64,000 bases of DNA, taken from contig CANOEC010000003.1 of assembly GCA_947564735.1 (NCBI GenBank), forward strand, positions 143,432 to 207,431, in the 5' to 3' direction. Shown here in pieces: positions 1 to 64,000 of the stretch (positions are counted from its first letter, which is position 1; each line of letters starts with the position of its first letter). A model generated the notes under the pieces. The model was not told where the DNA came from and ran no database searches. It saw only the letters and a program-made list of their open reading frames with translations. A program made the position numbers and the translations under genes. This DNA is from an uncultured Lachnospiraceae bacterium. Its GTDB lineage: Bacteria; Bacillota; Clostridia; Lachnospirales; Lachnospiraceae.

Positions 1-762
1 ATCATAATCACTGTTTTTCGTCGTGACTTCCGGATTGCCCGCCATACCGTTGGACAATACGACAAGCGTGTCATTTGTAGAAGTATCCCCATCCACAGAA
101 ATCATATTGAAGGTATCGACCACATCCTCACTTAGCGCCTCCTGCAGAAGCTCCTTGGAAATGGCGATATCCGTCGTCACAAATCCAAGCATCGTACACA
201 TATTCGGATGAATCATGCCGGAACCCTTACACATGCCGCCTATGGTAACCGTCCTGCCGCCTATCTCAATTTGAACCGCCGCCTGCTTGGATATCGTATC
301 GGTGGTCATGATTGCTTCCGCTGCAAGCGTTCCCGCCTCTGTCGTATCGCTCTTTGTTTCAACAAGCTTTTCTACTCCTGCAAGAATCCTGTCTATAGGA
401 AGCTGGCTGCCAATGACACCGGTTGACGCCACCAGAACTGCGTCCGCAGCAATCCCCAAAAGCTTTGCGGTCTGCTCCGCCGTCTGTTTACAGCACTCAT
501 AGCCCTGTTTTCCCGTCGCCGCATTGGCAATTCCCGAATTGGCAACCACTGCCTGTACATACGGCGAATGCGCCACAATTTCTCTATCCCATCTGACCGG
601 CGCCGCCTTCACCACATTGCTCGTAAAAACTCCGGCTGCCTTACAAGGCGCCTTGCTGTATACCAACGCCATATCTTTTCTATTCTGATATTTGATTGCC
701 GCCTCAATGCCTGCCGCCTCGAAGCCCTGAGCGGCAGTAACGCCTCCTTCTATTACTTTCAT
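1..762 (-). CDS. argJ: Bifunctional glutamate N-acetyltransferase / ornithine acetyltransferase, C-terminus beyond the window
   Basis: ArgJ moves the acetyl group from N-acetylornithine to glutamate, and in bifunctional forms also makes N-acetylglutamate, in cytoplasmic arginine synthesis. The 254 visible codons carry the family landmarks: VVANSGIANAATG near residue 90, ASTGVIG near 113, and the self-cleavage segment HPNMCTMLGFVTT. The nucleophile would be Thr190; the residue before it is Cys rather than the Ala seen in the best-studied enzymes. A GGAGG motif sits six bases before the chosen ATG; another ATG lies two codons upstream but directly abuts that motif. The gene runs off the left edge, so the rest of the arginine operon is probably outside. 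argG lies 2.7 kb away, divergently oriented. Confidence 0.95.
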   Translation of the reverse strand, partial: MKVIEGGVTAAQGFEAAGIEAAIKYQNRKDMALVYSKAPCKAAGVFTSNVVKAAPVRWDREIVAHSPYVQAVVANSGIANAATGKQGYECCKQTAEQTAKLLGIAADAVLVASTGVIGSQLPIDRILAGVEKLVETKSDTTEAGTLAAEAIMTTDTISKQAAVQIEIGGRTVTIGGMCKGSGMIHPNMCTMLGFVTTDIAISKELLQEALSEDVVDTFNMISVDGDTSTNDTLVVLSNGMAGNPEVTTKNSDYD

Positions 763-994
763 ACCCATCCTCCATATCAAAACCGCCTGCCAGACATAAT
801 CTATTTCTCCTGTTCTTCATCCGCAGAGCAGTTTTATCCGTATTCAGTACATAACTCAGAAATTCTAAGTCAATGTCGGATACTGACTTAAAATTTCCAC
901 ATATACTTTCCTATTTTAATACATTTGTTTCTCATTGAAAAGTCATATTTTGCAGATTTATCCACTTTCGGTATCAGTCTACCTTCGGATTAGT
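763..994. other. Leader region of argJ
   Basis: AT-rich non-coding stretch upstream of argJ. It contains an inverted repeat, TAAGTCA followed by TGACTTA with a 12-base gap, around 849-873. This could be a regulator site or part of the promoter region. No clear operator consensus was recognised, and I see no gene here. Confidence 0.3.
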
Positions 995-1612
995 TTACTC
1001 TGCGCCATCCTCAAGGTTGATATCCGGAATATCAACGTTAATCTCCGTCTCAGCCGCCATCTCCATAGGATCCGGATTTTCTCCCTTTTCCTCCTCGTCT
1101 TCCCAGAGCGAGTCATAATCCTTATGCTTCTTATCCATGTTCATCGCCGCCATGTTCTTTGCAGCCATGTAAAGCTCCATGTTAAAATCCATCAATTTCT
1201 TTTCATCCTGTGCCGGAACCCTGTCTCCGTTCCCGATACGCCTTGCAATCTCCAGACATTTCGCCATCTCCTCGCCGTAGTCCTTCATTGACTCACCCTG
1301 CTGCTTTGCCACCTCAGCGTTTGCGATGCCGACCTCCATTTCGATAACTTCATCCCTAAGCTTGATGCGCTCCTCAATCTGCTCCTTTACACTGTCAATT
1401 TTTTCCTGCAGCTGTTGTGCACGTTTCCGGTATTCCTCAGACAGTTCAATCATCACGCCGCCACTGCTTCCGTCACCGCCCAAAGACATATTACCCGCAG
1501 CGCCAAACGCCTGCGCCTCATGCTCTTCTTTCTGCTTAAGCAGTTCCCTCTGCCGCTTTCTCAAAATATCCAGCTGCTGTGTGTACGCAGCTCTTGCCTC
1601 TTTAATTTTCAT
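995..1612 (-). CDS. Conserved hypothetical coiled-coil protein
   Basis: The 205-residue product is highly charged. Residues 1-35 and about 55-125 are predicted coiled coil, with Lys/Glu/Gln-rich heptads such as KRQRELLKQKEEHEAQ, separated by a Gly/Ser-rich loop. The C-terminus is acidic and has a Met-rich segment, MAAKNMAAMNMDKKH. There is no signal peptide, membrane segment or recognisable catalytic motif. GGAAG lies about nine bases before the ATG. I do not recognise a named family; it looks like a clostridial protein of unknown function. It is followed by argJ on the same strand, with a 230-base gap. Confidence 0.7.
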   Translation of the reverse strand: MKIKEARAAYTQQLDILRKRQRELLKQKEEHEAQAFGAAGNMSLGGDGSSGGVMIELSEEYRKRAQQLQEKIDSVKEQIEERIKLRDEVIEMEVGIANAEVAKQQGESMKDYGEEMAKCLEIARRIGNGDRVPAQDEKKLMDFNMELYMAAKNMAAMNMDKKHKDYDSLWEDEEEKGENPDPMEMAAETEINVDIPDINLEDGAE

Positions 1613-1696
1613 GCCGTCACTTCCTTGCTTCTTCGTTGTTTGTTCTATAAATATATATCGGCAGAATGTTTCCGAATTTTTATTCTGATTGGAACA

Positions 1697-2143
1697 TCAT
1701 TCACGGATAAAAGCCGTAATATTCTCCGTATTTAAGGTAAAATCATAATAATTCAAATCCTCTCTCTTCGTCCACCCAATCTGCCGCCAGAATGCATTGC
1801 CGACATCGTTCGCCGTAAAAGCAATCAGCGATACTTTGTTGATTTTTTCTTTCTTCAACGCTTCCATGCAGTAGACGACCATCTCCTTGCCGATTCCCTT
1901 CAAACGATACTCTTTTGCCACGCAGACATGGTACAGACAGCCTCGTCTGCCGTCATGTCCGCACAGAATCGCCCCCACAATCCTGTCATCCTCCACTGCC
2001 ACCACACTGGTGCCCGGATTCCGTTCTAAAAAACGTACAACTCCCTCTCTGGAATCATCTATGCTCCTGATTGCGAAACCTTTGATTGTCAGCCAAAGCG
2101 CCTTAACCCCTTCGTAATCCCCGATTGTCATTGCCCTTATCAT
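1697..2143 (-). CDS. GNAT family N-acetyltransferase
   Basis: A 148-residue GNAT fold that would transfer acetyl from acetyl-CoA to an amine of unknown identity. The pyrophosphate-binding motif A is visible as CVAKEYRLKGIGKEMV, with the R/Q-x-x-G-x-G/A signature, preceded by the beta-4 strand GCLYHVCV. The C-terminal NAFWRQIGWTKRED matches the usual motif B region. A GGAG lies eight bases before the start used here; an in-frame ATG five codons upstream has no such motif. The substrate cannot be read from the sequence. Confidence 0.85.
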   Translation of the reverse strand: MIRAMTIGDYEGVKALWLTIKGFAIRSIDDSREGVVRFLERNPGTSVVAVEDDRIVGAILCGHDGRRGCLYHVCVAKEYRLKGIGKEMVVYCMEALKKEKINKVSLIAFTANDVGNAFWRQIGWTKREDLNYYDFTLNTENITAFIRE

Positions 2144-2177
2144 GCTCTGTTCTCCCATTCATTCCGTTGCCACATGG

Positions 2178-2666
2178 CTAGTACCCCAAAACTCCCTCTA
2201 AAGACTCATCATTCTCAATCCACTGTCTGACAGGAATTGCCCGATACTCATCCTCCGAATCCCTGACATAAACCGTCTCAATCCCGGCATTAATAATCAG
2301 CCTCTTACACATGCTGCAGCTGCAGGAATTTTTCACATATTCTCCCGTGCCGGCTTCCACGCCTACCAGATACAGGGAACTTCCAAGCATCTTATCTCTT
2401 GATGCACTGATGATTGCATTTGCCTCTGCATGGACGCTCCTGCACAACTCGTACCGCTCGCCTCTTGGAATCTCCATTTTGATACGGATGCATTCCCCGA
2501 TATCCGTACAGTTATTTCTCCCTCTGGGCGCCCCCACATAACCAGTGGAGATGACCTCGTCATTCTTCACAATTACCGCCCCGTAATGCCGTCTTAAACA
2601 GGTAGACCGCTGCGCCACCATCTTGGCTAAATCCAAGTAATAGTTGACTTTATCCCTTCTTTCCAT
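2178..2666 (-). CDS. dCMP deaminase family protein (ComEB-like)
   Basis: This zinc-dependent cytidine/deoxycytidylate deaminase family member of about 162 residues probably converts dCMP to dUMP for thymidylate supply. The catalytic HAEANA segment supplies the first zinc ligand and the general-base Glu. The second zinc site is CSCSMCKR, a variant of the usual PCxxC in which Pro is replaced by Ser. The substrate-side segment GAPRGRNNC is typical of dCMP deaminases. The start was chosen because GGAGG lies six bases upstream; longer in-frame starts lack one. It is followed in the same direction by the GNAT gene, so the two may be cotranscribed. Confidence 0.87.
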   Translation of the reverse strand: MERRDKVNYYLDLAKMVAQRSTCLRRHYGAVIVKNDEVISTGYVGAPRGRNNCTDIGECIRIKMEIPRGERYELCRSVHAEANAIISASRDKMLGSSLYLVGVEAGTGEYVKNSCSCSMCKRLIINAGIETVYVRDSEDEYRAIPVRQWIENDESLEGVLGY

Positions 2667-2721
2667 CTTGTCCCTCCCTATCTGATTTTGCATATACATA
2701 AATGTCATCCTTAAAATGTTG

Positions 2722-3111
2722 TCATAGCGCTTTCCTTAAATCCTCCACGTATAATTCCTGCTGTTTTTTCAAATATAATTTTACAAAAGGCTTCATGATA
2801 TTTTTCTTTGCTGTTACTTCTTCGGTGAAATCAACTTCCGTGCTTCCGCCCTTTTCCATAAAAACACCTGTCCAATGACCTTTCATATTACGATTTTCCA
2901 TATCAAATTCCCAACGCTTATAGGGTTCTGTTACGGTAATTGTAAATGTCGTTGGAAAACCGTCTTTTGTGTACTCTGTAAATTGTTTTTCATTTATAAT
3001 TTCGATTTTACTTAAGTCACTGCGCCATAAATAATTTTTGAGGGAGGTTACAACTTCCCACACTCGATGAATATCACTTTGAAAAACAGCTTTTATAGTT
3101 GAAACAGCCAT
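2722..3111 (-). CDS. SRPBCC (START-like) domain protein
   Basis: A single-domain protein of 129 residues with the helix-grip fold pattern. It has an N-terminal strand STIKAVFQSDIHRVWEVVTSL, strands in the middle (FTITVTEPYKRWEFDME; GSTEVDFTEEVTAK), and a long C-terminal helix ending KKQQELYVEDLRKAL. Such proteins bind hydrophobic ligands or act as polyketide-cyclase-like enzymes, but the ligand is unknown. A strong GAGGAGG motif precedes the ATG. It lies 55 bases upstream of the dCMP deaminase and may head that small operon. Confidence 0.75.
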   Translation of the reverse strand: MAVSTIKAVFQSDIHRVWEVVTSLKNYLWRSDLSKIEIINEKQFTEYTKDGFPTTFTITVTEPYKRWEFDMENRNMKGHWTGVFMEKGGSTEVDFTEEVTAKKNIMKPFVKLYLKKQQELYVEDLRKAL

Positions 3112-3260
3112 ATCCTGTCCTCCTCATAAACGGAAATTACTCCGACACTTTACTATACCACGCCCTCTAACCGTGCGCAAATGCATCTGCGCTTTTCCAT
3201 GTTTGCATAATAATACGATATTTTTACATAATATTCAAGTCTTTTTTGTTTTTATACACT

Positions 3261-3296
3261 ATTTATTAAAATATTCATATGATTATGCATAAATTT
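3261..3296. promoter_or_regulatory. Possible ArgR operator (ARG boxes) upstream of argG
   Basis: Two adjacent imperfect AT palindromes resemble ARG boxes. Read on the minus strand, the first is TATGAATATTTTAATAAA, which carries the TGAAT half-site. The second is built around ATTATGCATAA. They sit just upstream of the argG -35 element, where an arginine repressor would be expected. The AT-rich background makes chance matches likely, so this is tentative. Confidence 0.3.
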
Positions 3297-3300
3297 ACAC

Positions 3301-3329
3301 TTGCATTCTGTATCAACTTGTTGTATATT
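3301..3329 (+). promoter_or_regulatory. Sigma-A-type promoter of argG
   Basis: TTGCAT and TATATT are separated by exactly 17 bases and match the housekeeping -35 and -10 consensus at most positions. The predicted transcription start would give an untranslated leader of about 80 bases before argG. No competing promoter of similar quality was seen nearby. Confidence 0.65.
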
Positions 3330-3415
3330 AACTTAGGAACAAATGTGTCGGAAAGTTGTTTTCCTATATAAATGCAACACATAAAACTTATCATTTACAA
3401 AAAGGAGATTCTATT

Positions 3416-4639
3416 ATGAAAGAAAAAGTAGTTCTTGCTTACTCAGGCGGACTCGACACGACCGTTATCATCCCTTGGTTAAAAGAAAATTTTGACTACG
3501 AAGTTATCTGCGTGTGCGGTAACTGCGGACAGGCGGAAGAACTTGACGGTCTCGAAGAAAGAGCTTTATCAAGCGGCGCATCCAAACTCTATATTGAAGA
3601 TCTGACAGATGAGTTCTGTGATGATTTCATCATGCCCTGCGTCAAGGCGCACGCTGTTTACGAAAATAAATATCTGCTCGGTACATCCATGGCAAGACCT
3701 GTCATTGCCAAGAAATTAGTTGAAATTGCCCGCAAGGAAGGCGCTACTGCAATCTGCCACGGCGCTACCGGCAAGGGTAACGACCAGATTCGTTTTGAGC
3801 TTGGCATCAAAGCCCTAGCACCCGACTTAAAAATCATTGCTGCTTGGAGAAATGAGAAATGGACGTTAAATTCCCGTGAGGAAGAAATTGAATACTGCCG
3901 TAAACATGGCATCAACCTCCCCTTCTCCGCAGACTCCAGCTACAGCCGTGACCGCAACTTATGGCATATCAGCCATGAAGGTCTGGAACTGGAAGACCCT
4001 GCCAACGAGCCTAACTACGAACATTTGTTAGTTCTGGGCACCACACCCGAAAAGGCTCCCGAAGAAGGCGAATATGTGACTATGACATTTGAAAAAGGCG
4101 TTCCTACCTCCGTCAACGGCAAGCAGATGAAAGTATCGGAAATCATTGCTACCTTAAATAAACTGGGCGGAAAACATGGCATCGGTATTGTAGACATCGT
4201 AGAAAACCGTGTCGTAGGTATGAAATCCCGCGGTGTGTATGAGACCCCCGGCGGAACAATCCTCTACGAAGCGCACCAGCAGCTTGAGGAACTGATTCTT
4301 GACCGCGACACCTACGCGCTCAAAGCTGATATGGGCAACAAATTTGCACAAATCGTATACGAGGGCAAATGGTTTACACCCCTTCGCGAAGCAGTGCAGG
4401 CATTCATCGAGTCCACACAGCAGTATGTGACCGGCGAAGTGAAATTCAAACTGTACAAAGGCAATATCATCAAAGCCGGAACCACTTCTCCGTACACACT
4501 CTACAACGAAAGCATCGCTTCCTTCACCACAGGCGATATGTACGACCATCACGATGCAGAAGGCTTCATCAATCTGTTTGGATTGTCCTGCAAAGTTCGC
4601 GCCATGAAAATGCAGGAGAACGGTGTGAAACTGATTTAA
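3416..4639 (+). CDS. argG: Argininosuccinate synthase
   Basis: ArgG joins citrulline and aspartate, using ATP, to form argininosuccinate, the penultimate step of arginine synthesis. The 407-residue length is normal. The PP-loop AYSGGLDTT is at residues 8-16. The citrulline/aspartate-binding [13 protein letters not shown], the segment [16 protein letters not shown] and the C-terminal tetramerisation helix region are all present. AAAGGAGA lies eight bases before the chosen ATG; an in-frame upstream start exists but has no ribosome-binding site. It is monocistronic, bounded by its own promoter and a strong terminator. Confidence 0.97.
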
Positions 4640-4705
4640 GCAGATTGCACTTTATTGTAAATACACGATTGTTATAATTCTTGTATCTATTTTAAGGAAC
4701 ATATA

Positions 4706-4756
4706 AACAACCTCCGATAAAAAATTGAAAACTTCAATAATCGGAGGTTGTTTTTT
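4706..4756 (+). terminator. Rho-independent terminator of argG
   Basis: A 13-base-pair perfect stem (AACAACCTCCGAT with ATCGGAGGTTGTT) has an A-rich 21-base loop and is followed by a T run. It starts 66 bases after the argG stop codon. Confidence 0.9.
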
Positions 4757-5022
4757 ATGAAAAGTATTATAACCTTAAGGCATCGCAGCCGTCCCATCCA
4801 GTTCTAATAGCCTGCTATGGTATACTTTGCACATTTAGAGGTATACTTTGCATTTCCTTAATTTTTATAGATTTTTCCTATGTTTTTTCACATTTATTTC
4901 ATATTCTTTTCCCAAACCAGCCTTTTTTTTTCCGATTTCATGTGATATGCTAATATCATATTTAGTCAATACATTTCACTAACATCGTATGATATCACAT
5001 AAAAAGGGACACTCTTATTCTT

Positions 5023-5316
5023 ATGAACACAATTACATTAATCATCATATATTTTGTTGCTATCAATTTCATAAGCTTCATTATGATGGGCGTAGATAAA
5101 TACAAAGCCCGCAAACGCGCATGGCGTATTCCGGAATCCACCCTGTTTGTGCTTGCCATCATCGGCGGCAGTATTGGTTCTATTGCGGGTATGCACCTGT
5201 TTCACCATAAAACAAGGCATTGGTATTTTCTGTATGGAATGCCAGCCATCCTAGTGATACAGCTTCTGATTGTTATTGCACTGGCAACCTCACCGATTGA
5301 ATTTTTGATTATGTAA
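5023..5316 (+). CDS. DUF1294 family membrane protein
   Basis: The 97-residue integral membrane protein has hydrophobic segments at about residues 3-22, 40-58 and 72-95. It carries the DUF1294 signature: FIMMGVDKYKARKRAWRIPE, then LFVLAIIGGSIGSIAGM and the His-rich FHHKTRHWYF. The function of the family is unknown. A weak GGGA motif precedes the ATG. It stands alone between the argG terminator and a hairpin/tandem-repeat tract that begins at its stop codon. Confidence 0.85.
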   Translation: MNTITLIIIYFVAINFISFIMMGVDKYKARKRAWRIPESTLFVLAIIGGSIGSIAGMHLFHHKTRHWYFLYGMPAILVIQLLIVIALATSPIEFLIM

Positions 5317-5319
5317 AAA

Positions 5320-5417
5320 AACGAGCTTCGCTCGTTTGCGAGCTTCGCTCAATTGCGAGATTTGCTCAATTGCGAGATTTGCTCAATTGCGAGATTTGCT
5401 CAATTGCGAGATTTGCT
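5320..5417. repeat. Compact hairpin followed by a 17-bp tandem array
   Basis: The tract starts with a near-perfect palindrome, AACGAGC-TTC-GCTCGTT, right after the DUF1294 stop codon, which could act as a terminator. A GCGAGCTTCGCTC variant follows. Then come four exact copies of the 17-mer CAATTGCGAGATTTGCT, beginning at 5350, 5367, 5384 and 5401. Each copy keeps a short GAG/CTC inverted pair, so the array looks like degenerate multiplied copies of the first hairpin. Confidence 0.9.
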
Positions 5418-5454
5418 TCGCGAACTCGTGCATAAACAGAGTAATTTCCTATAT

Positions 5455-5692
5455 GGATGATGTCGGGTGACAAAAGGCGCTCTGCATCCAAGAGGCAAAA
5501 TTATATGTGCAAAAAAAGACGACAACTGTGCACATGTGACATTCGCAAAAGTCAGACAGACAACTATCCTGCCTCCCATGCGTGGTCCCTCCACACAGAT
5601 TGCCGACTTTGACATTTCTTCCCGATTTTGGAACATTTTTATCAATCGTCACTTCTCAAAAAACACCGGAAGATACCATGACCCATGCATAC
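5455..5692. repeat. Diverged partial copy of the dispersed GATGATGTTGGGG element
   Basis: GATGATGTCGGGTGACAAAA and the following GGCGCTCTG closely match the left terminus of the 313-bp inverted-repeat element at 38001-38313. No matching right terminus was found before the degV-family gene, so the copy is partial or decayed. The rest of this 240-base stretch has no convincing gene; open frames here are not conserved-looking and lack ribosome-binding sites. Confidence 0.5.
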
Positions 5693-6529
5693 TTACAGTG
5701 TGACGATAATTCCGCCGTCATTGGCATACATCGTGCTGACGCCTGCCGTATCCATAATCACGACATTCTTGAAAACCGCTCTCTTTTCCATTAAGGAGCG
5801 CATGTACTGTGCCCTCTCAAGACAGTTACAATGCGTAATCATAAGGGTTCTTTTTTCGGTCTGATGAACATCTGCTACCAGACAGTCCGCCATCTTTGCA
5901 AGTGCTTTGTTGATGCCAATCGCCTGACTTTTCTGTTCGATAACGCCCAGATTTCCTACCATAACAGGCTTAATACTGAGTGTGGACGCCACCAGTGCTT
6001 TAACGCCGGTAAGCCGTCCGTTCTTGCGGAGTGTCTCCAGATTATCCAGTACAAAATAAGTGCGCATCTTACGCTTGAAAACTTCTATCTTCTCTACTGT
6101 CTCTTCAAAAGATAACCCTGCTTCTTTGTATCGCATGATTCTTATTGCAAGCTGAGTTTCTCCACAGCTTGCAGATTCCGAATCCACCACATGAATCTTC
6201 TTTTCCCCATACTTCTCACAATACAGATTCTTGCCGAGTTCTGCGCTGTTGTAGCTGCCGCTTAAGTGGGACGACAATGTAACCACATAGACTTCATCCG
6301 CCTCACACTGATATGCCTCCATAAATTTCTCCGGCGAAGGGCAGGATGATTTGGGACACTGCGGACATGCCGCCACTTTTTCCAAAAATTCCTTCTGGTT
6401 AAACGTTGCATCATCCCAGATAAGCTCCTCATTCACTTCCAGCCCAAGCGGAATAATCTGGAATCTTTCATCCCTTTTTAGCTTTGCCGGCAATTCACAA
6501 CAACTGTCTACTACAATTTTATAACTCAT
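5693..6529 (-). CDS. DegV family (fatty-acid-binding) protein
   Basis: The 278-residue DegV-type protein is related to FakB, which presents fatty acids to a kinase for phospholipid synthesis. Visible family features are the N-terminal KIVVDSCCELP, the lipid head-group loop SSHLSGSYNSA, VVDSESASCG, and NLETLRKNGRLTG in the second domain. It is cytoplasmic, with no signal peptide. A perfect GGAGG lies four bases before the chosen ATG; a longer start upstream is less well placed. The bound ligand and any FakA partner cannot be inferred here. Confidence 0.88.
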   Translation of the reverse strand: MSYKIVVDSCCELPAKLKRDERFQIIPLGLEVNEELIWDDATFNQKEFLEKVAACPQCPKSSCPSPEKFMEAYQCEADEVYVVTLSSHLSGSYNSAELGKNLYCEKYGEKKIHVVDSESASCGETQLAIRIMRYKEAGLSFEETVEKIEVFKRKMRTYFVLDNLETLRKNGRLTGVKALVASTLSIKPVMVGNLGVIEQKSQAIGINKALAKMADCLVADVHQTEKRTLMITHCNCLERAQYMRSLMEKRAVFKNVVIMDTAGVSTMYANDGGIIVTL

Positions 6530-6646
6530 AAAGCCTCCATTACCATTCAACATAGTTTTCGTTACCACTTATGATAACATGTTTTTCTATGTATTGCAAA
6601 TAGAAAAGATACATCTTTCTTTTTTCCTGACACCTATGATATACTA

Positions 6647-6670
6647 GACGCAAGCCCCGCGGCTTGCGTC
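6647..6670 (+). promoter_or_regulatory. Perfect 10-bp hairpin in the leader of the DUF5721 gene
   Basis: GACGCAAGCC and GGCTTGCGTC form a perfect stem with a four-base CCGC loop, lying about 40 bases before the downstream start codon. A TATGATATACT stretch just upstream could supply a -10 element. The stem could be an operator or an RNA 5-prime stabiliser. No T run follows, so it is not a normal terminator. Confidence 0.5.
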
Positions 6671-6712
6671 ACAAGAATTATTAAAACACCCTATTCCGGA
6701 ATGGAGCATATT

Positions 6713-7216
6713 ATGATTTCACTGAAAATAACGAACGTTAAACATTTCATGGGCAGGCTGCTTGGCAGCGATGACTTTGATTCCTTTTTACTGGAAGAAG
6801 CGACAGTCAGCACATACAACACCTTTCAAATAGATGGACATATGAACAGAGAGTTCTATACGACAGAAGAATGGGAGGATGAGACGATTCACCCCTATGA
6901 TTTTTCCATGTGGAAAAATATGCGCCCAATCTGTTTTGACTTAATCAAAGGTACACACACACCTTCCGCATTCCGGTTTGTGCTGCATCTGATTCCCCAA
7001 TATGTGCAGCCTATCCTGTCAAAAGGCGATACAGCCATAACATCGCAGCAGATAAAGGCTTTTGTCTTAAACATAAAATACGACGGCACCGTTCTCACCC
7101 TCGTGACCGGCACCGCCTTTCATACCTTTCTTATGGATAAAACCCCCGACGCCTTGTGGGATCAGACGCTCAGGCAATTCCTCGACAAAAAGGGAATCTC
7201 TTACGAAGAACTGTGA
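6713..7216 (+). CDS. DUF5721-like conserved protein of unknown function
   Basis: The 167-residue soluble protein begins MISLKITNVKHFMGRLLGSD, continues FDSFLLEEATVSTYNTFQID, and ends with an acidic tail. This pattern matches a clostridial family I recognise as DUF5721, of unknown function. No catalytic motif or membrane segment is visible. GGAG is seven bases before the chosen start; an ATG four codons earlier overlaps that motif and is less likely. The gene is convergent with the following membrane-protein operon. Confidence 0.7.
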   Translation: MISLKITNVKHFMGRLLGSDDFDSFLLEEATVSTYNTFQIDGHMNREFYTTEEWEDETIHPYDFSMWKNMRPICFDLIKGTHTPSAFRFVLHLIPQYVQPILSKGDTAITSQQIKAFVLNIKYDGTVLTLVTGTAFHTFLMDKTPDALWDQTLRQFLDKKGISYEEL

Positions 7217-7230
7217 TAAAACCCGGCTTA

Positions 7231-7668
7231 TTAGAAAAACCACATCGCTTCGTATCCCATCTTGTAAGCATAGGCAAGCTCATAATCAATTGCCGCCATA
7301 ATCATTGCGAAGAATAACATGACTCCCAGCATAATCACCGCCGGAAAATCATACACGATCTTCCATTCCTTCCTCCTGCACTTATAATTCTCCACCAATA
7401 TCTCACTCCCCAGCAGAATAAAGATTACAGGCCAGCATCTAAAGATGACGCTGTATCTTACCATCGGCACAAAGATATGCACCAAGAAAAGTATCCCATA
7501 GCATACCAGCGTAATCCCAAAGGTCACGGAGCCGACTCTGCGGGTCTGTATATCCTTCATCTCTTTCTCGTGGCTGACGTGCATTTTCTGACCTGCACCT
7601 GTCTCCTGCCTTGTATCTTCTATCTGGATCCTATCCATCCCTTGATTGTATTCTGCATTCTGTTCCAT
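7231..7668 (-). CDS. LiaI/LiaF-like transmembrane-region protein
   Basis: The 145-residue product has a hydrophilic, charged N-terminus of about 45 residues. Three membrane segments follow: VGSVTFGITLVCYGILFL, then VIFRCWPVIFILLGSEILV, and VIMLGVMLFFAMIMAAI. The W-P-x(4)-L-G pattern in the second helix is typical of the LiaI-LiaF-like membrane region found in envelope-stress proteins. GGAGG lies eight bases before the ATG. It is the last gene of the ECF sigma operon and probably acts in the membrane in the same response. Confidence 0.65.
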   Translation of the reverse strand: MEQNAEYNQGMDRIQIEDTRQETGAGQKMHVSHEKEMKDIQTRRVGSVTFGITLVCYGILFLVHIFVPMVRYSVIFRCWPVIFILLGSEILVENYKCRRKEWKIVYDFPAVIMLGVMLFFAMIMAAIDYELAYAYKMGYEAMWFF

Positions 7669-7707
7669 GTAAACATCCTCCCTCCAATGCGCCTGTTATT
7701 GGTTACG

Positions 7708-8319
7708 TTATCTGTCTGACTCCATATCATGTTCCTGTTCTCCACCCGGTTCAATCCAGCGTTCCGGCTGTCTGTCCAGTTCATCATAACCAGCCTCCGT
7801 TTTCCTGCCGCGAATCATGATGATTCCGCCCCAGATAATAGCAATACCGACCACAAACCGCGGTAAAGTATCTCTCACAAAGTAGTGAATCTGGCGTAAG
7901 ATATCATTATCCCATCCGAAAATATCACACAGAATATCAAATACTGCCTGCCACAGCATTGCTATACCGATTAAGATAAAGATTGCCGCCATACCCTTTT
8001 TCCTACTCCCTGACAACTTAGCGCCAATTTTCCCGATGCTGTCCCATTCATCCAACCCGAAAAAGAATCTATCCTCAATTGCATGAAACGTCTGATCGTC
8101 TAAACCCGACAGATTATTCGCATGGAAAAAGCTGTAAAACCACATGGCGATCGGAAAAACCGACAACGCGCCAATATTCGTAAGCGCTGCAATTGCAATC
8201 AAGCACATAAACCCCAGCATGAGACTGACTCCCATCTTCATAAATCCCAGATACATCTCGCCTGCCCCCGGTACAAGCGACCACACAAATGACCAAAACC
8301 TGCTCTTTTTTCTCTGCAT
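7708..8319 (-). CDS. Multi-pass membrane protein of the ECF operon
   Basis: The product of about 203 residues begins with FWSFVWSLVPGAGEMYLGFM, a pattern like the TM2/pilus-retraction-free small membrane domains that pair with LiaI-LiaF-like proteins. Membrane segments lie near residues 8-28, 35-60, 110-135 and 150-170, with a loop between the second and third. GGAGG eight bases before the chosen ATG favours this start over one five codons upstream. The gene sits between the anti-sigma candidate and the LiaF-like gene. The function is unknown, but context suggests envelope stress. Confidence 0.65.
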   Translation of the reverse strand: MQRKKSRFWSFVWSLVPGAGEMYLGFMKMGVSLMLGFMCLIAIAALTNIGALSVFPIAMWFYSFFHANNLSGLDDQTFHAIEDRFFFGLDEWDSIGKIGAKLSGSRKKGMAAIFILIGIAMLWQAVFDILCDIFGWDNDILRQIHYFVRDTLPRFVVGIAIIWGGIIMIRGRKTEAGYDELDRQPERWIEPGGEQEHDMESDR

Positions 8320-8337
8320 TTTATTTTCCTCCATCTT

Positions 8338-8835
8338 CTATCTTTTATTGAAACCAGAATACAAATGTGCTCCAAATTGCGTCACTTTTTCATTCACATC
8401 ATCAAAGAATCCTCTCATGCCACCACGCTCGCGTTCTGCCAGATATCTTGCCCAATCCTCATCCCGCTCCTGCGCTCTCTGTCTTGCTATCTCATCAAGT
8501 TCCTCAACCGCCCCGCTCTCTTCCTGACGTACAGACGTCCTCTGTACGCTTTCCGCACGGTCGTTTGGCATAAAGATTAGCGCTGCGAGTGCTGCCGCCA
8601 TAGCTACCAGCACTTTCGCACGGTAGGCAAAGGTCTGTCTTTTCTTCGCAGCACGCCTTTCCCGCCGCAGACTGTCAAAAATATTTTGCTTAAGCTGCCT
8701 TGGGGCATGAAGCATTTCCTCCGACTCTACCTGCCTGATAAGCTCCGCGAGTGCCTCGTCAGTCAGACCATCAAATAAACAATCATTTCGCGTCCGGCTT
8801 ATTTTTTTCTTTTCATCGTCTATATGATATATCAT
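8338..8835 (-). CDS. Probable anti-sigma factor (single membrane span)
   Basis: The 165-residue product has a cytoplasmic N-terminal part rich in charged residues (LTDEALAELIRQVESEEM), one membrane span near residues 75-92 (VLVAMAAALAALIFM), and an extracytoplasmic charged tail. Its start overlaps the sigma-factor stop codon in an ATGA arrangement, which implies translational coupling and fits a sigma/anti-sigma pair. No zinc-binding ZAS motif is visible, so assignment rests on context and topology. It would hold the adjacent ECF factor inactive at the membrane. Confidence 0.65.
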   Translation of the reverse strand: MIYHIDDEKKKISRTRNDCLFDGLTDEALAELIRQVESEEMLHAPRQLKQNIFDSLRRERRAAKKRQTFAYRAKVLVAMAAALAALIFMPNDRAESVQRTSVRQEESGAVEELDEIARQRAQERDEDWARYLAERERGGMRGFFDDVNEKVTQFGAHLYSGFNKR

Positions 8836-9341
8836 GCGCCCTTCTCCTTTCCATACAGCTTGCGCAGCATTGACCGTGCCCGGTAAACCTGCGTCTGCAC
8901 CGTTTTAAGCTTCATACCTTTTTGCCTCGCAATCTCCGCAGCATCCATTTCATCATAATAGTAAGCTTTGGCGATCTCATCATACGGTGGCTTCAATGCC
9001 CTGCACCTTGCCAATAATGTCTCTCGTACTTCCTCCTCCAAACAGATGCTTTCCGGTGTCTCACCCGATATATGGACTTCCTCCATCCCGACATCTTCTG
9101 TCGGGATACTCCGTCTTCCGGCGCTCTGCAGCCAGTCCAGACATTTATTCGTTGCAATCCTGCACAGCCATGCCTTTTCATGGTTTCCGTCAAAGTCCTT
9201 CAAATGATTGTACGCAGATAGGAATGTATCCTGCGTCAAGTCCTCGGAGGCAAAATAATCCGATGTCATCTTATAACATATAGAAAAAACAAGATGTTGG
9301 TAAGAATCAATCAGCGCTGACAACTGTTCTTCCCTGTTAAT
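8832..9341 (-). CDS. ECF-type RNA polymerase sigma factor, possible ATT start
   Basis: This sigma-70 region 2/region 4 protein directs RNA polymerase to stress promoters. Region 2 shows YFASEDLTQDTFLSAYNHL and the WLCRIATNKCLDWL helix. Region 4 shows YYYDEMDAAEIARQKGMK followed by VQTQVYRARSMLRKLYG. The best ribosome-binding site (GGAAGGGGG) precedes an ATT codon, used here as the start. The nearest alternatives are a TTG and a GTG up to 63 bases upstream, inside a 26-bp tandem repeat and without ribosome-binding sites. The gene is coupled to the anti-sigma gene downstream. Confidence 0.85.
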   Translation of the reverse strand: MNREEQLSALIDSYQHLVFSICYKMTSDYFASEDLTQDTFLSAYNHLKDFDGNHEKAWLCRIATNKCLDWLQSAGRRSIPTEDVGMEEVHISGETPESICLEEEVRETLLARCRALKPPYDEIAKAYYYDEMDAAEIARQKGMKLKTVQTQVYRARSMLRKLYGKEKGA

Positions 9342-9364
9342 TGGATTTGCCCCCTTCCTATAAG

Positions 9365-9442
9365 TAAATTTGTTCCACAAATTAACTTTGTAAATTTGTT
9401 CCACAAGTTAACTTTGTAAATTTGTTCCACAAGTTAACTTTG
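9365..9442. repeat. Three tandem 26-bp repeats upstream of the ECF sigma gene
   Basis: Units begin at 9365, 9391 and 9417 and differ at one base. Each contains TTGT-TCC-ACAA, a palindrome around TTAA, and on the minus strand GTGGAAC. GGAAC is the usual core of ECF-type -35 elements. The array lies immediately upstream of the sigma gene and reads toward it. It may be an autoregulated promoter/operator array; that role is inference. Confidence 0.75.
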
Positions 9443-9580
9443 TAACTCTATCTATTATAACGAAGCGCTCCTTCAATTGTCTTCAACATTCTCAAAAATA
9501 TATTTTTATTCTACTTTTTACGTTTGCTTCGCCGCTTGATTTTTATGAAAAAAATTTTCTCATAAAATTGAAAATCCCCC

Positions 9581-9609
9581 TTTACTTATTTTTCTTTTAG
9601 GACTATATT
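9581..9609 (+). promoter_or_regulatory. Predicted promoter of the ABC exporter operon
   Basis: TTTACT and TATATT are separated by 17 bases, with transcription predicted to start about 35 bases before the first ABC gene. An AT-rich imperfect palindrome lies just upstream at about 9544-9565. Confidence 0.45.
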
Positions 9610-9653
9610 CATATCTAAGCGCACAAAAAGGATGAACAGAGAGGTACCTATTT

Positions 9654-11435
9654 ATGACTCCCATGAAATGGTTTTATTCTTTCTTAAGAAAGCACAACCG
9701 GAGCATTTTCTTCGGTCTTGTGCTCGTCACAGTTATCTCTGTACTTGCAATCGTCAAACCGATTGTGTCCGGTTCTATTGTAGACGATGTCATCATGAAC
9801 GGACAGTACGACCTATTACCCCGGCTTATTACATTACTGATTGTCATCACCATACTCAGAGGTGCCCTGCGTTATCTGTCACAGGTTATTTTTGAGACCT
9901 GCTCTCAGGATGTCCTCTACGCTATGCGTGATACGGTGTACCGCAAACTTTTACAGGAAGACTTTAACTTCTATAACAAGAAGAGAACCGGTGATCTGCT
10001 CAGTCGGCAGACCGGTGATATGGACGCCATTCGTCATTTCATAGCATTTGTTATTTATCAAGTGTATGAAAACGTATTTCTTTTCCTGTTTGCACTAATC
10101 ATGGTGTTTACCGTAAATGTAAAACTTGCGCTGTGCATGTGCTTCGTGCTGCCTTTTTCCCTGCTCGTAACATTGAGCCAGACGAAGAATGGACGCCCCT
10201 GCTTCCAGCATATCAGAGAGCAGTTTTCATCCCTGAACACCTTTGTGCAGGAAAATATCAGCGGAAACCGTGTGGTGAAAGCATTTTCCAAAGAAGACTA
10301 TGAAATCGGAAAATTTAATAAAGAAAATGACGGCTACCGCGATGCCGAACTTGCTGCCGCCGAAATCTGGACGAAATATGTACCGCAATTTGAGTTTCTC
10401 TCCAATATGCTCACCATCATCCTTATGCTCGTGGGCAGTATCATGGTAATCCAAGGCTCCATGACATTAGGAAACTATGTAACCGTCAACGGTTATCTGT
10501 GGATGCTCATGAATCCGCTGCGTCAAATTGGCTGGCGCATCAACGATATACAGCGTTTTACAACCTCTGTTGAAAAAATATATGCCACCTACAGCGAAGA
10601 GCCCAACGTAAAGTTTCCGGCAAAGGCGATTCCCTGCAAACGCTTAAAGGGCGACGTCGAGTTTAGGAATGTGTCCTACAGTGCAGATGATGAAGATATC
10701 ATACACAACGTCAGCTTTCATGTAAAAAGCGGTCAGACCGTAGGAATCTTAGGTTCCACCGGTTCGGGCAAATCAACCATCATGAATCTGCTGTGCCGTT
10801 TCTACGATGTGACAGATGGCGAAGTTCTCGTTGACGGCAGAAACGTGAAAGATTTGGATCTATATAATTTACGCCAAAATATCGGTATGGCGATGCAGGA
10901 TGTATTCCTCTTCTCCGACACGATTGAAGGCAATATCGCCTACAGCAAACCGGACTGTCCCTTTGAGGATGTAGAAAAGGCTGCAATCATGGCGGACGCC
11001 GACGGCTTCATCCGTCAGATGCCTGATGGATATGACACGATTGTGGGGGAACGAGGCGTCGGTCTTTCCGGCGGTCAGAAGCAACGAATTTCGCTTGCCC
11101 GTGCCCTATTAAAGAATCCTTCGATACTGATTCTCGACGACACCACATCTGCTGTCGATATGGAAACCGAAAGTTACATACAAAAACAGCTTAGCACATT
11201 AGATAACAGGTGTACTATCTTCGTTGTCGCATACCGCATTTCTTCTATCAAGGATTCTGATTTGATACTGGTGGTCAACGACGGACGCATCGTGGAACAG
11301 GGTACACACGATGAGCTTATGAAGAATAACGGCTATTATGCTACCGTATTCCATCACCAGTACGGTGAATATGAGAAATATGTAGACGAACTGAACCGGA
11401 CTTCCGGGAAAGGAGGCGGATACTATGGCGCGTAA
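9654..11435 (+). CDS. ABC exporter half-transporter with degenerate nucleotide site (subunit 1)
   Basis: The 593-residue fusion has an N-terminal six-helix membrane domain (residues about 15-310) and a C-terminal ATPase. Walker A is GSTGSGKST near residue 366, and the signature LSGGQKQR near 470 is canonical. The Walker B region reads ILILDDTTS, with Asp in place of the catalytic Glu, and the switch reads VVAYR, with Tyr in place of the conserved His. This is the typical degenerate half of a heterodimeric multidrug exporter of the BmrCD/TM287-288 kind. Its partner overlaps its 3-prime end by 11 bases. The substrate is unknown. Confidence 0.92.
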   Translation: MTPMKWFYSFLRKHNRSIFFGLVLVTVISVLAIVKPIVSGSIVDDVIMNGQYDLLPRLITLLIVITILRGALRYLSQVIFETCSQDVLYAMRDTVYRKLLQEDFNFYNKKRTGDLLSRQTGDMDAIRHFIAFVIYQVYENVFLFLFALIMVFTVNVKLALCMCFVLPFSLLVTLSQTKNGRPCFQHIREQFSSLNTFVQENISGNRVVKAFSKEDYEIGKFNKENDGYRDAELAAAEIWTKYVPQFEFLSNMLTIILMLVGSIMVIQGSMTLGNYVTVNGYLWMLMNPLRQIGWRINDIQRFTTSVEKIYATYSEEPNVKFPAKAIPCKRLKGDVEFRNVSYSADDEDIIHNVSFHVKSGQTVGILGSTGSGKSTIMNLLCRFYDVTDGEVLVDGRNVKDLDLYNLRQNIGMAMQDVFLFSDTIEGNIAYSKPDCPFEDVEKAAIMADADGFIRQMPDGYDTIVGERGVGLSGGQKQRISLARALLKNPSILILDDTTSAVDMETESYIQKQLSTLDNRCTIFVVAYRISSIKDSDLILVVNDGRIVEQGTHDELMKNNGYYATVFHHQYGEYEKYVDELNRTSGKGGGYYGA

Positions 11436-13218
11436 TAAATATGATATTGACGAGATAATAGAAGAAAGCTACGACATCAAACAGCTTAGCAGACTGCTCA
11501 AATATGTCAGACCCTACCGCGGTCAGCTTGCACTTGCTCTGTTTTTGATGTTGTCCTCCTCAGCGCTGACCATGCTCTTTCCCATCTTTATCAGCGAAAT
11601 CATGGACACTTATATTCCAGCCGGTAATATTAAGGCTATTGTAATCATTACATTAATATCGCTCGTTATTGTATTGTATGCCTGCGTCTGCATCCGTTTA
11701 AAAATCCGCATCACAAGCCGCGTAGGACAATCCGTGGTTCATGAACTTCGTTCGGACATTTTCTGCCATTTGCAGGAGCTTCCTTTCTCCTACTATGATG
11801 AACGTCCGCATGGTAAGATTCAGGTACGCGTAGTCAATTACGTCAACAGCTTAAGCGATCTGTTGTCCAACGGTATTATCAATACGATTACGGATATGTG
11901 TAATCTGATTTTTATCCTGTTTTTCATGTTTGCACTGCATGTAAGGCTTACCTTGATCTGTCTGTGCGGACTCCCCGTACTGATGGCAGTCATTATTTTC
12001 GTGAAAAGAAGGCAACGGCGCGCATGGCAGATACAAAGCAACAAGCAGTCAAACCTGACCGCATACATTGCAGAAAGCATAAACGGTATCCGGGTCACCC
12101 AGTCGTTTGTCCGTGAAAAAGAAAATACTTCCATCTTTAACCGCCTCAGTGACAATTACCGCGGTGCATGGATGCGCGCTGTAAAATACAATTTTATCAT
12201 GTGGCCCTGCATTGACTCCATCTCTACTGTGACGACCGCTTTTATCTACGTCGTCGGCATCGGATGGATTTCCGGAGAGCTCTACGGTGTAACAATCGGT
12301 ATCCTGATTGCTTTTACCTCCTACATATCAAGATTCTGGGAACCGATCAATACACTTGCCTCCTTCTACAACTCGCTGCTAACTGCAATTGCGTATCTGG
12401 AACGCATCTTTGAAACCATTGACGAACCGGTCAACGTAAAAGACGTGCCGGATGCCGTTCCCATCCCGCCAATACGTGGCGAAGTAGTATTTAAGGATGT
12501 GTGTTTCAGTTATGAAGACAATGTACAGATATTAAATAAGGTCAATTTTACCGCGCATCCCGGCGATACCTTCGCCATTGTCGGACCTACCGGCGCAGGA
12601 AAATCGACCATCGTCAATCTTATCAGCCGCTTCTACAACGTGGATTCCGGCGAGATTCTGATTGATGGTATAGACATCTCTAAAGTAACTTTAAAATCTC
12701 TGCATAAGCAGATGGGCATCATGATGCAGGACAGCTTTATCTTCTCCGGCACCATTATGGATAATATACGTTATGGAAATCTCGAAGCCACCGATGAAGA
12801 TGTCATCAACGCGGCAAAGACTGTCTGTGCCCACGACTTTATTATGGAAATGGAAAATGGCTATCAGACGCAGGTCAACGAACGCGGAAGCCGTCTGTCC
12901 GCAGGACAGCGCCAGCTTATTAGCTTCGCCAGAGCGCTTCTGGAGAATCCGGCAATCCTGATTCTCGACGAGGCGACCTCCAGTATTGATACAGAAACCG
13001 AAATCCTACTGCAGAAAGGACTTGACCGGCTGCTGCAGGGGCGCACATCCTTCATTATCGCCCACCGGCTGTCTACCATCAAGAATGCCGGCTGCATTAT
13101 GTATGTTGATAAAGGAAATATTCTTGAGATGGGCACTCATGAAGAACTACTTTCCCTAAAAGGAGAATACTATAAGTTATTCATGTCACAATATGATTTT
13201 CTCACGGAAAAGGGCTAA
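11425..13218 (+). CDS. ABC exporter half-transporter, catalytically complete (subunit 2)
   Basis: The 597-residue product has six membrane helices (about residues 30-330) and an ATPase domain. Walker A is GPTGAGKST near 388, Walker B ILILDEATSS carries the catalytic Glu, and the switch is IIAHRLS with its His. The signature is LSAGQRQ, with Ala in place of the second-position Gly. This weakened signature would face the degenerate Walker site of subunit 1, so the two genes are built as an asymmetric pair. A GGAGG inside the end of subunit 1 precedes its ATG. Confidence 0.92.
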   Translation: MARNKYDIDEIIEESYDIKQLSRLLKYVRPYRGQLALALFLMLSSSALTMLFPIFISEIMDTYIPAGNIKAIVIITLISLVIVLYACVCIRLKIRITSRVGQSVVHELRSDIFCHLQELPFSYYDERPHGKIQVRVVNYVNSLSDLLSNGIINTITDMCNLIFILFFMFALHVRLTLICLCGLPVLMAVIIFVKRRQRRAWQIQSNKQSNLTAYIAESINGIRVTQSFVREKENTSIFNRLSDNYRGAWMRAVKYNFIMWPCIDSISTVTTAFIYVVGIGWISGELYGVTIGILIAFTSYISRFWEPINTLASFYNSLLTAIAYLERIFETIDEPVNVKDVPDAVPIPPIRGEVVFKDVCFSYEDNVQILNKVNFTAHPGDTFAIVGPTGAGKSTIVNLISRFYNVDSGEILIDGIDISKVTLKSLHKQMGIMMQDSFIFSGTIMDNIRYGNLEATDEDVINAAKTVCAHDFIMEMENGYQTQVNERGSRLSAGQRQLISFARALLENPAILILDEATSSIDTETEILLQKGLDRLLQGRTSFIIAHRLSTIKNAGCIMYVDKGNILEMGTHEELLSLKGEYYKLFMSQYDFLTEKG

Positions 13219-13229
13219 AAAATATGCAA

Positions 13230-13256
13230 AAAGGGTAGAAGAAACTTCTACCCTTT
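13230..13256. terminator. Bidirectional terminator between the exporter operon and spoVAE
   Basis: AAAGGGTAGAAG and CTTCTACCCTTT form a perfect 12-bp stem with an AAA loop. It begins 11 bases after the exporter stop codon, and the other strand contains the spoVAE stop codon inside the stem. It probably serves both convergent units. Confidence 0.8.
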
Positions 13257-13604
13257 CATTTTCGGCTTGAAAACAAGACTTGCCAGATATCCGAACACAA
13301 GCGCAGCGCAGCACCCAACCGCACCTGTCTTGAATCCCCCTTGAAACAGTCCGATAAATCCGCTTTCCGAAACCGCTTCCTTAACACCTTTCATCAAAAT
13401 GTTGCCATATCCGAGAAGCGGCACACTTGCACCTGCGCCCGCATACTCCATAAACGGTTCATACCATCCGAAAAAACTGATGACCGCACCCGTACAGACA
13501 AGCATCACCATGATGCGTCCCGGCATCAGTTTTGTTTTTTCCAGTAAAATCTGTACCAGTGCACAAATCAGACCACCCACCCAGAATGCGTTGAAATAAT
13601 CCAT
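13248..13604 (-). CDS. spoVAE: Stage V sporulation protein AE (SpoVAE/SpoVAEb type)
   Basis: The 118-residue membrane protein has four hydrophobic segments and the family patterns MDYFNAFWVGGLICALVQI, KTKLMPGRIMVMLVCTGAV and GAGASVPLLGYGN. SpoVA proteins form the inner-membrane channel that moves calcium dipicolinate into the forespore and out at germination. Here the gene stands alone, 4.3 kb from spoVAD and 22 kb from spoVAA-AB-AC. No convincing sigma-G promoter was found directly upstream. The ribosome-binding site is weak. Confidence 0.88.
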   Translation of the reverse strand: MDYFNAFWVGGLICALVQILLEKTKLMPGRIMVMLVCTGAVISFFGWYEPFMEYAGAGASVPLLGYGNILMKGVKEAVSESGFIGLFQGGFKTGAVGCCAALVFGYLASLVFKPKMKG

Positions 13605-13727
13605 CCAAAATCACCGTCCCGTTCTTTTTGATGATATTCTCTGCAAATCCGGAAATAATATGCAGATGGTGGAAAGATTTTTCGTTTCTTTCCAATGATA
13701 TATTATTCCATAAATATGTGTTTAAGT

Positions 13728-14228
13728 TTACATAACTTTATTTGCAATCTGCTCCACAATCTCACGAATTGACAACACTTCACAGTCTACTGTGAAATCA
13801 GCATACTTTTCATATAGAGGAACTCTTTCGGTATAAAGCTCCGGCAGTCCTTGTCCCTCCCTCAGTGTCACACCGCGCTCATTCAAATCCCCCAGCCTGT
13901 CAGCAATCGCAGCACAAGATAATTTTAGGTATATAAGGCTTCCAACCTGCTTAAAATGCCTCATTGCCTTATCACCGTATACCGCACTGCCTCCAGTGGC
14001 AATCACACATCTATGCGTCTCAATGGATGCATTGACTGTTTCCTCAATCTTCCAGAACCCTTCTACACCCCGCTCCGATATGATTTCATGTAACAATCTG
14101 CCCTCTTTGCTCTGAATTAACAAATCTGAATCCATAAAAGCATACCCCAGCTTTTTTGCCAGCACGACACCTACCGTACTCTTTCCTGCACCGGGCATAC
14201 CAATAAGAATGATATTGTCCTTGTTCAT
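13728..14228 (-). CDS. Shikimate-kinase-like P-loop protein with altered substrate residues
   Basis: The 166-residue protein fits the shikimate kinase fold. The P-loop is GMPGAGKST at about residues 9-17, followed by the Asp pair in MDSDLLI and the lid Arg region TERVPLYEKYADF. However, the usual GExxFRxxE motif reads GVEGFWKIEE, so the shikimate-binding Arg is missing. The usual GGG reads TGGSAVY. It could be a kinase with another substrate or a divergent AroK. The ribosome-binding site is weak. No other aromatic-pathway gene is in the window. Confidence 0.75.
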   Translation of the reverse strand: MNKDNIILIGMPGAGKSTVGVVLAKKLGYAFMDSDLLIQSKEGRLLHEIISERGVEGFWKIEETVNASIETHRCVIATGGSAVYGDKAMRHFKQVGSLIYLKLSCAAIADRLGDLNERGVTLREGQGLPELYTERVPLYEKYADFTVDCEVLSIREIVEQIANKVM

Positions 14229-14325
14229 AATTTATGTAAACCTCATAGTATATTATTTTTGCATCCGATTTCCATATTATGCCTCTGTGTACTCTTACCG
14301 TGTCACATTTTCATCTTACCTTTTC

Positions 14326-14414
14326 TATATAGATGATGTTGGGGCAAATAAAACTTTTACAAAATACTACCGGCAGATTGTGCAAAGCACCTTTTGACAC
14401 CCGAATCCTATATA
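14326..14414. repeat. Short 89-bp derivative of the dispersed inverted-repeat element
   Basis: It is bounded by TATATAG and CTATATA. The left end carries GATGATGTTGGGG and the right end GCACCTTTTGACACCC, both of which match the termini of the 313-bp element at 38001-38313. CGGCAGATTGTGCAAA in the middle matches the conserved inner block. It looks like an internally deleted copy. Confidence 0.65.
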
Positions 14415-14461
14415 CTATTTCTGCACAGCATTTTCACGTCTCCATTATAGTTTACATAATA

Positions 14462-14839
14462 TCATTTCAAATACACTATCACTTCAACTTCGCACAGCAC
14501 ATCCTTAGGAAGCTGTTTGACTGCTACACAACTTCTGGCGGGCTTCTCTGTAAAATACTTCTCATACACGGCATTAAAGGCAGCAAAATCTGCCATCTCG
14601 GCAAGGAAACACGTTGTTTTCACCACGTTCGTATAATCAGTCCCAGCCTCTTTAAGAATTGCCCCCACATTTTTCATAACCTGCTCAGCCTGCTCCGTGA
14701 TATCGCTTCCCATAATTTCTCCGGTTGCCGGATTGATAGGAATCTGCCCCGACGCAAATAGAAAATCTCCTGCAATAATCCCCTGTGAATAAGGTCCAAT
14801 TGCCGCTGGTGCTTTGTCTGTAGATACTTTAGTTAACAT
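14462..14839 (-). CDS. ridA: RidA family reactive-intermediate deaminase
   Basis: RidA hydrolyses reactive enamines and imines released by PLP enzymes such as threonine dehydratase. The 125-residue length is standard. Family motifs are AIGPYSQGI near residue 13, FASGQIPINPATGEI near 28, and the C-terminal PARSCVAVKQLPKDVLCEVE, where the Arg and Glu bind substrate. AGAGAGG lies eight bases before the ATG. It forms a trimeric cytoplasmic enzyme in known cases. Confidence 0.93.
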   Translation of the reverse strand: MLTKVSTDKAPAAIGPYSQGIIAGDFLFASGQIPINPATGEIMGSDITEQAEQVMKNVGAILKEAGTDYTNVVKTTCFLAEMADFAAFNAVYEKYFTEKPARSCVAVKQLPKDVLCEVEVIVYLK

Positions 14840-14860
14840 AATATATACCTCTCTTTCTTT

Positions 14861-15094
14861 TTATAATTCCCCGAACCGCGCCCGTACATAAAATCCCCGC
14901 GCATTCTCAATGACTTCCGTCACCACGCCTTCACGTTCCAACATTCGCTCCCGAAAGGGAAAATTTCCCGACATTGCCAGAGAAGGGTCAATCGTATAAT
15001 AATAATTGCTTGGAAGAACTCCCTCTGTCACGGTAACATGATCCCCTTCCTTCAACAATCCGGGACGCTCCATCTTGAATTCCATCTCCCGCAT
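14861..15094 (-). CDS. Small conserved hypothetical protein
   Basis: The 77-residue basic/acidic mixed protein contains GDHVTVTEGVLPSNYYYT and ERMLEREGVVTEVIENARGF, a pattern like a small beta-barrel. There is no signal peptide or known motif. GGGG lies seven bases before the ATG. It lies between the SDR gene upstream and ridA downstream on the same strand with short gaps, so the three may form an operon. Confidence 0.6.
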   Translation of the reverse strand: MREMEFKMERPGLLKEGDHVTVTEGVLPSNYYYTIDPSLAMSGNFPFRERMLEREGVVTEVIENARGFYVRARFGEL

Positions 15095-15112
15095 CGTCTA
15101 TCCCCTTTCAAT

Positions 15113-16138
15113 CTAATATCCTTTTACTCTTGCAACAGCCTCTTCCTGCGCCGCAATCACATTGTCGCACCATTTGTCAAATTCTAGGTCTTCCTTCTGG
15201 CATTCCGGATGACTAAGCACATACTCTACCGCCATACGCGCTCCCTCATCGAAACGAATAGTTGCTGTATAACCCGGTACAAGCCGCTTCAGCTTCGCAT
15301 TATCAAATACCACACTATTTGCTTTATCGCCTAACAAACCACCTCGCAAATCCCACTTCGCCGGAGTTGACGCCGCAGCAAACTCGCTAGAAACATAACA
15401 AGCCTTAAGCCCCACGCCAAGCGCGTCCGCTACTACCCGATAAATCTGATTCCACGTCAGCGTCTCATCACTCGTAATCTGCACTGCCTCACCAAGCGCA
15501 TGGACATTTCCCATCAATCCCACAAATCCATTTGCAAAATCATGACTGTGCGTCATCGTCCAAAGGGAAGTGCCATCTCCGTGAATAATGACCTTTTTCC
15601 CGTCAAGCATCCGCTTAAGCACCTGATAACTTCCACCCGGTCCGTGCAGACCAAGCGGCACCGCCCGCTCACTGTAGGTATGACTTGGGCGCACAATCGT
15701 AATTGGAAACCCTTCCTCACGATATAATTTCATCAGCAGTTCCTCACCCGCAATCTTGTTGCGCGAATACTCCCAGTAAGGATTCGCAAGCGGCGTCCCC
15801 TCATTGATACGGTAATCCGACAACGGTTTCTGATATGCGGAAGCCGAACTGATATAGATAAACTGCTTTGTCCTTCCTTTGAATAACCGATAATCCCTCT
15901 CAAGCTGCTGTGGCGTAAATGCAATAAAATCCGCTACCACGTCAAAGGTCTGATCCGCCAGCTTTCGTGCCACATCTTCCTCATCTTCGATGTCAGCCCG
16001 AATGATATTTACCCCTAGCGGCAATACATTATTACGTGTTCCCCGGTTAATCAGCCATAACTCATGCCCTTCTTCCAAAAGCTTTACGGAGATTGCCGTA
16101 CTAATCGTACCGGTTCCACCAATAAATAATGCCTTCAT
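15113..16138 (-). CDS. NAD-dependent epimerase/dehydratase (extended SDR)
   Basis: The 341-residue enzyme has an N-terminal Rossmann fold. The dinucleotide motif GGTGTIS is at residues 7-13, and DVVADFIAF corresponds to the strand-4 region. The catalytic Tyr/Lys pair lies in YSRNK near residue 125, after the SSASAY Ser motif. Residues 150-200 carry RPSHTY, where substrate contacts are made. It resembles nucleotide-sugar or flavonoid-like reductases of gut Firmicutes, but the substrate is unknown. It is the first gene of the group with the small hypothetical protein and ridA. Confidence 0.87.
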   Translation of the reverse strand: MKALFIGGTGTISTAISVKLLEEGHELWLINRGTRNNVLPLGVNIIRADIEDEEDVARKLADQTFDVVADFIAFTPQQLERDYRLFKGRTKQFIYISSASAYQKPLSDYRINEGTPLANPYWEYSRNKIAGEELLMKLYREEGFPITIVRPSHTYSERAVPLGLHGPGGSYQVLKRMLDGKKVIIHGDGTSLWTMTHSHDFANGFVGLMGNVHALGEAVQITSDETLTWNQIYRVVADALGVGLKACYVSSEFAAASTPAKWDLRGGLLGDKANSVVFDNAKLKRLVPGYTATIRFDEGARMAVEYVLSHPECQKEDLEFDKWCDNVIAAQEEAVARVKGY

Positions 16139-16265
16139 AATAATTTCCTCCTAATTTTCGTATTAAAATCCGTGCGCAAAAGGTCCTCTACTAATTCGAT
16201 ATACGATTCTTATGGCAAAAAAAGCTCTATCAATCTTATATGCACATATTTTTCTAATTCCAAAG

Positions 16266-16550
16266 TTACATATCAAACATTTTTCTAATCGGATTCACGC
16301 CCTTCGCCTGTTCAAGAATCGCCGCTTTCTCCCCCACAAGATAATCTTCCAGCTTACTGATTTCTTCCTTTGTAAAGCCTTCAGAGTGCTCAATGATTCC
16401 GTCCGGAACGACGCCCTCCGCCCAATCTTCATCCCTAAAGAACGAAACTCGAACGAATTTCCTGTCTTCCCTGCGAAGCATCCCCGAAATTAGGATCTTC
16501 ATTTCTTCAGAAGATGACTCTCTTTTTACGATTACTTTTCCGTCTTCCAT
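16266..16550 (-). CDS. Hypothetical protein coupled to the PDDEXK gene
   Basis: The 94-residue acidic protein contains MLRREDRKFVRVSFFRDEDW and a C-terminal helix ending KGVNPIRKMFDM. It starts two bases after the stop codon of the nuclease gene, so the two are probably translationally coupled. I do not recognise a family. It could be an accessory or regulator of the nuclease. Confidence 0.6.
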   Translation of the reverse strand: MEDGKVIVKRESSSEEMKILISGMLRREDRKFVRVSFFRDEDWAEGVVPDGIIEHSEGFTKEEISKLEDYLVGEKAAILEQAKGVNPIRKMFDM

Positions 16551-16552
16551 CT

Positions 16553-17557
16553 TTATCGCCGCCCTTTCAGTCCTTCAAGTTCTCTGCGGAGCATTGCAAT
16601 TTCTTCATCTCTTTCTTGTATAAGCTTGGCACTCTGCGCTATTTCTTCTTCACGCTCCTGTATAAGCTTGGCACTCTGCGCTATCTCTTCTTCACGCTCC
16701 TGTATGAGCTTGGCACTCTGCGCTATCTCATTTTCTCTCTGTGCCAAAATATTTATCTGTTCTGCAATTTTACCATCTTTCTCCACGATAACCCTTTGAT
16801 AATTTGCAATGTCCCTATCCCGCTGCGAAACCGCTCTCTCATAATTACGCAAATCCTGATAATATTCCTCACGGTCGCGGCACATCTTGCGTACCTGTTC
16901 GTCAGTATTAAATTTAAATATTGTTTCCGCTGCCTCATTCATACATTCGTCTTTCGATGCCAGCATTCTCATTTCCTCCCAAGTTATTGCCTTAAAAAGT
17001 AATGCCCACTCATGTATATGATACCTTTTATCTTCTTCCGTTGCCAAATCTATACGAGATAAGTCTATCACATTCAGTGTGATGCTGTCACTATATTTTT
17101 GATGATTTTTTACGTTTATCAGTTTATAAGAAGCATAAAATTCAGGATATTCATCAAATAATGTATAATTCAGAAAACCAATATGTATCACCGGTCTTGC
17201 CTCTGTATAATCCTGTCCGTGCTCCAATTGGTCAAAGGAACGGCACAGATACATGACTGAGCGTTCTTTCCAGTTCAATTTATTGGTAATCTGCATTTCA
17301 AGATTAATCAATGTACTATCATTTAGAAGCACATTGATATCCAGACGCATTTCCTTGTCTTCAACCGCCTTTCCCAAAATGACAGGGTTGACAATTTCGA
17401 CAGAGATTACTTCCGTCTCTGACAGATGCAGCAGGGAGCATATCAGTCCACGAAGCACTTTGTTATTTGACTGCAAAACTGCCCGGAACATATAATCATT
17501 CGTCATACCATAGGGGATTGCGCCATGCGCGCGTTGAAATTGTTGATTCAGATTCAT
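16553..17557 (-). CDS. PD-(D/E)XK nuclease family transposase / Rpn-like protein with C-terminal coiled repeats
   Basis: Residues 1-220 match the PDDEXK_2 group, which includes Rpn recombination-promoting nucleases. There is TNDYMFRAVLQSN near the N-terminus and the catalytic pattern RLDINVLLNDSTLINLEMQI, in which Asp and the E-x-Q are the metal-binding set. Residues 225-334 are a charged coiled coil. They contain three 14-residue repeats of the form EEIAQSAKLIQERE, encoded by a 42-bp tandem DNA repeat. In known Rpn proteins the nuclease cuts DNA and variable C-terminal repeats modulate it. The gene is monocistronic except for the coupled small gene. Confidence 0.82.
   Translation of the reverse strand: MNLNQQFQRAHGAIPYGMTNDYMFRAVLQSNNKVLRGLICSLLHLSETEVISVEIVNPVILGKAVEDKEMRLDINVLLNDSTLINLEMQITNKLNWKERSVMYLCRSFDQLEHGQDYTEARPVIHIGFLNYTLFDEYPEFYASYKLINVKNHQKYSDSITLNVIDLSRIDLATEEDKRYHIHEWALLFKAITWEEMRMLASKDECMNEAAETIFKFNTDEQVRKMCRDREEYYQDLRNYERAVSQRDRDIANYQRVIVEKDGKIAEQINILAQRENEIAQSAKLIQEREEEIAQSAKLIQEREEEIAQSAKLIQERDEEIAMLRRELEGLKGRR
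16622..16747. repeat. 42-bp tandem repeat within the PDDEXK gene
   Basis: Three units share the core AGCTTGGCACTCTGCGCTAT at 16623, 16665 and 16707 and keep the reading frame. The first two are nearly identical and the third diverges at its end. Copy-number change would lengthen or shorten the coiled coil by 14 residues. Confidence 0.9.
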
Positions 17558-17872
17558 AGATGTGTTTCCTTTCGTTTACAATAATGACGGAGCGCTGCTC
17601 CGAAGATGCCGTGAATATAGCATTCTTAATCGTTCCACAGCAGTAGAATATGAAACAGGTATATCACAAATCGAATCTGAATACAATTATCATTCATATT
17701 ATTTTTCATGAAGTCCTGTAAAATTTTCGCAAACGAAATTATGATAACACTAAATACAATAACAAGATATAGCGTTAAACACAAGACATTTCATGGTAAA
17801 GCGCCATATATTGTATATGCACTTTTCATAAACCTATGCGCGGGAGCATCTTTGAGCCCCACATCTCCTACG
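17558..17872. other. Non-coding region upstream of the PDDEXK gene
   Basis: An AT-rich stretch of about 315 bases with no supported gene. It lies between the start of the minus-strand nuclease gene and the terminator of spoVAD, so it must hold the nuclease promoter, but no strong consensus was seen. Confidence 0.4.
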
Positions 17873-17906
17873 CACAAAAACCGACGTGATACCCATCACA
17901 TCGGTT
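17873..17906 (-). terminator. Terminator of spoVAD
   Basis: Read on the minus strand, AACCGATGTGAT pairs with ATCACGTCGGTT (one mismatch) around a short loop and is followed by a T run. It lies 38 bases after the spoVAD stop codon. Confidence 0.75.
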
Positions 17907-17943
17907 CTGTTCTCACCGCCTCTGCACTTATCGCCAGTCACCT

Positions 17944-18960
17944 CTAGCCTTTATAATGCTCCAGCACCACCCCATGCGCGATACCCGGTATCGTCTGCCC
18001 CTCATTAAAGCTTGTCTTGGACAGAAGCGCCCCCGTCGGCAGAAACAACACTCTCTTCCAGACACCTTCCTCGATTTTCTTAAGAATATAGGCTGACAAC
18101 ACAACCGCGCTGCATCCGCATCCTGAGCCGCCTGCATTGGTATCCTGCCGTTCGCTGTCATAGATTTCGATTCCACAGTCCATATGCTGCTTCGTGATGT
18201 CAATCTGCTTTTCGGCAAGCAGGTCAAAAAGCAGTTTCTGTCCTACCGTGCCAAGGTCTCCGGTAATTATTTTGTCATAGTCGCCGGGCGTCCTGCCAAA
18301 GTCCTCCAGATTCTGCCTGATTGTATCTGCGGCTGCCGGTGCCATACATGCACCCATGTTCATCGAATCCTTCAGCCCATAATCCATAATCTTGCCGATG
18401 GTGACACCCGATACAACGGCACGGACTTGTCTGCCCGGCTGCGCAGAAAGAATAAACGCGCCGCTCCCGGTCACCGTCCATGTCGCAGATTTCGGACGCT
18501 GATTGCCATAGGCAAGCGGAAACCGGAACTCTTTTTCCGCACTGGCAAAATGGCTTGAAGTAATACATGCCGCCTTTTCAACAAAATTGCCCGCCACTGC
18601 CATGCATCCCATGGCAATAGACAACCCACACGTAGAACAAGCCCCATATAGCCCCACATGCGGAATCTGATAGCCGGCAAGTCCGAAACTGCTTGCAATG
18701 GACTGTCCCAGCAGATCGCCCGCATAAACCACCTGTATATCCTGCTTCTGCAGTCCGCCCTTCTGAAGCGCTATCTCCAATGCCTCTTTCTGTAAACTGC
18801 TCTCCGCCTCTTCCCATGTATCTGCGCCGAATTTATCATCATAACACACTTTATCAAACAACTGCCCCATGGGACCCTTGGCTTCCTTGCTCCCCACAAT
18901 GGCGCCGCTGCTAATCAGATATGGTTTATTGACAAATTGAAGGCTCTGTTTTCCTAACAT
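17944..18960 (-). CDS. spoVAD: Stage V sporulation protein AD
   Basis: SpoVAD is the thiolase-like, dipicolinic-acid-binding component of the SpoVA channel. The 338-residue length is normal. Family features are MLGKQSLQFVNKPYLISSGA at the start, LYGACSTCGLSIAMG with its thiolase-like Cys region, ITSSHFASAEKEFRFPL, and GGSGCGCSAVVLSAYILKK near the end. The gene is monocistronic, with a sigma-G-type promoter about 65 bases upstream and a terminator downstream. In Bacillus it lies inside the spoVA operon; here it is 18 kb away from spoVAA-AB-AC. Confidence 0.96.
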   Translation of the reverse strand: MLGKQSLQFVNKPYLISSGAIVGSKEAKGPMGQLFDKVCYDDKFGADTWEEAESSLQKEALEIALQKGGLQKQDIQVVYAGDLLGQSIASSFGLAGYQIPHVGLYGACSTCGLSIAMGCMAVAGNFVEKAACITSSHFASAEKEFRFPLAYGNQRPKSATWTVTGSGAFILSAQPGRQVRAVVSGVTIGKIMDYGLKDSMNMGACMAPAAADTIRQNLEDFGRTPGDYDKIITGDLGTVGQKLLFDLLAEKQIDITKQHMDCGIEIYDSERQDTNAGGSGCGCSAVVLSAYILKKIEEGVWKRVLFLPTGALLSKTSFNEGQTIPGIAHGVVLEHYKG

Positions 18961-19026
18961 CCTGCTATCTCCTTTTTCTACTCTCGCAAATTTCTCCGAA
19001 TCTTCTTGAAAATATTTCCTATCAGA

Positions 19027-19056
19027 TAGTATGGATATTTTATATGAAAACTATAC
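19027..19056 (-). promoter_or_regulatory. Sigma-G-type promoter of spoVAD
   Basis: On the minus strand GTATA and CATACTA are separated by exactly 18 bases. The published sigma-G consensus has a -35 core of GHATR and a -10 of CATAMTA, so both elements match fully. The predicted transcription start is about 60 bases before the spoVAD ATG. Confidence 0.8.
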
Positions 19057-19075
19057 TTCTTAGATCTTTTTCTCT

Positions 19076-19741
19076 CTAAAGCAGCACCGGTATCATGCTG
19101 TACGCAGCATCCCTGCTCTCCTCACAGCAGACTGCCACCCGGTAACCGGCAATATCCGGATATTCTTTCAGATGGTAATACTTCGCGTTAAACGTATGCT
19201 TTACGCGTATCTTATCCTTATTCATTATGACCGCAAAATCACCTAACGGCAGGGAGATACCTTTTCCGGTTGCCTTTAAAAAGCTTTCCTTCATCGTCCA
19301 GATGCGGAACATCCTCTGCGTGATTTCTTCCTCATCCTGTATTTCATACATCCATTCCAGCTCCTCTTTTGCAAAAAAACGGTCGGCTACCTTGAGTCTT
19401 CCCGGTTTAATCCGTTCAATATCATTTCCCATAGGCTTGTCACCGATACTGCATATCGCATAATCCCCCGAATGGGACAGTGAAAAATGAATGCTCTGCT
19501 GATATTTCAAAGACGGCTTACCCCATTCCCCAAATTCATATTCAATGCTTTTTTCCCTGAGCCCGTAGGTTTCCAGCGCATGATCCAAGGCGACCCCCGC
19601 GCCAAGGCTTCTGTTCTTGTCCTTTTCATGCTTCAGAATCGCTATCTTCTGCTGCCTGTACGGCGACAATAGATTTAGCTTCTCCTGAAAAAGTTCCTCA
19701 TTTTCAAATTGTGTCACATCAATATAGTAAGTATATATCAT
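19076..19741 (-). CDS. 4-prime-phosphopantetheinyl transferase, Sfp type
   Basis: This enzyme loads phosphopantetheine from CoA onto carrier proteins of fatty-acid, polyketide or peptide synthases. The family signature is complete: HFSLSHSGDYAIC, MGNDIERIKPGR with the metal-binding Asp/Glu, and IWTMKESFLKATGKG with the conserved W-x-x-K-E-A-x-x-K pattern. The length of about 221 residues matches Sfp. Two ATG codons are possible; the one used lies 13 bases after GGAGG and the other abuts it. No synthase genes are in the window, so the target is unknown. Confidence 0.92.
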   Translation of the reverse strand: MIYTYYIDVTQFENEELFQEKLNLLSPYRQQKIAILKHEKDKNRSLGAGVALDHALETYGLREKSIEYEFGEWGKPSLKYQQSIHFSLSHSGDYAICSIGDKPMGNDIERIKPGRLKVADRFFAKEELEWMYEIQDEEEITQRMFRIWTMKESFLKATGKGISLPLGDFAVIMNKDKIRVKHTFNAKYYHLKEYPDIAGYRVAVCCEESRDAAYSMIPVLL

Positions 19742-19857
19742 CTTTATAACCATGCCTCCTTCTCGGACTGCAATTCTTTCAACCTTTCCTTCCATTCCGA
19801 AGAGTTTTTACGCTGAAGGCGTGCACGGAATTTAAGTTTCCGTCAGAAAACCTTATT

Positions 19858-22014
19858 CTATCTCCACCTGCGGTCGTGCGGATACCTGTGCATGGAACGC
19901 CGCACTCTGTCGTCCTCCTCGCCTACCGCATGATAACATTCCTGACAAATCGGATAAGCATAATCCCATGGAAGAACCGCTCCGCAGCCACGGCATTTTT
20001 TTTCAAACTGTCCCTTATCCTCCTTGAGCAGTTCACCAATCTCATGCTGCGCCCACTCTCTGTTGACCGCCACCTCTTCCTTATCCACTTCCCAATTCAT
20101 CCTGCCGGAAAACTGCGTATATAAATCCAGCTGCTTATAATAGGACTCCAGCCCTTCCAATGAAAAATCCTGCGGCAGCATCGGACAATTATGAAACTGC
20201 GTCGGTTTCTCACAATACTTAAGCCACAGCCGCAGCACCTCCCTGTCTTTGACGTCAAAGGGACATGTAATCAGCGACAGCACAAATTTCCGGTCTTCCA
20301 TATATGTCAGCTTCTTACGGTAATTCTTAAGATAGCGGTATTTCTTCACGCTCTCCGCCATGGAAATCTTGTCGTACATGGGTAGATTCTTCGTCCGCTC
20401 CCACGCTTCAATGATTTCATCCATTTCCATATCAATATCCAATAGTACCTCCGGAAACCCAATCCTTGCTCTTTTTAACGAATAAAGCGGCTCTTCCAGC
20501 TTCTTACCGATATACTCGATATCCATCGCCGACTGCACATATCCCACATCATAATAACCGTATCTGCCCGCACGTCCCGCAATCTGCCTGATTTCCTCCG
20601 CTTCCAGCCTGCGCTTGTCCGTACCGTCAAACTTCATGCTGTTCATGAACACGATGCGCCTGATGGGCAGATTAATACCCATCCCGATAGCATCCGTCGC
20701 CACCACCACCTGATTGATTCCTTCCGTAAAAAGCCGTACCTGCTCCTGTCTCGTCTGGGGCGGCAGATTCCCATAAATAACACTTGCTTTGATTCCTCTG
20801 CCCTCAAGCGATGCCGCAATTGCCAGCACGTTTTTTTTGGAAAAAGCAATCAGCGCGTCGCCCGGTTCCACGTCCTTGCCCATATCGAAGCGCTTGGGGA
20901 TAAACTCCAGCTTCGTATTGCGCTCATGGCGTACAATCTCGTATGTGTCACTGCATCTTCTAATCATTCTGACCAAAAGATTCTCCGCCGTGCCGGAGCA
21001 GCACACATGAATCTCCTCGGCGCGAATGCCGAGAAGCGCCCGTGTCCAGAAACTTCCTCTGTTCTCGTCCGCCATCATCTGCGCCTCATCGATCACCGCG
21101 ATATCGTACACTTCTCTGATATCCAGTATCTCCACCGTGGACGCCTGCACGAAGCTTCCCGGCGTGCGAATCGCTTCTTCTCCCGTAATCATGCTGCACG
21201 GAATGCCCGCCGCCATCATCCTGTCATAGACTTCCAGCGCCAGAAGACGAAGGGGTCCTAAATAGATTCCATGATAAGCCTGTCTCAGCCTCTGCAGCGC
21301 CTGATAGGTCTTGCCGCTGTTGGTCGGTCCGATATGCAGGATAAAATGGCGTTTCATACCCCGCGCCTCCGGATACTGTTTCTCCGGCTCCGCTTCCATC
21401 AGTTCCTCAATCCGCTGTCCCACGAGATACTGCATATACTCCTCTTTGTAGATTTCATAAAGCGATTTCGTGCGCAGAAGCTCTGCGGTCTTCTTCATCT
21501 GCACCACGTCTTCCGGATTGACTCCATTAGTCATTTTATTTAAAAAGGAAATATCCAGCCTTACCAGCATACGCAATGTATGTTTGTATTTTTTGAGCAG
21601 CCTTTTCTCCTTACGGGTCGCCACCGTATATCCGATTGCAACGGCGCGTTTATGCAGTTCTTTCATATCCGCCAGTATCTGGTGGCTTTCCTGTCCCTTC
21701 TTACGCGCGATACGTCTTTCCAACTGACCGATTTGTTTCTCGACGCCCTTGAGCAATCTGCGCTGTTCATTCACTTCAAACCTAAGAAATGCATTGATGT
21801 AAGTCAGCCAGACCGTCTCAGGTATATCGTTCTTGATGCGGTTTTCTTCCACATCATACTCCTCTGCTCCATCTTCTTTCACATCTGTCTCTTCTGCTCC
21901 GGTTTCTAATGTCCTGCAGTCTTCCGCTCTGGTTTCTTCTGCTTTGGTTTTTTCCGCTCTGGTCTCTAATATTTCATCCGCCATATTATGTTCTCTCTTC
22001 TTATTTTCCGGCAT
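19858..22014 (-). CDS. Suv3-like superfamily 2 RNA helicase with C-terminal zinc ribbon
   Basis: The roughly 718-residue helicase has an acidic low-complexity N-terminus of about 50 residues (repeats such as ETRAE and KAEETRAE), then a helical region. Two RecA folds follow: Walker A HIGPTNSGKT, motif II IDEAQMM, motif III CCSGTAENL, and motif VI QIAGRAGRYG. The order and spacing resemble Suv3/mitochondrial degradosome helicases. The C-terminus has CRGCG and CQEC, a likely zinc ribbon. The gene follows the GTPase-nuclease fusion by 57 bases and is probably cotranscribed. Suv3 relatives unwind RNA for 3-to-5 decay; that role here is inferred. An ATG six codons upstream is also possible. Confidence 0.85.
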   Translation of the reverse strand: MPENKKREHNMADEILETRAEKTKAEETRAEDCRTLETGAEETDVKEDGAEEYDVEENRIKNDIPETVWLTYINAFLRFEVNEQRRLLKGVEKQIGQLERRIARKKGQESHQILADMKELHKRAVAIGYTVATRKEKRLLKKYKHTLRMLVRLDISFLNKMTNGVNPEDVVQMKKTAELLRTKSLYEIYKEEYMQYLVGQRIEELMEAEPEKQYPEARGMKRHFILHIGPTNSGKTYQALQRLRQAYHGIYLGPLRLLALEVYDRMMAAGIPCSMITGEEAIRTPGSFVQASTVEILDIREVYDIAVIDEAQMMADENRGSFWTRALLGIRAEEIHVCCSGTAENLLVRMIRRCSDTYEIVRHERNTKLEFIPKRFDMGKDVEPGDALIAFSKKNVLAIAASLEGRGIKASVIYGNLPPQTRQEQVRLFTEGINQVVVATDAIGMGINLPIRRIVFMNSMKFDGTDKRRLEAEEIRQIAGRAGRYGYYDVGYVQSAMDIEYIGKKLEEPLYSLKRARIGFPEVLLDIDMEMDEIIEAWERTKNLPMYDKISMAESVKKYRYLKNYRKKLTYMEDRKFVLSLITCPFDVKDREVLRLWLKYCEKPTQFHNCPMLPQDFSLEGLESYYKQLDLYTQFSGRMNWEVDKEEVAVNREWAQHEIGELLKEDKGQFEKKCRGCGAVLPWDYAYPICQECYHAVGEEDDRVRRSMHRYPHDRRWR

Positions 22015-22070
22015 GTTTTTACCCTGTCTCATTATCCTATCCTGTTTATCTTTTGCCCTGCTGGGCGGTT

Positions 22071-24938
22071 TTACTCGTCCGTTCCCTGTCTCATACGCTC
22101 CACATATGCCGTCACATCATCGTCCGCGTCTTCCAGCAGATACTTTTTACCATCCGAAGGTTTTCCGGGACGATCGAGAAACACCTGTCTCAGTTCCTTT
22201 GCAACAGCCATGATTTCATCCTGCAATTCCCTTGCCGACACGCGTACCGCGCCTGCACCCATGATGATAAGCTGTTCCAGCCCATCGGATGTCGCCACCC
22301 TCACACGGTGCTTCCTGCCAATCTCATGCGTCACTTTCTCGATATACTGGTCCGCCGTCTCAGCTTCCTTCGTGTACACAACGTCAATGTTATGATATCG
22401 GACCGTGCTTCCGGGATTCCCCTTCACTTTATAAGCGTCAAAGACTAAGATAAGTCTCATCTTGCGGTATCCCTGAAAATTACTCAGAATATCCATCAGT
22501 CTGCCCCGCGCACTGTCAAGATTCGTCTGCGCCAGTTCATTTAAGGAATCCCACGCAAATATAATATTATACCCGTCCACCAGTAAATACTCTTCGTCTG
22601 TGCGGCTGTCATGGCTCTGTCCTGCCGTATTCCCTGCACGTGCCGCCCCACCCGCCGCTTTTCCTTCCGAATCGGGTTTCGATTGCCGCATAGGGCTCTC
22701 GCCTGCTCTTCTGGCGCGTATCGTCCTTGCCCAGCCCTGCTTCTTTCTTTCTTTTGTGCCGTATGTGCGGTTCATGATTTCATCAATCTCATCCTGTCCG
22801 ATAACATCTGATATGCCGCCCGATTGCTTCCTGCCGCCAATTCTCGCATGCCCGTTTCTGATTTCCCCGCTTGTATTCTGTCCCTGTCCGGTGCTCCCTT
22901 CCGATGGCAGTCCTGAGCCTTCTTCGCCAGCATCTGTCCGCGTATATTGACCGTCCTTTGTCACATACGCAAGATGCATATATTCTTCCACCTGATCCCA
23001 TTCCACCACGAATCCTGCTCCATGGGCACAAAACACGGAACTGCACGGATTATCCATATCTCGCTCCGCCTCGTAGCCTGTCGCCGCAATCACCGCCTCG
23101 GCATTATGACACGGCTCATATCCTTTTAATTCTGTATACAGTCTGCCCTTTCCGCCCGAATAAGCCAACACCTGCGCCTGATATCCCGCCATCTCGGACG
23201 CCGGAACCGTACCCGTAAGCACAGCATACTCTCCCTCCGTCCAAGGCGCGTCAAACTGTCCGCACTTCGCCTGCATATCGGTCATTCCGCGTCCAATCAT
23301 CGCCGCCGGCAGTTCCAGTCTGAACGCATATACCGGCTCTAACAGTATATTCTGTGTCCGGCATAAACCCTGTCTGACGGCACGGTAAGTCGCCTGCCTG
23401 AAATCTCCGCCCTCCGTATGCTTCAAATGCGCACGCCCTGTCACAAGCGTAATCTGTATATCTGTGAGCGGTGAACCGGTCAAAACGCCCACATGCTCTT
23501 TTTCCTCCAAATGCGTCATAACAAGGCGCTGCCAGTTCCGGTCAAGCACATCCTCGCTGCAGTCTGTACGAAACTGCAGTCCGCTGCCCGGCTCCCCCGG
23601 TTCCAAGAGCAAATGCACTTCCGCATAGTGTCTGAGGGGTTCGTAGTGTCCGACACCTTCCACTGCAGCCGTTATCGTCTCCTTATAGACAATGCTGCCC
23701 GTATCAAAAGTTACTTCCACGCCAAACCGGTCGGCAATCAGATTGCGCAGAATCTCAATCTGCACTTCGCCCATCAGCTGCACCTGAATCTCGCCAACCT
23801 GCGCCTTCCACACGATATGAAGCTGCGGCTCTTCCTCCTCAAGTTGACATAACATATTATACATCCGATGCACATCGCATCCTTCCGGCAGTACAATACG
23901 ATACGTCATCACAGGCTCAAGCACCGGAACCGTATTGCCTTCCTCCATCCCCAGCCCTTCCCCGCTGAACGTAGATGCCGGACCCGTCAGGGCACAGACG
24001 CACCCTGCCGTTACTTCCTGCTCCACGCTATATTTATCGCCCGAATAAACCCGAATCTGATCCACTTTCTCTTCCGTCACGTTATCCGCCGCGCCCATGT
24101 CCGCAGCATACTTTCCACCGCGTCCATGTGTGGAGATTGTCTGTTTTACCTTAAGCGCACCGCCCGTAATCTTCACATGCGTCAGCCGGTTTCCCTGCGC
24201 ATCTCTGGAAATCTTATATACTCTCGCCCCGAATGACTCTTCATATAAAGGCATTCTCATATACATGGCTAACCCGTCCAATAATTCCGTAACCCCTTCC
24301 ACCTTGAGCGCCGAACCAAAAAAGCACGGAAATACCTTGCGTTCTTTGACTAATTTTGTAATTTCTTCATCTTCAATGGTATCCACACCATCCGTCGCAA
24401 GATACTGCGTAAGAATTTCTTCATCACATACCGCAATATCCTCAAAAAACGCCGCGTCCCGGCTGCCAAACGCAACACACCGCTCATCCAGCTTTTCCTT
24501 CATCTCGCCCATAAGCCACTCTGCATCGGTATCCGGCTGATCCATCTTGTTGACAAAAAGAAATACCGGCACATGATATCTTGCAAGCAGCCGCCAGAGC
24601 GTAGAGACATGTCCCTGTATACCGTCCGCGCCGCTGATCACCAGCACCGCGTAGTCAAGTATCTGCAAAGTCCTCTCCATTTCCGCCGAAAAATCCACGT
24701 GCCCCGGCGTGTCCATCAGGGTAATTTCCATATCTTTCCAGCGTAGTACAGCCTGCTTGGAAAAAATCGTAATTCCCCGGTCCCGCTCCTGCCTGTCCGT
24801 GTCCAGAAAGGCGTCCTTGTGGTCTACCCGTCCCATTTTGCGTATACTGCCGCTTGTATATAATATGCTCTCCGCCAAAGTGGTCTTTCCGGCGTCCACA
24901 TGCGCCAGAATCCCAACTACCAGTTTCTTGCTGCTCAT
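22071..24938 (-). CDS. TetM/EF-G-like ribosomal GTPase fused to a Rae1/YacP-like NYN endoribonuclease domain
   Basis: Residues 1-650 are a translational GTPase of the ribosomal-protection type: G1 AHVDAGKTT (12-20), G2 RDRGITI, G3 DTPGH (76-80), G4 NKMD (130-133). EF-G-like domains II-V end in YTELKGYEPC, as in TetM. The domain IV loop that carries YSPVS in TetM reads GRAHLKHTEGGDFR here, so tetracycline release is doubtful. After a Gly/Ser-rich linker (about 670-780), residues 784-920 match YacP/Rae1: LLVDGYNIIFAW, LVFDAYKVKG, ETADQYIEK, VATSDGLEQ, with the acidic catalytic set kept. Rae1 cuts mRNA in the ribosomal A site. The protein is unusually long at 955 residues. A Suv3-like helicase gene follows. 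Confidence 0.88.
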   Translation of the reverse strand: MSSKKLVVGILAHVDAGKTTLAESILYTSGSIRKMGRVDHKDAFLDTDRQERDRGITIFSKQAVLRWKDMEITLMDTPGHVDFSAEMERTLQILDYAVLVISGADGIQGHVSTLWRLLARYHVPVFLFVNKMDQPDTDAEWLMGEMKEKLDERCVAFGSRDAAFFEDIAVCDEEILTQYLATDGVDTIEDEEITKLVKERKVFPCFFGSALKVEGVTELLDGLAMYMRMPLYEESFGARVYKISRDAQGNRLTHVKITGGALKVKQTISTHGRGGKYAADMGAADNVTEEKVDQIRVYSGDKYSVEQEVTAGCVCALTGPASTFSGEGLGMEEGNTVPVLEPVMTYRIVLPEGCDVHRMYNMLCQLEEEEPQLHIVWKAQVGEIQVQLMGEVQIEILRNLIADRFGVEVTFDTGSIVYKETITAAVEGVGHYEPLRHYAEVHLLLEPGEPGSGLQFRTDCSEDVLDRNWQRLVMTHLEEKEHVGVLTGSPLTDIQITLVTGRAHLKHTEGGDFRQATYRAVRQGLCRTQNILLEPVYAFRLELPAAMIGRGMTDMQAKCGQFDAPWTEGEYAVLTGTVPASEMAGYQAQVLAYSGGKGRLYTELKGYEPCHNAEAVIAATGYEAERDMDNPCSSVFCAHGAGFVVEWDQVEEYMHLAYVTKDGQYTRTDAGEEGSGLPSEGSTGQGQNTSGEIRNGHARIGGRKQSGGISDVIGQDEIDEIMNRTYGTKERKKQGWARTIRARRAGESPMRQSKPDSEGKAAGGAARAGNTAGQSHDSRTDEEYLLVDGYNIIFAWDSLNELAQTNLDSARGRLMDILSNFQGYRKMRLILVFDAYKVKGNPGSTVRYHNIDVVYTKEAETADQYIEKVTHEIGRKHRVRVATSDGLEQLIIMGAGAVRVSARELQDEIMAVAKELRQVFLDRPGKPSDGKKYLLEDADDDVTAYVERMRQGTDE

Positions 24939-25026
24939 CCTGCATTCCTTCTATGAAAAATCATTAAATTCCTTATATGATAACATCTGTTCTTATATGG
25001 AACATGATATCAACGCGCCTGTCAGT

Positions 25027-25791
25027 TTACATAATTCTTCCAATCATCCCAATTGTAAGAACACTGGACAATTCACACAGGCATAAGAAATATCCTGTCA
25101 GTTCATCCGTAACGCCGCCAAATCGTCTCTTAGACATATAGTAATAGTAAGTCCACACCCACATCGCCGCCAGCGACATCACAGCGCCGATTACCGGCTG
25201 AATCAGTACCGCGCTGACAAAGGAAACCGCCAGAAGCGTAACCAGCACGATACGCACCTTCCTCTTGTCCGGGACAAAAGAAGCCTTCCGCGCACCTTCC
25301 TCCTTTGCCGCCGGAAACCAAACCAGACTCATACCGCTTAAAATCCTTGCTATCACATAACTAAGCCCCAGCAAAAGAAGCTGATTTTCTTTCCAGATTA
25401 AGGTCAGCCCTGCCGCATAAAGCATCCCAAAAGAAATTGCCGCAATCACGGAAAAATCACTTGTACGCGCCTCTTGCAACAGCTCAGGCTTCCTCTCCAT
25501 CTTCCCATATGATTGCAGGATGTCTATGGTATGCATAAATCCACTGAAATGAATGCCGCCAGTGACAATCACCGGGATTACCGTCCCCACCAGCGCGAAA
25601 CAGACCTGCCCAAATCCGCACGCTTCGCAGATTCTGCTCCAAAAAAAGAGCAGTATCCCTATCACAAGCCCCGGCACCGGCATAAAGCAGAGCGTATACT
25701 TCGCATTTTTCTCATAGCGCGCTGCGTTTGGCATCGGAATCTTAGAGTATGTGGCGAGCGCCGTCATAAAACTATTGATGATTGACTGCAT
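25027..25791 (-). CDS. cobS: CobS-like adenosylcobinamide-GDP ribazoletransferase with altered active-site Asp residues
   Basis: CobS joins the lower-ligand nucleoside to adenosylcobinamide-GDP in the last steps of cobalamin synthesis, at the membrane. The 254-residue protein has the family layout with several membrane segments, SDFSVIAAISFGMLYAAGL, and the C-terminal GGVTDELTGYFLC. The usual acidic motif GGxHxDGxxDTxD reads GGIHFSGFMHTID: two conserved Asp residues are Ser and His. It may be inactive or altered in substrate. No other cobalamin gene is nearby. GGGAG precedes the start, which lies six bases after the GH26 stop. Confidence 0.8.
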   Translation of the reverse strand: MQSIINSFMTALATYSKIPMPNAARYEKNAKYTLCFMPVPGLVIGILLFFWSRICEACGFGQVCFALVGTVIPVIVTGGIHFSGFMHTIDILQSYGKMERKPELLQEARTSDFSVIAAISFGMLYAAGLTLIWKENQLLLLGLSYVIARILSGMSLVWFPAAKEEGARKASFVPDKRKVRIVLVTLLAVSFVSAVLIQPVIGAVMSLAAMWVWTYYYYMSKRRFGGVTDELTGYFLCLCELSSVLTIGMIGRIM

Positions 25792-25796
25792 AAATG

Positions 25797-26747
25797 TCAC
25801 TCCCGTATCTTCGCCGGATATGTTACCGCATATGGACTGTCATATATCTCGCAAAGCGCCTCGTGACTGTTAAATTCCTCCGTCATTACAAATCCCTTGC
25901 TCCACGTCATATAATAACACCACGGTACACGGCTTCCCTCAAGCTGCCGGATGTCCGGAAGAATACCAATCTCCGCCAAAGCCACCGGCTTTTTTGCCTG
26001 TGTAATCGAAATCAGTTCCTCATATTCCCTGCGATAATCCGTCTTCGTTCCTTTTTCGGCATATAAATCCCGCGAAATGATATCTACGACGTCATCGCCC
26101 GGATATCCCTCCTTAAGCGGACAGTTCCATACCCACAGCAGATTGTCCAAATGATGCACATTCACGAAATGCTCGTACATTAACCGGTATAATCCTGCCG
26201 CCACCGCCGGACCCTTTCTGCCCCACCAGAACCACTCTCCCTCGGATTCGTGAAAAGGACGCCACAATATCGGGATATCCTCGTCCAAAAATGGCTTTAA
26301 GTATCCTGCCATCTCATCCATGTCATGATAAAAGGCTTCCCGCTCCGCCGTACCGTCATAAAACACTCTTTCCGGGTCAAACTCCGTCTTCTCGGCATAA
26401 AAGCTCTTGTCCCATCCGCCAAGGGGTGAAAACCAGTGCCATGTAAAGGCGACAATACCGCCTTTTTTTCCAAATTCCCTTGCATGTTCCAGCGTATTGC
26501 GGTTCTCATCTATCTCAACCCGACAGTGCTCGTCTCCTGTCTCATATCGGATATTGGGAGAATAGGCAAGCAGCTCAAATCCACGAAGCGCCGGCTCCTT
26601 GCCGGTAATCTCCCGGATTTTATCAATTTCCTCCATCGCGGCCGTCTGGGTATGCTGACCCGTGACGATTTGCCGCCCTCCAATTTCTGTCAGGTATTGT
26701 AACAATTTCTTAGCATGACATGTCGCCTGTGGATTCACCGGTGCCAT
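25797..26747 (-). CDS. GH26 family glycoside hydrolase (beta-mannanase-like), no signal peptide
   Basis: The roughly 316-residue TIM-barrel enzyme has IVTGQHTQ and FTWHWFSPLGGWD at substrate strands. The acid/base Glu is in WRPFHESEGEWFWWG and the nucleophile Glu in LAEIGILPD, as in GH26 endo-beta-1,4-mannanases. No signal peptide or carbohydrate-binding module is present, so it should act in the cytoplasm on short imported oligosaccharides. The gene is directly followed by cobS. An inverted repeat upstream may be an operator. Confidence 0.87.
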   Translation of the reverse strand: MAPVNPQATCHAKKLLQYLTEIGGRQIVTGQHTQTAAMEEIDKIREITGKEPALRGFELLAYSPNIRYETGDEHCRVEIDENRNTLEHAREFGKKGGIVAFTWHWFSPLGGWDKSFYAEKTEFDPERVFYDGTAEREAFYHDMDEMAGYLKPFLDEDIPILWRPFHESEGEWFWWGRKGPAVAAGLYRLMYEHFVNVHHLDNLLWVWNCPLKEGYPGDDVVDIISRDLYAEKGTKTDYRREYEELISITQAKKPVALAEIGILPDIRQLEGSRVPWCYYMTWSKGFVMTEEFNSHEALCEIYDSPYAVTYPAKIRE

Positions 26748-26789
26748 ATAAATACCTATCCCTTTCTGTATTGCAAACCATCAATTTTC

Positions 26790-26821
26790 TACGGGAACTG
26801 GTTATCAACAGCTATCCCGTA
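26790..26821. promoter_or_regulatory. Inverted repeat upstream of the GH26 gene
   Basis: TACGGGA and TCCCGTA form a 7-bp inverted repeat across an 18-base centre, about 45 bases before the GH26 start. It could be a sugar-regulator operator or, less likely, a terminator, since no T run follows on the minus strand. Confidence 0.35.
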
Positions 26822-26934
26822 AAATCTTCTCAACCTAGTATATCATTTCTCTAAGGTGAAATCATCTTTTTTATGTGAGATTTTATCAGCCCATCTTACC
26901 AGCCTGCATCGTTATCACGCTTAGACCACAGCTC

Positions 26935-27705
26935 CTACAGACTCCCTAAATTGCTCTCCTGTTTTTCATAAACCTCATTCCACTCTTCTTCTGTCAACCG
27001 ATCCGTATGCCATTCCATGCCATAATCGTCCTTAGAAGGAAGCATTTTGTTTGACAAATACTGACATCCGCCGTCCTGCATGGGACGTACCACCACCTCA
27101 TGGGTATACGCCTTGGAGGTTCCCTCACCGGGATATACCGCATTGACGCTGAGCGTGACCGTTCCGTCATCGTTTTCGGCATAACCGACCACTTCCGGAT
27201 AGGGAATATTGGTGTATTCTGCTTCATAGAATCCCCTCGAACGGTACTCGTACACTTTCTTTTCGGGTAAATACCTTGTGTGGGAACGTATTCTCTCCCT
27301 GTCCACAGGAAGATATTCCATAAGCACGCCTTCAAATTCCTCCTGCGGAATCTGATATACCGTTCCGACACTGATATTTTCATCCGGCAAATAGGGAACC
27401 GTCCGTCCGTTTCTCATAGCATAGAAGCAGTCAAACGCGTCATAGAAATCCAGTTCGCCGAAATCTTCCACGTTCCAGTCACACAGAAACATATTATTCC
27501 TCCCATAACCTACGGGAAGCATGTAAAGCCGGTTTAGTTCCCTGCACTTACTATCTAACGGCTCCACCCGCATGGCTGTCACTTCCGGCACATCGCTCAT
27601 CGTAAGCACATAGGACTGCGCAGAATAGGAACTGCCGGTAAAAATCAGATATCCTTCCGCCGTATACTGCCATGTATCGGCATGATAGCTTACCGCCCCG
27701 CTTTT
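26935..27705 (-). pseudogene. 3-prime part of a frameshifted lipoprotein gene
   Basis: This frame continues directly from the end of the upstream lipoprotein frame: AVSYHADTWQYTAEGYLIFT follows in the -1 frame right after the first part's stop codon. A single missing G in the GGGG run at about 27702 would restore one gene of about 420 codons. The sequence is soluble and acidic, with strands such as YEYRSRGFYEAEY and NDDGTVTLSVNAVYPG. No start codon with a ribosome-binding site lies near the 5-prime end. It may belong to the DUF6070 family of Lachnospiraceae lipoproteins, a tentative recall. Confidence 0.7.
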
Positions 27706-28211
27706 TCAAAACATTCGTTATTATATTGGTAGTATTCTTTGATAACTTCCACTTGTCCGCTTTCCGTGTATAAATAATACCCATATAATTTCTCCGGCGT
27801 TTCAAGTACCAGAATCGTCACCTCGGCTCCTTTTGACTGCTCCACCGCGTTGCAAAACGATAATACCCGTTCTCTCTGTGTCATGTCAATCTGATTCTTA
27901 CTGTCTATCGCCGGGTAACCCTGTTCTCCGAGTCTTTGAATGATGATCTGCATCATTTCCGTATACTGCATTTCTTCCACTGTATGAGAAGCCGTCTCTT
28001 CGGCATAAATATCTTGACAGAGTTTCAGGACATCATCCGTATCCACGGTGTTCTCCCTATCTACAATACTATCCGTATCTATAGTATCCTCCGCCACACG
28101 CAAGGAATCTTGACTCTGTTCGGTTTCTTTACCCGCATCCGTCTGCACGCCGCATCCTGCCGCCCATAGTATACATATAGACAGCGCTATGGATAACATA
28201 TGCTTTTTCAT
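27690..28211 (-). CDS. Lipoprotein of unknown function, 5-prime part of a frameshifted gene
   Basis: It has a lipoprotein signal peptide: MKKHMLSIALSICILWAAGC with the lipobox Cys near residue 20. A Ser/Asp-rich linker follows, then a soluble domain ending EVIKEYYQYNNECFEKAGR. GGGAGG lies six bases before the ATG, and an upstream TTG is less likely. The stop codon appears to arise from a one-base loss in a G run, because the downstream frame continues the protein (see the pseudogene entry). The function is unknown. Confidence 0.75.
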   Translation of the reverse strand: MKKHMLSIALSICILWAAGCGVQTDAGKETEQSQDSLRVAEDTIDTDSIVDRENTVDTDDVLKLCQDIYAEETASHTVEEMQYTEMMQIIIQRLGEQGYPAIDSKNQIDMTQRERVLSFCNAVEQSKGAEVTILVLETPEKLYGYYLYTESGQVEVIKEYYQYNNECFEKAGR

Positions 28212-28252
28212 AATCAACCTCCCTGCCTGCCAACTGTTGTCACGGATATCAT

Positions 28253-28298
28253 ATCAAAAAGAGGCTCCCCCAGCAACATGCCTTAGAAGAACCTCTTT
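28253..28298 (-). terminator. Terminator of the FtsX-type ABC operon
   Basis: On the minus strand AAAGAGG pairs with CCTCTTT across a 27-base loop and is followed by TTGA with a T-rich end. It lies about 70 bases after the permease stop codon. Confidence 0.6.
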
Positions 28299-28368
28299 CA
28301 AATATACTGACTAACCTCTTTTCTCTTGGACGCTGCCAAGAGATAATCTGCTTCTTGTTTCTTGCTCC

Positions 28369-31050
28369 TTACTCCTCCCTCAGCCGCTCCACAATACTCT
28401 TTTTTCCAAGCTTCCTATATGCCGTCACCGGCGCAGCCACCGCCACCAGCATCAGAACCGGAATCATCATCACAAACGACCAGATTTGAAACCGATACTC
28501 GAAGAACAGAAGCACATGATTTAATGCATTTACCGTCAGATAGGACAACACACTCCCCACAACCAGACTGATGCCACCTGCAATCACGATGTATCCGCAG
28601 CCTTCACAGACCAGTGTCTTCTGAAGCTGTTCATCCGTCATGCCGATGCTTTGCAGCATGGCAAACTCGCGTCTCCTAGAAATAACGCCTGTTACGACTG
28701 CATTGATGAAATTCAGGATGCCGATGAATGCAATCACAGCGGCAAGGGATATGCCGACGACGGCGATCACCGTCACCATATTGTCAAACTCCTTGCGCAG
28801 ATTGTCTTTCGTCACATAACCCATCGTCGCATGGCTGTCCGTGTATGACTTGACCGCCGCCTCGAACACTGCCTGCTCTTCCTCGCTGACTTCGTAAGAT
28901 ACCATAAACCGCTGCCAGCCCTGCTGCATCCCTTCATCGCCGCTTTGCTGCTCTGATCCCGCAATATCCGCCTCCGTAAGCGGCAGTACCACATCGCATG
29001 CATTTGCGCTGTATCGATGCAGATTCATACTGTCGGGAATCTCGACGATCGCCATCACCTCATACTCTTTTTCCTCCATATTCTCGTAGATGACATCAAC
29101 CGTCTCCCCTGCCTCGTTCGTAACCTCGCGCCATGTAGAATTTTCGGTAAACATTTCCAACGTCACCTTATCCCCCGGATGATAGATATGGTCTTCCACA
29201 GGTAACCAGTCGCCCCCAAGAATCTGTGTCAGCAGAACATAATCCCCCGTCCGGAATTTCTCAATATCCAACGTTCCGTCAAGCACCTTTAACTGTGACA
29301 GCAGCCCGTCGTCATATCCGTAGAAATATCCGTTCATCGCCTTTTCTCCCCGCATGATCAGCTCAAGATTCGCATCACTGTGTCCATCCCGTCGCAGTTT
29401 TCCCTCTGCATCCAGCTTCTGAAGCTGCTTGCGCGCCTGCTCATCCATCTGCAGATTGGTTCTGCGTAAGTAGGTCCACATTTCCCACCGCTCCTCGATG
29501 CCTGCCTGTTTATCTGCCAGCGCCAGATATGCCGGGTCGATCTCCACCACGCCGCTGCGCGGTGACCCGGATGTGAGATTGATATTCCCCAGCATGAAAT
29601 CGCCCACAATCCTCTGTTCCATAAACTGCTCAATCCGAAAGCTTCCCACCGCAGTCATAATGATTGACAGCAGAATCATGCTGAATGAAATCGCCGCTAT
29701 GACAACAAACGTGGTGCGTTTGTTTCTTCCCAGATTGGATACTGCCATGGAGACCACACCGAATCTCCTGCGTTCGGTGTGCCGCTTCTTTTTTCTTCCT
29801 GCGGTCTTGCCCGAAGGATTGGCTTCCGTATACTTGACCGCTTCCACCGGTGAAATGCTTCCCGCAATCTTAGCGGGCCTACGGCTGCTCAAAAAGACCG
29901 TCAACGCCGAAAACGCAGCGCTGAAGACCAAAATCCACGGATTGAACCGCAAGGAGACATCCACGCCCGAATAATCTGAGAAGCTCAGCATAAACGGCAG
30001 TGCACATTTTCCAACCCCAAAGCCGGTAGCCATTCCAATCGGGATGCCGATGACTGACAATAATAACGCCTGTCGTCTCACCAGCCTGCGAAGCTGCCTT
30101 GTCGTCGTCCCGATGGTCTTGAGCAGACCGTAGAATCTGATATCGCTGATGACGGAAATCTGAAAAATATTATAGATAATCAGATAACCTGTCACCAGAA
30201 TGACGAAAACCGCACTACACAAAATCACTATCGTAAAGGGATCCGCTGCCTCCACGCGGCTGCTCATATACGCCCAGTTGACACCGTACTCAAGTTCCGC
30301 GCCCGGCTCATACCCGGCATTCCGTATGACTGTCTGTATCTTTTCCTCCAGATTGGAGGCGTTATCAAAGAAAAGATTGCCGGCATACAAACCCACATCC
30401 CGGTCTTCCGGGTGTTCTTCCTGCCATCTTAAGAAATCTTCGTCCGTAAGCGAGCCCTTGATTCGCTCCCAGTAACCTGCCGATACGAAAAGTTCACTGG
30501 CATGTGACACATAATCGCCCTCATACCAGCCGCTTACCACGAACTCATCTTCTATCGTCTTGTCCATAAAGCGGAAGGTCAGCGGTATCTTCTCCCCCAG
30601 CGCATAGGGCAGATCCAATTCATCGAACACAAACGTGTTCACCACAATTTCATTCTCCGCCACTGGAAGATGCCCCTCTTTCAGTTCGATGAACATATCG
30701 TACAGCGCATCCTCCTTAGGCAGATAGCGGATTTCCGCCTGCCATTTCACAAGATTATCCGCTATTCCAATAAAAATATCATAACTGCTCTTTACCACCG
30801 CAGGGTCAGCAGCCACCTTCTCATACTGCTTTCTTGTGGCGCCTTTTAAGCCTGCATGGAATCTGCCGCCCACTTCCCGCATCGTACTTTCCTGCGCTGT
30901 CTGCATGGTGCCGCTCATCAGAGAAAAGACCGCCGTAAACAAAAGCCCTGTCAGTGCGATTGCCGCTACCGCAAAAAGATTCCGCATACGGTTATTCTTA
31001 AGACTGCGGTCCGACAATTTCCGGATTGCAGCGCCGTTATTATTCTTCAT
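28369..31050 (-). CDS. FtsX/MacB-type ABC transporter permease
   Basis: The 893-residue permease has an N-terminal membrane helix (NLFAVAAIALTGLLFTAVFSL), a large extracytoplasmic domain (about residues 60-270), a cluster of three helices (about 280-400), and a second FtsX unit (about 450-890). The last four helices show the typical VIAVVGISLAAVIAFIGILN and RRREFAMLQSIGMTDEQLQ patterns. Such transporters export or sense antimicrobial peptides. It overlaps the ATPase gene by 11 bases. GGAGG is eight bases before the chosen ATG. Its operon is preceded by a likely response-regulator box. Confidence 0.9.
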   Translation of the reverse strand: MKNNNGAAIRKLSDRSLKNNRMRNLFAVAAIALTGLLFTAVFSLMSGTMQTAQESTMREVGGRFHAGLKGATRKQYEKVAADPAVVKSSYDIFIGIADNLVKWQAEIRYLPKEDALYDMFIELKEGHLPVAENEIVVNTFVFDELDLPYALGEKIPLTFRFMDKTIEDEFVVSGWYEGDYVSHASELFVSAGYWERIKGSLTDEDFLRWQEEHPEDRDVGLYAGNLFFDNASNLEEKIQTVIRNAGYEPGAELEYGVNWAYMSSRVEAADPFTIVILCSAVFVILVTGYLIIYNIFQISVISDIRFYGLLKTIGTTTRQLRRLVRRQALLLSVIGIPIGMATGFGVGKCALPFMLSFSDYSGVDVSLRFNPWILVFSAAFSALTVFLSSRRPAKIAGSISPVEAVKYTEANPSGKTAGRKKKRHTERRRFGVVSMAVSNLGRNKRTTFVVIAAISFSMILLSIIMTAVGSFRIEQFMEQRIVGDFMLGNINLTSGSPRSGVVEIDPAYLALADKQAGIEERWEMWTYLRRTNLQMDEQARKQLQKLDAEGKLRRDGHSDANLELIMRGEKAMNGYFYGYDDGLLSQLKVLDGTLDIEKFRTGDYVLLTQILGGDWLPVEDHIYHPGDKVTLEMFTENSTWREVTNEAGETVDVIYENMEEKEYEVMAIVEIPDSMNLHRYSANACDVVLPLTEADIAGSEQQSGDEGMQQGWQRFMVSYEVSEEEQAVFEAAVKSYTDSHATMGYVTKDNLRKEFDNMVTVIAVVGISLAAVIAFIGILNFINAVVTGVISRRREFAMLQSIGMTDEQLQKTLVCEGCGYIVIAGGISLVVGSVLSYLTVNALNHVLLFFEYRFQIWSFVMMIPVLMLVAVAAPVTAYRKLGKKSIVERLREE

Positions 31051-31738
31051 GAACGCCACCTCCCTGCACGCAGTCATCCACAATCCTGCCGTCTTCTATA
31101 TGAATGACCCTGTCGCAAAGCTGTGCCAGCGCTTCATTGTGCGTAATCATCACAATTGTCTGGTGGAACTGTCCGCTGGTCAGCTTGAGAAGGCCCAGCA
31201 CCTCCTGCGTCGTCTTGCTGTCCAGATTGCCGGTCGGCTCGTCGGCAAGGATAATCGCCGGTTTTGTCACGAGTGCACGGGCAATCGCGACTCTCTGCTG
31301 CTGTCCGCCCGAAAGCTGCCCCGGAAGATTATCCAGCTTGCTTTCTAAGCCAAGGGTGTGCACAATACTTTGCACAAAGGACTGATCCGCATTTCTTCCG
31401 TCCAGTTGAAGGGGTAAAACAATATTTTCATATACACTCAATATTGGCACCAGATTATAGCTTTGAAAAACAAATCCAATCTGTCTTCTCCGGAAAATCG
31501 TTAAATCCCGCTCCTTCAACCCAAAAATCTTCTTGCCTGCCACCGTCACCGTGCCGGACGTCGCATAATCGAGTCCTCCTAACATGTGCAGAAGCGTGGA
31601 CTTACCGGACCCGGAAGTTCCCACAACTGCGGCAAATTCACCCTCCTCTATGGACAAATTGATACCGTCAAGTGCTTTGACCTGCGTATCGCCGCTTCCG
31701 TAATATTTTTTTAAATCATGGGTCTCTAAGATTTTCAT
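31040..31738 (-). CDS. ABC transporter ATP-binding protein (LolD/MacB type)
   Basis: The 232-residue ATPase couples to the FtsX-type permease. Walker A is [11 protein letters not shown] near residue 34, the signature is [15 protein letters not shown], Walker B is [13 protein letters not shown], and the switch is MITHN. The long Q-loop region [17 protein letters not shown] is typical of this group. GGAGG lies six bases before the ATG. Confidence 0.94.
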
Positions 31739-31835
31739 AGCACTCCTCCTTGTCGGGCATCTGCTGTACAAAGCGTAGTTTCTTTTGACGCCCCGATTCT
31801 ACAAATCTATTTTAACAGATGCATCTTACAGCATT

Positions 31836-31864
31836 GTGACAAGGAGAAGAAAAAGATGTGACAA
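31836..31864 (-). promoter_or_regulatory. Direct-repeat operator for the response regulator, upstream of the ABC operon
   Basis: TTGTCAC occurs twice on the minus strand, 22 bases apart from start to start, about 100 bases before the ATPase gene. Direct repeats two helical turns apart are typical of OmpR/BceR-type binding sites. The adjacent two-component system is the likely regulator. Confidence 0.5.
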
Positions 31865-31883
31865 TTTTGTCATACAAAGCAGC

Positions 31884-32822
31884 CTAATTCTCATTCAGCA
31901 GAAACAGCGAGAAACTGCTCCCATATCCAGCCTTGGAGGACACCGTGATATAACCTTTCTCACACTGCAAAATAAGCTGCGCCAGATACAGTCCAAGTCC
32001 GCTGCCTTCCTGCTGCTCCACATCCCTGCCACGGTAAAAGCGCTTGAAAATCAAATGATACTCGCTCTCCGGAATACCGATTCCTTCATCCGTAATCGTA
32101 ATCTTTGTATAGAAATCCAATCTGGTCAGGGTAATCCGTACCGCACTGTTCGCCGGGGAGTATTTCACCGCATTTTCCAGAATATTCGCCATCGCCTCCG
32201 CCGTCCATTTCGGATTATGGTAAAGATTAAAATCCTTAAATTCTTCTACTATCAGCTCAATGTTCTTTGCTGATACCTGCGCATAAACCGCGTTTACGGC
32301 TCTCGCAATCGTCTCCTTAATTCCGTTATTTCCAGCATCAAAGCGTATCATGCCGTTTTCCAGTCTGGAAGCTTTCAGAAGGTCAGCCATCAGCCATTGC
32401 AGTTTGTCCGCCTGCTTTTTTGCATGGTTTAAAAATTCATGGCGTCGCTCCTCCTCAAGCAGATCATCCTGCAGAATCTCCATGTCCATCACGATATTTG
32501 CAAGCGGCGTCTTAAACTGATGCGCTAAGTCTGATATCAGCTCCATCACCTGTTCTTTGTCCTCTACTGCCTGAAGCTCTTTATAACGTGTGCTATTTAA
32601 TATGTGCAACAACTGGCTCACAATCCGGGATTCCCGCGTCTCAACGATATCCGCATCCTGCGGCATATTCTGTGCCCCATTACCATCCATCCCCCAGAAA
32701 TTCTCCAAAATCCGATCCATCTTCCTCCACTGCACCATAAAATACGCTGTGCCCGCGATGAGCGCAGCAAGACACAGCGTAAGACAGACCGCCAGTATCA
32801 GGATTACGGTTTGCTGCGTCAT
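31884..32822 (-). CDS. Sensor histidine kinase
   Basis: The 312-residue membrane kinase has one N-terminal membrane helix (TVILILAVCLTLCLAALIAGT), a short cytoplasmic linker, a DHp domain with the phosphorylated His in DLAHQFKTPLANI, and a HATPase domain (NILENAVKYSPANS; ITDEGIGIPE; GSGLGLYLAQ). There is almost no extracellular domain, as in intramembrane-sensing kinases that sense through their ABC partner. The start overlaps the regulator stop codon as ATGA. It probably controls the FtsX-type ABC transporter. Confidence 0.92.
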   Translation of the reverse strand: MTQQTVILILAVCLTLCLAALIAGTAYFMVQWRKMDRILENFWGMDGNGAQNMPQDADIVETRESRIVSQLLHILNSTRYKELQAVEDKEQVMELISDLAHQFKTPLANIVMDMEILQDDLLEEERRHEFLNHAKKQADKLQWLMADLLKASRLENGMIRFDAGNNGIKETIARAVNAVYAQVSAKNIELIVEEFKDFNLYHNPKWTAEAMANILENAVKYSPANSAVRITLTRLDFYTKITITDEGIGIPESEYHLIFKRFYRGRDVEQQEGSGLGLYLAQLILQCEKGYITVSSKAGYGSSFSLFLLNEN

Positions 32823-33568
32823 ACGCCCTCCTCCGTTCCAAGACGTTTCACAGCAGAATGCGCCCCACCGTCTTCCCACAGATATCCGATTCCCTGAATG
32901 GTGCGGATATAGTTCCCGCCCAGCTTCTTTCTAAGACGGCTGATATTGACAGAGAGCGTATTTTCCTCGACAAAATTTCCATCCGAATCCCATACCCGGC
33001 GCAGAATCTGCTCTTTTAATAACGCTTGGTTTTTATTCTCCAGAAAATACTGCAGCAGCCGGAACTCCGTTATGCTCAAATCCAGTTCCCGTCCGCCCAG
33101 TAAGGCGCGAAAGGTCTTGCAATCCAAGACCACATCCCCCGACATGAGCACATGACCCATATCCCCTCCGGAATTTTCCATACTTCCATCCGTTTTTACT
33201 CTTTTCCGGCTAAGGATATTCTGCAGACGGATTTTTAAGACCGCAACAGAGAAAGGCTTCACCATATAATCATCTGCGCCGTTCGACAGCCCCATAATTT
33301 CATCCGTTTCCAGATCCCGCGCAGTCAGCATCAGAATTGCCGTCTCTTCCGATAACCGCCGTATCCTTTTACAAAAATCCAGACAGTCTCCGTCGGGCAG
33401 ATTCAAATCCAATATCACAGCAGCCGGATTTTCTCTCTGATACAGCGTCTCCGCCTCCCGCAAAGAGCGAGCGCATACGACCGCATACTCTTCCTGCTCC
33501 AATGCAAAAGAAATACCACGGTTTAACCCCTCATCGTCCTCTACAATCAATATTTTCTCCGTTGTCAT
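32819..33568 (-). CDS. OmpR/PhoB family response regulator
   Basis: The 249-residue regulator has a receiver domain (ILIVEDDEGLNRG, phospho-Asp in AVILDLNLPDGD, LTARD, Lys in YMVKPFSV) and a winged-helix DNA-binding domain (about residues 145-245, RVWDSDGNFVEENTLSVNIS). It is the first gene of the kinase pair, with translational coupling to the kinase. GGAG lies nine bases before the ATG. The likely target is the TTGTCAC repeat before the ABC operon. Confidence 0.94.
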   Translation of the reverse strand: MTTEKILIVEDDEGLNRGISFALEQEEYAVVCARSLREAETLYQRENPAAVILDLNLPDGDCLDFCKRIRRLSEETAILMLTARDLETDEIMGLSNGADDYMVKPFSVAVLKIRLQNILSRKRVKTDGSMENSGGDMGHVLMSGDVVLDCKTFRALLGGRELDLSITEFRLLQYFLENKNQALLKEQILRRVWDSDGNFVEENTLSVNISRLRKKLGGNYIRTIQGIGYLWEDGGAHSAVKRLGTEEGV

Positions 33569-33646
33569 GTTTCCATTCTCCACGCCTTACGCTGTTTCCG
33601 GAAAAGCTTCATGCTTTCCAGAAACAGCGTAGCATATGTTATTTTA

Positions 33647-35851
33647 TTAAATTTCCACCCAGCGCATCTCCATCGGCTCTAAATCAAGCGTCTCCTGCAG
33701 CTTGCCGTACACGTAAAGCTGCGTCCGTTTCGGCTCCTTGGAATTATTGATGACGGCAATTCTGCCACTCTTTTCAAAAACGGCAAGCTCCGTCTCCACG
33801 TTGGTGACATAGTACTTCTTCATCTCCTCTTCCTTGTGCGCCGCAAAGTAAATTGCCCGAAGAAGAATCCTGCAGTTTTGCGGGGAATACGGGAGTCCCG
33901 TAAAGTAAACACTCCTGCCCTTACCATATTCATTGACCACGAGACGGCTGTATTTCCCGTCCATATCAAGTATCTGATAATTCTCGCCCTGCGCATAGAT
34001 ACGGCTCTTACCCTCTCCGAAATCAATCGCTCCCTCGATATCCTCCAGAATAAAGTGTCTTCCTTTCGACTCATCATACAATTCATTATACTTATCCGTA
34101 CTCATGGAAAAACCTAGTTCCCTGTCAACTCCCAGCACATCGCTTAACTGAAAATACCGGCCCTGATACTGACATGCGCTTGGCTCGCCCACACCGATGA
34201 AGCCGCCGCCCTCATCCACAAATCGACGGATTGCGCACACCACCCTTTCATCCTTCCAGTTTTCGGCGCCGCTCCACGAGGTATAAGCGTCTCCCGCATT
34301 TATGATTACCTTGATTGCCGGATCGATTCCATTCCGCACCTCATCAAAGGTAATAAATTCTACATCAACCGGCATTCCGCTTAAGCATTCAATCACACCC
34401 ACATAAGAGTATATCTCACGATACCATAGTGCATGGTGCACCTGATTCGCCATCCATCTTCTTAAATTCCCCCAGCAGTTTAAGATTGCAACCTTAAAAG
34501 GCGCCGTATAGGCTTTCGTCCCCTGCATATTCTCGTGAATCTGCCGAAACTCATTTACCACCTTCTGAATCTGCTCCACAAAGCCCTGCCACTCGCTTGC
34601 AAGCTTTAAATAACCCCCGTATCCAATCCGGTCAAGGGGTGAGCGCAGAATGGCACGTCTTGCTTTCAACCAGTTGTCCTGTGCTTCCCCAATCGGGTCG
34701 CCGCCCTCGGTAAACACATCCGGAAAGAAATACGGAAGCAGTCTTCCCTCCGTGTACTTCACACCCTTGATATCAGAAATCATGCGCAATGTAACACCAT
34801 CACCCACAGAACCAACAACTGCATCCAAGCCGATATTCCCAAAATACTTGCCAAAAGGCTCTGTGCCAATCCAGTGATCGCCAAGAAACATCATGGCTTC
34901 CTTGCCGTAACTGTGCACAATATCGACCATCTCCTTCGCAAGCTTGGAAACTTCTATCTGCTGGAACTCTATAAAATCTCTAAATTCCTTGGAAGGCACC
35001 CTGAAGATAGAGTTGTGATATCCCTGATCCACAATGTATTCCGGACGGAACGGATAGCCTGCCCATTTTTCAAACTGTTCGAGGATATATGGACTGACAC
35101 TGGCGCTGTAGCCGAACCATTCCACGAACTTCTCCCTTTTTAAGTCGTCGAAGGTAAGGGTAAACTGATGGAAAAATGTGGTGAAACGCACCACATCCAC
35201 ATCCGGATTCTCCTCGCACCACCGCCTTAGCTTGTCCTTCACATACGCCTGCGTCTTAGGCTGTCTGACGTCATATGTGAGCTGGTGCGGCGCATCCTTC
35301 CAATCATTTGTAATAAAATTATACATATGTACCGGATCCCATATCAGAAACGCAAGGAAACTGACGGTATACTGATGATATGGAATCGTCTCAATAACGA
35401 CTTCCCCGGTCGCCGCATCGTATTCCCATTGACTCACAGGGACCACTTCCCCCGTCGTCCGGTCAACCACCTCCCACCATCGTTTCGGATCGTCAATCGT
35501 ATTCACCTTTAGCTGCTCCGTATGAAAACCTTTCATGAGTTCTATACGCAGACGCTCCCCCTTCGCCGTCAGCCGGTCACTGATTAAGTATTCCTGCTGT
35601 ATCTCCTCCGGATTTTGCATCGCCCACTCATTATCTTTTCTCGTCGTATAATAAGTCGCATATATCTTAGCATCCTGACTTAGAAGCTCCGCCGGCATAT
35701 TCGTACCGTCACAGTCTCTGAGGGCATCCGCCCCCAGTAGATTTTTGAGACGGATTGTCTCCTCAACCATATCCACATCCGTCGGCAAAGTCAGCCTTCC
35801 AGTCCGTTCCGGATGATGGTTCTTAAGCTCTGCCGCTGTCTTATTCATCAT
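33647..35851 (-). CDS. gnpA: 1,3-beta-galactosyl-N-acetylhexosamine phosphorylase (GH112)
   Basis: The 734-residue GH112 enzyme phosphorolyses Gal-beta-1,3-GlcNAc/GalNAc, releasing galactose 1-phosphate, from milk oligosaccharides or mucin. Some GH112 members instead act on galactosyl-rhamnose, so specificity is not certain. Family features include RLTLPTDVDMVEETIRLKN at the start, VVRFTTFFHQFTLTFDD with the catalytic Asp region, LGDHWIGTEPFG and LNCWGNLRRWM. It is cytoplasmic, with no signal peptide. AGGGG is six bases before the first of two adjacent ATGs. Confidence 0.95.
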   Translation of the reverse strand: MMNKTAAELKNHHPERTGRLTLPTDVDMVEETIRLKNLLGADALRDCDGTNMPAELLSQDAKIYATYYTTRKDNEWAMQNPEEIQQEYLISDRLTAKGERLRIELMKGFHTEQLKVNTIDDPKRWWEVVDRTTGEVVPVSQWEYDAATGEVVIETIPYHQYTVSFLAFLIWDPVHMYNFITNDWKDAPHQLTYDVRQPKTQAYVKDKLRRWCEENPDVDVVRFTTFFHQFTLTFDDLKREKFVEWFGYSASVSPYILEQFEKWAGYPFRPEYIVDQGYHNSIFRVPSKEFRDFIEFQQIEVSKLAKEMVDIVHSYGKEAMMFLGDHWIGTEPFGKYFGNIGLDAVVGSVGDGVTLRMISDIKGVKYTEGRLLPYFFPDVFTEGGDPIGEAQDNWLKARRAILRSPLDRIGYGGYLKLASEWQGFVEQIQKVVNEFRQIHENMQGTKAYTAPFKVAILNCWGNLRRWMANQVHHALWYREIYSYVGVIECLSGMPVDVEFITFDEVRNGIDPAIKVIINAGDAYTSWSGAENWKDERVVCAIRRFVDEGGGFIGVGEPSACQYQGRYFQLSDVLGVDRELGFSMSTDKYNELYDESKGRHFILEDIEGAIDFGEGKSRIYAQGENYQILDMDGKYSRLVVNEYGKGRSVYFTGLPYSPQNCRILLRAIYFAAHKEEEMKKYYVTNVETELAVFEKSGRIAVINNSKEPKRTQLYVYGKLQETLDLEPMEMRWVEI

Positions 35852-36023
35852 CGTAATCCCCTGCTCCTTTCTTCCTGCAAAAATTTCATTTTTCGCACCT
35901 TGTCCATCGCCGCCACTTCAAAACTTCTGCATATACTCGCATCCATGTTTTTATATTGTATACCATATTATTTCTTTTTCCTATTATTTTGCATGATAAC
36001 AATTGATATTTATTTAACTTCCG

Positions 36024-36512
36024 CTACGCCATACCGAGTAATTTCCCAATCCAGTAAAGCAATCCCAATCCCCAGCTTGTCACGATGCCAAATAGAATGA
36101 CCGGACCGGCAATCGTAAAAATCTTACAGCCGATACCGAATACCTGTCCTTCCTTCTGGTACTCGATTGCCGCAGACGCTACAGAATTGGCAAACCCCGT
36201 AATCGGTACGAGGGCGCCGCCGCCGCCCCATTCTACCAGCTTTGGATAGAGATTACATCCTGTGAGAATCACGCTGGTCAGCACTAACAGCATGGAGCAC
36301 CACGATGCCGCTGTCTCTTTATCCAGTCCCATCCGGTTCGTCGCATAATTTAGGATACATTGTCCCAGCAGACATATAATACCACCTGTTATAAATGCCT
36401 TAATCATTTGAACGGGCAGGCTGTGCTTTGGCGTCACCTGCTCAACATGTTTCCTGTAATCCTGTTCCTTTTTTTCCTGCATTGTCTGTGGTTTCTGTTG
36501 ACTCTGTGCCAT
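36024..36512 (-). CDS. spoVAC: Stage V sporulation protein AC
   Basis: The 162-residue membrane protein has a charged N-terminus and family segments HSLPVQMIKAFITGGIICLL, ILTGCNLYPKLVEWGGGGAL and VPITGFANSVASAAIEYQKE. SpoVAC is the mechanosensitive channel part of the SpoVA complex that moves calcium dipicolinate. GGAAG lies near the chosen ATG; longer in-frame starts are not supported by a ribosome-binding site. It is the last gene of the spoVAA-AB-AC group, about 130 bases after spoVAB. Confidence 0.93.
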   Translation of the reverse strand: MAQSQQKPQTMQEKKEQDYRKHVEQVTPKHSLPVQMIKAFITGGIICLLGQCILNYATNRMGLDKETAASWCSMLLVLTSVILTGCNLYPKLVEWGGGGALVPITGFANSVASAAIEYQKEGQVFGIGCKIFTIAGPVILFGIVTSWGLGLLYWIGKLLGMA

Positions 36513-36550
36513 ATTCTTTCTTCCTTTCCACTTTCCATTTTTTACTTTCC

Positions 36551-36582
36551 AAAAGCCGTCTATCAAAAAGCCGTCTATCATA
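36551..36582. repeat. Short tandem repeat between spoVAB and spoVAC
   Basis: AAAAGCCGTCTATC occurs twice in tandem in the leader of spoVAC. It may have come from replication slippage. No function is evident. Confidence 0.5.
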
Positions 36583-36643
36583 CAAAATTTTTGAACAAAA
36601 AAGCCCGTAACAGCCCAGCCATCCATGTCCATTGAAGCATTCA

Positions 36644-37141
36644 TCAGCCACCATATAAAAACACCTGTTGCGTAAAATAAATCAGGCTGCCGAGCAGTTT
36701 TCCAAGCGCAACCGCCAGAATCGCGATTCCTAGTCCGTGCCGGAATCCGATTCTTCTTGCAAAAACCGGTATCGTATTCAGCATTTCCGCAATCGCAAGC
36801 GCAAGGCATCCTACAAAAATTCCTGCAAAAACACCAAAGATAAGCAAAAACAATGTCCCTGTCAGATTCCACACGCCCTCCGTCGCGCCCTCTCCAAACA
36901 GCTGGTGTTTCTTCACAAATTCACCTACCATGCCCCAATCGCCAAAAATACTAAAGAATCCTCCAAAGAGCGTGCCGAACACTACCATCTCTTCCAACAC
37001 AAATATTTTACGCGCCACATGCATCTTACCGGCAAACCGGGGAATTAATCCCACCGAAATCAATACCGTAAAGACCCCCGCAGACACGATCAGTCCGCTG
37101 CTGACTCCGATGATTCCCAGAAGCATCTGTTTTAACAGCAT
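36644..37141 (-). CDS. spoVAB: Stage V sporulation protein AB
   Basis: The 165-residue membrane protein has family motifs GVSSGLIVSAGVFTVLISVG, LIPRFAGKMHVARKIFVLEE and MLNTIPVFARRIGFRHGL, with four to five hydrophobic segments. It is part of the SpoVA dipicolinate channel set in the forespore inner membrane. It lies 67 bases after spoVAA and belongs to the same predicted sigma-G unit. Confidence 0.93.
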   Translation of the reverse strand: MLLKQMLLGIIGVSSGLIVSAGVFTVLISVGLIPRFAGKMHVARKIFVLEEMVVFGTLFGGFFSIFGDWGMVGEFVKKHQLFGEGATEGVWNLTGTLFLLIFGVFAGIFVGCLALAIAEMLNTIPVFARRIGFRHGLGIAILAVALGKLLGSLIYFTQQVFLYGG

Positions 37142-37208
37142 ATGCTATCCCCCTTTCCGGATACTGTCCACCTCACGGATTTTCCGCCATTTGATACCGT
37201 AGTCTTCT

Positions 37209-37844
37209 TCATTGTACATCCATCGTCTTTCCTTCTCTGTCCGCCGTCTCTATCAGCGCCTTATTGACGTCCGTTTCATATACCCGCATCTCCACCTCGA
37301 TTGGCGTCGGGTCCTTCGTAATCCTTCTGCCGCCGATGTGGTTAAAGAAAACGATAATGCCTATGGCAAGTCCAATCGAATAGGCTAGCTCCAAAATGCC
37401 GTAGCCGTCGCCCGGCTGTCCCATAACCATCTCGTAAATCTTGGAAAATACATCATTGATCCCGATGTCATTATGAAAAGCCATAATGGTAAAAGCCGTA
37501 CCAAAAAAGCTGACCATTGCCACAAATATCAGTTTTATCATCTGCAGCGGTCCCTTGTGCTTATTGACATTAATATATTCCACCATAACGGCGGATTCCC
37601 CGATACTTTCAACACTCACCCCCGGACAGACCTTGTCAATCTCTTCAATCACCTTCAACAGACTGATAACCTGTCTTTTCGGTTCACCCTTTTTGAAGCA
37701 GTGCAATTTGACCGCCTTGACCTTTGCCAGTATATGAGCATCCCTGCAGGTCAGCTTCCCGATATCTTTCACATAGACGTCTTCCGACTGCAATTCTACA
37801 TTCTGCTGCGCATTGATATAAATTGTAGCGCTATTAGTTGACAT
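37209..37844 (-). CDS. spoVAA: Stage V sporulation protein AA
   Basis: The 211-residue protein has an N-terminal soluble domain (TIYINAQQNVELQSEDVYVKD; CRDAHILAKVKAVKLHCF). Two membrane segments lie near residues 115-140 and 155-185 (LIFVAMVSFFGTAFTIMAFH; LAYSIGLAIGIIVFFNHIGG). GAGGAG is seven bases before the chosen ATG. It heads spoVAA-spoVAB-spoVAC. A sigma-G-type promoter lies about 83 bases upstream. Confidence 0.94.
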   Translation of the reverse strand: MSTNSATIYINAQQNVELQSEDVYVKDIGKLTCRDAHILAKVKAVKLHCFKKGEPKRQVISLLKVIEEIDKVCPGVSVESIGESAVMVEYINVNKHKGPLQMIKLIFVAMVSFFGTAFTIMAFHNDIGINDVFSKIYEMVMGQPGDGYGILELAYSIGLAIGIIVFFNHIGGRRITKDPTPIEVEMRVYETDVNKALIETADREGKTMDVQ

Positions 37845-37926
37845 AACTATACTCCTCTGCTTCCTTATCTGCTTATCTGGCAATTTCCGTTTTATATTCC
37901 TTACCATATCATCCACTTTTCCATGT

Positions 37927-37957
37927 TAGTATCTTGGATTGTGCCGTTTTTTATTCA
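37927..37957 (-). promoter_or_regulatory. Sigma-G-type promoter of the spoVAA-AB-AC unit
   Basis: On the minus strand TGAATA and GATACTA are separated by 18 bases. The -35 matches the sigma-G consensus in full, and the -10 differs from CATACTA only at its first base. Start-site spacing gives a leader of about 75 bases. Confidence 0.75.
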
Positions 37958-38000
37958 TATAAGAAAATCTGCTTCGCAGATTATCTTGATTTCCTATCAT

Positions 38001-38313
38001 GATGATGTTGGGGTCAAAAGGTGCTCTGGCGATTTTATATCGGCAGATTGCACAAAATATTCGCGAAGCTGTCCTGTGTAGTCATATGAGATTTTCTTAT
38101 ATGTTCCGTACAATATTCAGAAATTTCGGGACACGGATGTCCCGAAAAGCCCGTCATGAGCCCGGATGGAGAATAGAGGGCGGTTTCGTCCGCGTCCAAA
38201 ACCTTTCATGGAATATTTAGAAAATCCATATGACGAAACCCAACACAAGGGAATATTTTGTGCAATCTGCCATCTTACATTTACCAAAAGCACCTTTTGA
38301 CCCCAACATCATC
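38001..38313. mobile_element. 313-bp element with long nested inverted repeats (MITE-like)
   Basis: The ends carry a perfect 25-bp terminal inverted repeat starting GATGATGTTGGGGTCAAAAG. Inside, a second perfect 21-bp inverted block (GGCAGATTGCACAAAATATT plus one base) is reached after 16-17 unmatched bases. A third pair, CATATGAGATTTTC/CATATGGATTTTC, brackets the centre. In the centre is a perfect 10-bp hairpin, TTTCGGGACA-CGGA-TGTCCCGAAA (38124-38147). No credible gene is encoded. It separates sigF from the spoVAA promoter. Related sequences occur at 5455 and 14326. Confidence 0.8.
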
Positions 38314-38379
38314 CTATCATAAAAAAATCATCCGCACGAATCCTTTGCTGCTTTCGGATTCATACGAACGATTCTATAA

Positions 38380-39153
38380 TCAAACTTTTTCTCTTAGCTG
38401 CAATAAAATACGCTTCTCCATACGGCTGACCTGCACCTGACTGATTCCCATATGCTTCGCCACCTCAACCTGCGTCTTATCTTGAAAATATCGCATATGA
38501 ATCAATTCACGTTCTTTCTCCTCAAGTTGACCTAAGAGTTGTTCAAGCAGCATATGATTTAATATTTTTTCTTTCTCCACATCTTCGCAGTCGCTGCTCA
38601 TGCCCGTTACCGTCTTGCCAACGCCAAAACTGCCCTGACCGTTTCCTCTTACTACCTGATCTACCAGATATATCTCATTTCCATCGGATTGATAAACCGA
38701 CTTGTAAATTGATTCCACCTCCACGTTTGCGTCAAGCGCCATCACAATGTCCTCGACAGACAGCCCCGTCGCCCCGGATAGTTCCTGCAGAGTCGCTTCC
38801 CTGCCATACTCCTGTGACAGATGTTCCGCCGCCTGTTTTATTTTCCAGCCGTTTTCCTTAAGCGTCCGGCTGACCTTGACCATGCCGTCATCCCGCAAGA
38901 ATCGTTTGATTTCTCCCTGAATCATAGGAACCGCATAGGTAGAAAAGCGTACTTCATAGCTGAGGTCAAATTTGTCAATCGCTTTCATCAATCCGATACA
39001 TCCGATTTGGAATAAATCCTCCATATCATACCCACGCCCTACGAAACGCTTTACGATATGCCTAACCAGTCCCAGATTTTCCTCTATCAGTTTCTCTCTT
39101 GCCTCTTTATCTCCTGCCTGTGAACGTTCGATTAATACGGCAGTCTCTTCCAT
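38380..39153 (-). CDS. sigF: RNA polymerase sporulation sigma factor F
   Basis: The 257-residue sigma factor of the F/G group has an N-terminal ETAVLIERSQAGDKEAREKL, region 2 DLFQIGCIGLMKAIDKFDLS and RFSTYAVPMIQGEIKRFLRD, a region 3 segment, and region 4 ending in VEVAKHMGISQVQVSRMEKR. It follows spoIIAA and spoIIAB with gaps of two or three bases, the standard spoIIA operon order, which identifies it as sigma-F. It controls forespore-specific genes after SpoIIAB releases it. Confidence 0.96.
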   Translation of the reverse strand: MEETAVLIERSQAGDKEAREKLIEENLGLVRHIVKRFVGRGYDMEDLFQIGCIGLMKAIDKFDLSYEVRFSTYAVPMIQGEIKRFLRDDGMVKVSRTLKENGWKIKQAAEHLSQEYGREATLQELSGATGLSVEDIVMALDANVEVESIYKSVYQSDGNEIYLVDQVVRGNGQGSFGVGKTVTGMSSDCEDVEKEKILNHMLLEQLLGQLEEKERELIHMRYFQDKTQVEVAKHMGISQVQVSRMEKRILLQLREKV

Positions 39154-39156
39154 CGG

Positions 39157-39657
39157 CTATTCCTCGCTGTCTATCCATGAACTGGTTCCGATTTTCTTAT
39201 ACATCTTCACGCTTGTCCCAATATCCGGCTCCGACTGCACTTCCAGATTATCCATAAAGGCTTCCATAAAGGCAAACCCCATGCCGGAACGTTCCAGCTC
39301 CGGTCTTGAAGTATAAAGCGGCTCCATTGCCATTCTGATATCGTCTATTCCGATTCCTCTGTCCGCAACTTCCACTTCCAGAACATCTCCCTGCAGACGG
39401 CATTTCATATATACCCTGTCATCCAGACGGCTCCTGTTCTCATATCCGTGTATGATTGCATTGGTCACCGCCTCTGAAACGGCGGTCTTTACATCCGACA
39501 GTTCTTCCAAAGTGGGATTTAACGGCGCAATGAAAGCTGCAATTGCCATTCTTGCAAAAGACTCATTATCCGATATTGCTGCAAATTCAATCCGCATTTC
39601 ATTTGTAATCCGTTCCGTATCTTTCTTTTCAATAATCTCTATCATCATATCCTCCAT
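39157..39657 (-). CDS. spoIIAB: Anti-sigma-F factor / serine kinase
   Basis: The GHKL kinase of about 166 residues binds sigma-F and phosphorylates SpoIIAA. The ATP-binding motifs are SEAVTNAIIHGYEN, EVEVADRGIGIDDI and SGMGFAFMEAFMD. The first few residues before IEIIEKKDTERITNEMRIEF may not all be real, because an in-frame ATG lies four codons in. It lies between spoIIAA and sigF in the usual order. Confidence 0.96.
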   Translation of the reverse strand: MEDMMIEIIEKKDTERITNEMRIEFAAISDNESFARMAIAAFIAPLNPTLEELSDVKTAVSEAVTNAIIHGYENRSRLDDRVYMKCRLQGDVLEVEVADRGIGIDDIRMAMEPLYTSRPELERSGMGFAFMEAFMDNLEVQSEPDIGTSVKMYKKIGTSSWIDSEE

Positions 39658-39659
39658 TC

Positions 39660-39968
39660 CTATGCCTTCACTATTTCCACAATATTCTGCAGCCCGGACA
39701 TCAGCAGAATCCTGCGAATCCGGTTATCCGCATTGATTGCATACACCTTGCCCCCGAAACATGAAATCTTCTTATATCTGCCCAGTATAATCCCAATGCC
39801 GGAACTGTCCATAAAGGTTGTCCTCTCAAAATCAAATACCACGTTTCCAACCTTTTTTGATAAAATATAACGGTCCGCTTTTGCACTTATGTCAACCGAT
39901 TTGTGATGGTCTATTTCATCCGGCAGCCTTATCATCAGATAATTGTCAATCACTTTAAAGTCTTCCAC
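39660..39968 (-). CDS. spoIIAA: Anti-anti-sigma factor SpoIIAA, GTG start
   Basis: The 102-residue STAS-domain protein has LMIRLPDEIDHHKSVDI and the phosphorylated Ser motif FMDSSGIGIILGRYK. Dephosphorylated SpoIIAA displaces sigma-F from SpoIIAB. A GTG start fits: AAAGGAG lies ten bases before it and no ATG is near the correct position. A sequence upstream (ATAGGAAAT) resembles a sigma-H -35 element, but no good -10 follows, so promoter assignment is left open. Confidence 0.95.
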   Translation of the reverse strand: MEDFKVIDNYLMIRLPDEIDHHKSVDISAKADRYILSKKVGNVVFDFERTTFMDSSGIGIILGRYKKISCFGGKVYAINADNRIRRILLMSGLQNIVEIVKA

Positions 39969-40011
39969 GTTATGTAAACTCCTTTCCGTTTGGCAAAATT
40001 TCCTATCACAG

Positions 40012-40039
40012 AAAGGACATGGCAAATGCCATGTCCTTT
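40012..40039 (-). terminator. Terminator of the TPR gene, upstream of spoIIAA
   Basis: AAAGGACATGGC and GCCATGTCCTTT form a perfect 12-bp stem with an AAAT loop (ATTT on the minus strand). It sits 33 bases after the TPR stop codon. Only a weak T tract follows. Confidence 0.75.
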
Positions 40040-40072
40040 GTCTTTCGTGTCTTTATCTGATTTTATCAACGC

Positions 40073-41491
40073 CTACTCTGCGTTACCCATATCCTCCAAG
40101 AACGCCTCCGACTTACTTGCCTTCTCCGTTCCCGGGAACAACTGGATAATCTGTAGGTAAGTAGTTCTCGCCTTATCTTCCTCCCCTATGCGATAATACG
40201 CATTGGCAAGATTGTAAAGCGCCTCCCCGTTCGTAGCGTCATACTTAAATGCTTTCTCCAGATTCGGAATCGCATCTTCATAGTTCTCCTGCCTGTATGC
40301 CTCATAGCCGTCATTATAATATGACTCCGCTATACTTGGTCCTACAAGCGCAAGCAACGTATTGTAAAGACTCTCAAAGGCTTCCGAATTGCTTGTCTCT
40401 TCCTCTGCATCCTCTTCTTCTATCTCTTCCAGATAATCCGCAACTACCGTAACTTCTTCCGGATTCGTCAGATATGCGCCAGCCGCTTTCATCAGGCTGT
40501 CAACTGACTTAAGCGTACCGTCCGTACCAAGATAAGCCTCCAAATCCTGCTGTAAATTATTATTCGTCTCCGTCAGCTCGCTAATCTGAAGCTGCAATTC
40601 ATCAATCGTAGCCGATTTGCCATCCGATTGTTCACTCACCCTGCGCAGTTCTTCATCAATGCTTGCCTTTGCCGTCTGCACTCTCGCCGGCAGAATCAGA
40701 AATACAGCAATCGCCACACCAATGATAATGCCGATTCCGAGATTCAGAAGCGAAGTGACTCCCCTGCCTTCCTTCACATTAACCGGCTGGATAATCGTCT
40801 CATTTCCGCTCTGATACTTGATGATTTCATCTGATTTATGCTTTTTCTTCGGAGGATTCTTAACGCCCTCCTCCGGCACGAGCATTTCGTCTACTTCCTT
40901 CAGATACCGCAGCGTCGCAATATTATTCGTATCGATATCGAGACACTTCATCAGCTCCCGCTTGGCTTTCTCCCACTCTTCATTGTTGATATATAAAAGC
41001 GCCAAAAGCTGATGTGCCCTGATAAATCTTGGATTTAAAGAAAGCACCTTTTTCAACTGGATGACAGCCAGATCCAGACTGTCCTGATTACAATAAGTGA
41101 GCGCCTGATTATACTTTTTAATCGTCTGATTGATAATATCCAGACGGTTCTGGTTCGTCTGAATCATATCGATATAATCATCCGCTATATTCTTTTTTGG
41201 TCTTAAATTCTTACTGATTACCCATTCGCTTAATGCCGCCACCACTTCTCCGGTCTCAAAATACACGAGTCCCAGAAGATTACGGGCTTCTACGTTATTT
41301 TTATTAAATTTTAAACTCTGTCTTAAACTGGTAATTGCTCCTGTCAGATCCCTGACATTTGCCCTCTCCAGACCTTCATTGTAAAAACGGTTGGAGATAT
41401 ATATGATTTTCTTATACAGGGCTACATCGGCACCGCAACTCGTGCAAAAATCATGCTCAGACAGATTACATCCACACCGATAACAAATCAT
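40073..41491 (-). CDS. Zinc-ribbon/TPR membrane protein
   Basis: The 472-residue protein starts with a zinc ribbon, MICYRCGCNLSEHDFCTSCG. Tetratricopeptide repeats cover about residues 30-200 (ATSLRQSLKFNKNNVEARN-type helices). A single membrane helix lies near residue 250 (LGIGIIIGVAIAVFLIL), followed by a coiled coil and a second TPR block near the C-terminus (DAIPNLEKAFKYDATNGEAL; YLQIIQLFPGTEKASKSEAF). It may scaffold envelope complexes; partners are unknown. It lies directly upstream of spoIIAA, separated by a terminator. Confidence 0.8.
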   Translation of the reverse strand: MICYRCGCNLSEHDFCTSCGADVALYKKIIYISNRFYNEGLERANVRDLTGAITSLRQSLKFNKNNVEARNLLGLVYFETGEVVAALSEWVISKNLRPKKNIADDYIDMIQTNQNRLDIINQTIKKYNQALTYCNQDSLDLAVIQLKKVLSLNPRFIRAHQLLALLYINNEEWEKAKRELMKCLDIDTNNIATLRYLKEVDEMLVPEEGVKNPPKKKHKSDEIIKYQSGNETIIQPVNVKEGRGVTSLLNLGIGIIIGVAIAVFLILPARVQTAKASIDEELRRVSEQSDGKSATIDELQLQISELTETNNNLQQDLEAYLGTDGTLKSVDSLMKAAGAYLTNPEEVTVVADYLEEIEEEDAEEETSNSEAFESLYNTLLALVGPSIAESYYNDGYEAYRQENYEDAIPNLEKAFKYDATNGEALYNLANAYYRIGEEDKARTTYLQIIQLFPGTEKASKSEAFLEDMGNAE

Positions 41492-41504
41492 CTATGCCAA
41501 TCCT

Positions 41505-41660
41505 CTATTCTACGCCCGTTTTCTTCGCTTCTGATTCCTTGACGATCTTGACCATCAAGTCTGCCATATCTGTCAAATCCTGATTATAAATAGCTTCCTC
41601 CGCGTCTTCCACTTCCAGACTGGGATGAAACTTCTTTAACTCTTCTTCAAAATTAATCAT
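41505..41660 (-). CDS. Small 51-residue protein overlapping folC
   Basis: A short open frame, MINFEEELKKFHPSLEVEDA to KKTGVE, starts inside the last codons of folC (ATGATTAA overlap) and has AAGGAG eight bases before its ATG. It is acidic and helical, with no membrane segment. The strong ribosome-binding site and coupling to folC support a real gene. The function is unknown. It would be missed by finders with a minimum length of 60 codons. Confidence 0.7.
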   Translation of the reverse strand: MINFEEELKKFHPSLEVEDAEEAIYNQDLTDMADLMVKIVKESEAKKTGVE

Positions 41661-42975
41661 GCTTATGACTCCTTAAAAGGGCTTTCATCTCGCCCACCAG
41701 ATATAATGAACCGACAATATACACGTTATCTCCGTCATCCTTACCAAGTATCAGCTCCTTATATGCTGCATCCAAACTGTCATACGCTTTACACCGGAGT
41801 CCGGTATACTGTCTATACAAATCTTCTAACATATGAACCGGCAGTGCGCGCTCGTTTGTAAGCGCCACAACTCCGATTTTATAAAACAGTCCTGAAGAAG
41901 CTATCGCTTCAATCACTGCCTGATATTGTTTGTCTTTCACGACGGAAAACAGCAAAACCCGTTTCCCGCTGCAAGGCTGTGTTCTTACTGTCTCCATAAA
42001 GGCATAAATCCCGTCTATATTATGGGCGCCGTCAACATATACCGATGGAAGCACTTCTTCCATCCTGCCCTCCCAGACCATCTTACGGATTCCCTCCTGC
42101 ATGATGCGCACCGTAATCCGTTTATCAGAAAGCCGCTCCAATGCCTTGACCGCCAGCGCCGCATTTTCAATCTGATAGACCGCCGAAGTGGACACAGTAA
42201 AACCAATATAATCATAATAGTTTAAATGGAGAGAAAAATCAATTGTTTTATTCTTAATCTTTATTTCTTTTATCGCCTGCGCGAATACCGGGATTTTCTC
42301 TGCACCTATACAGTCCGCACATTCCGCTATCTTTCCGGCAGCCTCTTCAGGTCTGTCAAAATAGATGACCGGAACGCCTGCCCGCATAATCCCCGCTTTT
42401 TCTTCCGCAATCTGCGCTAATGTATCCCCCAGATATTCCATATGGTCATAACCGATAGACGTAATAATGCACATCTTCTTATTCTCCACCGCATTCGTAG
42501 CGTCCAGTCTGCCTCCAAGCCCGGTCTCTAACACCACATACTCCACGCCCGCATCTTCAAACAGAACCATCGCCATAAAAAAGAGAAATTCAAAAAAGCT
42601 CGGATGATACCCTCTCCCTGCAAGATCCGGCGGCAAATCAGCCAGTTTATCCATAACAAGACAAAAGGCATGTAAAAATTCCGCCTCCGTCACCATTTTG
42701 CCGTTCACGGCTATCCTTTCCCGCATCGTAACAAGATGGGGTGACGTAAACATCCCCGCCAAAATTCCGGCTTGTGCAAACACCGAACACAAATAAGCAC
42801 AAACGGAACCTTTTCCGTTTGTGCCTGCTACGTGAATTACTTTACAACTGTGTGCCGGCTTCCCCAGATGCACCAAAAACTTCCGGGTATCCTCCATACT
42901 GCTCTTACCGGTAAATTTCGGAATCCTGTTAATATACGCTTCCGCTTCACCGTAAGTAAAAATCTGACCTGTCAT
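41653..42975 (-). CDS. folC: Folylpolyglutamate synthase / dihydrofolate synthase
   Basis: FolC adds glutamate to folates and in many bacteria also makes dihydrofolate. Features of the Mur-ligase-like enzyme are VIHVAGTNGKGSVCAYLCSV (P-loop), FTSPHLVTMRERIAVNG, VLETGLGGRLDATNAV and YVDGAHNIDGIYAF. It is about 440 residues long. GGAAG lies five bases before the chosen ATG; an ATG four codons upstream is also possible. It is followed by the 51-residue gene and preceded by the FapA-like gene. Confidence 0.94.
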   Translation of the reverse strand: MTGQIFTYGEAEAYINRIPKFTGKSSMEDTRKFLVHLGKPAHSCKVIHVAGTNGKGSVCAYLCSVFAQAGILAGMFTSPHLVTMRERIAVNGKMVTEAEFLHAFCLVMDKLADLPPDLAGRGYHPSFFEFLFFMAMVLFEDAGVEYVVLETGLGGRLDATNAVENKKMCIITSIGYDHMEYLGDTLAQIAEEKAGIMRAGVPVIYFDRPEEAAGKIAECADCIGAEKIPVFAQAIKEIKIKNKTIDFSLHLNYYDYIGFTVSTSAVYQIENAALAVKALERLSDKRITVRIMQEGIRKMVWEGRMEEVLPSVYVDGAHNIDGIYAFMETVRTQPCSGKRVLLFSVVKDKQYQAVIEAIASSGLFYKIGVVALTNERALPVHMLEDLYRQYTGLRCKAYDSLDAAYKELILGKDDGDNVYIVGSLYLVGEMKALLRSHKHD

Positions 42976-42992
42976 GATATCTTCCATATCCG

Positions 42993-44525
42993 CTAATTAT
43001 GAATAATTACGGTTCCTTCTATTATACTCTTAGGCGCAGCATATTTCATAAAGCAGGTCGTCCTGTCAATCACCTTCTGTTCGGCATTCACGCTGATAAC
43101 TACATTGCGGTACAGATTGCCGTCCACCTTGATAGAGGCGCCTTTACTCTCTTCCATAATCTCTTCTAACGTTTCCCGCTCCCTGCCAATTTTATCCAGT
43201 TCTTCAAAATACTGGTCTTTCAGCCTGTTCCACTGTGACAGCTTCGCTTCCGTCGCAGCCGACGTGCTCGCTCCGCGCATTCGCTTTTCACGCAGCGCCT
43301 CTGTCATCGTCTCCACAAGCTCCGATATCTTATCCTTCGTTTCCCGTTCTCTCTGCCGCACATCCACAAGACGGCTGAAAGCCTCCGGCTCATACCCACA
43401 GTGCAGAATTGTTTTAACTTCCGCATCGTTACCGGCTGCCATCACCTCAATCCCTTTGAGTCCATGCGTATAACCGCCGATGATCACGCCCTTTTTCCCT
43501 GTCGTAATCACCTTATCCTTGGCATATATCCGGGCGTTCAAAATTGTATTCGACTGCACCGTTCCGCCCGCATCTACCATGGTATTCTCAATAAAATCAG
43601 CAAAAACGCTGCCTCTTGCCGATATCTTACCGCCGCCCTGAATTCCGCGGCTTAAGACCACATCTCCGCCGGCAAAAAGCGTCGCTGCACCTGTCGTACC
43701 GTGAATCTCAATGTTACGTCCTGCCCGGATGACCACACCGCTCTCCACATTGCCGTTGATAATCACATCACCGAAGAACTCAACCTTACCGATAATCATA
43801 TCCACATCGCCCATAATCTCATGGACATTCTGGATATCTACTTTACCGTCCTTTACCTCAATCTTACCGTCAGACTGCGCATAATAAATATTGTTCTCCC
43901 GCAAAATACCTTTGCCACGCATCGGCGGCAAATCTCTGCTCGGCTTCACCTTCATCTCGGCGCCACAGACCGTATAACCGTCCGTCCCCTGCACCGCATA
44001 ATGATAAATGGCAACCTTATCGCCCTTGCGCACATTCTGGAGCGCACTCATATTCGTATAGTCAACCGTGCCGTCTTCCCGGATTTTAGGAACGCCGTAC
44101 TCCTCTGGCGAAAACAGATATTCAAAATATCCGTCCTGCCCTTCCACGCACTTTGCTCCCTTCGCCACCAGAATCTCTCTGTCATAAACCTTCTTCTTAA
44201 TCATTGCCGAGAGATTCGAGCTGTGATAACCTTTCACCACACCGTTCCGCTCCAGATAGGTAATCAACTCATTCTTCGTATATATCTGTCCGTCGTCAGG
44301 AGGCGCCAGATAAAGCCACGCCGCCATTTCATCTTCTTCCACACGCAGATAAGTGCCCTTCGCAAGATTCGTGCCTTTCGCATCCCATCCTGCTTCTTCC
44401 GTTCCCCGTGCATTCTGTGTCTCTTCCGTCGTTGTCACCAATGACCCTGTACCGGGCATTGCCGCCCTGTGCATGGCATTTTTTAATTTATCCATCTGCT
44501 CTGATGAAAACTTGATTCCGCTCAC
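42993..44525 (-). CDS. FapA family (DUF342) protein, GTG start
   Basis: The 510-residue protein has an N-terminal domain (SGIKFSSEQMDKLKNAMHRA), a beta-helix-like FapA middle (VKPSRDLPPMRGKGILRE; VEFFGDVIINGNVESGVVIR; GGDVVLSRGIQGGGKISARG), and a long C-terminal coiled coil (DVRQRERETKDKISELVETM). FapA relatives in other bacteria are linked to polarity or motility; no function is known here. GGAGG lies eight bases before GTG, while the ATG just inside the ribosome-binding region would meet a stop. It lies just upstream of folC. Confidence 0.85.
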   Translation of the reverse strand: MSGIKFSSEQMDKLKNAMHRAAMPGTGSLVTTTEETQNARGTEEAGWDAKGTNLAKGTYLRVEEDEMAAWLYLAPPDDGQIYTKNELITYLERNGVVKGYHSSNLSAMIKKKVYDREILVAKGAKCVEGQDGYFEYLFSPEEYGVPKIREDGTVDYTNMSALQNVRKGDKVAIYHYAVQGTDGYTVCGAEMKVKPSRDLPPMRGKGILRENNIYYAQSDGKIEVKDGKVDIQNVHEIMGDVDMIIGKVEFFGDVIINGNVESGVVIRAGRNIEIHGTTGAATLFAGGDVVLSRGIQGGGKISARGSVFADFIENTMVDAGGTVQSNTILNARIYAKDKVITTGKKGVIIGGYTHGLKGIEVMAAGNDAEVKTILHCGYEPEAFSRLVDVRQRERETKDKISELVETMTEALREKRMRGASTSAATEAKLSQWNRLKDQYFEELDKIGRERETLEEIMEESKGASIKVDGNLYRNVVISVNAEQKVIDRTTCFMKYAAPKSIIEGTVIIHN

Positions 44526-44670
44526 ATGGCTCACCTCCCTTTCCGCGTCTGAATTTCTTATCTTGCACTGTCTCAAAAAACATAATGCCCTAGTATTACT
44601 TTACACTATCTTAGCAGACTTTACCAGCCCTAAATCAAAAGAACATGTACTTTTTCTGCGTGCATGACTT

Positions 44671-47370
44671 TTATTTGCCCAGCTGTATCAGTCTTTCTTT
44701 TACCTGCGCAAGCATCTGCGTATATTTTTCCAGCTTCGCGCGCTCTTCCGCCACCTTGGCTTCCGGCGCCTTGGACATAAACTTCTCATTGTTCAACATG
44801 CCGTTTACTCTGGCAAGCTCGCCGTTCAGGCGCTTTTCCTCTTTCTGCAGACGCTCGATTTCCTGCGCGATGTCCACCAGTTCTGCAAAAGGAATATAGA
44901 CCGTTGCGCCCGGAATCACTACCGATACCGCGTCATCGGCGATACCGCTCTTATCCGCCTGCACCGTCACCTCGGATGCCCCTGCAAGGGCTGCAAAGAA
45001 CAGGCTGCCCTCCTCAAAAATCCTTCGTACCTCCGCACCGTCACTGACAACGAATACGGCCGCCTTACGACTTGGCGCAACATTCATCTGCGTGCGGATA
45101 TTTCGGATGCCGCGAACGGCTTCTTTCATCAGTTCGATTGCCTTTTCCTCTTCCCCGAATACCCTTTGTTCCGTATACACGGGCCATTTGGAAATCATGA
45201 TGGACTCTTCCTCACTCTGAATCGTACAGAAGATTTCTTCCGTGATAAAAGGCATGTAAGGGTGGAGGAGCTTCAGCGCGTCAAGCAGGACATTTTTAAG
45301 CGTCCACAGCGCCGCGTTATTACTCTCCTGCGCGTCCGTATCCTTCTGATATAAACGGGGTTTTACCATCTCGATATACCAGTCGCAGAATTCATCCCAG
45401 ATGAAATCATATACCTTCTGTACCGCGATACCAAGTTCATAATGATCGATATTGTCTGTCACATCCTTCACCAGCGTATTTAACTTGGAAATAATCCACT
45501 TGTCCGCCGGTTCCAGATTCTTTCTGATTTCATCATAGGATACTTCCCAGCCACGGCTTCCTGTCTTTTCCTGCGCCTGCTCCATATTCATCATGATAAA
45601 ACGGGATGCGTTCCAGACCTTGTTCGCAAAATTCCTGCTTGCCTCCACTCTTTCATAGTAGAAACGCATATCATTGCCCGGCGCATTTCCTGTAATCAAT
45701 GTCAGTCGAAGCGCGTCCGCGCCATACTTATCTATAATCTCTAACGGATCGATACCGTTACCGAGAGATTTGCTCATCTTGCGTCCTTGGGAATCACGCA
45801 CTAATCCGTGGAATAATACAGTATGGAAGGGTTTCTCCCCCATCTGCTCATATCCGGAAAAAATCATGCGGATAACCCAGAAGAAAATGATATCATACCC
45901 TGTCACAAGCACGTCCGTCGGATAAAAATATTTCAAGTCCTCCGTCATTTCGGGCCAACCCAGTGTGGAAAAGGGCCACAACGCAGAAGAAAACCATGTG
46001 TCTAATGTATCCGGATCCTGCGTAAAATGGGTGCAGCCGCATTTCGGACATACCTCTGGCGTCTGCTTTGCCACAACCACCTCGCCGCACGCGTCGCAGT
46101 AATATGCCGGAATCCTGTGTCCCCACCACAACTGACGGCTGATACACCAGTCGCGGATATTGTCCGTCCAGTTAAAGTAGGTCTTGTCCATGCGCTCCGG
46201 AATCAACTTGATTTCACCCTTCTTAACCGCTTCCACCGCAGGCCCTATCAGTTCGTCCATCTTTACGAACCATTGTTTCTTAATCATCGGCTCGATGGTC
46301 GTCTTACAGCGGTCATGGGTTCCCACATTATGAGAGTAATCTTCTATTTTAACCAAAAGCCCTTCTGCTTCCAGTTCCTTTACAATCTGCTTTCTCGCCT
46401 CATAGCGGTCAAGTCCTTCGTATTTTCCGCCGTTTGCATTGATGGTTGCGTCATCGTTCATAATATTGACTTCGGGAAGATGATGACGTCTGCCTACCTC
46501 AAAATCATTCGGGTCGTGTGCCGGGGTAATCTTAACGACGCCTGTACCAAACTCCATATCAACATATTCATCCTCCACGACCGGAATCGCCTTATTCACG
46601 ATTGGAAGCCAGACCTGCCTTCCTTTTAAATAAGTATATCTTTCATCGTTCGGATTCACTGCAACAGCCGTATCGCCGAGCATCGTCTCCGGACGGGTCG
46701 TCGCAAACTCCAGAAACTCCGTCTTGCTGGGCTGCCCGTTCTCATCCACGAGCGGATATTTGATATGCCAGAAATGACCTGCCTGTTCTTCATATTCCAC
46801 TTCCGCATCGGAAATAGACGTATTGCATACCGGACACCAGTTGATAATCCTGCTGCCCTTGTAAATCCAGCCCTTCTCATGCATCTTGCAGAACACTTCC
46901 GTGACCGCCCTGTTGCAGCCTTCGTCCATGGTAAAGCGCTCCCTGTCCCAGTCGCAGGAAGAACCTAATTTCTTAAGCTGGCTGATGATTCGTCCGCCAT
47001 ACTCGTCCTTCCACTCCCACGCGCGCTTCAAGAAGCCCTCGCGCCCTAAATCTTCCTTGGAGATGCCTTCCTCTTTGAGTTTCTCGATAATCCGCACTTC
47101 CGTCGCAATAGAGGCGTGGTCCGTGCCGGGCTGCCAGAGGGCATTGTAGCCCTGCATTCTCTTATAGCGGATTAAAATATCCTGCATGGTATTGTCAAGC
47201 GCATGTCCCATATGGAGCTGTCCCGTAATATTTGGCGGCGGAATGACGATGGTGAAGGGTTTCTTCGTCTCGTCAACCTTTGCATGAAAATATTTCTTGT
47301 CCATCCATTTCTGATACAGTCTGTCTTCTATGCCTTTGGGGTCATAGGTTTTTGCCAATTCTTTACTCAT
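44671..47370 (-). CDS. valS: Valine-tRNA ligase
   Basis: The 899-residue class I synthetase charges tRNA-Val. Features are [14 protein letters not shown] (HIGH signature), the CP1 editing domain ([20 protein letters not shown]), a zinc-binding CDACG and CPKCGC pair, [11 protein letters not shown] (KMSKS), and a C-terminal coiled-coil arm rich in Glu/Lys. GAGGAG precedes the ATG. The gene is under a T-box leader, so uncharged tRNA-Val should raise its expression. Confidence 0.98.
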
Positions 47371-47433
47371 GGTCTTCTCTCCTCTTTGTTGATGGCTGTG
47401 CTTCCCAACTTACTTTAAACGGCTTCCGCCTCT

Positions 47434-47476
47434 GCGCATAAGCAGACTCGAAAGACTTCCTACTCTGCTTATGCGC
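47434..47476 (-). other. Second perfect stem-loop between the T-box terminator and valS
   Basis: GCGCATAAGCAGA and TCTGCTTATGCGC form a perfect 13-bp stem with a 17-base loop, after the T-box terminator and about 65 bases before valS. It lacks a T run. It could stabilise the processed valS mRNA after cleavage in the leader; that is inference. Confidence 0.6.
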
Positions 47477-47477
47477 G

Positions 47478-47848
47478 AAAAAACGCCCTCCGCCGACTTA
47501 CTCATTCGGCAAAGGGCGCATATGCGCGGTACCACCTTTGTTTCTCACTCACCGATTCCTGTCCGTCCGTGCATACACCACAATCCGGCTCTTTCGCCGC
47601 ACATCTGTGACGCAATCCGCAATCTTTCAGAAATCTTAATCCGCTAACGGGGATTGGGCGTGGACGCTTACTGTGCCTCTGCCGTACTTTCCGTCTCCAC
47701 GGAAAATACCTTTCCTGTTCGGCGTCCCGGCTCCAAAGCTACCTTCCATGATTCCTCTTCCGAAGCTGCCTTCCAGCATACGGCGGCTCTCTCTGACGGC
47801 GGTTGTCATGTACTCCTCTTTGTCATCACCTTTACTATACATTACCAT
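47478..47848 (-). promoter_or_regulatory. Valine T-box riboswitch
   Basis: The conserved T-box antiterminator sequence GGTGGTACCGCG is present on the minus strand (47525-47536). It is followed by a terminator stem CGCCCTTTGCCGA/TCGGCGGAGGGCG and TTTTTT. The upstream region folds as stem I and carries GAGGAGTACATGA and AGAGAG motifs. A GTA triplet at 47740-47742, in a GAAGGTAGC context, is the likely valine specifier. valS follows. Open frames in this region are artefacts of the leader. Confidence 0.92.
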
Positions 47849-47849
47849 T

Positions 47850-47878
47850 ACTATAGTAACTCCGGGATTTTTTGTCAA
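47850..47878 (-). promoter_or_regulatory. Promoter of the valS T-box leader
   Basis: TTGACA and TATAGT are 17 bases apart on the minus strand. The -35 matches the full housekeeping consensus. The leader starts just before stem I. Confidence 0.85.
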
Positions 47879-47977
47879 GAGAAGAATTCTATCGTTTTTG
47901 CTTTCACATCTTATAAATTTTTATTATACTCTGTTTTTCTAATATTTTCTACGTTATTAATAGTTTTATGACAGTAT

Positions 47978-49297
47978 TTAGAATTCTCTCAGCAAAAACG
48001 CCATATAAACCGGCAGAACCAGCATCTGTCCCGACTTTCCGATATTGTAATCACCCAGTTTGACTGCTCTTTCCACATGGTATTTCTCAGGGTGGCGCAG
48101 AATCGTTTTCACGCTTTTGGCATTGCCGTTTACCGCCTTTACTTCCACAAGAGTACACTCACCTTTATAACGAATCACAAAATCGATTTCCAGTCCGGAA
48201 TCTTTATGAAAATAATAAAGTTTCCGTCCCATCTTAACAAAAATATCCGCAATCAGATTCTCGAAAATAGCGCCTTTATATCCATATAGATTTCCCTGTA
48301 AAATATCATACTGTGTGCCGTCCTCCAGCATACTGACAAACAGCCCGCAGTCCTGCATATATACCTTAAAAACGTCCCTTTCCGCGTTGCCGTCTAAAGG
48401 GAGCTGCGTAATCGAAAGGTTATAGCAGCGGGCAATGATACCGGCATCCTCAATCCATTGCAGACTTCCGGCATATCTGGAGGCAGTAGAACCTTTTTTT
48501 ACGACGGAATACTGAAACTTCTTATTTTCTTTGCCAAGCTGTTTCGGAATGGATTCAAAGCACTCTCTGATATGGGATTTGTCTTTCTGTCCTGCGTACT
48601 TTACCATATCATCCTCATAAGAACGAACAATATTCCGCTGGATGCGCAGCACCTCATCCATCTGCTTTGTATTTACAAAAGTCTGGACCGCATCCGGCAT
48701 TCCGCCCACAACTGTATATTGTAAAAGCATCTGTCTCATACGATTGTGCAATGCTTCGGGTATTGGTGTCTGTGTTTCGAGATTTTGCTTCAACAAATCA
48801 ATAATCTGTTCTGTCATCCCATTCGCCCACAGAAATTCTTCAAAGTCCAGCGGATACATATCAATAACATTTTCAAAGCCTACCGGTATAGATTTCGGCT
48901 CTTTTCCATAATCTTTCACCCCCAGAAGAGAACCTGTTCCGATCACATCAAACCGTCCGTCCGTATGAAAAAATTTGAGAGCGGTTCTTGCATCCGGACA
49001 TTCTTGAATTTCATCCAGAATTAGCACAGTCTCTCCCGCCTCAAACACAGCGTTGCCCGGCATGAGCGCGGAAAGCAACATAATAATATGATTAATCTCC
49101 AGAGAACCCTCGAACACAGATGCATAATCCGGATTTTCAAAAAAATTCAGATATACTACGTTTTTATAATAATTCTTCGCAAAATCCATGACAGAAAACG
49201 TCTTTCCGCATTGCCTGCACCCCTTAATAATAAGCGGCTTATGTCCTGACGTGTTTTTCCAGTCAATCAAACTTTGCGTAATCTTTCTTTTCAGCAT
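47978..49297 (-). CDS. AAA-family ATPase with DUF4143 C-terminal domain
   Basis: The 439-residue protein has an AAA_14-type ATPase (KGCRQCGKTFS Walker A; TVLILDEIQECPDARTALKF with Walker B; VIGTGSLLGV) and a C-terminal DUF4143 domain with a PD-(D/E)XK-like pattern (LEIDFVIRYKGECTLVEVKA). Such proteins are common in gut bacteria and their function is unresolved. It lies alone beside the valS leader. It marks the start of accessory DNA. Confidence 0.87.
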   Translation of the reverse strand: MLKRKITQSLIDWKNTSGHKPLIIKGCRQCGKTFSVMDFAKNYYKNVVYLNFFENPDYASVFEGSLEINHIIMLLSALMPGNAVFEAGETVLILDEIQECPDARTALKFFHTDGRFDVIGTGSLLGVKDYGKEPKSIPVGFENVIDMYPLDFEEFLWANGMTEQIIDLLKQNLETQTPIPEALHNRMRQMLLQYTVVGGMPDAVQTFVNTKQMDEVLRIQRNIVRSYEDDMVKYAGQKDKSHIRECFESIPKQLGKENKKFQYSVVKKGSTASRYAGSLQWIEDAGIIARCYNLSITQLPLDGNAERDVFKVYMQDCGLFVSMLEDGTQYDILQGNLYGYKGAIFENLIADIFVKMGRKLYYFHKDSGLEIDFVIRYKGECTLVEVKAVNGNAKSVKTILRHPEKYHVERAVKLGDYNIGKSGQMLVLPVYMAFLLREF

Positions 49298-49626
49298 GAT
49301 ATCTACACCTCCTGCCTATGCTTATTGTATAGTATACACTGCTTTTCAACTTTTTCAAACGACTTTTAAGCAATATTTAAAAATTTTTAAAGGGACTTTT
49401 TACAGAAAAGAATATATTTTTTAGGGACTTTTTACCAAATCTTTCACTTTTTCAAACGACTTCAAAAAATTTTCAACGGATTGTTTTTGTTACCAAACTC
49501 TCGTAAGGACACAGGGCATAGACAGGAAAAATCTGTAACAAAGTATAACACAAAATGAACAGGTATGGTGAACTGATGGAGATGCTTTCCAAAAATTTTC
49601 TAATATAAAAAGAAGGTGGATAGGAT
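49298..49626. other. AT-rich non-coding boundary with paired short repeats
   Basis: CTTTTTCAAACGACTT (near 49352 and 49447) and AGGGACTTTTTAC (near 49390 and 49423) each occur twice in direct orientation and are nested. The stretch lies at the border between core genes and accessory DNA. No gene is supported. Confidence 0.55.
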
Positions 49627-49866
49627 ATGAGATTTATTTATGCAGAGTACAATATGTACCACAACTGTATTGGCGTGACTACTTTTGATGGATATATATT
49701 GAAAATAGACTGCGGAAAAGCAGAAGAAGGATTAAAAACCACGCCATGCTCTGAATGTGCTTTGAATGCTTTAGCAATAGATAAACCACTTGAGTATGCA
49801 AGGCTATATCTTGAGGACTGTATGCAGACGTGGGTAGATGCAGAAGATTCATTAGAATTGTGGTAA
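49627..49866 (+). CDS. DUF6061-like small protein, copy 1
   Basis: The 79-residue protein (MRFIYAEYNMYHNCIGVTTF, then TTPCSECALNALAIDKPLEY, ending DAEDSLELW) is preceded by AAGGTGGATAGG. The CxxC pair suggests a possible metal site. A second copy lies at the right end of the window. It is common on mobile elements of gut Clostridia; I recognise it as DUF6061-like. The function is unknown. Confidence 0.75.
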   Translation: MRFIYAEYNMYHNCIGVTTFDGYILKIDCGKAEEGLKTTPCSECALNALAIDKPLEYARLYLEDCMQTWVDAEDSLELW

Positions 49867-49943
49867 CATATTTTCTTTATATGCCTTATTGAGCTGATAA
49901 TAACGAAAGATAGATAGGTACAAAATAGTCTACAACTTGCAGA

Positions 49944-50255
49944 CTATTTTGTATCCATCATTTTTGCCACTTCAGATTCCAACATTTCTATTGTCGGAAG
50001 ACTGCGCTCATATTCTTTGCTGAGGACATTGCTTAATTCATATCCTGCAATACCAATCGGTTGCGAAACTTCTTCCAAAGAATATTCTGCCACAACATTA
50101 TCCTTGCAAATAAGCAAACCTATTGCTGGATTATCGCCATCTCCTGTTAATTGTTTATTTACTGCGGTAACATAAAAGTTCAATTTTCCTACATATTCTG
50201 GCTCGAACCTCTTCAGTTTATGTTCCACAACAACATAGCAATGCAGCTTGATATC
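49944..50255 (-). pseudogene. DUF1016 (YhcG-type PDDEXK) C-terminal remnant
   Basis: The frame DIKLHCYVVVEHKLKRFEPEYVGKLNFYV, interrupted here by formatting only in this description, continues through PAIGLLICKDNVVAEYSLE and ends MMDTK; it matches the C-terminal nuclease half of DUF1016 proteins. The N-terminal half is absent: an in-frame TAG at 50256-50258 precedes it, and the ABC transporter stop codon lies four bases farther. The sharp junction indicates that the ABC cassette replaced the 5-prime half. Confidence 0.75.
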
Positions 50256-50261
50256 CTACTT

Positions 50262-52133
50262 TCATTCTGTATAATACTGTGCCTGTGCATGCCACAGTTC
50301 ATGGTATTTCCCGTTTTCATCTGCCACGAGAGAATCATGCGTGCCCTGCTGGATGATTGCTCCCTCATGAAACACAACGATCATGTCGCAGAATTTACAG
50401 GAGGAAAGGCGGTGGCTGATATAGATTGCCGTTTTATCTCCGGCAATCTCATTAAACTTTGCATAAATATCAGCTTCCGCAACAGGGTCAAGGGCGGCAG
50501 TGGGCTCATCAAGGATGATAAACGGGGCATCTTTATAAAGCGCACGTGCGATGGCAATCTTCTGCGCTTCACCGCCCGAAATATTGACGCCGCTCTTATC
50601 ATAATCCTTATACAAATAAGTCTCTACTCCGTCCGGCAGCTCCAAGAGCCTTTCGGCAAAGCCTGCTTTTTCCAGTGAATCCCTGACCCGCCCGCGGTCA
50701 TAGGAAGTCCCAGATGCCACATTCTCGCCCAGCTTTAATGCGAAGAGCTGGAAGTCCTGAAAGACGACGGAAAAAATCATCATGTATTCTGCATAATTAT
50801 ACTTGCGGATATCGATACCATTGAGCAGAATCTCCCCTTCCGTGGGATCATACAAACGGCACAGCAGCTTAATGAAGGTCGTCTTACCGCTTCCGTTCAT
50901 GCCTACAACAGCCAGTCGTCTGCCGATTTCAAACTTTATGCTGACATTGCGGAGGGCATAATTTTCGCTTCCGGGATATTTGAAGGAAACGTTACGAAAT
51001 TCCACTTCATATTTGCGGTCACGCCGCTTTTCCACCGTAAGACTGCCCTGATACATAGTATTCGGTATATCGAAGAACTCAAATACCGGAACAAGGAAGG
51101 CGGCATTATTGCGCATATCTCCCAGCGCTGAAATCAGACCGGACATTCCGACGGATACTTTTGTAATGGATGCAATATACTGTGCCACCGCGCCAAGCCC
51201 AAACGCTCCTGCCCACGCTTTCAGACAGACGAAAGCATAGACCATACCTGTGAAAATCACCGAAACTGCTGATGATACGGCATTACAAAGTCCCATGGGA
51301 CCTCTTCCATATTTTGCCATTAGCCCCTTTGAGCCAAAGGTGTTCTCCCTGTTCTCCCGGTTACTTCTTTCACAAATCTTATCCTGCCTGTACATTCTTA
51401 CATCTGCTGCAGTCTCTCTGTGATAACCGAGAGCCCCAAAAAAAGCGTACAAACGATTTGCCAGATTTAAAGATTGCACACTAAACGCCCAATAGCTGTT
51501 CGCCTTATTGGAGAGCACCGGTGCAATATAGGTTATCGTGAGCATAACAGCAATCATAAGCACGGCAGACAGGGGATGATTCAAAATGGTGTACACTCCC
51601 GCACGCTCGGGTACGCGGCTTACAAACAATGAAACCGTCAAAGCGATACCGCCCACAAGCGTAAACACGGACGAACATACCTCTTCGTAACCTCCTAACA
51701 CCCGATGCAGTCCCCAGCCGCTGCCGCCCTGATTCTGCCGGATGATGAAAAGAAGCTCTGCGGTTCTGGCTTCATCCCGGCTCACATAATCCATAGCAAG
51801 AAGCTTTTCAAAAAGGAGAGCATTTACCTTCCACCAAAGACCTGCATTGTGTGTTTCCTTCCACTTATTAAACAATGCAGACAGCAGTGCGATCACAGCG
51901 CCGGACACAAGTGTAAGCATCACAAGAAACCGTAGCCGTCCGGCATCTTTTCCGCCTGCAAGCTCATCGATCACAAGCGCAGAGAAATAGATGCCGACAT
52001 ATGGCGTAAGAGCGTCCCACATTACGCAGACCATGCGTGAAAGCACCATCTGCGGGTAATGCCTGAAGTATAAATAAAATGCACGGTTATTGAGTTTTAT
52101 CATTTCGCTCCATGACATAGACTTTTTACTCAT
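50262..52133 (-). CDS. ABC exporter half-transporter of the LytTR cassette (subunit B)
   Basis: The 623-residue fusion has an N-terminal membrane domain (six helices, about residues 25-330) and a C-terminal ATPase. Walker A is GMNGSGKTT, the signature ISGGEAQKIAIARAL, Walker B FIILDEPTAALD, and the switch YISHRLS. All catalytic residues are intact. The start overlaps the stop codon of subunit A, and GGAG lies nine bases before it. It probably exports a peptide or lipid in partnership with subunit A. Confidence 0.9.
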   Translation of the reverse strand: MSKKSMSWSEMIKLNNRAFYLYFRHYPQMVLSRMVCVMWDALTPYVGIYFSALVIDELAGGKDAGRLRFLVMLTLVSGAVIALLSALFNKWKETHNAGLWWKVNALLFEKLLAMDYVSRDEARTAELLFIIRQNQGGSGWGLHRVLGGYEEVCSSVFTLVGGIALTVSLFVSRVPERAGVYTILNHPLSAVLMIAVMLTITYIAPVLSNKANSYWAFSVQSLNLANRLYAFFGALGYHRETAADVRMYRQDKICERSNRENRENTFGSKGLMAKYGRGPMGLCNAVSSAVSVIFTGMVYAFVCLKAWAGAFGLGAVAQYIASITKVSVGMSGLISALGDMRNNAAFLVPVFEFFDIPNTMYQGSLTVEKRRDRKYEVEFRNVSFKYPGSENYALRNVSIKFEIGRRLAVVGMNGSGKTTFIKLLCRLYDPTEGEILLNGIDIRKYNYAEYMMIFSVVFQDFQLFALKLGENVASGTSYDRGRVRDSLEKAGFAERLLELPDGVETYLYKDYDKSGVNISGGEAQKIAIARALYKDAPFIILDEPTAALDPVAEADIYAKFNEIAGDKTAIYISHRLSSCKFCDMIVVFHEGAIIQQGTHDSLVADENGKYHELWHAQAQYYTE

Positions 52134-53979
52134 TTTCAGCATCTCCTTCCCTGTAATATTTACTTTGTACCGCATAGAGACCGGCGTATCTGCCGCCAAG
52201 CCTTAACAGCTCCTCATGCGTACCTTCTTCGCAGATTCCCGCATCGTCAATCAAAATAATGCGGTCGCAAAAGCGGGTGGAAGCAAGGCGGTGAGAAATG
52301 TAAATGGACGACTTAGCGCCTGTCACTTCATGATATTTTTGATACATCTCCGATTCCGCAATAGGGTCAAGGGCGGCAGTAGGTTCATCAAGGATGATAA
52401 TGGGAGCATTTTTGTAAAGCGCCCTCGCCAGCATCAGGCACTGTGTTTCACCGCCGGAAAGAAGCGTCGCCTCCTCATATACCTCGCGGTTAAGACAGGT
52501 CTCATAACCGTCAGGCAGAGCATCGATTTTGGCACGCAGTCCCGCTTTTTCCACACATTCCCTCACGCGTTCCATATCAATGCCGCTATCGCTCTGCGCA
52601 ACATTGACCGCTATCGTTCCTGCCAGCAAAGAAAAATCTTGGAATACAGCCGAGAACATTGTGTAATAGTCCGCACGATTATAGCCTCGTATATCCTCTC
52701 CATTAAGCAGCACCCTGCCCTTGGTAGGATCGAGAAAGCCGCAGATTAATTTAATCAAGGTTGTTTTGCCTGCCCCGTTTAATCCCACCACCGCCAGCTT
52801 TTCGCCGGGATGCAGCGTAAGATTTATATCTGTCAAGGTATCCTTATCTGCTCCCGGATAGCGGAAAGAGACGCCCTCCAGCCTGAGCTCATATTCTCTC
52901 CCTGCCTTTGCTTTAATACGCCTGCCGCCATCAAACAAAAAGGGTTCCTCATATTCCAGACATTCACGAACGGTAGAGATATCCAGAGACTGCTTATACA
53001 GGGTACTAAGCCCACTCAAAATTCCCGATACCCATTCGGTAAAGCCGCCAGCCGCAGTGAAATACAAGAGAAATTCCGATACGCCAAGCCCATCCCGAAT
53101 CACAAGTAAAATCAAGAAAGCGTATGCGATGGCATTACGAAGGAAGGTAAAAACCAAATCTGCAATCGGAGACCAAATATATACGCCCTGCGCTTTTTTA
53201 TGGAAAGCGGTATAACAGTTCATTGCTTTTTCATACAATTCTTCAATCCATGGGCGAAGACCAAAGATGCGGATATCCTTTGCCACAGTCAAGTCCTCCA
53301 CACGCATCGAAAGATAATTCATGTGTCTTTCGTATTCCGCTTCTTCCTCACGATGACGATATCCATATCCATTCACACAATTACCTATCAAAAAGCTGAC
53401 CAATGCTGTCGCGAGGATAACAAAAATGAGGAACGGCTGCACAGCTGCCAGAAGGCTTACATAGATGAAAAATCCGACAATATTGGTTACAAGCGTTGTC
53501 AGCGTTGTCCATATGGCTTCTATCGCCTCATTGCTGGAAAATGTACACTCACGGGATTTGACAAGCAGTTTTCTGAATTTGTCATCATCAACATTGGGAT
53601 AAGATGTTTCTGCTGCTTTTCTGTTTAAAAGATTCGCAATCTCAATACGAAGGCTGATTCTGCCAAACAGCGTGTTCGTATTCACATAAGCGGATGCCGC
53701 CGATACGAGCATAAGACCAAGCGCAAAGCCTGCAATGGTCAAAAACAATTCCCCTGCGGAAACGTGTCTTTCCACCGCTGACAGTATCGTGGGCGAGACA
53801 TACAGATTGACAAGATTTAGTGTGACTGCCAGCGCTGCGGAAAGCAGGCTGAGAATAATCACCTTTTTTTCTTCAGAAGTCCATGCCACTTTTATCATAA
53901 ACCATGCATTCTGCCACATATTATACTTCGGTTTAACAGCTTTTGCCTTTTTCCGTTTTTGTTTTTCTTCCTTAGCCAT
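52126..53979 (-). CDS. ABC exporter half-transporter of the LytTR cassette (subunit A)
   Basis: The 617-residue fusion has a Lys-rich N-terminus, a six-helix membrane domain, and an ATPase with Walker A GLNGAGKTT, signature LLSGGETQCLMLARAL, Walker B IIILDEPTAALD and switch YISHRLA. The Q-loop and signature are intact. It shares many features with subunit B, as expected for a heterodimeric exporter. It lies 100 bases after the kinase gene in the same direction. Confidence 0.9.
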   Translation of the reverse strand: MAKEEKQKRKKAKAVKPKYNMWQNAWFMIKVAWTSEEKKVIILSLLSAALAVTLNLVNLYVSPTILSAVERHVSAGELFLTIAGFALGLMLVSAASAYVNTNTLFGRISLRIEIANLLNRKAAETSYPNVDDDKFRKLLVKSRECTFSSNEAIEAIWTTLTTLVTNIVGFFIYVSLLAAVQPFLIFVILATALVSFLIGNCVNGYGYRHREEEAEYERHMNYLSMRVEDLTVAKDIRIFGLRPWIEELYEKAMNCYTAFHKKAQGVYIWSPIADLVFTFLRNAIAYAFLILLVIRDGLGVSEFLLYFTAAGGFTEWVSGILSGLSTLYKQSLDISTVRECLEYEEPFLFDGGRRIKAKAGREYELRLEGVSFRYPGADKDTLTDINLTLHPGEKLAVVGLNGAGKTTLIKLICGFLDPTKGRVLLNGEDIRGYNRADYYTMFSAVFQDFSLLAGTIAVNVAQSDSGIDMERVRECVEKAGLRAKIDALPDGYETCLNREVYEEATLLSGGETQCLMLARALYKNAPIIILDEPTAALDPIAESEMYQKYHEVTGAKSSIYISHRLASTRFCDRIILIDDAGICEEGTHEELLRLGGRYAGLYAVQSKYYREGDAENE

Positions 53980-54080
53980 ACATAAACACCGTCCTTTTGT
54001 GGAATTTACACTATCACAAAAAATCGTCCCCTGATTATTCTGGGGACGAATCGTTATTTCCGGGGGATAAATTGCAATTT

Positions 54081-54743
54081 TTACATCTGCGGAAGCAGTA
54101 TTTCTGTTGTGAATGCTCCATCTTCACTGTTGCGGCTGATATATCCGTCCAGCCGCTCCACAATCGTATCAATCCGAACCAGACCGAAGCCGTGTCCTTC
54201 GCCCTTTGTACTTCGGAATAGTTTTCCCTCTTTTTTCAATTTCTTTCCGGCAGTAAAATTCGTGATGGAAATATAAAGCTGCGTATTTCGCAGGTCCATA
54301 TATAAGCGGATCACCCGTTTTTCCTCAGGAAGTTTCATACTGGCTTCAATTGCATTATCAAACAGGTTTCCGATGATACAACACAAGTCAATCTCTGACA
54401 AGTTCAGTTTCACAGGAATACATGCATCAGCTACGACCTTGACGTTCCTTTCGTTTGCCAGCGAAATTTTTGAATTTAGGATAGCATCCGTCATGGGATT
54501 TCCTGTTTTAATGACAGTATCTACGCTGGTCAGGTCATCATCCAGCAAATCAAGATATCGTTTGACAGCATCCCAGTTTTCCGATGCCGCATACGCTTTC
54601 ATCACTTGGATATGATTACGGTAGTCATGCCGCCACCCACGAATTTTGCGATACATATTGTCTATTTCCCGGTAATGTGTTTCAGTCAGCTCATGTTGAT
54701 AGGAAGCAATCTGTTGATCAATTCTTTTTGAAAAAAATCCCAT
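54081..54743 (-). CDS. Soluble GHKL-type sensor kinase (AgrC-like, without membrane domain)
   Basis: The 220-residue protein has a DHp-like helix with the His in WRHDYRNHIQVMKAYA and a HATPase domain (GNLFDNAIEASMKLP; TKGEGHGFGLVRIDTIVER). Full AgrC-type kinases carry about six N-terminal membrane helices; here only some 50 residues precede the His, and none is hydrophobic. It is either truncated or has a cytoplasmic input. GAGGTG precedes the ATG, which lies seven bases after the regulator stop. Confidence 0.85.
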   Translation of the reverse strand: MGFFSKRIDQQIASYQHELTETHYREIDNMYRKIRGWRHDYRNHIQVMKAYAASENWDAVKRYLDLLDDDLTSVDTVIKTGNPMTDAILNSKISLANERNVKVVADACIPVKLNLSEIDLCCIIGNLFDNAIEASMKLPEEKRVIRLYMDLRNTQLYISITNFTAGKKLKKEGKLFRSTKGEGHGFGLVRIDTIVERLDGYISRNSEDGAFTTEILLPQM

Positions 54744-54750
54744 ATGTTTG

Positions 54751-55449
54751 TCACCTCATATTGATAATTGCACGGTTAACACCTTCATAGGCGCCCTGGG
54801 GCAGAGGGATAGCCGTACCATCATGCAACCTGATTTCCGCCTTTGTGACACGGTCTATCTGTGTCAGATTAACGACCGCCGAACGACCCACACGATAAAA
54901 ACGGTCATCCAGCTTTCTTTCCAATTCATTCAGCGTCATCTTTACGGTCAGATTATCCGAAGCATGGATGGTCACATAATTGCCGGACACATCGGCATAC
55001 CTTATTTGATAGATAGGAATCCGAACCATTTCACCACCAATCTTAAGGTTCAAAACTTTCTCATTTTTTGACAGCTTATAAGCCGCCCGGTCAAGGACAG
55101 AAAACAGTTTGTCCTTCCCGACCGGTTTCATCAGATAATGAAGAGCAGCCACTTCATAGCCTTCCAGAATATAATCGGAATATCCTGTAACAAAAACAAT
55201 TTGAACGGTATCATTGTCACAACGCAGCTTTTTTGCCATGGTGACGCCATCCATTGCTCCCATCTCTATATCAAGAAACAAAATATCATAGTCCTTCTCC
55301 TCGGCATAGTGGAACAGGAAGTTTTCGGCAGAAGAAAAAGTGGAAATCTGCACGCTGTGACCGGTATGAACGCCCCAGCTGCTTACCAAGCCTGATATGA
55401 ATTGTCTGTCTGCATCGGAATCGTCACATATTGCAATCTTGTAATCCAT
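54751..55449 (-). CDS. LytTR family response regulator
   Basis: The 232-residue regulator has a receiver domain (KIAICDDSDADRQFI; phospho-Asp in ILFLDIEMGAMDG; HYLMKPVGKD) and a C-terminal LytTR DNA-binding domain (VSGNYVTIHASDNLTVKMTL; FYRVGRSAVVNLTQIDRV; HDGTAIPLPQG). GGAG lies five bases before the ATG. It leads the regulator-kinase-ABC-ABC cassette, and the kinase follows at once. No AgrD-like or lantibiotic precursor was found beside it. Confidence 0.93.
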   Translation of the reverse strand: MDYKIAICDDSDADRQFISGLVSSWGVHTGHSVQISTFSSAENFLFHYAEEKDYDILFLDIEMGAMDGVTMAKKLRCDNDTVQIVFVTGYSDYILEGYEVAALHYLMKPVGKDKLFSVLDRAAYKLSKNEKVLNLKIGGEMVRIPIYQIRYADVSGNYVTIHASDNLTVKMTLNELERKLDDRFYRVGRSAVVNLTQIDRVTKAEIRLHDGTAIPLPQGAYEGVNRAIINMR

Positions 55450-55834
55450 GTTTTCTCCATTCTTTACGAATAAATCCATTTGTGAAATGTTGCATTTTCC
55501 GTATTTTTGTTGTATCACCTACGGTCTGCAATGGGTGTTTCCGTATCTGCCGAATGACAGTCTGGTAACTCATTACTGTGCCGTTACTTAGTGTTCCCTG
55601 CTTAACTTCCTCGTCAATCCATCGGTCAAGCATCATTCCCAGCGTGATATTCTCCGTCTTTGCCACAAACTTCTTTTCCTCGTAATCCTCCATTGCCTTG
55701 CGGAGAAGTTTCTCCATTTCGCTTTTACTCTCTGTGCCTGCATACTACTTCTGCACCAGATTTCCGCTCTCATTCTCCACATAAAAGCGGTAGTACCAAT
55801 TCTTTCCTTTTTTTCTTACAGAACCTTTTGCCAT
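55424..55834 (-). pseudogene. Tn916-type tyrosine integrase, N-terminal relic (copy 1)
   Basis: The N-terminus MAKGSVRKKGKNWYYRFYVE is the AP2-like arm-binding domain of Tn916-type integrases. Codon 30 is TAG; the same frame then continues TESKSEMEKLLRKAMEDYEE and the start of the SAM-like domain (TVMSYQTVIRQIRKHPL). The catalytic half is gone, the end being joined to the LytTR regulator start. The 37-base region before it matches that before copy 2. Confidence 0.8.
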
Positions 55835-55943
55835 ATAAAATCTCCTTTCCTGACTTGGCAATCGGAACTGAAAAGATATGCTTGTTTGCGTGTAGGCATA
55901 TAAACTATCTGGTGGATAGCCAGAACTACGGTTGCCCTTTTTG

Positions 55944-56386
55944 TTACAGAGAATGTTCACCCAACAGATTTTTCAGCCTTGTCTTCGCAAGCTCCGGCTG
56001 TTTGGCGTAAGTCCGCACAATGTCACTGATTTCACTCGTGCTGTTGATGAAACGCATAATCTCCCGTAAAAACATGACATTGTTAAATTCCTGCTCGGAT
56101 TCAAAGCCCATGACCTTTGACATTGCCCCGTTAAAATCCCCGCCTGTGCCATACTCCTTCAACGCATGGGAAAGGGACTGGTTGAACATACGGTACTCAT
56201 AAAGGAACAAAAGCAATAAATCTTTGGAAAAATCACTTTCCCCCTCTGCCATGTCAAGCGGGAAATCACCCATAATCCTACTCATGGCATATTCAGTCTT
56301 AAAATCTCGGCTGTCCGCCATATCCGCACCCATATCCTCCGTTTCGCCCGTTCACCGATTATCCTGCGAAGTTCTTTCTTCTCCAT
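55944..56386 (-). pseudogene. XRE-type regulator relic (copy 1), HTH deleted
   Basis: The start MEKKELRRIIGERAKRR matches the start of the intact regulator in module 2, but the helix-turn-helix is missing and the frame changes. The C-terminal half is intact in another frame: SDFSKDLLLLFLYEY, then GFESEQEFNNVMFLREI, and DIVRTYAKQPELAKTRLKNL. The same segments occur in copy 2 (58251-58880). Confidence 0.8.
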
Positions 56387-56667
56387 CGTGATCTCCCTGT
56401 ACTGTGTTTCCCTTGCTTATTATAAGCTGTTAAAGGGGACTGTATTTCTTTGTTACAAGTCCATAATAGCGCGCAAAAACATATATTGCAATACGCAAAA
56501 TGGAAATAACCGCAAAAGGCTTTGTAAACAAACCACGTAATCATATCATGTATTTTACTGTGTTGCATAATGCAATATTACAAAAATACAAGAAGGGGGG
56601 GGTAAACAGATATGCGCAACAAAGCAAAAGGAGCAGAAACGGATTGTCAAAAGAAATGGGGGATTTT

Positions 56668-56811
56668 ATGGCAGAGGTTAAAATTGGAATGACTATAGAA
56701 GAAGCGTCCGAATATACAGGCATCGGCAGGAACACCATGCGGAAGCTGGTGGAATGAGAAAAAATCCCGGTGCTGCGGAACCGTCTGGAAGTGAAAACTG
56801 TCCGGACATAG
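56668..56811 (+). pseudogene. Excisionase-like relic (copy 1), TGA at a Trp codon
   Basis: MAEVKIGMTIEEASEYTGIG and the following RNTMRKLVE match the Xis-like gene of module 2. Its Trp codon is TGA here (56755-56757), after which the frame continues EKIPVLRN. GGGGG precedes the ATG. Confidence 0.8.
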
Positions 56812-57179
56812 TAAGAGGCAGCCATAACGCCTGCCCCATTGGCAATCAGACCGAAGTCCTAATATGCCTACACACAAGATAAGTGTATCACAGACTCCGG
56901 TCTTTATCACTGGGAAACAAATTTTCGACCGGGAACTGCAACGGAATGGCAACGGTGTAGATTTGATATAGGTTTTTCTACACCGTTCCTATACCATTTT
57001 TGAAAAATCCTACATCAAAACTATACCATAAAGGGAATATCAGAACGGAGACGGTACTGTCACTTTTAACAGTTTTGCTTGCATTTTGTTTCGGAAAGAT
57101 GTGGGATTTTATAAAAAGATATGATATACTGTTTTATGTTGTTGAGAACGGCAAGCTGAATTTGTAGAGGATAGATACT
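56812..57179. other. Non-coding stretch between relic module 1 and the next gene
   Basis: It begins with a sequence (CAGACCGAAGTCC) shared with the region after the intact excisionase gene. Palindromic AT-rich segments such as TATAGGTTTTTCTACACC follow. I see no gene. Confidence 0.4.
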
Positions 57180-57722
57180 ATGGCTAAAAATGATAATGCA
57201 CATTCTGTTCGTTTAGTTGAAAGTTTGCATAGAAATGCGGGACATGATACAGCAAAAGAATTTGAGAAAAAATATCCATTGTCCAAAAGTGCAAGTATTG
57301 AAAAGAAATATGAATGGGCAAAAAATACATGCAGTTATCTTGAAGAGCATTTTGATGTGGATACCATTATTAGAGTTAGAAAAGACTGTAGATGTAATGA
57401 CGGAAAATCAATTGCCAACAAACTTCTAAGATATTTAAACAGGGCGAATAGTATAGAAGAGTTTGTAAATACATTTAATCAGAACGAAACATTTGCTTTC
57501 ATGGAATATGTGTCTGATAACAGAATTTTATTTTGTTATCCTGAATGCTATTGTGCCTGCGTCAAAAGGATTCCACAGGAATTATCGAAAACATGGTGTT
57601 ATTGCACTTTAGGTAATGCGGAAGGAATTTTTAGCAAAGTATTCGGGAAAGATGCAAAAGTTACATTACTTAAAAGTATAAAAACTGGTGCAGATAAATG
57701 TGTGATAGAAGTGGAATGGTAG
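57180..57722 (+). CDS. Cys-rich protein of unknown function (possibly DUF6144/ATC-hydrolase-like)
   Basis: The 180-residue soluble protein has CRCNDGKSIANKLLRYLNRA, CYPECYCACVKRIPQELS and WCYCTLGNAEGIFSKVFG, and ends GADKCVIEVEW. The last part is like the C-terminus of V4R or ATC-hydrolase-like domains. It has eight Cys residues, which suggests metal or thiol chemistry. The codon usage is AT-rich. It lies between two mobile-element relics. The family call is tentative. Confidence 0.6.
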   Translation: MAKNDNAHSVRLVESLHRNAGHDTAKEFEKKYPLSKSASIEKKYEWAKNTCSYLEEHFDVDTIIRVRKDCRCNDGKSIANKLLRYLNRANSIEEFVNTFNQNETFAFMEYVSDNRILFCYPECYCACVKRIPQELSKTWCYCTLGNAEGIFSKVFGKDAKVTLLKSIKTGADKCVIEVEW

Positions 57723-57730
57723 TCGTACAA

Positions 57731-57751
57731 ATTCCGGTTTATCTATTAACT
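57731..57751. repeat. 21-bp direct repeat, left copy (possible attachment site)
   Basis: The segment starting ATTCCGGTTTATCTATTAAC is identical over 21 bases with 63788-63808. It is followed in both copies by TTTTCAAGGC and TTGCA within 40 bases. It lies about 120 bases beyond the 3-prime end of integrase relic 2, a common position for an att site. Confidence 0.6.
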
Positions 57752-57871
57752 GATTCAATTTCCCCCTATTTTCAAGGCTTTGCAGTATGCCCAACCTCAA
57801 AATATGTATCCTTTTCCCTTGTTTTTACCCTTATGAGCAAGCTACAAGGGAAGGTTTTTTCTTATTCAATT

Positions 57872-58129
57872 TTAATTCATTCCAACAACCTTATCCAAGA
57901 GTTTTGCAGAATCCCACTTTGCCTCCCTTGTGGCGTGTGCCTCAATGTGTGGAAGTGGAAACCCTCCAACTCCGGTACTTTCCTTGCCGCTGTCCGGCAG
58001 GCTGTTTCTACAGTTGCAGGGAGTTCAAGTTCCCGCACACTCTTTCTGTACCAAAGTCCCACTGGCGTCCTCTACATAAAAGCGGTAGTACCATTTTTTC
58101 CCTTTCTTCCGTACCGATCCTTTTGCCAT
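57872..58129 (-). pseudogene. Tn916-type tyrosine integrase relic (copy 2), internally deleted
   Basis: It keeps the N-terminus MAKGSVRKKGKKWYYRFYVE, then jumps to the C-terminal region with the catalytic FHFHTLRHT, and then, in another frame, to the tail REAKWDSAKLLDKVVGMN. At least two internal deletions and a frame change are needed to explain it. The gene cannot be active. Confidence 0.82.
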
Positions 58130-58250
58130 AATCGTTTCTCCTTTCGATAAACGCAATCTTTATTGCGTATGGCAATCGGAACTGATGAAATGCTTTCTGC
58201 GTGTAAGTATATATGCTATCCTGCGGATAGCTTTAACTCCGGCTGCCAAA

Positions 58251-58880
58251 CTATACCGATTCGGATTCTTCTTCTGATACCATAGAAAGAAGATTAGCAA
58301 GCCTTACGGTGGCTGTTTCGGGATTTTTGGAATAAAGCCTCACAATGTCGCCCATATCGTTAAGCATATTCACGGTGTGGGTGATTTCCCTAAGAAACAT
58401 AATTTCGTTATATTCCTTATTCGATTCAAACCCTATTGTCTGTGCGAGTGCGGCATTTTCCGCATTGTCCATGAAATTCTTACAGGCATACTGAAAAGAA
58501 TCCACGAACAATGCATATTCCCTTAACATCAGCAGCAGTAAATCTTTGGAGAAGTCTGATTCCGCCTGTTCCATGTCATAAGGCAGCTTTGCGAGAATGG
58601 AAGACATCACATCACGAATCAGCAATTCCCTCTTATCCGTAATATCCGTTTCGTATTCCTCTGTTTCTCCCTTTAGCCACTCTACAGATACATGGAGAGC
58701 TTCTGACAGACCTTCCAAGACCAGCTTTTTTGTGTTGTCGATTGTTCCCGCCTCATAACGCACGATTGTGGAAGTGGCTACCCCCATCTTCTCTGCGACA
58801 TAAGGCTGGTTCAGTCCCAACTCAACCCTCCGCTGTTTTGCCCTGCTACCGATTAACCTGCGTAATTCTTTATCTTTCAT
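58251..58880 (-). CDS. XRE-family helix-turn-helix regulator (module 2)
   Basis: The 209-residue protein has an N-terminal HTH (RAKQRRVELGLNQPYVAEKM; GVATSTIVRYEAGTIDNTKK) and a C-terminal alpha-helical domain with SDFSKDLLLLMLREYAL and GFESNKEYNEIMFLREITHT. The same C-terminal domain remains in copy 1, so the family is tied to this integrase module. It is divergent from the excisionase gene and probably represses it. Confidence 0.85.
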   Translation of the reverse strand: MKDKELRRLIGSRAKQRRVELGLNQPYVAEKMGVATSTIVRYEAGTIDNTKKLVLEGLSEALHVSVEWLKGETEEYETDITDKRELLIRDVMSSILAKLPYDMEQAESDFSKDLLLLMLREYALFVDSFQYACKNFMDNAENAALAQTIGFESNKEYNEIMFLREITHTVNMLNDMGDIVRLYSKNPETATVRLANLLSMVSEEESESV

Positions 58881-59054
58881 GCTGATACGCCTCCTTTGTC
58901 GGTATGGGTAAAGTATAGCATAGAACCGTTAATAATGCAATATGCAATTTGATATTTGTTTTTATAATTTCATAATGCTTGACAGGAAAATATAAAAGGT
59001 TTATAGTAGGACTGTATCAAAATTGCGTTATGCAATTAGAGGGGAGGTGAGCAA

Positions 59055-59267
59055 ATGACCGAAACGAAAATCGCACTGTCCATAGAAGAAGCTGCCGGCT
59101 ATACGGGTATCGGGAGGAATACCCTGCGGAAACTGGTGGAGTGGGGAAAACTGCCCGTCCTGAAAGTCGGGAGGAAGGTACTTATCAAGAGCGACATCTT
59201 GGAGAAGTTCATGGAAGTGAACGAGGGGAAAGACCTGCGGGATAAGAATGATGTAAAAACCGCCTAA
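59055..59267 (+). CDS. Excisionase/MerR-like DNA-binding protein (module 2)
   Basis: The 70-residue protein, IALSIEEAAGYTGIGRNTLR and KLVEWGKLPVLKVGRKVLIK, matches Xis-type winged-helix proteins of Tn916-like elements. AGGGGAGG precedes the ATG. It is intact, while its matching integrase is not. The divergent XRE gene shares the upstream region. Confidence 0.85.
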   Translation: MTETKIALSIEEAAGYTGIGRNTLRKLVEWGKLPVLKVGRKVLIKSDILEKFMEVNEGKDLRDKNDVKTA

Positions 59268-59346
59268 TGGTATGTATCAGACCGAAGCCCAAGCTGTTCG
59301 AAGGACAGTATATATACCTACACGCAGATAGATTATATCAAGTGCT

Positions 59347-60073
59347 TTGTCTGATATGCAACCGGTTTTTGAAATATTGCCCGAACCCATAGAAAAGACT
59401 GCAACAAGGAACATGTTTTATGACGAGCAGGGGAAACACGTCCTCACCAAGAAAGAGAGACTTGATAAAAACGGGAATATACGCAAAGGCTGTAAGACTA
59501 TCAAGAAAGGCGAGATATACGAGCGTAACATCTTTACCACAAAAAATAAGCTGTTCAAAAGTGCCTGTCCCAAAACCAACGGAACAAGAAATGCCAAACA
59601 AACCGAAGATACCGCCAAAGCCTGTCATGTCAGCCGAGGCAGCCACTTATCCGAAGCTGTTTAAGGTTTTCAAGGAACTGAAACGGCAGAATGAAATCAT
59701 TTTTGAGGCAGAAAAGGAACGCAATGCATGGGAACTTGAGCGTGATGACCTAAAAGGACTTGCAAGATTTACCAAGAAAGGCGAACTGCAAAGCAAAATA
59801 GACCGCAAAAATGAAGAAATTGACATTCTGAAAACCGGATTATCCGGTATTGTCAAAAAATATGGATATCAGAATGTGCAGGAGTTTAACCGGACTTTTC
59901 GCAAATCTTACAACGCCTATGCAGCTTATACGGAACAAGAGGCTGAATGGGGAAAAAACTATGGAGTAAAGATACAAAAAGATACCTTGCAGGAAAAAAT
60001 ACAAAATTATCAAAAGCAAATGCATCAGCCAAGCGAGCGAATACTAAGGCAAAATGATAGAGGGGCAGGATGA
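59347..60073 (+). pseudogene. MobA/MobL-like relaxase remnant, two pieces in different frames
   Basis: The first piece (FEILPEPIEKTATRNMFYDE; NGNIRKGCKTIKKGEIYERN) resembles the middle of MobA/MobL-type proteins. The second, in another frame (AATYPKLFKVFKELKRQNEI; KKYGYQNVQEFNRTFRKSYN), resembles their coiled-coil tail. No catalytic His motif is present. A GGGACAATT-type terminator stem follows near 60055-60085. Confidence 0.5.
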
Positions 60074-60118
60074 TAAATTGTCCCTCTTTATAGTATGCTG
60101 TGCAGAAGATATACTAGC

Positions 60119-60574
60119 TCAAATATAAAGTGTATAATTATTTCCTTTGTGCGCTTTATATTCTATATCGGAATGGAAATAGTCTGCGGAGTTATCAAGA
60201 AGTTTTCTAAGTGAAACCTTTGTCATTTCAGTACAGTCACTTCGCATTAAGGCTTCTGATATCTCACAGAATAAGGCTTCGCTGTTTTCGTGCATATCAC
60301 TTATGGGAACACCGTCAATATAGTCCATTTCCAATAACAGATACCACGTTTTTCTGTCACAGCGAATACCCACCATGCGTTTTACCTCTGCTGTAATATG
60401 TGTTTCTTCAAAAACTTCCCGCACAGCAGCCTCCTCCGGCAGCTCGTTTTCATGACAAAATCCTCCGGGAATCAACAGTTTTCCATTTGCCCCGCCATAT
60501 GTGTGTCTTACAAGCAGAACCTGATTTCCTTTTCTGACAATACATCCTACTGACAAATTGTAATTATCATCCAT
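60119..60574 (-). CDS. NUDIX hydrolase
   Basis: The 151-residue enzyme hydrolyses a nucleoside-diphosphate-linked substrate. The Nudix box is GGFCHENELPEEAAVREVFE plus ETHI, with all conserved Gly, Glu and Arg residues. GGAGG eight bases before the chosen ATG favours it over one two codons upstream. The gene is last in a three-gene operon with HAD and HTH-methyltransferase genes. The substrate is unknown. Confidence 0.9.
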   Translation of the reverse strand: MDDNYNLSVGCIVRKGNQVLLVRHTYGGANGKLLIPGGFCHENELPEEAAVREVFEETHITAEVKRMVGIRCDRKTWYLLLEMDYIDGVPISDMHENSEALFCEISEALMRSDCTEMTKVSLRKLLDNSADYFHSDIEYKAHKGNNYTLYI

Positions 60575-60587
60575 ATTCATGTCCTCC

Positions 60588-61238
60588 TCACATCAATTTT
60601 TTTAGAATACTGTCCAGTTCCTGAAAGTTATTTACAACATTGCCAGCATACGCTTCGTGATCCCTGTTAAACAAAACTGCATTTATTCCTGCATTTTGTG
60701 CTGCATTCAGGTTTTGGACGCTGTTGTCAACCAAAATACATTCCTGTGGACTACATTGTATATGCCCGATTGTGTAGTCAAAAATCCGGCTTTCCGGTTT
60801 GCGCATATGAATCTCTCCGCTGACAATGCACCTTTTGAAATATTTCTGAATCCCGTGCAATTCCAATAAGTACCTGCTCCATTCTCTCACATCATTTGAT
60901 AGCAGCACAAAATCATATTGCTTATAATTGTGTTCGGCAAACTGCACAAAGTCGTTGTCAAAATTCAAATAATTCTTCAGATAATCTCGCATAGTTTCAG
61001 TTGGATTGGGATAACCTAACAGGGAGAGAAATTCATCAGAACTTAGATGCCCATTTCCGGCTTTTGTGAATAAACAGTCCTCACGAAATGCCTTTATGAG
61101 TCGATCATGTTCCTTTTTGTCAAAATGCTCAAATGTATATGGAATAAAATATCCCTTACTTTCTTTTATGATAACACCGTACATATCAATCAGAAGTATC
61201 TGCTTCTTTTCCGTCCTTTTTTCCAACCTTTCTTCCAT
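60588..61238 (-). CDS. HAD-like hydrolase with altered motifs
   Basis: The 216-residue protein has motif I LLIDMYGVI: the first Asp is kept but the second is Tyr. Motif II is LLSNDV, the Lys region HMRKPESRIF, and motif IV reads ILVDNSVQN. The loss of the second Asp in motif I suggests weak phosphatase activity or another reaction. The start overlaps the methyltransferase gene by 53 bases. Confidence 0.85.
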   Translation of the reverse strand: MEERLEKRTEKKQILLIDMYGVIIKESKGYFIPYTFEHFDKKEHDRLIKAFREDCLFTKAGNGHLSSDEFLSLLGYPNPTETMRDYLKNYLNFDNDFVQFAEHNYKQYDFVLLSNDVREWSRYLLELHGIQKYFKRCIVSGEIHMRKPESRIFDYTIGHIQCSPQECILVDNSVQNLNAAQNAGINAVLFNRDHEAYAGNVVNNFQELDSILKKLM

Positions 61239-62340
61239 AAGAAATCATTTGTCCTTTCATAAACGTGTATTCGGCATCAGGATTGTCTGAAAAAAATTCC
61301 GCAATTTTAATATTTCGATTGCAGTAATCCTCGGCTTCTTTATGGGATAAGCCATGCGTCAGCAAGTAGAGGATTAGTTTGTCCCTCTCCTCATTGCTCA
61401 TGCCGGAAGTCCAATCATTATATGCAATAAAATCACTTTTTGTTTCATCATAATTGACTGACTGTGTAGTAACAAACTCCACTTTGTCATTCATCCTCAC
61501 ATCAACATCAATGAGTCCCAATTTCTGCATCATATGTGCAGTCCTGATAGCAACTGCATAATCCCGCCCCTGCATTGTGAGTTCAGTCTGCCACTTTTTT
61601 TCCAGCCCGTCATGTCTGCATAACTCCTGATAGTCCATGCCGTCTATATAAAGCCCGCAGCATTCAAATTCCCTGTTGGCATCGATACAGACCACATACC
61701 CATCAGGTCTTGCAAAAGTAATCATTTTTTGTATAAATGCTGCCGGATTGTCCAAATGTCGGAGAACTGCCTGACATATTACAAAATCATACTGGTTTTC
61801 GGCTGAATGCTCAAAAACATTTTTGCATAGAAAAGTTGCTTCCATTTTTTTGTGATTAAAAAGATTTTCCCCTTCTTTAATTAAGTCCTCGGCAAAATCA
61901 ATTCCTGTATAAGTGCTTCCCGTGGGTAGGAATGGAAGTAATAACAATCCTAAAAATCCATATCCACATCCGCAGTCTAAAACAGAAATCGGTTTATCAA
62001 TCTTCCAAACCTGCGAAATAAGAAACTTTGCATAATCATCATTCCAATAACCTTTTCGTGTTCGTAAAAGGTATTCCAGTTTTTGATTCCAAAAATTCTT
62101 TGTGGCTGTTTTTTCCGGGATATACATTTCTCCATCAAGTGGTTTTAATCCCAAGATCTGGTCTGTTGACACCGAAAAATAATCTGCCAGTAATGGAAGA
62201 ATGGTAATGTCCGGCATACTAAGGCCCGTTTCCCATTTGCTGATTGTTTGAAACGATACGCCAATACAATCTGCCAGTTCTTGTTGCGTTACCCTGTTTT
62301 TCTTACGCAAGTCGGCAATTCGCAATGATATCCTACTCAT
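61186..62340 (-). CDS. HTH (XRE)-SAM methyltransferase fusion protein
   Basis: The 384-residue protein has an N-terminal XRE HTH (RIADLRKKNRVTQQELADCI; GVSFQTISKWETGLSMPDIT) at about residues 5-60 and a class I methyltransferase domain (VLDCGCGYGFLGLLLLPFLP; TYTGIDFAEDLIKEGENLF; QAVLRHLDNPAAFI). The fusion suggests a regulator that senses or modifies a small molecule. GGAGG is ten bases before the ATG. It is the first gene of the operon with HAD and NUDIX genes. It might also act as a self-methylating or defence regulator; this is open. Confidence 0.88.
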   Translation of the reverse strand: MSRISLRIADLRKKNRVTQQELADCIGVSFQTISKWETGLSMPDITILPLLADYFSVSTDQILGLKPLDGEMYIPEKTATKNFWNQKLEYLLRTRKGYWNDDYAKFLISQVWKIDKPISVLDCGCGYGFLGLLLLPFLPTGSTYTGIDFAEDLIKEGENLFNHKKMEATFLCKNVFEHSAENQYDFVICQAVLRHLDNPAAFIQKMITFARPDGYVVCIDANREFECCGLYIDGMDYQELCRHDGLEKKWQTELTMQGRDYAVAIRTAHMMQKLGLIDVDVRMNDKVEFVTTQSVNYDETKSDFIAYNDWTSGMSNEERDKLILYLLTHGLSHKEAEDYCNRNIKIAEFFSDNPDAEYTFMKGQMISYGRKVGKKDGKEADTSD

Positions 62341-62527
62341 GTGTAAAATTCCTCCTGTCATAAATACGATATTTTATATGTATACCATTTTATTTAAATT
62401 ATAGCAGACACTAAATATTTTGTATTCCCATAAAACAGAGAATATTTTCGCTTATCGGGAGAATATGTAATTTTATTATTATTTTTTTAGGTGCATAAAC
62501 CAAGCAAATAAAAATATTGGAAAGGAA

Positions 62528-62557
62528 TGACTATTTTGAGTAATGTGGTATTATACT
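62528..62557 (+). promoter_or_regulatory. Promoter of the antitoxin RNA
   Basis: TGACTA and TATACT are separated by 18 bases. The predicted start is at about 62563, directly before the pseudoknot-forming sequence. Confidence 0.5.
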
Positions 62558-62561
62558 ATTA

Positions 62562-62659
62562 GTGGTGAGTCCTACCGCAAAGTGGACTGCTAAAAGCGTT
62601 AGCAACTCTAATGGAGTTACTACACAAATGGCTATGTGGAAACGCATAGCCATTTTTTT
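62562..62659 (+). ncRNA. Predicted type III antitoxin RNA (single pseudoknot unit)
   Basis: Five bases GTGGT (62562-62566) can pair with ACCGC (62574-62578, with one G-U). The loop AGTCC (62568-62572) can pair with GGACT (62584-62588), which makes an H-type pseudoknot. Two simple hairpins follow: TGCTAA/TTAGCA and ACTC/GAGT. Then comes a terminator. The location directly before a ToxN/AbiQ-type gene, the size of about 95 bases and the pseudoknot fit a type III antitoxin. Only one unit is seen, not the usual tandem repeats. Confidence 0.6.
62627..62659 (+). terminator. Terminator between the antitoxin RNA and the toxin gene
   Basis: AATGGCTATG and CATAGCCATT form the stem, which can extend by a G-U and a G-C pair to a GAAA tetraloop, followed by T7. 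In type III systems such a terminator limits toxin expression relative to antitoxin. Confidence 0.85.
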
Positions 62660-62671
62660 ACGAGGAGAGAT

Positions 62672-63442
62672 ATGCAGACAGATTTTAAATTATACAAGGC
62701 GGATATGAAATATATCCGTAATCTACATAATGTAGATGATAAAGCGCTTTCCGTTTCGCCACAGACAGGAAAAGATAACAGGGTTTTTGTTGGAATTGTT
62801 ATTATTTGCGGTATTCATAAATATTGTATACCGCTTTCATCTCCAAAGGAAAAGCATAAAAATATGAAAAACTCTATGGATTTTTCAAAGATTGAAGTAA
62901 ATGGAAAGCTTTTAGGTGTCCTTAATTGCAATCTGATGATACCTATTGAAGAAGAACAATTACAGCTTGTCGATACTACTATTTTTAAGAGAGATAGGGA
63001 AAACATCAAATACTATAAACGATTGTGCGTACAAGAATTAGAATGGCGCCAGACCAACAGCGAAGTGATTTGTAATAAGGCAAATGTATTGTACAAAAAA
63101 TATAGCTCCAATGAGCCATTTACAGGCAGAAACCGTTGTCTGAATTTTCCCAAATTAGAGGCAGAATGCGAGAAATATAATTCAAAAATAAAGAGAGGCA
63201 CAAACGGAACCTCTCTTTATAGACATTACCACAATTCTAAGGAATCTTCTACATCCACCCACATCTGCAAATCACCATCAAGCGCCAAACGAGCATATTC
63301 AAGCGGTTCATCTATTGCCAGAGCATTTAAGGCACATTCCGAGCAGGGAGTAGTCCTCAATCCATCTTCCGCCACATTACAGTCAATCCGCAAGATATAC
63401 CCGTCAAAAGTGGTTACATTAACGCTGTTGTACATACAATAG
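62672..63442 (+). CDS. ToxN/AbiQ-family type III toxin, C-terminally extended
   Basis: Residues 1-173 match ToxN/AbiQ endoribonucleases: DFKLYKADMKYIRNLHNVDD; VGIVIICGIHKYCIPLSSPK; HKNMKNSMDFSKI; GVLNCNLMIPI; FKRDRENIKYYKRLCVQELE. Known toxins end near residue 170-190, but here the frame runs on for about 75 residues (STSTHICKSPSSAKRAYSSG). That part reads antisense to the DUF6061-like gene at 63226-63435, so the native stop seems lost. GAGGAG lies four bases before the ATG. The antitoxin RNA and terminator precede it. Confidence 0.82.
   Translation: MQTDFKLYKADMKYIRNLHNVDDKALSVSPQTGKDNRVFVGIVIICGIHKYCIPLSSPKEKHKNMKNSMDFSKIEVNGKLLGVLNCNLMIPIEEEQLQLVDTTIFKRDRENIKYYKRLCVQELEWRQTNSEVICNKANVLYKKYSSNEPFTGRNRCLNFPKLEAECEKYNSKIKRGTNGTSLYRHYHNSKESSTSTHICKSPSSAKRAYSSGSSIARAFKAHSEQGVVLNPSSATLQSIRKIYPSKVVTLTLLYIQ
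63190..63218 (-). terminator. Terminator of the second DUF6061-like gene
   Basis: AAAGAGAGG and CCTCTCTTT form a perfect 9-bp stem; on the minus strand a TTTATTTTTG tract follows. It lies inside the toxin reading frame, at its diverged tail. Confidence 0.65.
63226..63435 (-). CDS. DUF6061-like small protein, copy 2 (N-terminus shortened)
   Basis: The 69-residue protein (NVTTFDGYILRIDCNVAEDG; TTPCSECALNALAIDEPLEY) is highly similar to copy 1 at 49627-49866, but the first nine residues (MRFIYAEYN) are absent. A perfect 11-bp inverted repeat directly precedes the start. The toxin frame runs antisense through the whole gene. Confidence 0.65.
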   Translation of the reverse strand: MYNSVNVTTFDGYILRIDCNVAEDGLRTTPCSECALNALAIDEPLEYARLALDGDLQMWVDVEDSLELW

Positions 63443-63465
63443 AATCAAAGGGCAGATTCTATTGT
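63436..63465. repeat. Perfect 11-bp inverted repeat at the DUF6061 copy 2 junction
   Basis: ACAATAGAATC and GATTCTATTGT are separated by eight bases. The stop codon of the extended toxin frame and the start of the DUF6061 gene both touch this structure. It may mark a recombination junction or an operator. Confidence 0.6.
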
Positions 63466-63787
63466 CAAAGGGCTATTGTATTCTGCATGTATCAATTTCA
63501 TACCTTATCTGTCCTTTCTTTTCTAATTGCATTTTCAGAGAAATTAAGAAAGCATTTCAATCAGTTCTTTTCGCCTGATTTATTTCATGTTATAATTTAT
63601 TACAGGTTTTTCTTCCCCTTATTTTTGCCCTTATGAGCCTTCGTAACATGAGGGAAGAGGATATAACACAAGGGAAAGTCTAAGGGCAAACTCACTTGCT
63701 ATAAATTTAACATTTTCAAGGGTTTATGGACTTTTTTGAAGATAAGATATAACAGTTAATAAATGCTATAAAAAGTGTCTTATCAGA
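63466..63787. other. Non-coding stretch with a second shared element segment
   Basis: AT-rich; CCCTTATGAGC (63628-63638), preceded by CCCTTATTTTTG, also occurs at 57828-57838 in the left flank. No gene is supported. Confidence 0.45.
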
Positions 63788-63808
63788 ATTCCGGTTTATC
63801 TATTAACT
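63788..63808. repeat. 21-bp direct repeat, right copy (possible attachment site)
   Basis: It is identical to 57731-57751 over 21 bases. TTTTCAAGGC and TTGCA follow, as in the left copy. The two lie 6,057 bases apart and bracket integrase relic 2, the XRE/Xis pair, relaxase relics, the methyltransferase operon and the toxin system. Confidence 0.6.
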
Positions 63809-63841
63809 CCCCTAACTTTCCTTGATTTTCAAGGCCTTGCA

Positions 63842-63916
63842 ATACATCATCAAAGAGAAGCGGAAAAACAGTATACAGAAAAGAATTACCATAACAAGGA
63901 TAAAGGGGCGAGATAA
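63842..63916 (+). pseudogene. C-terminal tail of a MobA/MobL-like relaxase
   Basis: The frame HHQREAEKQYTEKNYHNKDK, ending GAR and TAA, looks like the coiled tail of MobA/MobL-type relaxases, comparable to the RQNDRGAG end of the remnant at 59347-60073. A stem GGGGCGA/TCGCCCC follows (63905-63924) with a T run. The 5-prime part is missing. Confidence 0.4.
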
Positions 63917-63930
63917 TTCGCCCCTCTTTG
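63902..63930 (+). terminator. Terminator after the relaxase tail
   Basis: AAAGGGGCGA and TCGCCCCTCTTT pair around GATAAT, followed by a short T tract. It overlaps the stop codon of the relaxase tail. Confidence 0.6.
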
Positions 63931-64000
63931 AATATCAATGTAGACTAAAGTGTCTTAAGTGTACCATGCTTAGTCAAAGCTTTTATAATTTTCCAACCTT

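Follow-up and report, generated by a model that had tools for sequence, protein, structure and literature searches.

Two questions are raised by a locus in an uncultured Lachnospiraceae bacterium. What does a protein do that carries a translational GTPase and a YacP/Rae1-type nuclease in one reading frame, and does the Suv3-like helicase gene beside it belong to the same machinery? We studied the locus within a window of 64,000 nucleotides (the whole stretch of DNA analysed) and followed its genes through related genomes. To our knowledge, it is an open question by what means free Rae1 locates paused ribosomes. A large bacterial clade with the nuclease wired to a ribosomal GTPase, and with the free gene lost, points to factor-assisted entry into the A site, and that idea can now be tested with one protein.

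Rae1 is a ribosomal A-site endoribonuclease according to excerpts of PMC6613710 and PMC12320835. An excerpt of Atkinson 2015 (PMC4342817) describes Tet proteins from ten Clostridiales species that gained a YacP-like NYN RNase domain and suggests that these Tet-NYN proteins may be a novel resistance mechanism; their function was untested there. The fusion in the window has the same architecture and is a member of that group. The same excerpt gives no free-Rae1 distribution, tip analysis or neighbours, whereas here the fusion was found family-wide and replaces free rae1. The architecture is thus already in print, and what is new is its distribution, the replacement of free rae1, the GTPase tree, the tip analysis and the outcome for the helicase. 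No functional test of the fusion came up in the literature that we searched, which did not extend to the primary Rae1 papers. A 2018 paper by Condon is said to deal with the distribution of Rae1 and may already mention the fusion.

Two Enzymes in One Reading Frame

The first-pass annotation had described one 955-residue frame that joins an EF-G/TetM-type GTPase to a YacP/Rae1-type NYN domain. Pfam confirms this, with GTP_EFTU (residues 7–227), EFG_III, EFG_IV (415–527), EFG_C (532–613) and NYN_YacP (785–950) all matched in a single frame (Table 1). The fusion is real and beyond chance, and it recurs in most of the sampled genomes of the family. One ORF of at least 500 aa matching the fusion was obtained from 79 of the 80 named-genome loci (L264 has none of that length); together with the window's protein, these make up the set of 80 in which residue conservation was counted. 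By Pfam, the locus is flanked on one side by genes for a phosphopantetheinyl transferase (PPTase) and SpoVAD and on the opposite side by genes for CobS and a GH26 enzyme. A PADLOC search for defence systems gave no match for the fusion and only weak general helicase matches for its neighbour, and counts from a promoter and terminator scan were near the shuffled means.

Table 1. Features of the fusion locus, in window coordinates.
Feature	Position	Strand	Basis
GTPase-NYN fusion gene, 955 aa	22071..24938	(-)	ORF, Pfam, 28 full-length relatives aligned, AlphaFold2 model
GTPase domains G to V and C-terminal extension, residues 1–655	22974..24938	(-)	
Domain IV tip, residues 501–514, G-x-x-H-x-K-H-T-E-G-G-D-F-R	23397..23438	(-)	
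C-terminal extension with Cys610, Cys637 and His655, residues 600–655	22974..23141	(-)	
Flexible linker, residues 656–781	22596..22973	(-)	Model, spacing
Short conserved linker helix, residues 715–726	22761..22796	(-)	Model, pLDDT ~50
YacP/Rae1-type NYN nuclease, residues 785–950	22089..22586	(-)	Pfam, YacP structures
Suv3-like RNA helicase, 724 aa; neighbour	19858..22032	(-), same strand as fusion	ORF, Pfam
Sfp-type phosphopantetheinyl transferase (PPTase)	19076..19795	(-)	Pfam ACPS

The nuclease domain matched NYN_YacP with 167.5 bits (E = 3.4e-49) against a cut-off of 24.6, and it was also matched by the B. subtilis YacP structures 5mq9 (E = 3.6e-27) and 5mq8 (E = 4.6e-27). Asp788, Asp834, Asp863 and Asp885 align with 5mq9, and all four are present in 80 of 80 fusions, in line with the earlier remark that the acidic residues of the NYN domain are kept. 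The domain therefore shares its family and four acidic residues with the Rae1/YacP of B. subtilis. However, Rae1 is a free protein of ~170 aa encoded in a cysS–rlmB row, whereas the nuclease here forms the C-terminal part of a GTPase encoded at a different locus. Its core is more acidic when fused, with a mean net charge of −5.4 (n = 28) versus −1.1 for free domains (n = 13; p = 1e-4, for related sequences that are not independent). Arginine 899 was considered as a further difference between free and fused domains and dropped, since the residue is Arg in 61 of the larger set of 80.

The GTPase Half and Its Domain IV Tip

The GTPase half has the EF-G/Tet fold, with domains G, III, IV and V present and the G1, G3 and G4 motifs intact. 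It scored 398.5 bits with the NCBIfam model tet_protect and 285.7 bits with the NCBIfam EF-G model, below the respective cut-offs of 775 and 659.4; in all 28 relatives scored, tet_protect was the top NCBIfam model. The nearest solved chains by profile were TetO (401.7 bits), TetM (389.9) and EF-G (384.7). On these scores, "TetM-like" is better taken to mean "EF-G/Tet fold". Of the ten GTP_EFTU matches in the window's genome, the fusion is the sole one on the Tet side as judged by length and similarity.

Compared with Tet(M), Tet(O), Tet(W) and Tet(S), the fusion has the same G-to-V domain order and likewise carries D-F-R after the tip. It differs from the Tet proteins in a tip with His, Lys, His, Thr, Gly and Gly and in an extension bearing Cys610 and Cys637. 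Identity is 26–27% to Tet(M/W/S), and 26–28% when an Otr(A)-like protein is included; the fusion also lacks Pro-509 and falls in a separate clade. From EF-G it is set apart by a score under the cut-off of the EF-G model and by only 24% identity to the EF-G of its own genome.

Conservation of the tip among the 80 fusions was 77 for H504, 79 for K506, 79 for H507, 80 for T508 and 79 for R514. His573 of Thermus thermophilus EF-G aligns to H504, so the tip histidine of EF-G is kept, and PDB entry 1fnm ("EF-G H573A") is a structure altered at the matching residue. Pro-509 of Tet(M), which sits in the tetracycline site according to an excerpt of the review PMC8161019, aligns without gaps to K506, a position held by Lys in 79 of 80 fusions and by Glu in 1. 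The earlier observation that the TetM tetracycline loop is not conserved was thus correct, with Lys506 at the Pro-509 position in the window. The model scores and the absent Pro-509 argue against counting these fusions as resistance genes. NCBI annotates a Monoglobus member as "translation factor GTPase family protein". Judging by sequence, proteins of many gut Clostridia that are labelled as tetracycline resistance or "translation factor GTPase" are probably housekeeping factors.

Displacement of Free rae1

Among 150 genomes of the family, NYN_YacP was found in 135. The frame was long (at least 516 aa) in 123 and shorter in 12; the 123 were taken as fused by a reading of frame lengths, and some short frames lie at contig ends. 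Fused and free domains were again told apart by frame length in a sample of 196 genomes of the class, each at least 90% complete, where 133 had NYN_YacP: 74 fused, 59 free and 0 with both. Three frames of 313–376 aa were scored as fused, two of them less than 1 kb from a contig start (G305 and G321) and one seemingly interrupted (G193). A second match under the cut-off occurred in two of the class genomes. At the level of the phylum, 136 of 249 genomes gave a match, 11 of them from other classes with frames of 877–909 aa.

The free NYN gene adjoins a SpoU methylase gene (rlmB) in 10 of 13 loci, as part of a row that reads cysS, RNase III domain, SpoU, NYN, sigma factor and was checked with Pfam at one locus. 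We inspected the same site in 28 genomes with the fusion, including the window's. All 28 have rlmB, and none has an NYN gene within 1.5 kb of it; within that distance are an RNase III-domain gene in 19, cysS in 14 and a sigma factor gene in 11. Since rlmB is present throughout with no NYN beside it, we conclude that free rae1 has been replaced by the fusion. Across 41 loci no gene neighbourhood of the fusion proved conserved, the row around free rae1 being the exception.

Origin of the Join

A profile running from domain IV to the C-terminal extension separated the GTPase subfamily (at least 200 bits) from EF-G-like proteins (at most 130 bits) across the class, with some partial matches at contig ends falling below 200 bits. 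The subfamily was present in 84 of the 196 class genomes: 73 of the 74 with a fused nuclease (the gene of the remaining one is broken by a contig end), 6 of the 59 with a free NYN and 5 of the 63 with no NYN. In the latter two groups the GTPases are unfused proteins. Since some occur with no NYN, and only 6 of the 59 genomes with a free NYN have one, neither enzyme depends on the presence of the other. The GTPases without an NYN show that this enzyme serves a purpose by itself, so that the fusion would add cleavage to an existing ribosome-sensing factor. None of the 15 family genomes that lack an NYN has this GTPase. The eight family genomes with a free NYN comprise four with an intact unfused GTPase, one with a broken one and three with none of the subfamily, one of these three being 67% complete.

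The unfused GTPases that we collected (L072–L083 and L133–L136) are 640–724 aa long and have the same tip; some of their genomes have no NYN. At another locus (L132, genome G042), the GTPase is in an ORF of 711 aa that overlaps a shorter ORF with the NYN, the break being in the linker region; an error, a split gene or a frameshift could each account for it.

In an IQ-TREE analysis of 48 rows, 30 fused proteins formed one clade (support 99/91) and 12 unfused proteins another (90/78), while Tet(M/W/S) and the Otr(A)-like protein formed a separate clade (100/99). FastTree, run on 55 rows, gave the fused clade (32 rows) a support of 98. A tree of the NYN domain only did not unite the fused proteins, which were one clade in 0% of 200 bootstrap trees; one clade had a p-AU of 0.409. 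The NYN tree neither shows nor rejects a single origin, so the claim rests on the GTPase trees. By those trees, the fused proteins are of single origin, sister to the unfused relatives and apart from Tet(M/W/S).

C-Terminal Extension, Linker and Predicted Structure

An AlphaFold2 model built from 28 rows had a mean pLDDT of 76.7 and a pTM of 0.58. The extension and the NYN domain were both folded in it, and linker segments 663–714 and 725–780 were predicted to be disordered (pLDDT < 50). In a fold comparison that mainly spans fusion residues 1–623, residues 3–649 of the model aligned with TetM 1–639, with the extension matching the end of TetM. Cys610 is conserved in 80, Cys637 in 79 and His655 in 79 of the 80 fused proteins, and each of the three is present in 16 of 16 unfused relatives. 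A zinc site made of Cys610, Cys637, His639 and His655 was considered but found no support, because residue 639 is Lys in 12 of the 16 unfused proteins, and 9 of 32 fused ones carry Asn, Gln or Gly there. The comparison of fused and unfused proteins gave no clear fourth metal ligand beside the other three residues.

The spacing between H655 and D788 varies from 67 to 151 residues, with a median of 85, in the set of 80. The short helix within the linker is conserved at E717 (76 of 80), I721 (77) and T725 (67), and it is perhaps a docking motif.

The Suv3-Like Helicase

The neighbouring gene product matched DEXQc_Suv3 with 208.5 bits (E = 5e-62; cut-off 27) and contains Helicase_C. Its match to SUV3_C was weak, at 20.3 bits against a cut-off of 27. 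Its C terminus bears a CxxC...CxxC motif, whose conservation among 21 relatives is 85% or more. The first-pass annotation had placed this gene on the same strand as the fusion after 57 bases. The strand was right, and the distance is instead 38 nt if the gene starts at its first ATG (22032) or 56 nt if it starts at the second (22014).

The same annotation had proposed a ribosome-bound mRNA surveillance machine of three parts, with GTPase, nuclease and helicase working together. In favour of this, the genes are adjacent and co-directional in the window, at two loci of its genus (L163 and L173) and at L189. However, they are not neighbours in most relatives, an outcome that the annotation itself had named as refuting its proposal. 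The helicase, recognised by its Suv3 domain, occurs in 22 of the 150 family genomes (21 over the cut-off) as against 135 for the NYN domain, and it is found in 58 of 61 genomes of the genus. The fusion is present at 3 of 21 helicase loci, a set of which two members end early at contig ends. The two genes touch only in the window and are 10 kb and 5 kb apart at the other two loci with the fusion. We also took 30 of the 58 helicase matches of the genus, with a reach of ~1.5 kb and several loci ending at contig ends, and found an NYN in 2 and the PPTase in 27. Seen from the fusion, 1 of the best 80 named loci, some of them truncated by contig ends, has a helicase no more than 6 kb away. The adjacency of fusion and helicase is confined to a few close relatives and looks recent. 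We rejected the helicase as a member of the unit on this synteny, on its rarity in the family and on its seldom lying near the fusion. It is probably not part of the fusion unit, and the three-part machine is very improbable; the ribosome-bound mRNA cutter, the other half of the proposal, survives as the best reading of the fusion itself.

The helicase and PPTase genes form a stable pair (19076–22032 in the window; L159–L188). The PPTase is a stable neighbour of the helicase and not of the fusion.

Proposed Function and Alternatives

The protein holds two enzymes in one frame with their signature residues kept, and free rae1 is absent alongside it. From two intact enzymes of the A side on a long tether, together with loss of the free nuclease, we infer factor-assisted cleavage of mRNA in the A site. 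We see about an even chance that the fusion is a GTPase-targeted Rae1 that acts on the mRNA of paused ribosomes. This reading is based on the retention of the four Asp residues, the GTPase motifs and the EF-G-like tip histidine, and also on the mutual exclusion of free and fused genes, the empty rlmB site, the one GTPase clade and the joint absence of GTPase and nuclease from 15 of 15 genomes. Counted against it are the unfused GTPases in genomes without an NYN, the scatter of the fused domains in the NYN-only tree, and the fact that domain IV and Rae1 cannot share one A site simultaneously. No conserved neighbour links the fusion to mRNA decay or rescue, which also counts against it.

Ribosome binding, A-site entry, a hand-over from tip to nuclease and mRNA as the substrate are all predicted from sequence. 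On a ribosome with an empty or blocked A site, the GTPase half would occupy the factor site, and the tip of its domain IV would enter the decoding centre. GTP hydrolysis would then release or withdraw domain IV. The nuclease, on its disordered tether of 67–151 residues, would enter the vacated A site and cut the message, a step modelled on free Rae1 in B. subtilis. This would leave the ribosome, with its truncated message, ready for rescue and would shut off that mRNA. Since the A site is the expected place of both domain IV and the nuclease, the two would have to act in turn or on neighbouring ribosomes. In its full form, the proposal is of a GTP-driven cutter: a GTPase with a tip of its own would inspect the empty or blocked A site, hydrolyse GTP and hand over to a tethered Rae1. 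Such a protein would have a single origin, would have supplanted free Rae1 in much of Clostridia and would couple factor binding directly to mRNA cleavage in one polypeptide. We hold this version tentatively, at a little under even odds.

A role in ribosome protection would have the GTPase remove an A-site inhibitor (not, or not only, the classical tetracyclines), with the nuclease clearing ribosomes that cannot be freed; the excerpt of PMC4342817 offers a similar idea of nuclease-aided resistance. Such a role is favoured by the top rank of tet_protect among the NCBIfam models in each of the 28 relatives, by TetO and TetM as the nearest chains by profile and by the DFR end of the tip shared with Tet. 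We nevertheless regard it as unlikely, given the 398.5 bits against a cut-off of 775, the 26–28% identity to Tet(M/W/S) and the Otr(A)-like protein, the replacement of Pro-509 by Lys and the chromosomal presence of the fusion family-wide.

Alternatively, the two halves could have unrelated jobs, the fusion securing only co-expression or residence on the ribosome with no hand-over between them. The long disordered linker and the unfused GTPases in genomes without an NYN are consistent with this, but a join of single origin that has been widely retained, with a short conserved helix in the linker, makes it a poor prospect as well. The nuclease might instead cut rRNA or tRNA, either for maturation or to control damage, while the GTPase anchors it to the ribosome. 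A role of NYN domains in rRNA and tRNA maturation has been proposed (Anantharaman and Aravind 2006, as cited in the excerpt of PMC4342817), and the free gene sits among rlmB, an RNase III-domain gene and cysS. However, the nearest studied relative is described, in the excerpts on Rae1, as a ribosomal A-site mRNA endonuclease, and we consider cleavage of rRNA or tRNA distinctly improbable.

Other Observations

Two records filed as "Bacteriophage sp." from human faeces, MT835563.1 and MT835514.1, contain almost all of the fusion, with identities of 53% and 47%, respectively. They are perhaps bacterial DNA filed as phage. Elsewhere in the window, a DUF6070 protein is spread across two successive ORFs (26935–28217) and is probably a broken gene. 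A PDDEXK_2 transposase-family protein encoded at 16553–17557 has a repeated, coiled-coil-like C-terminus.
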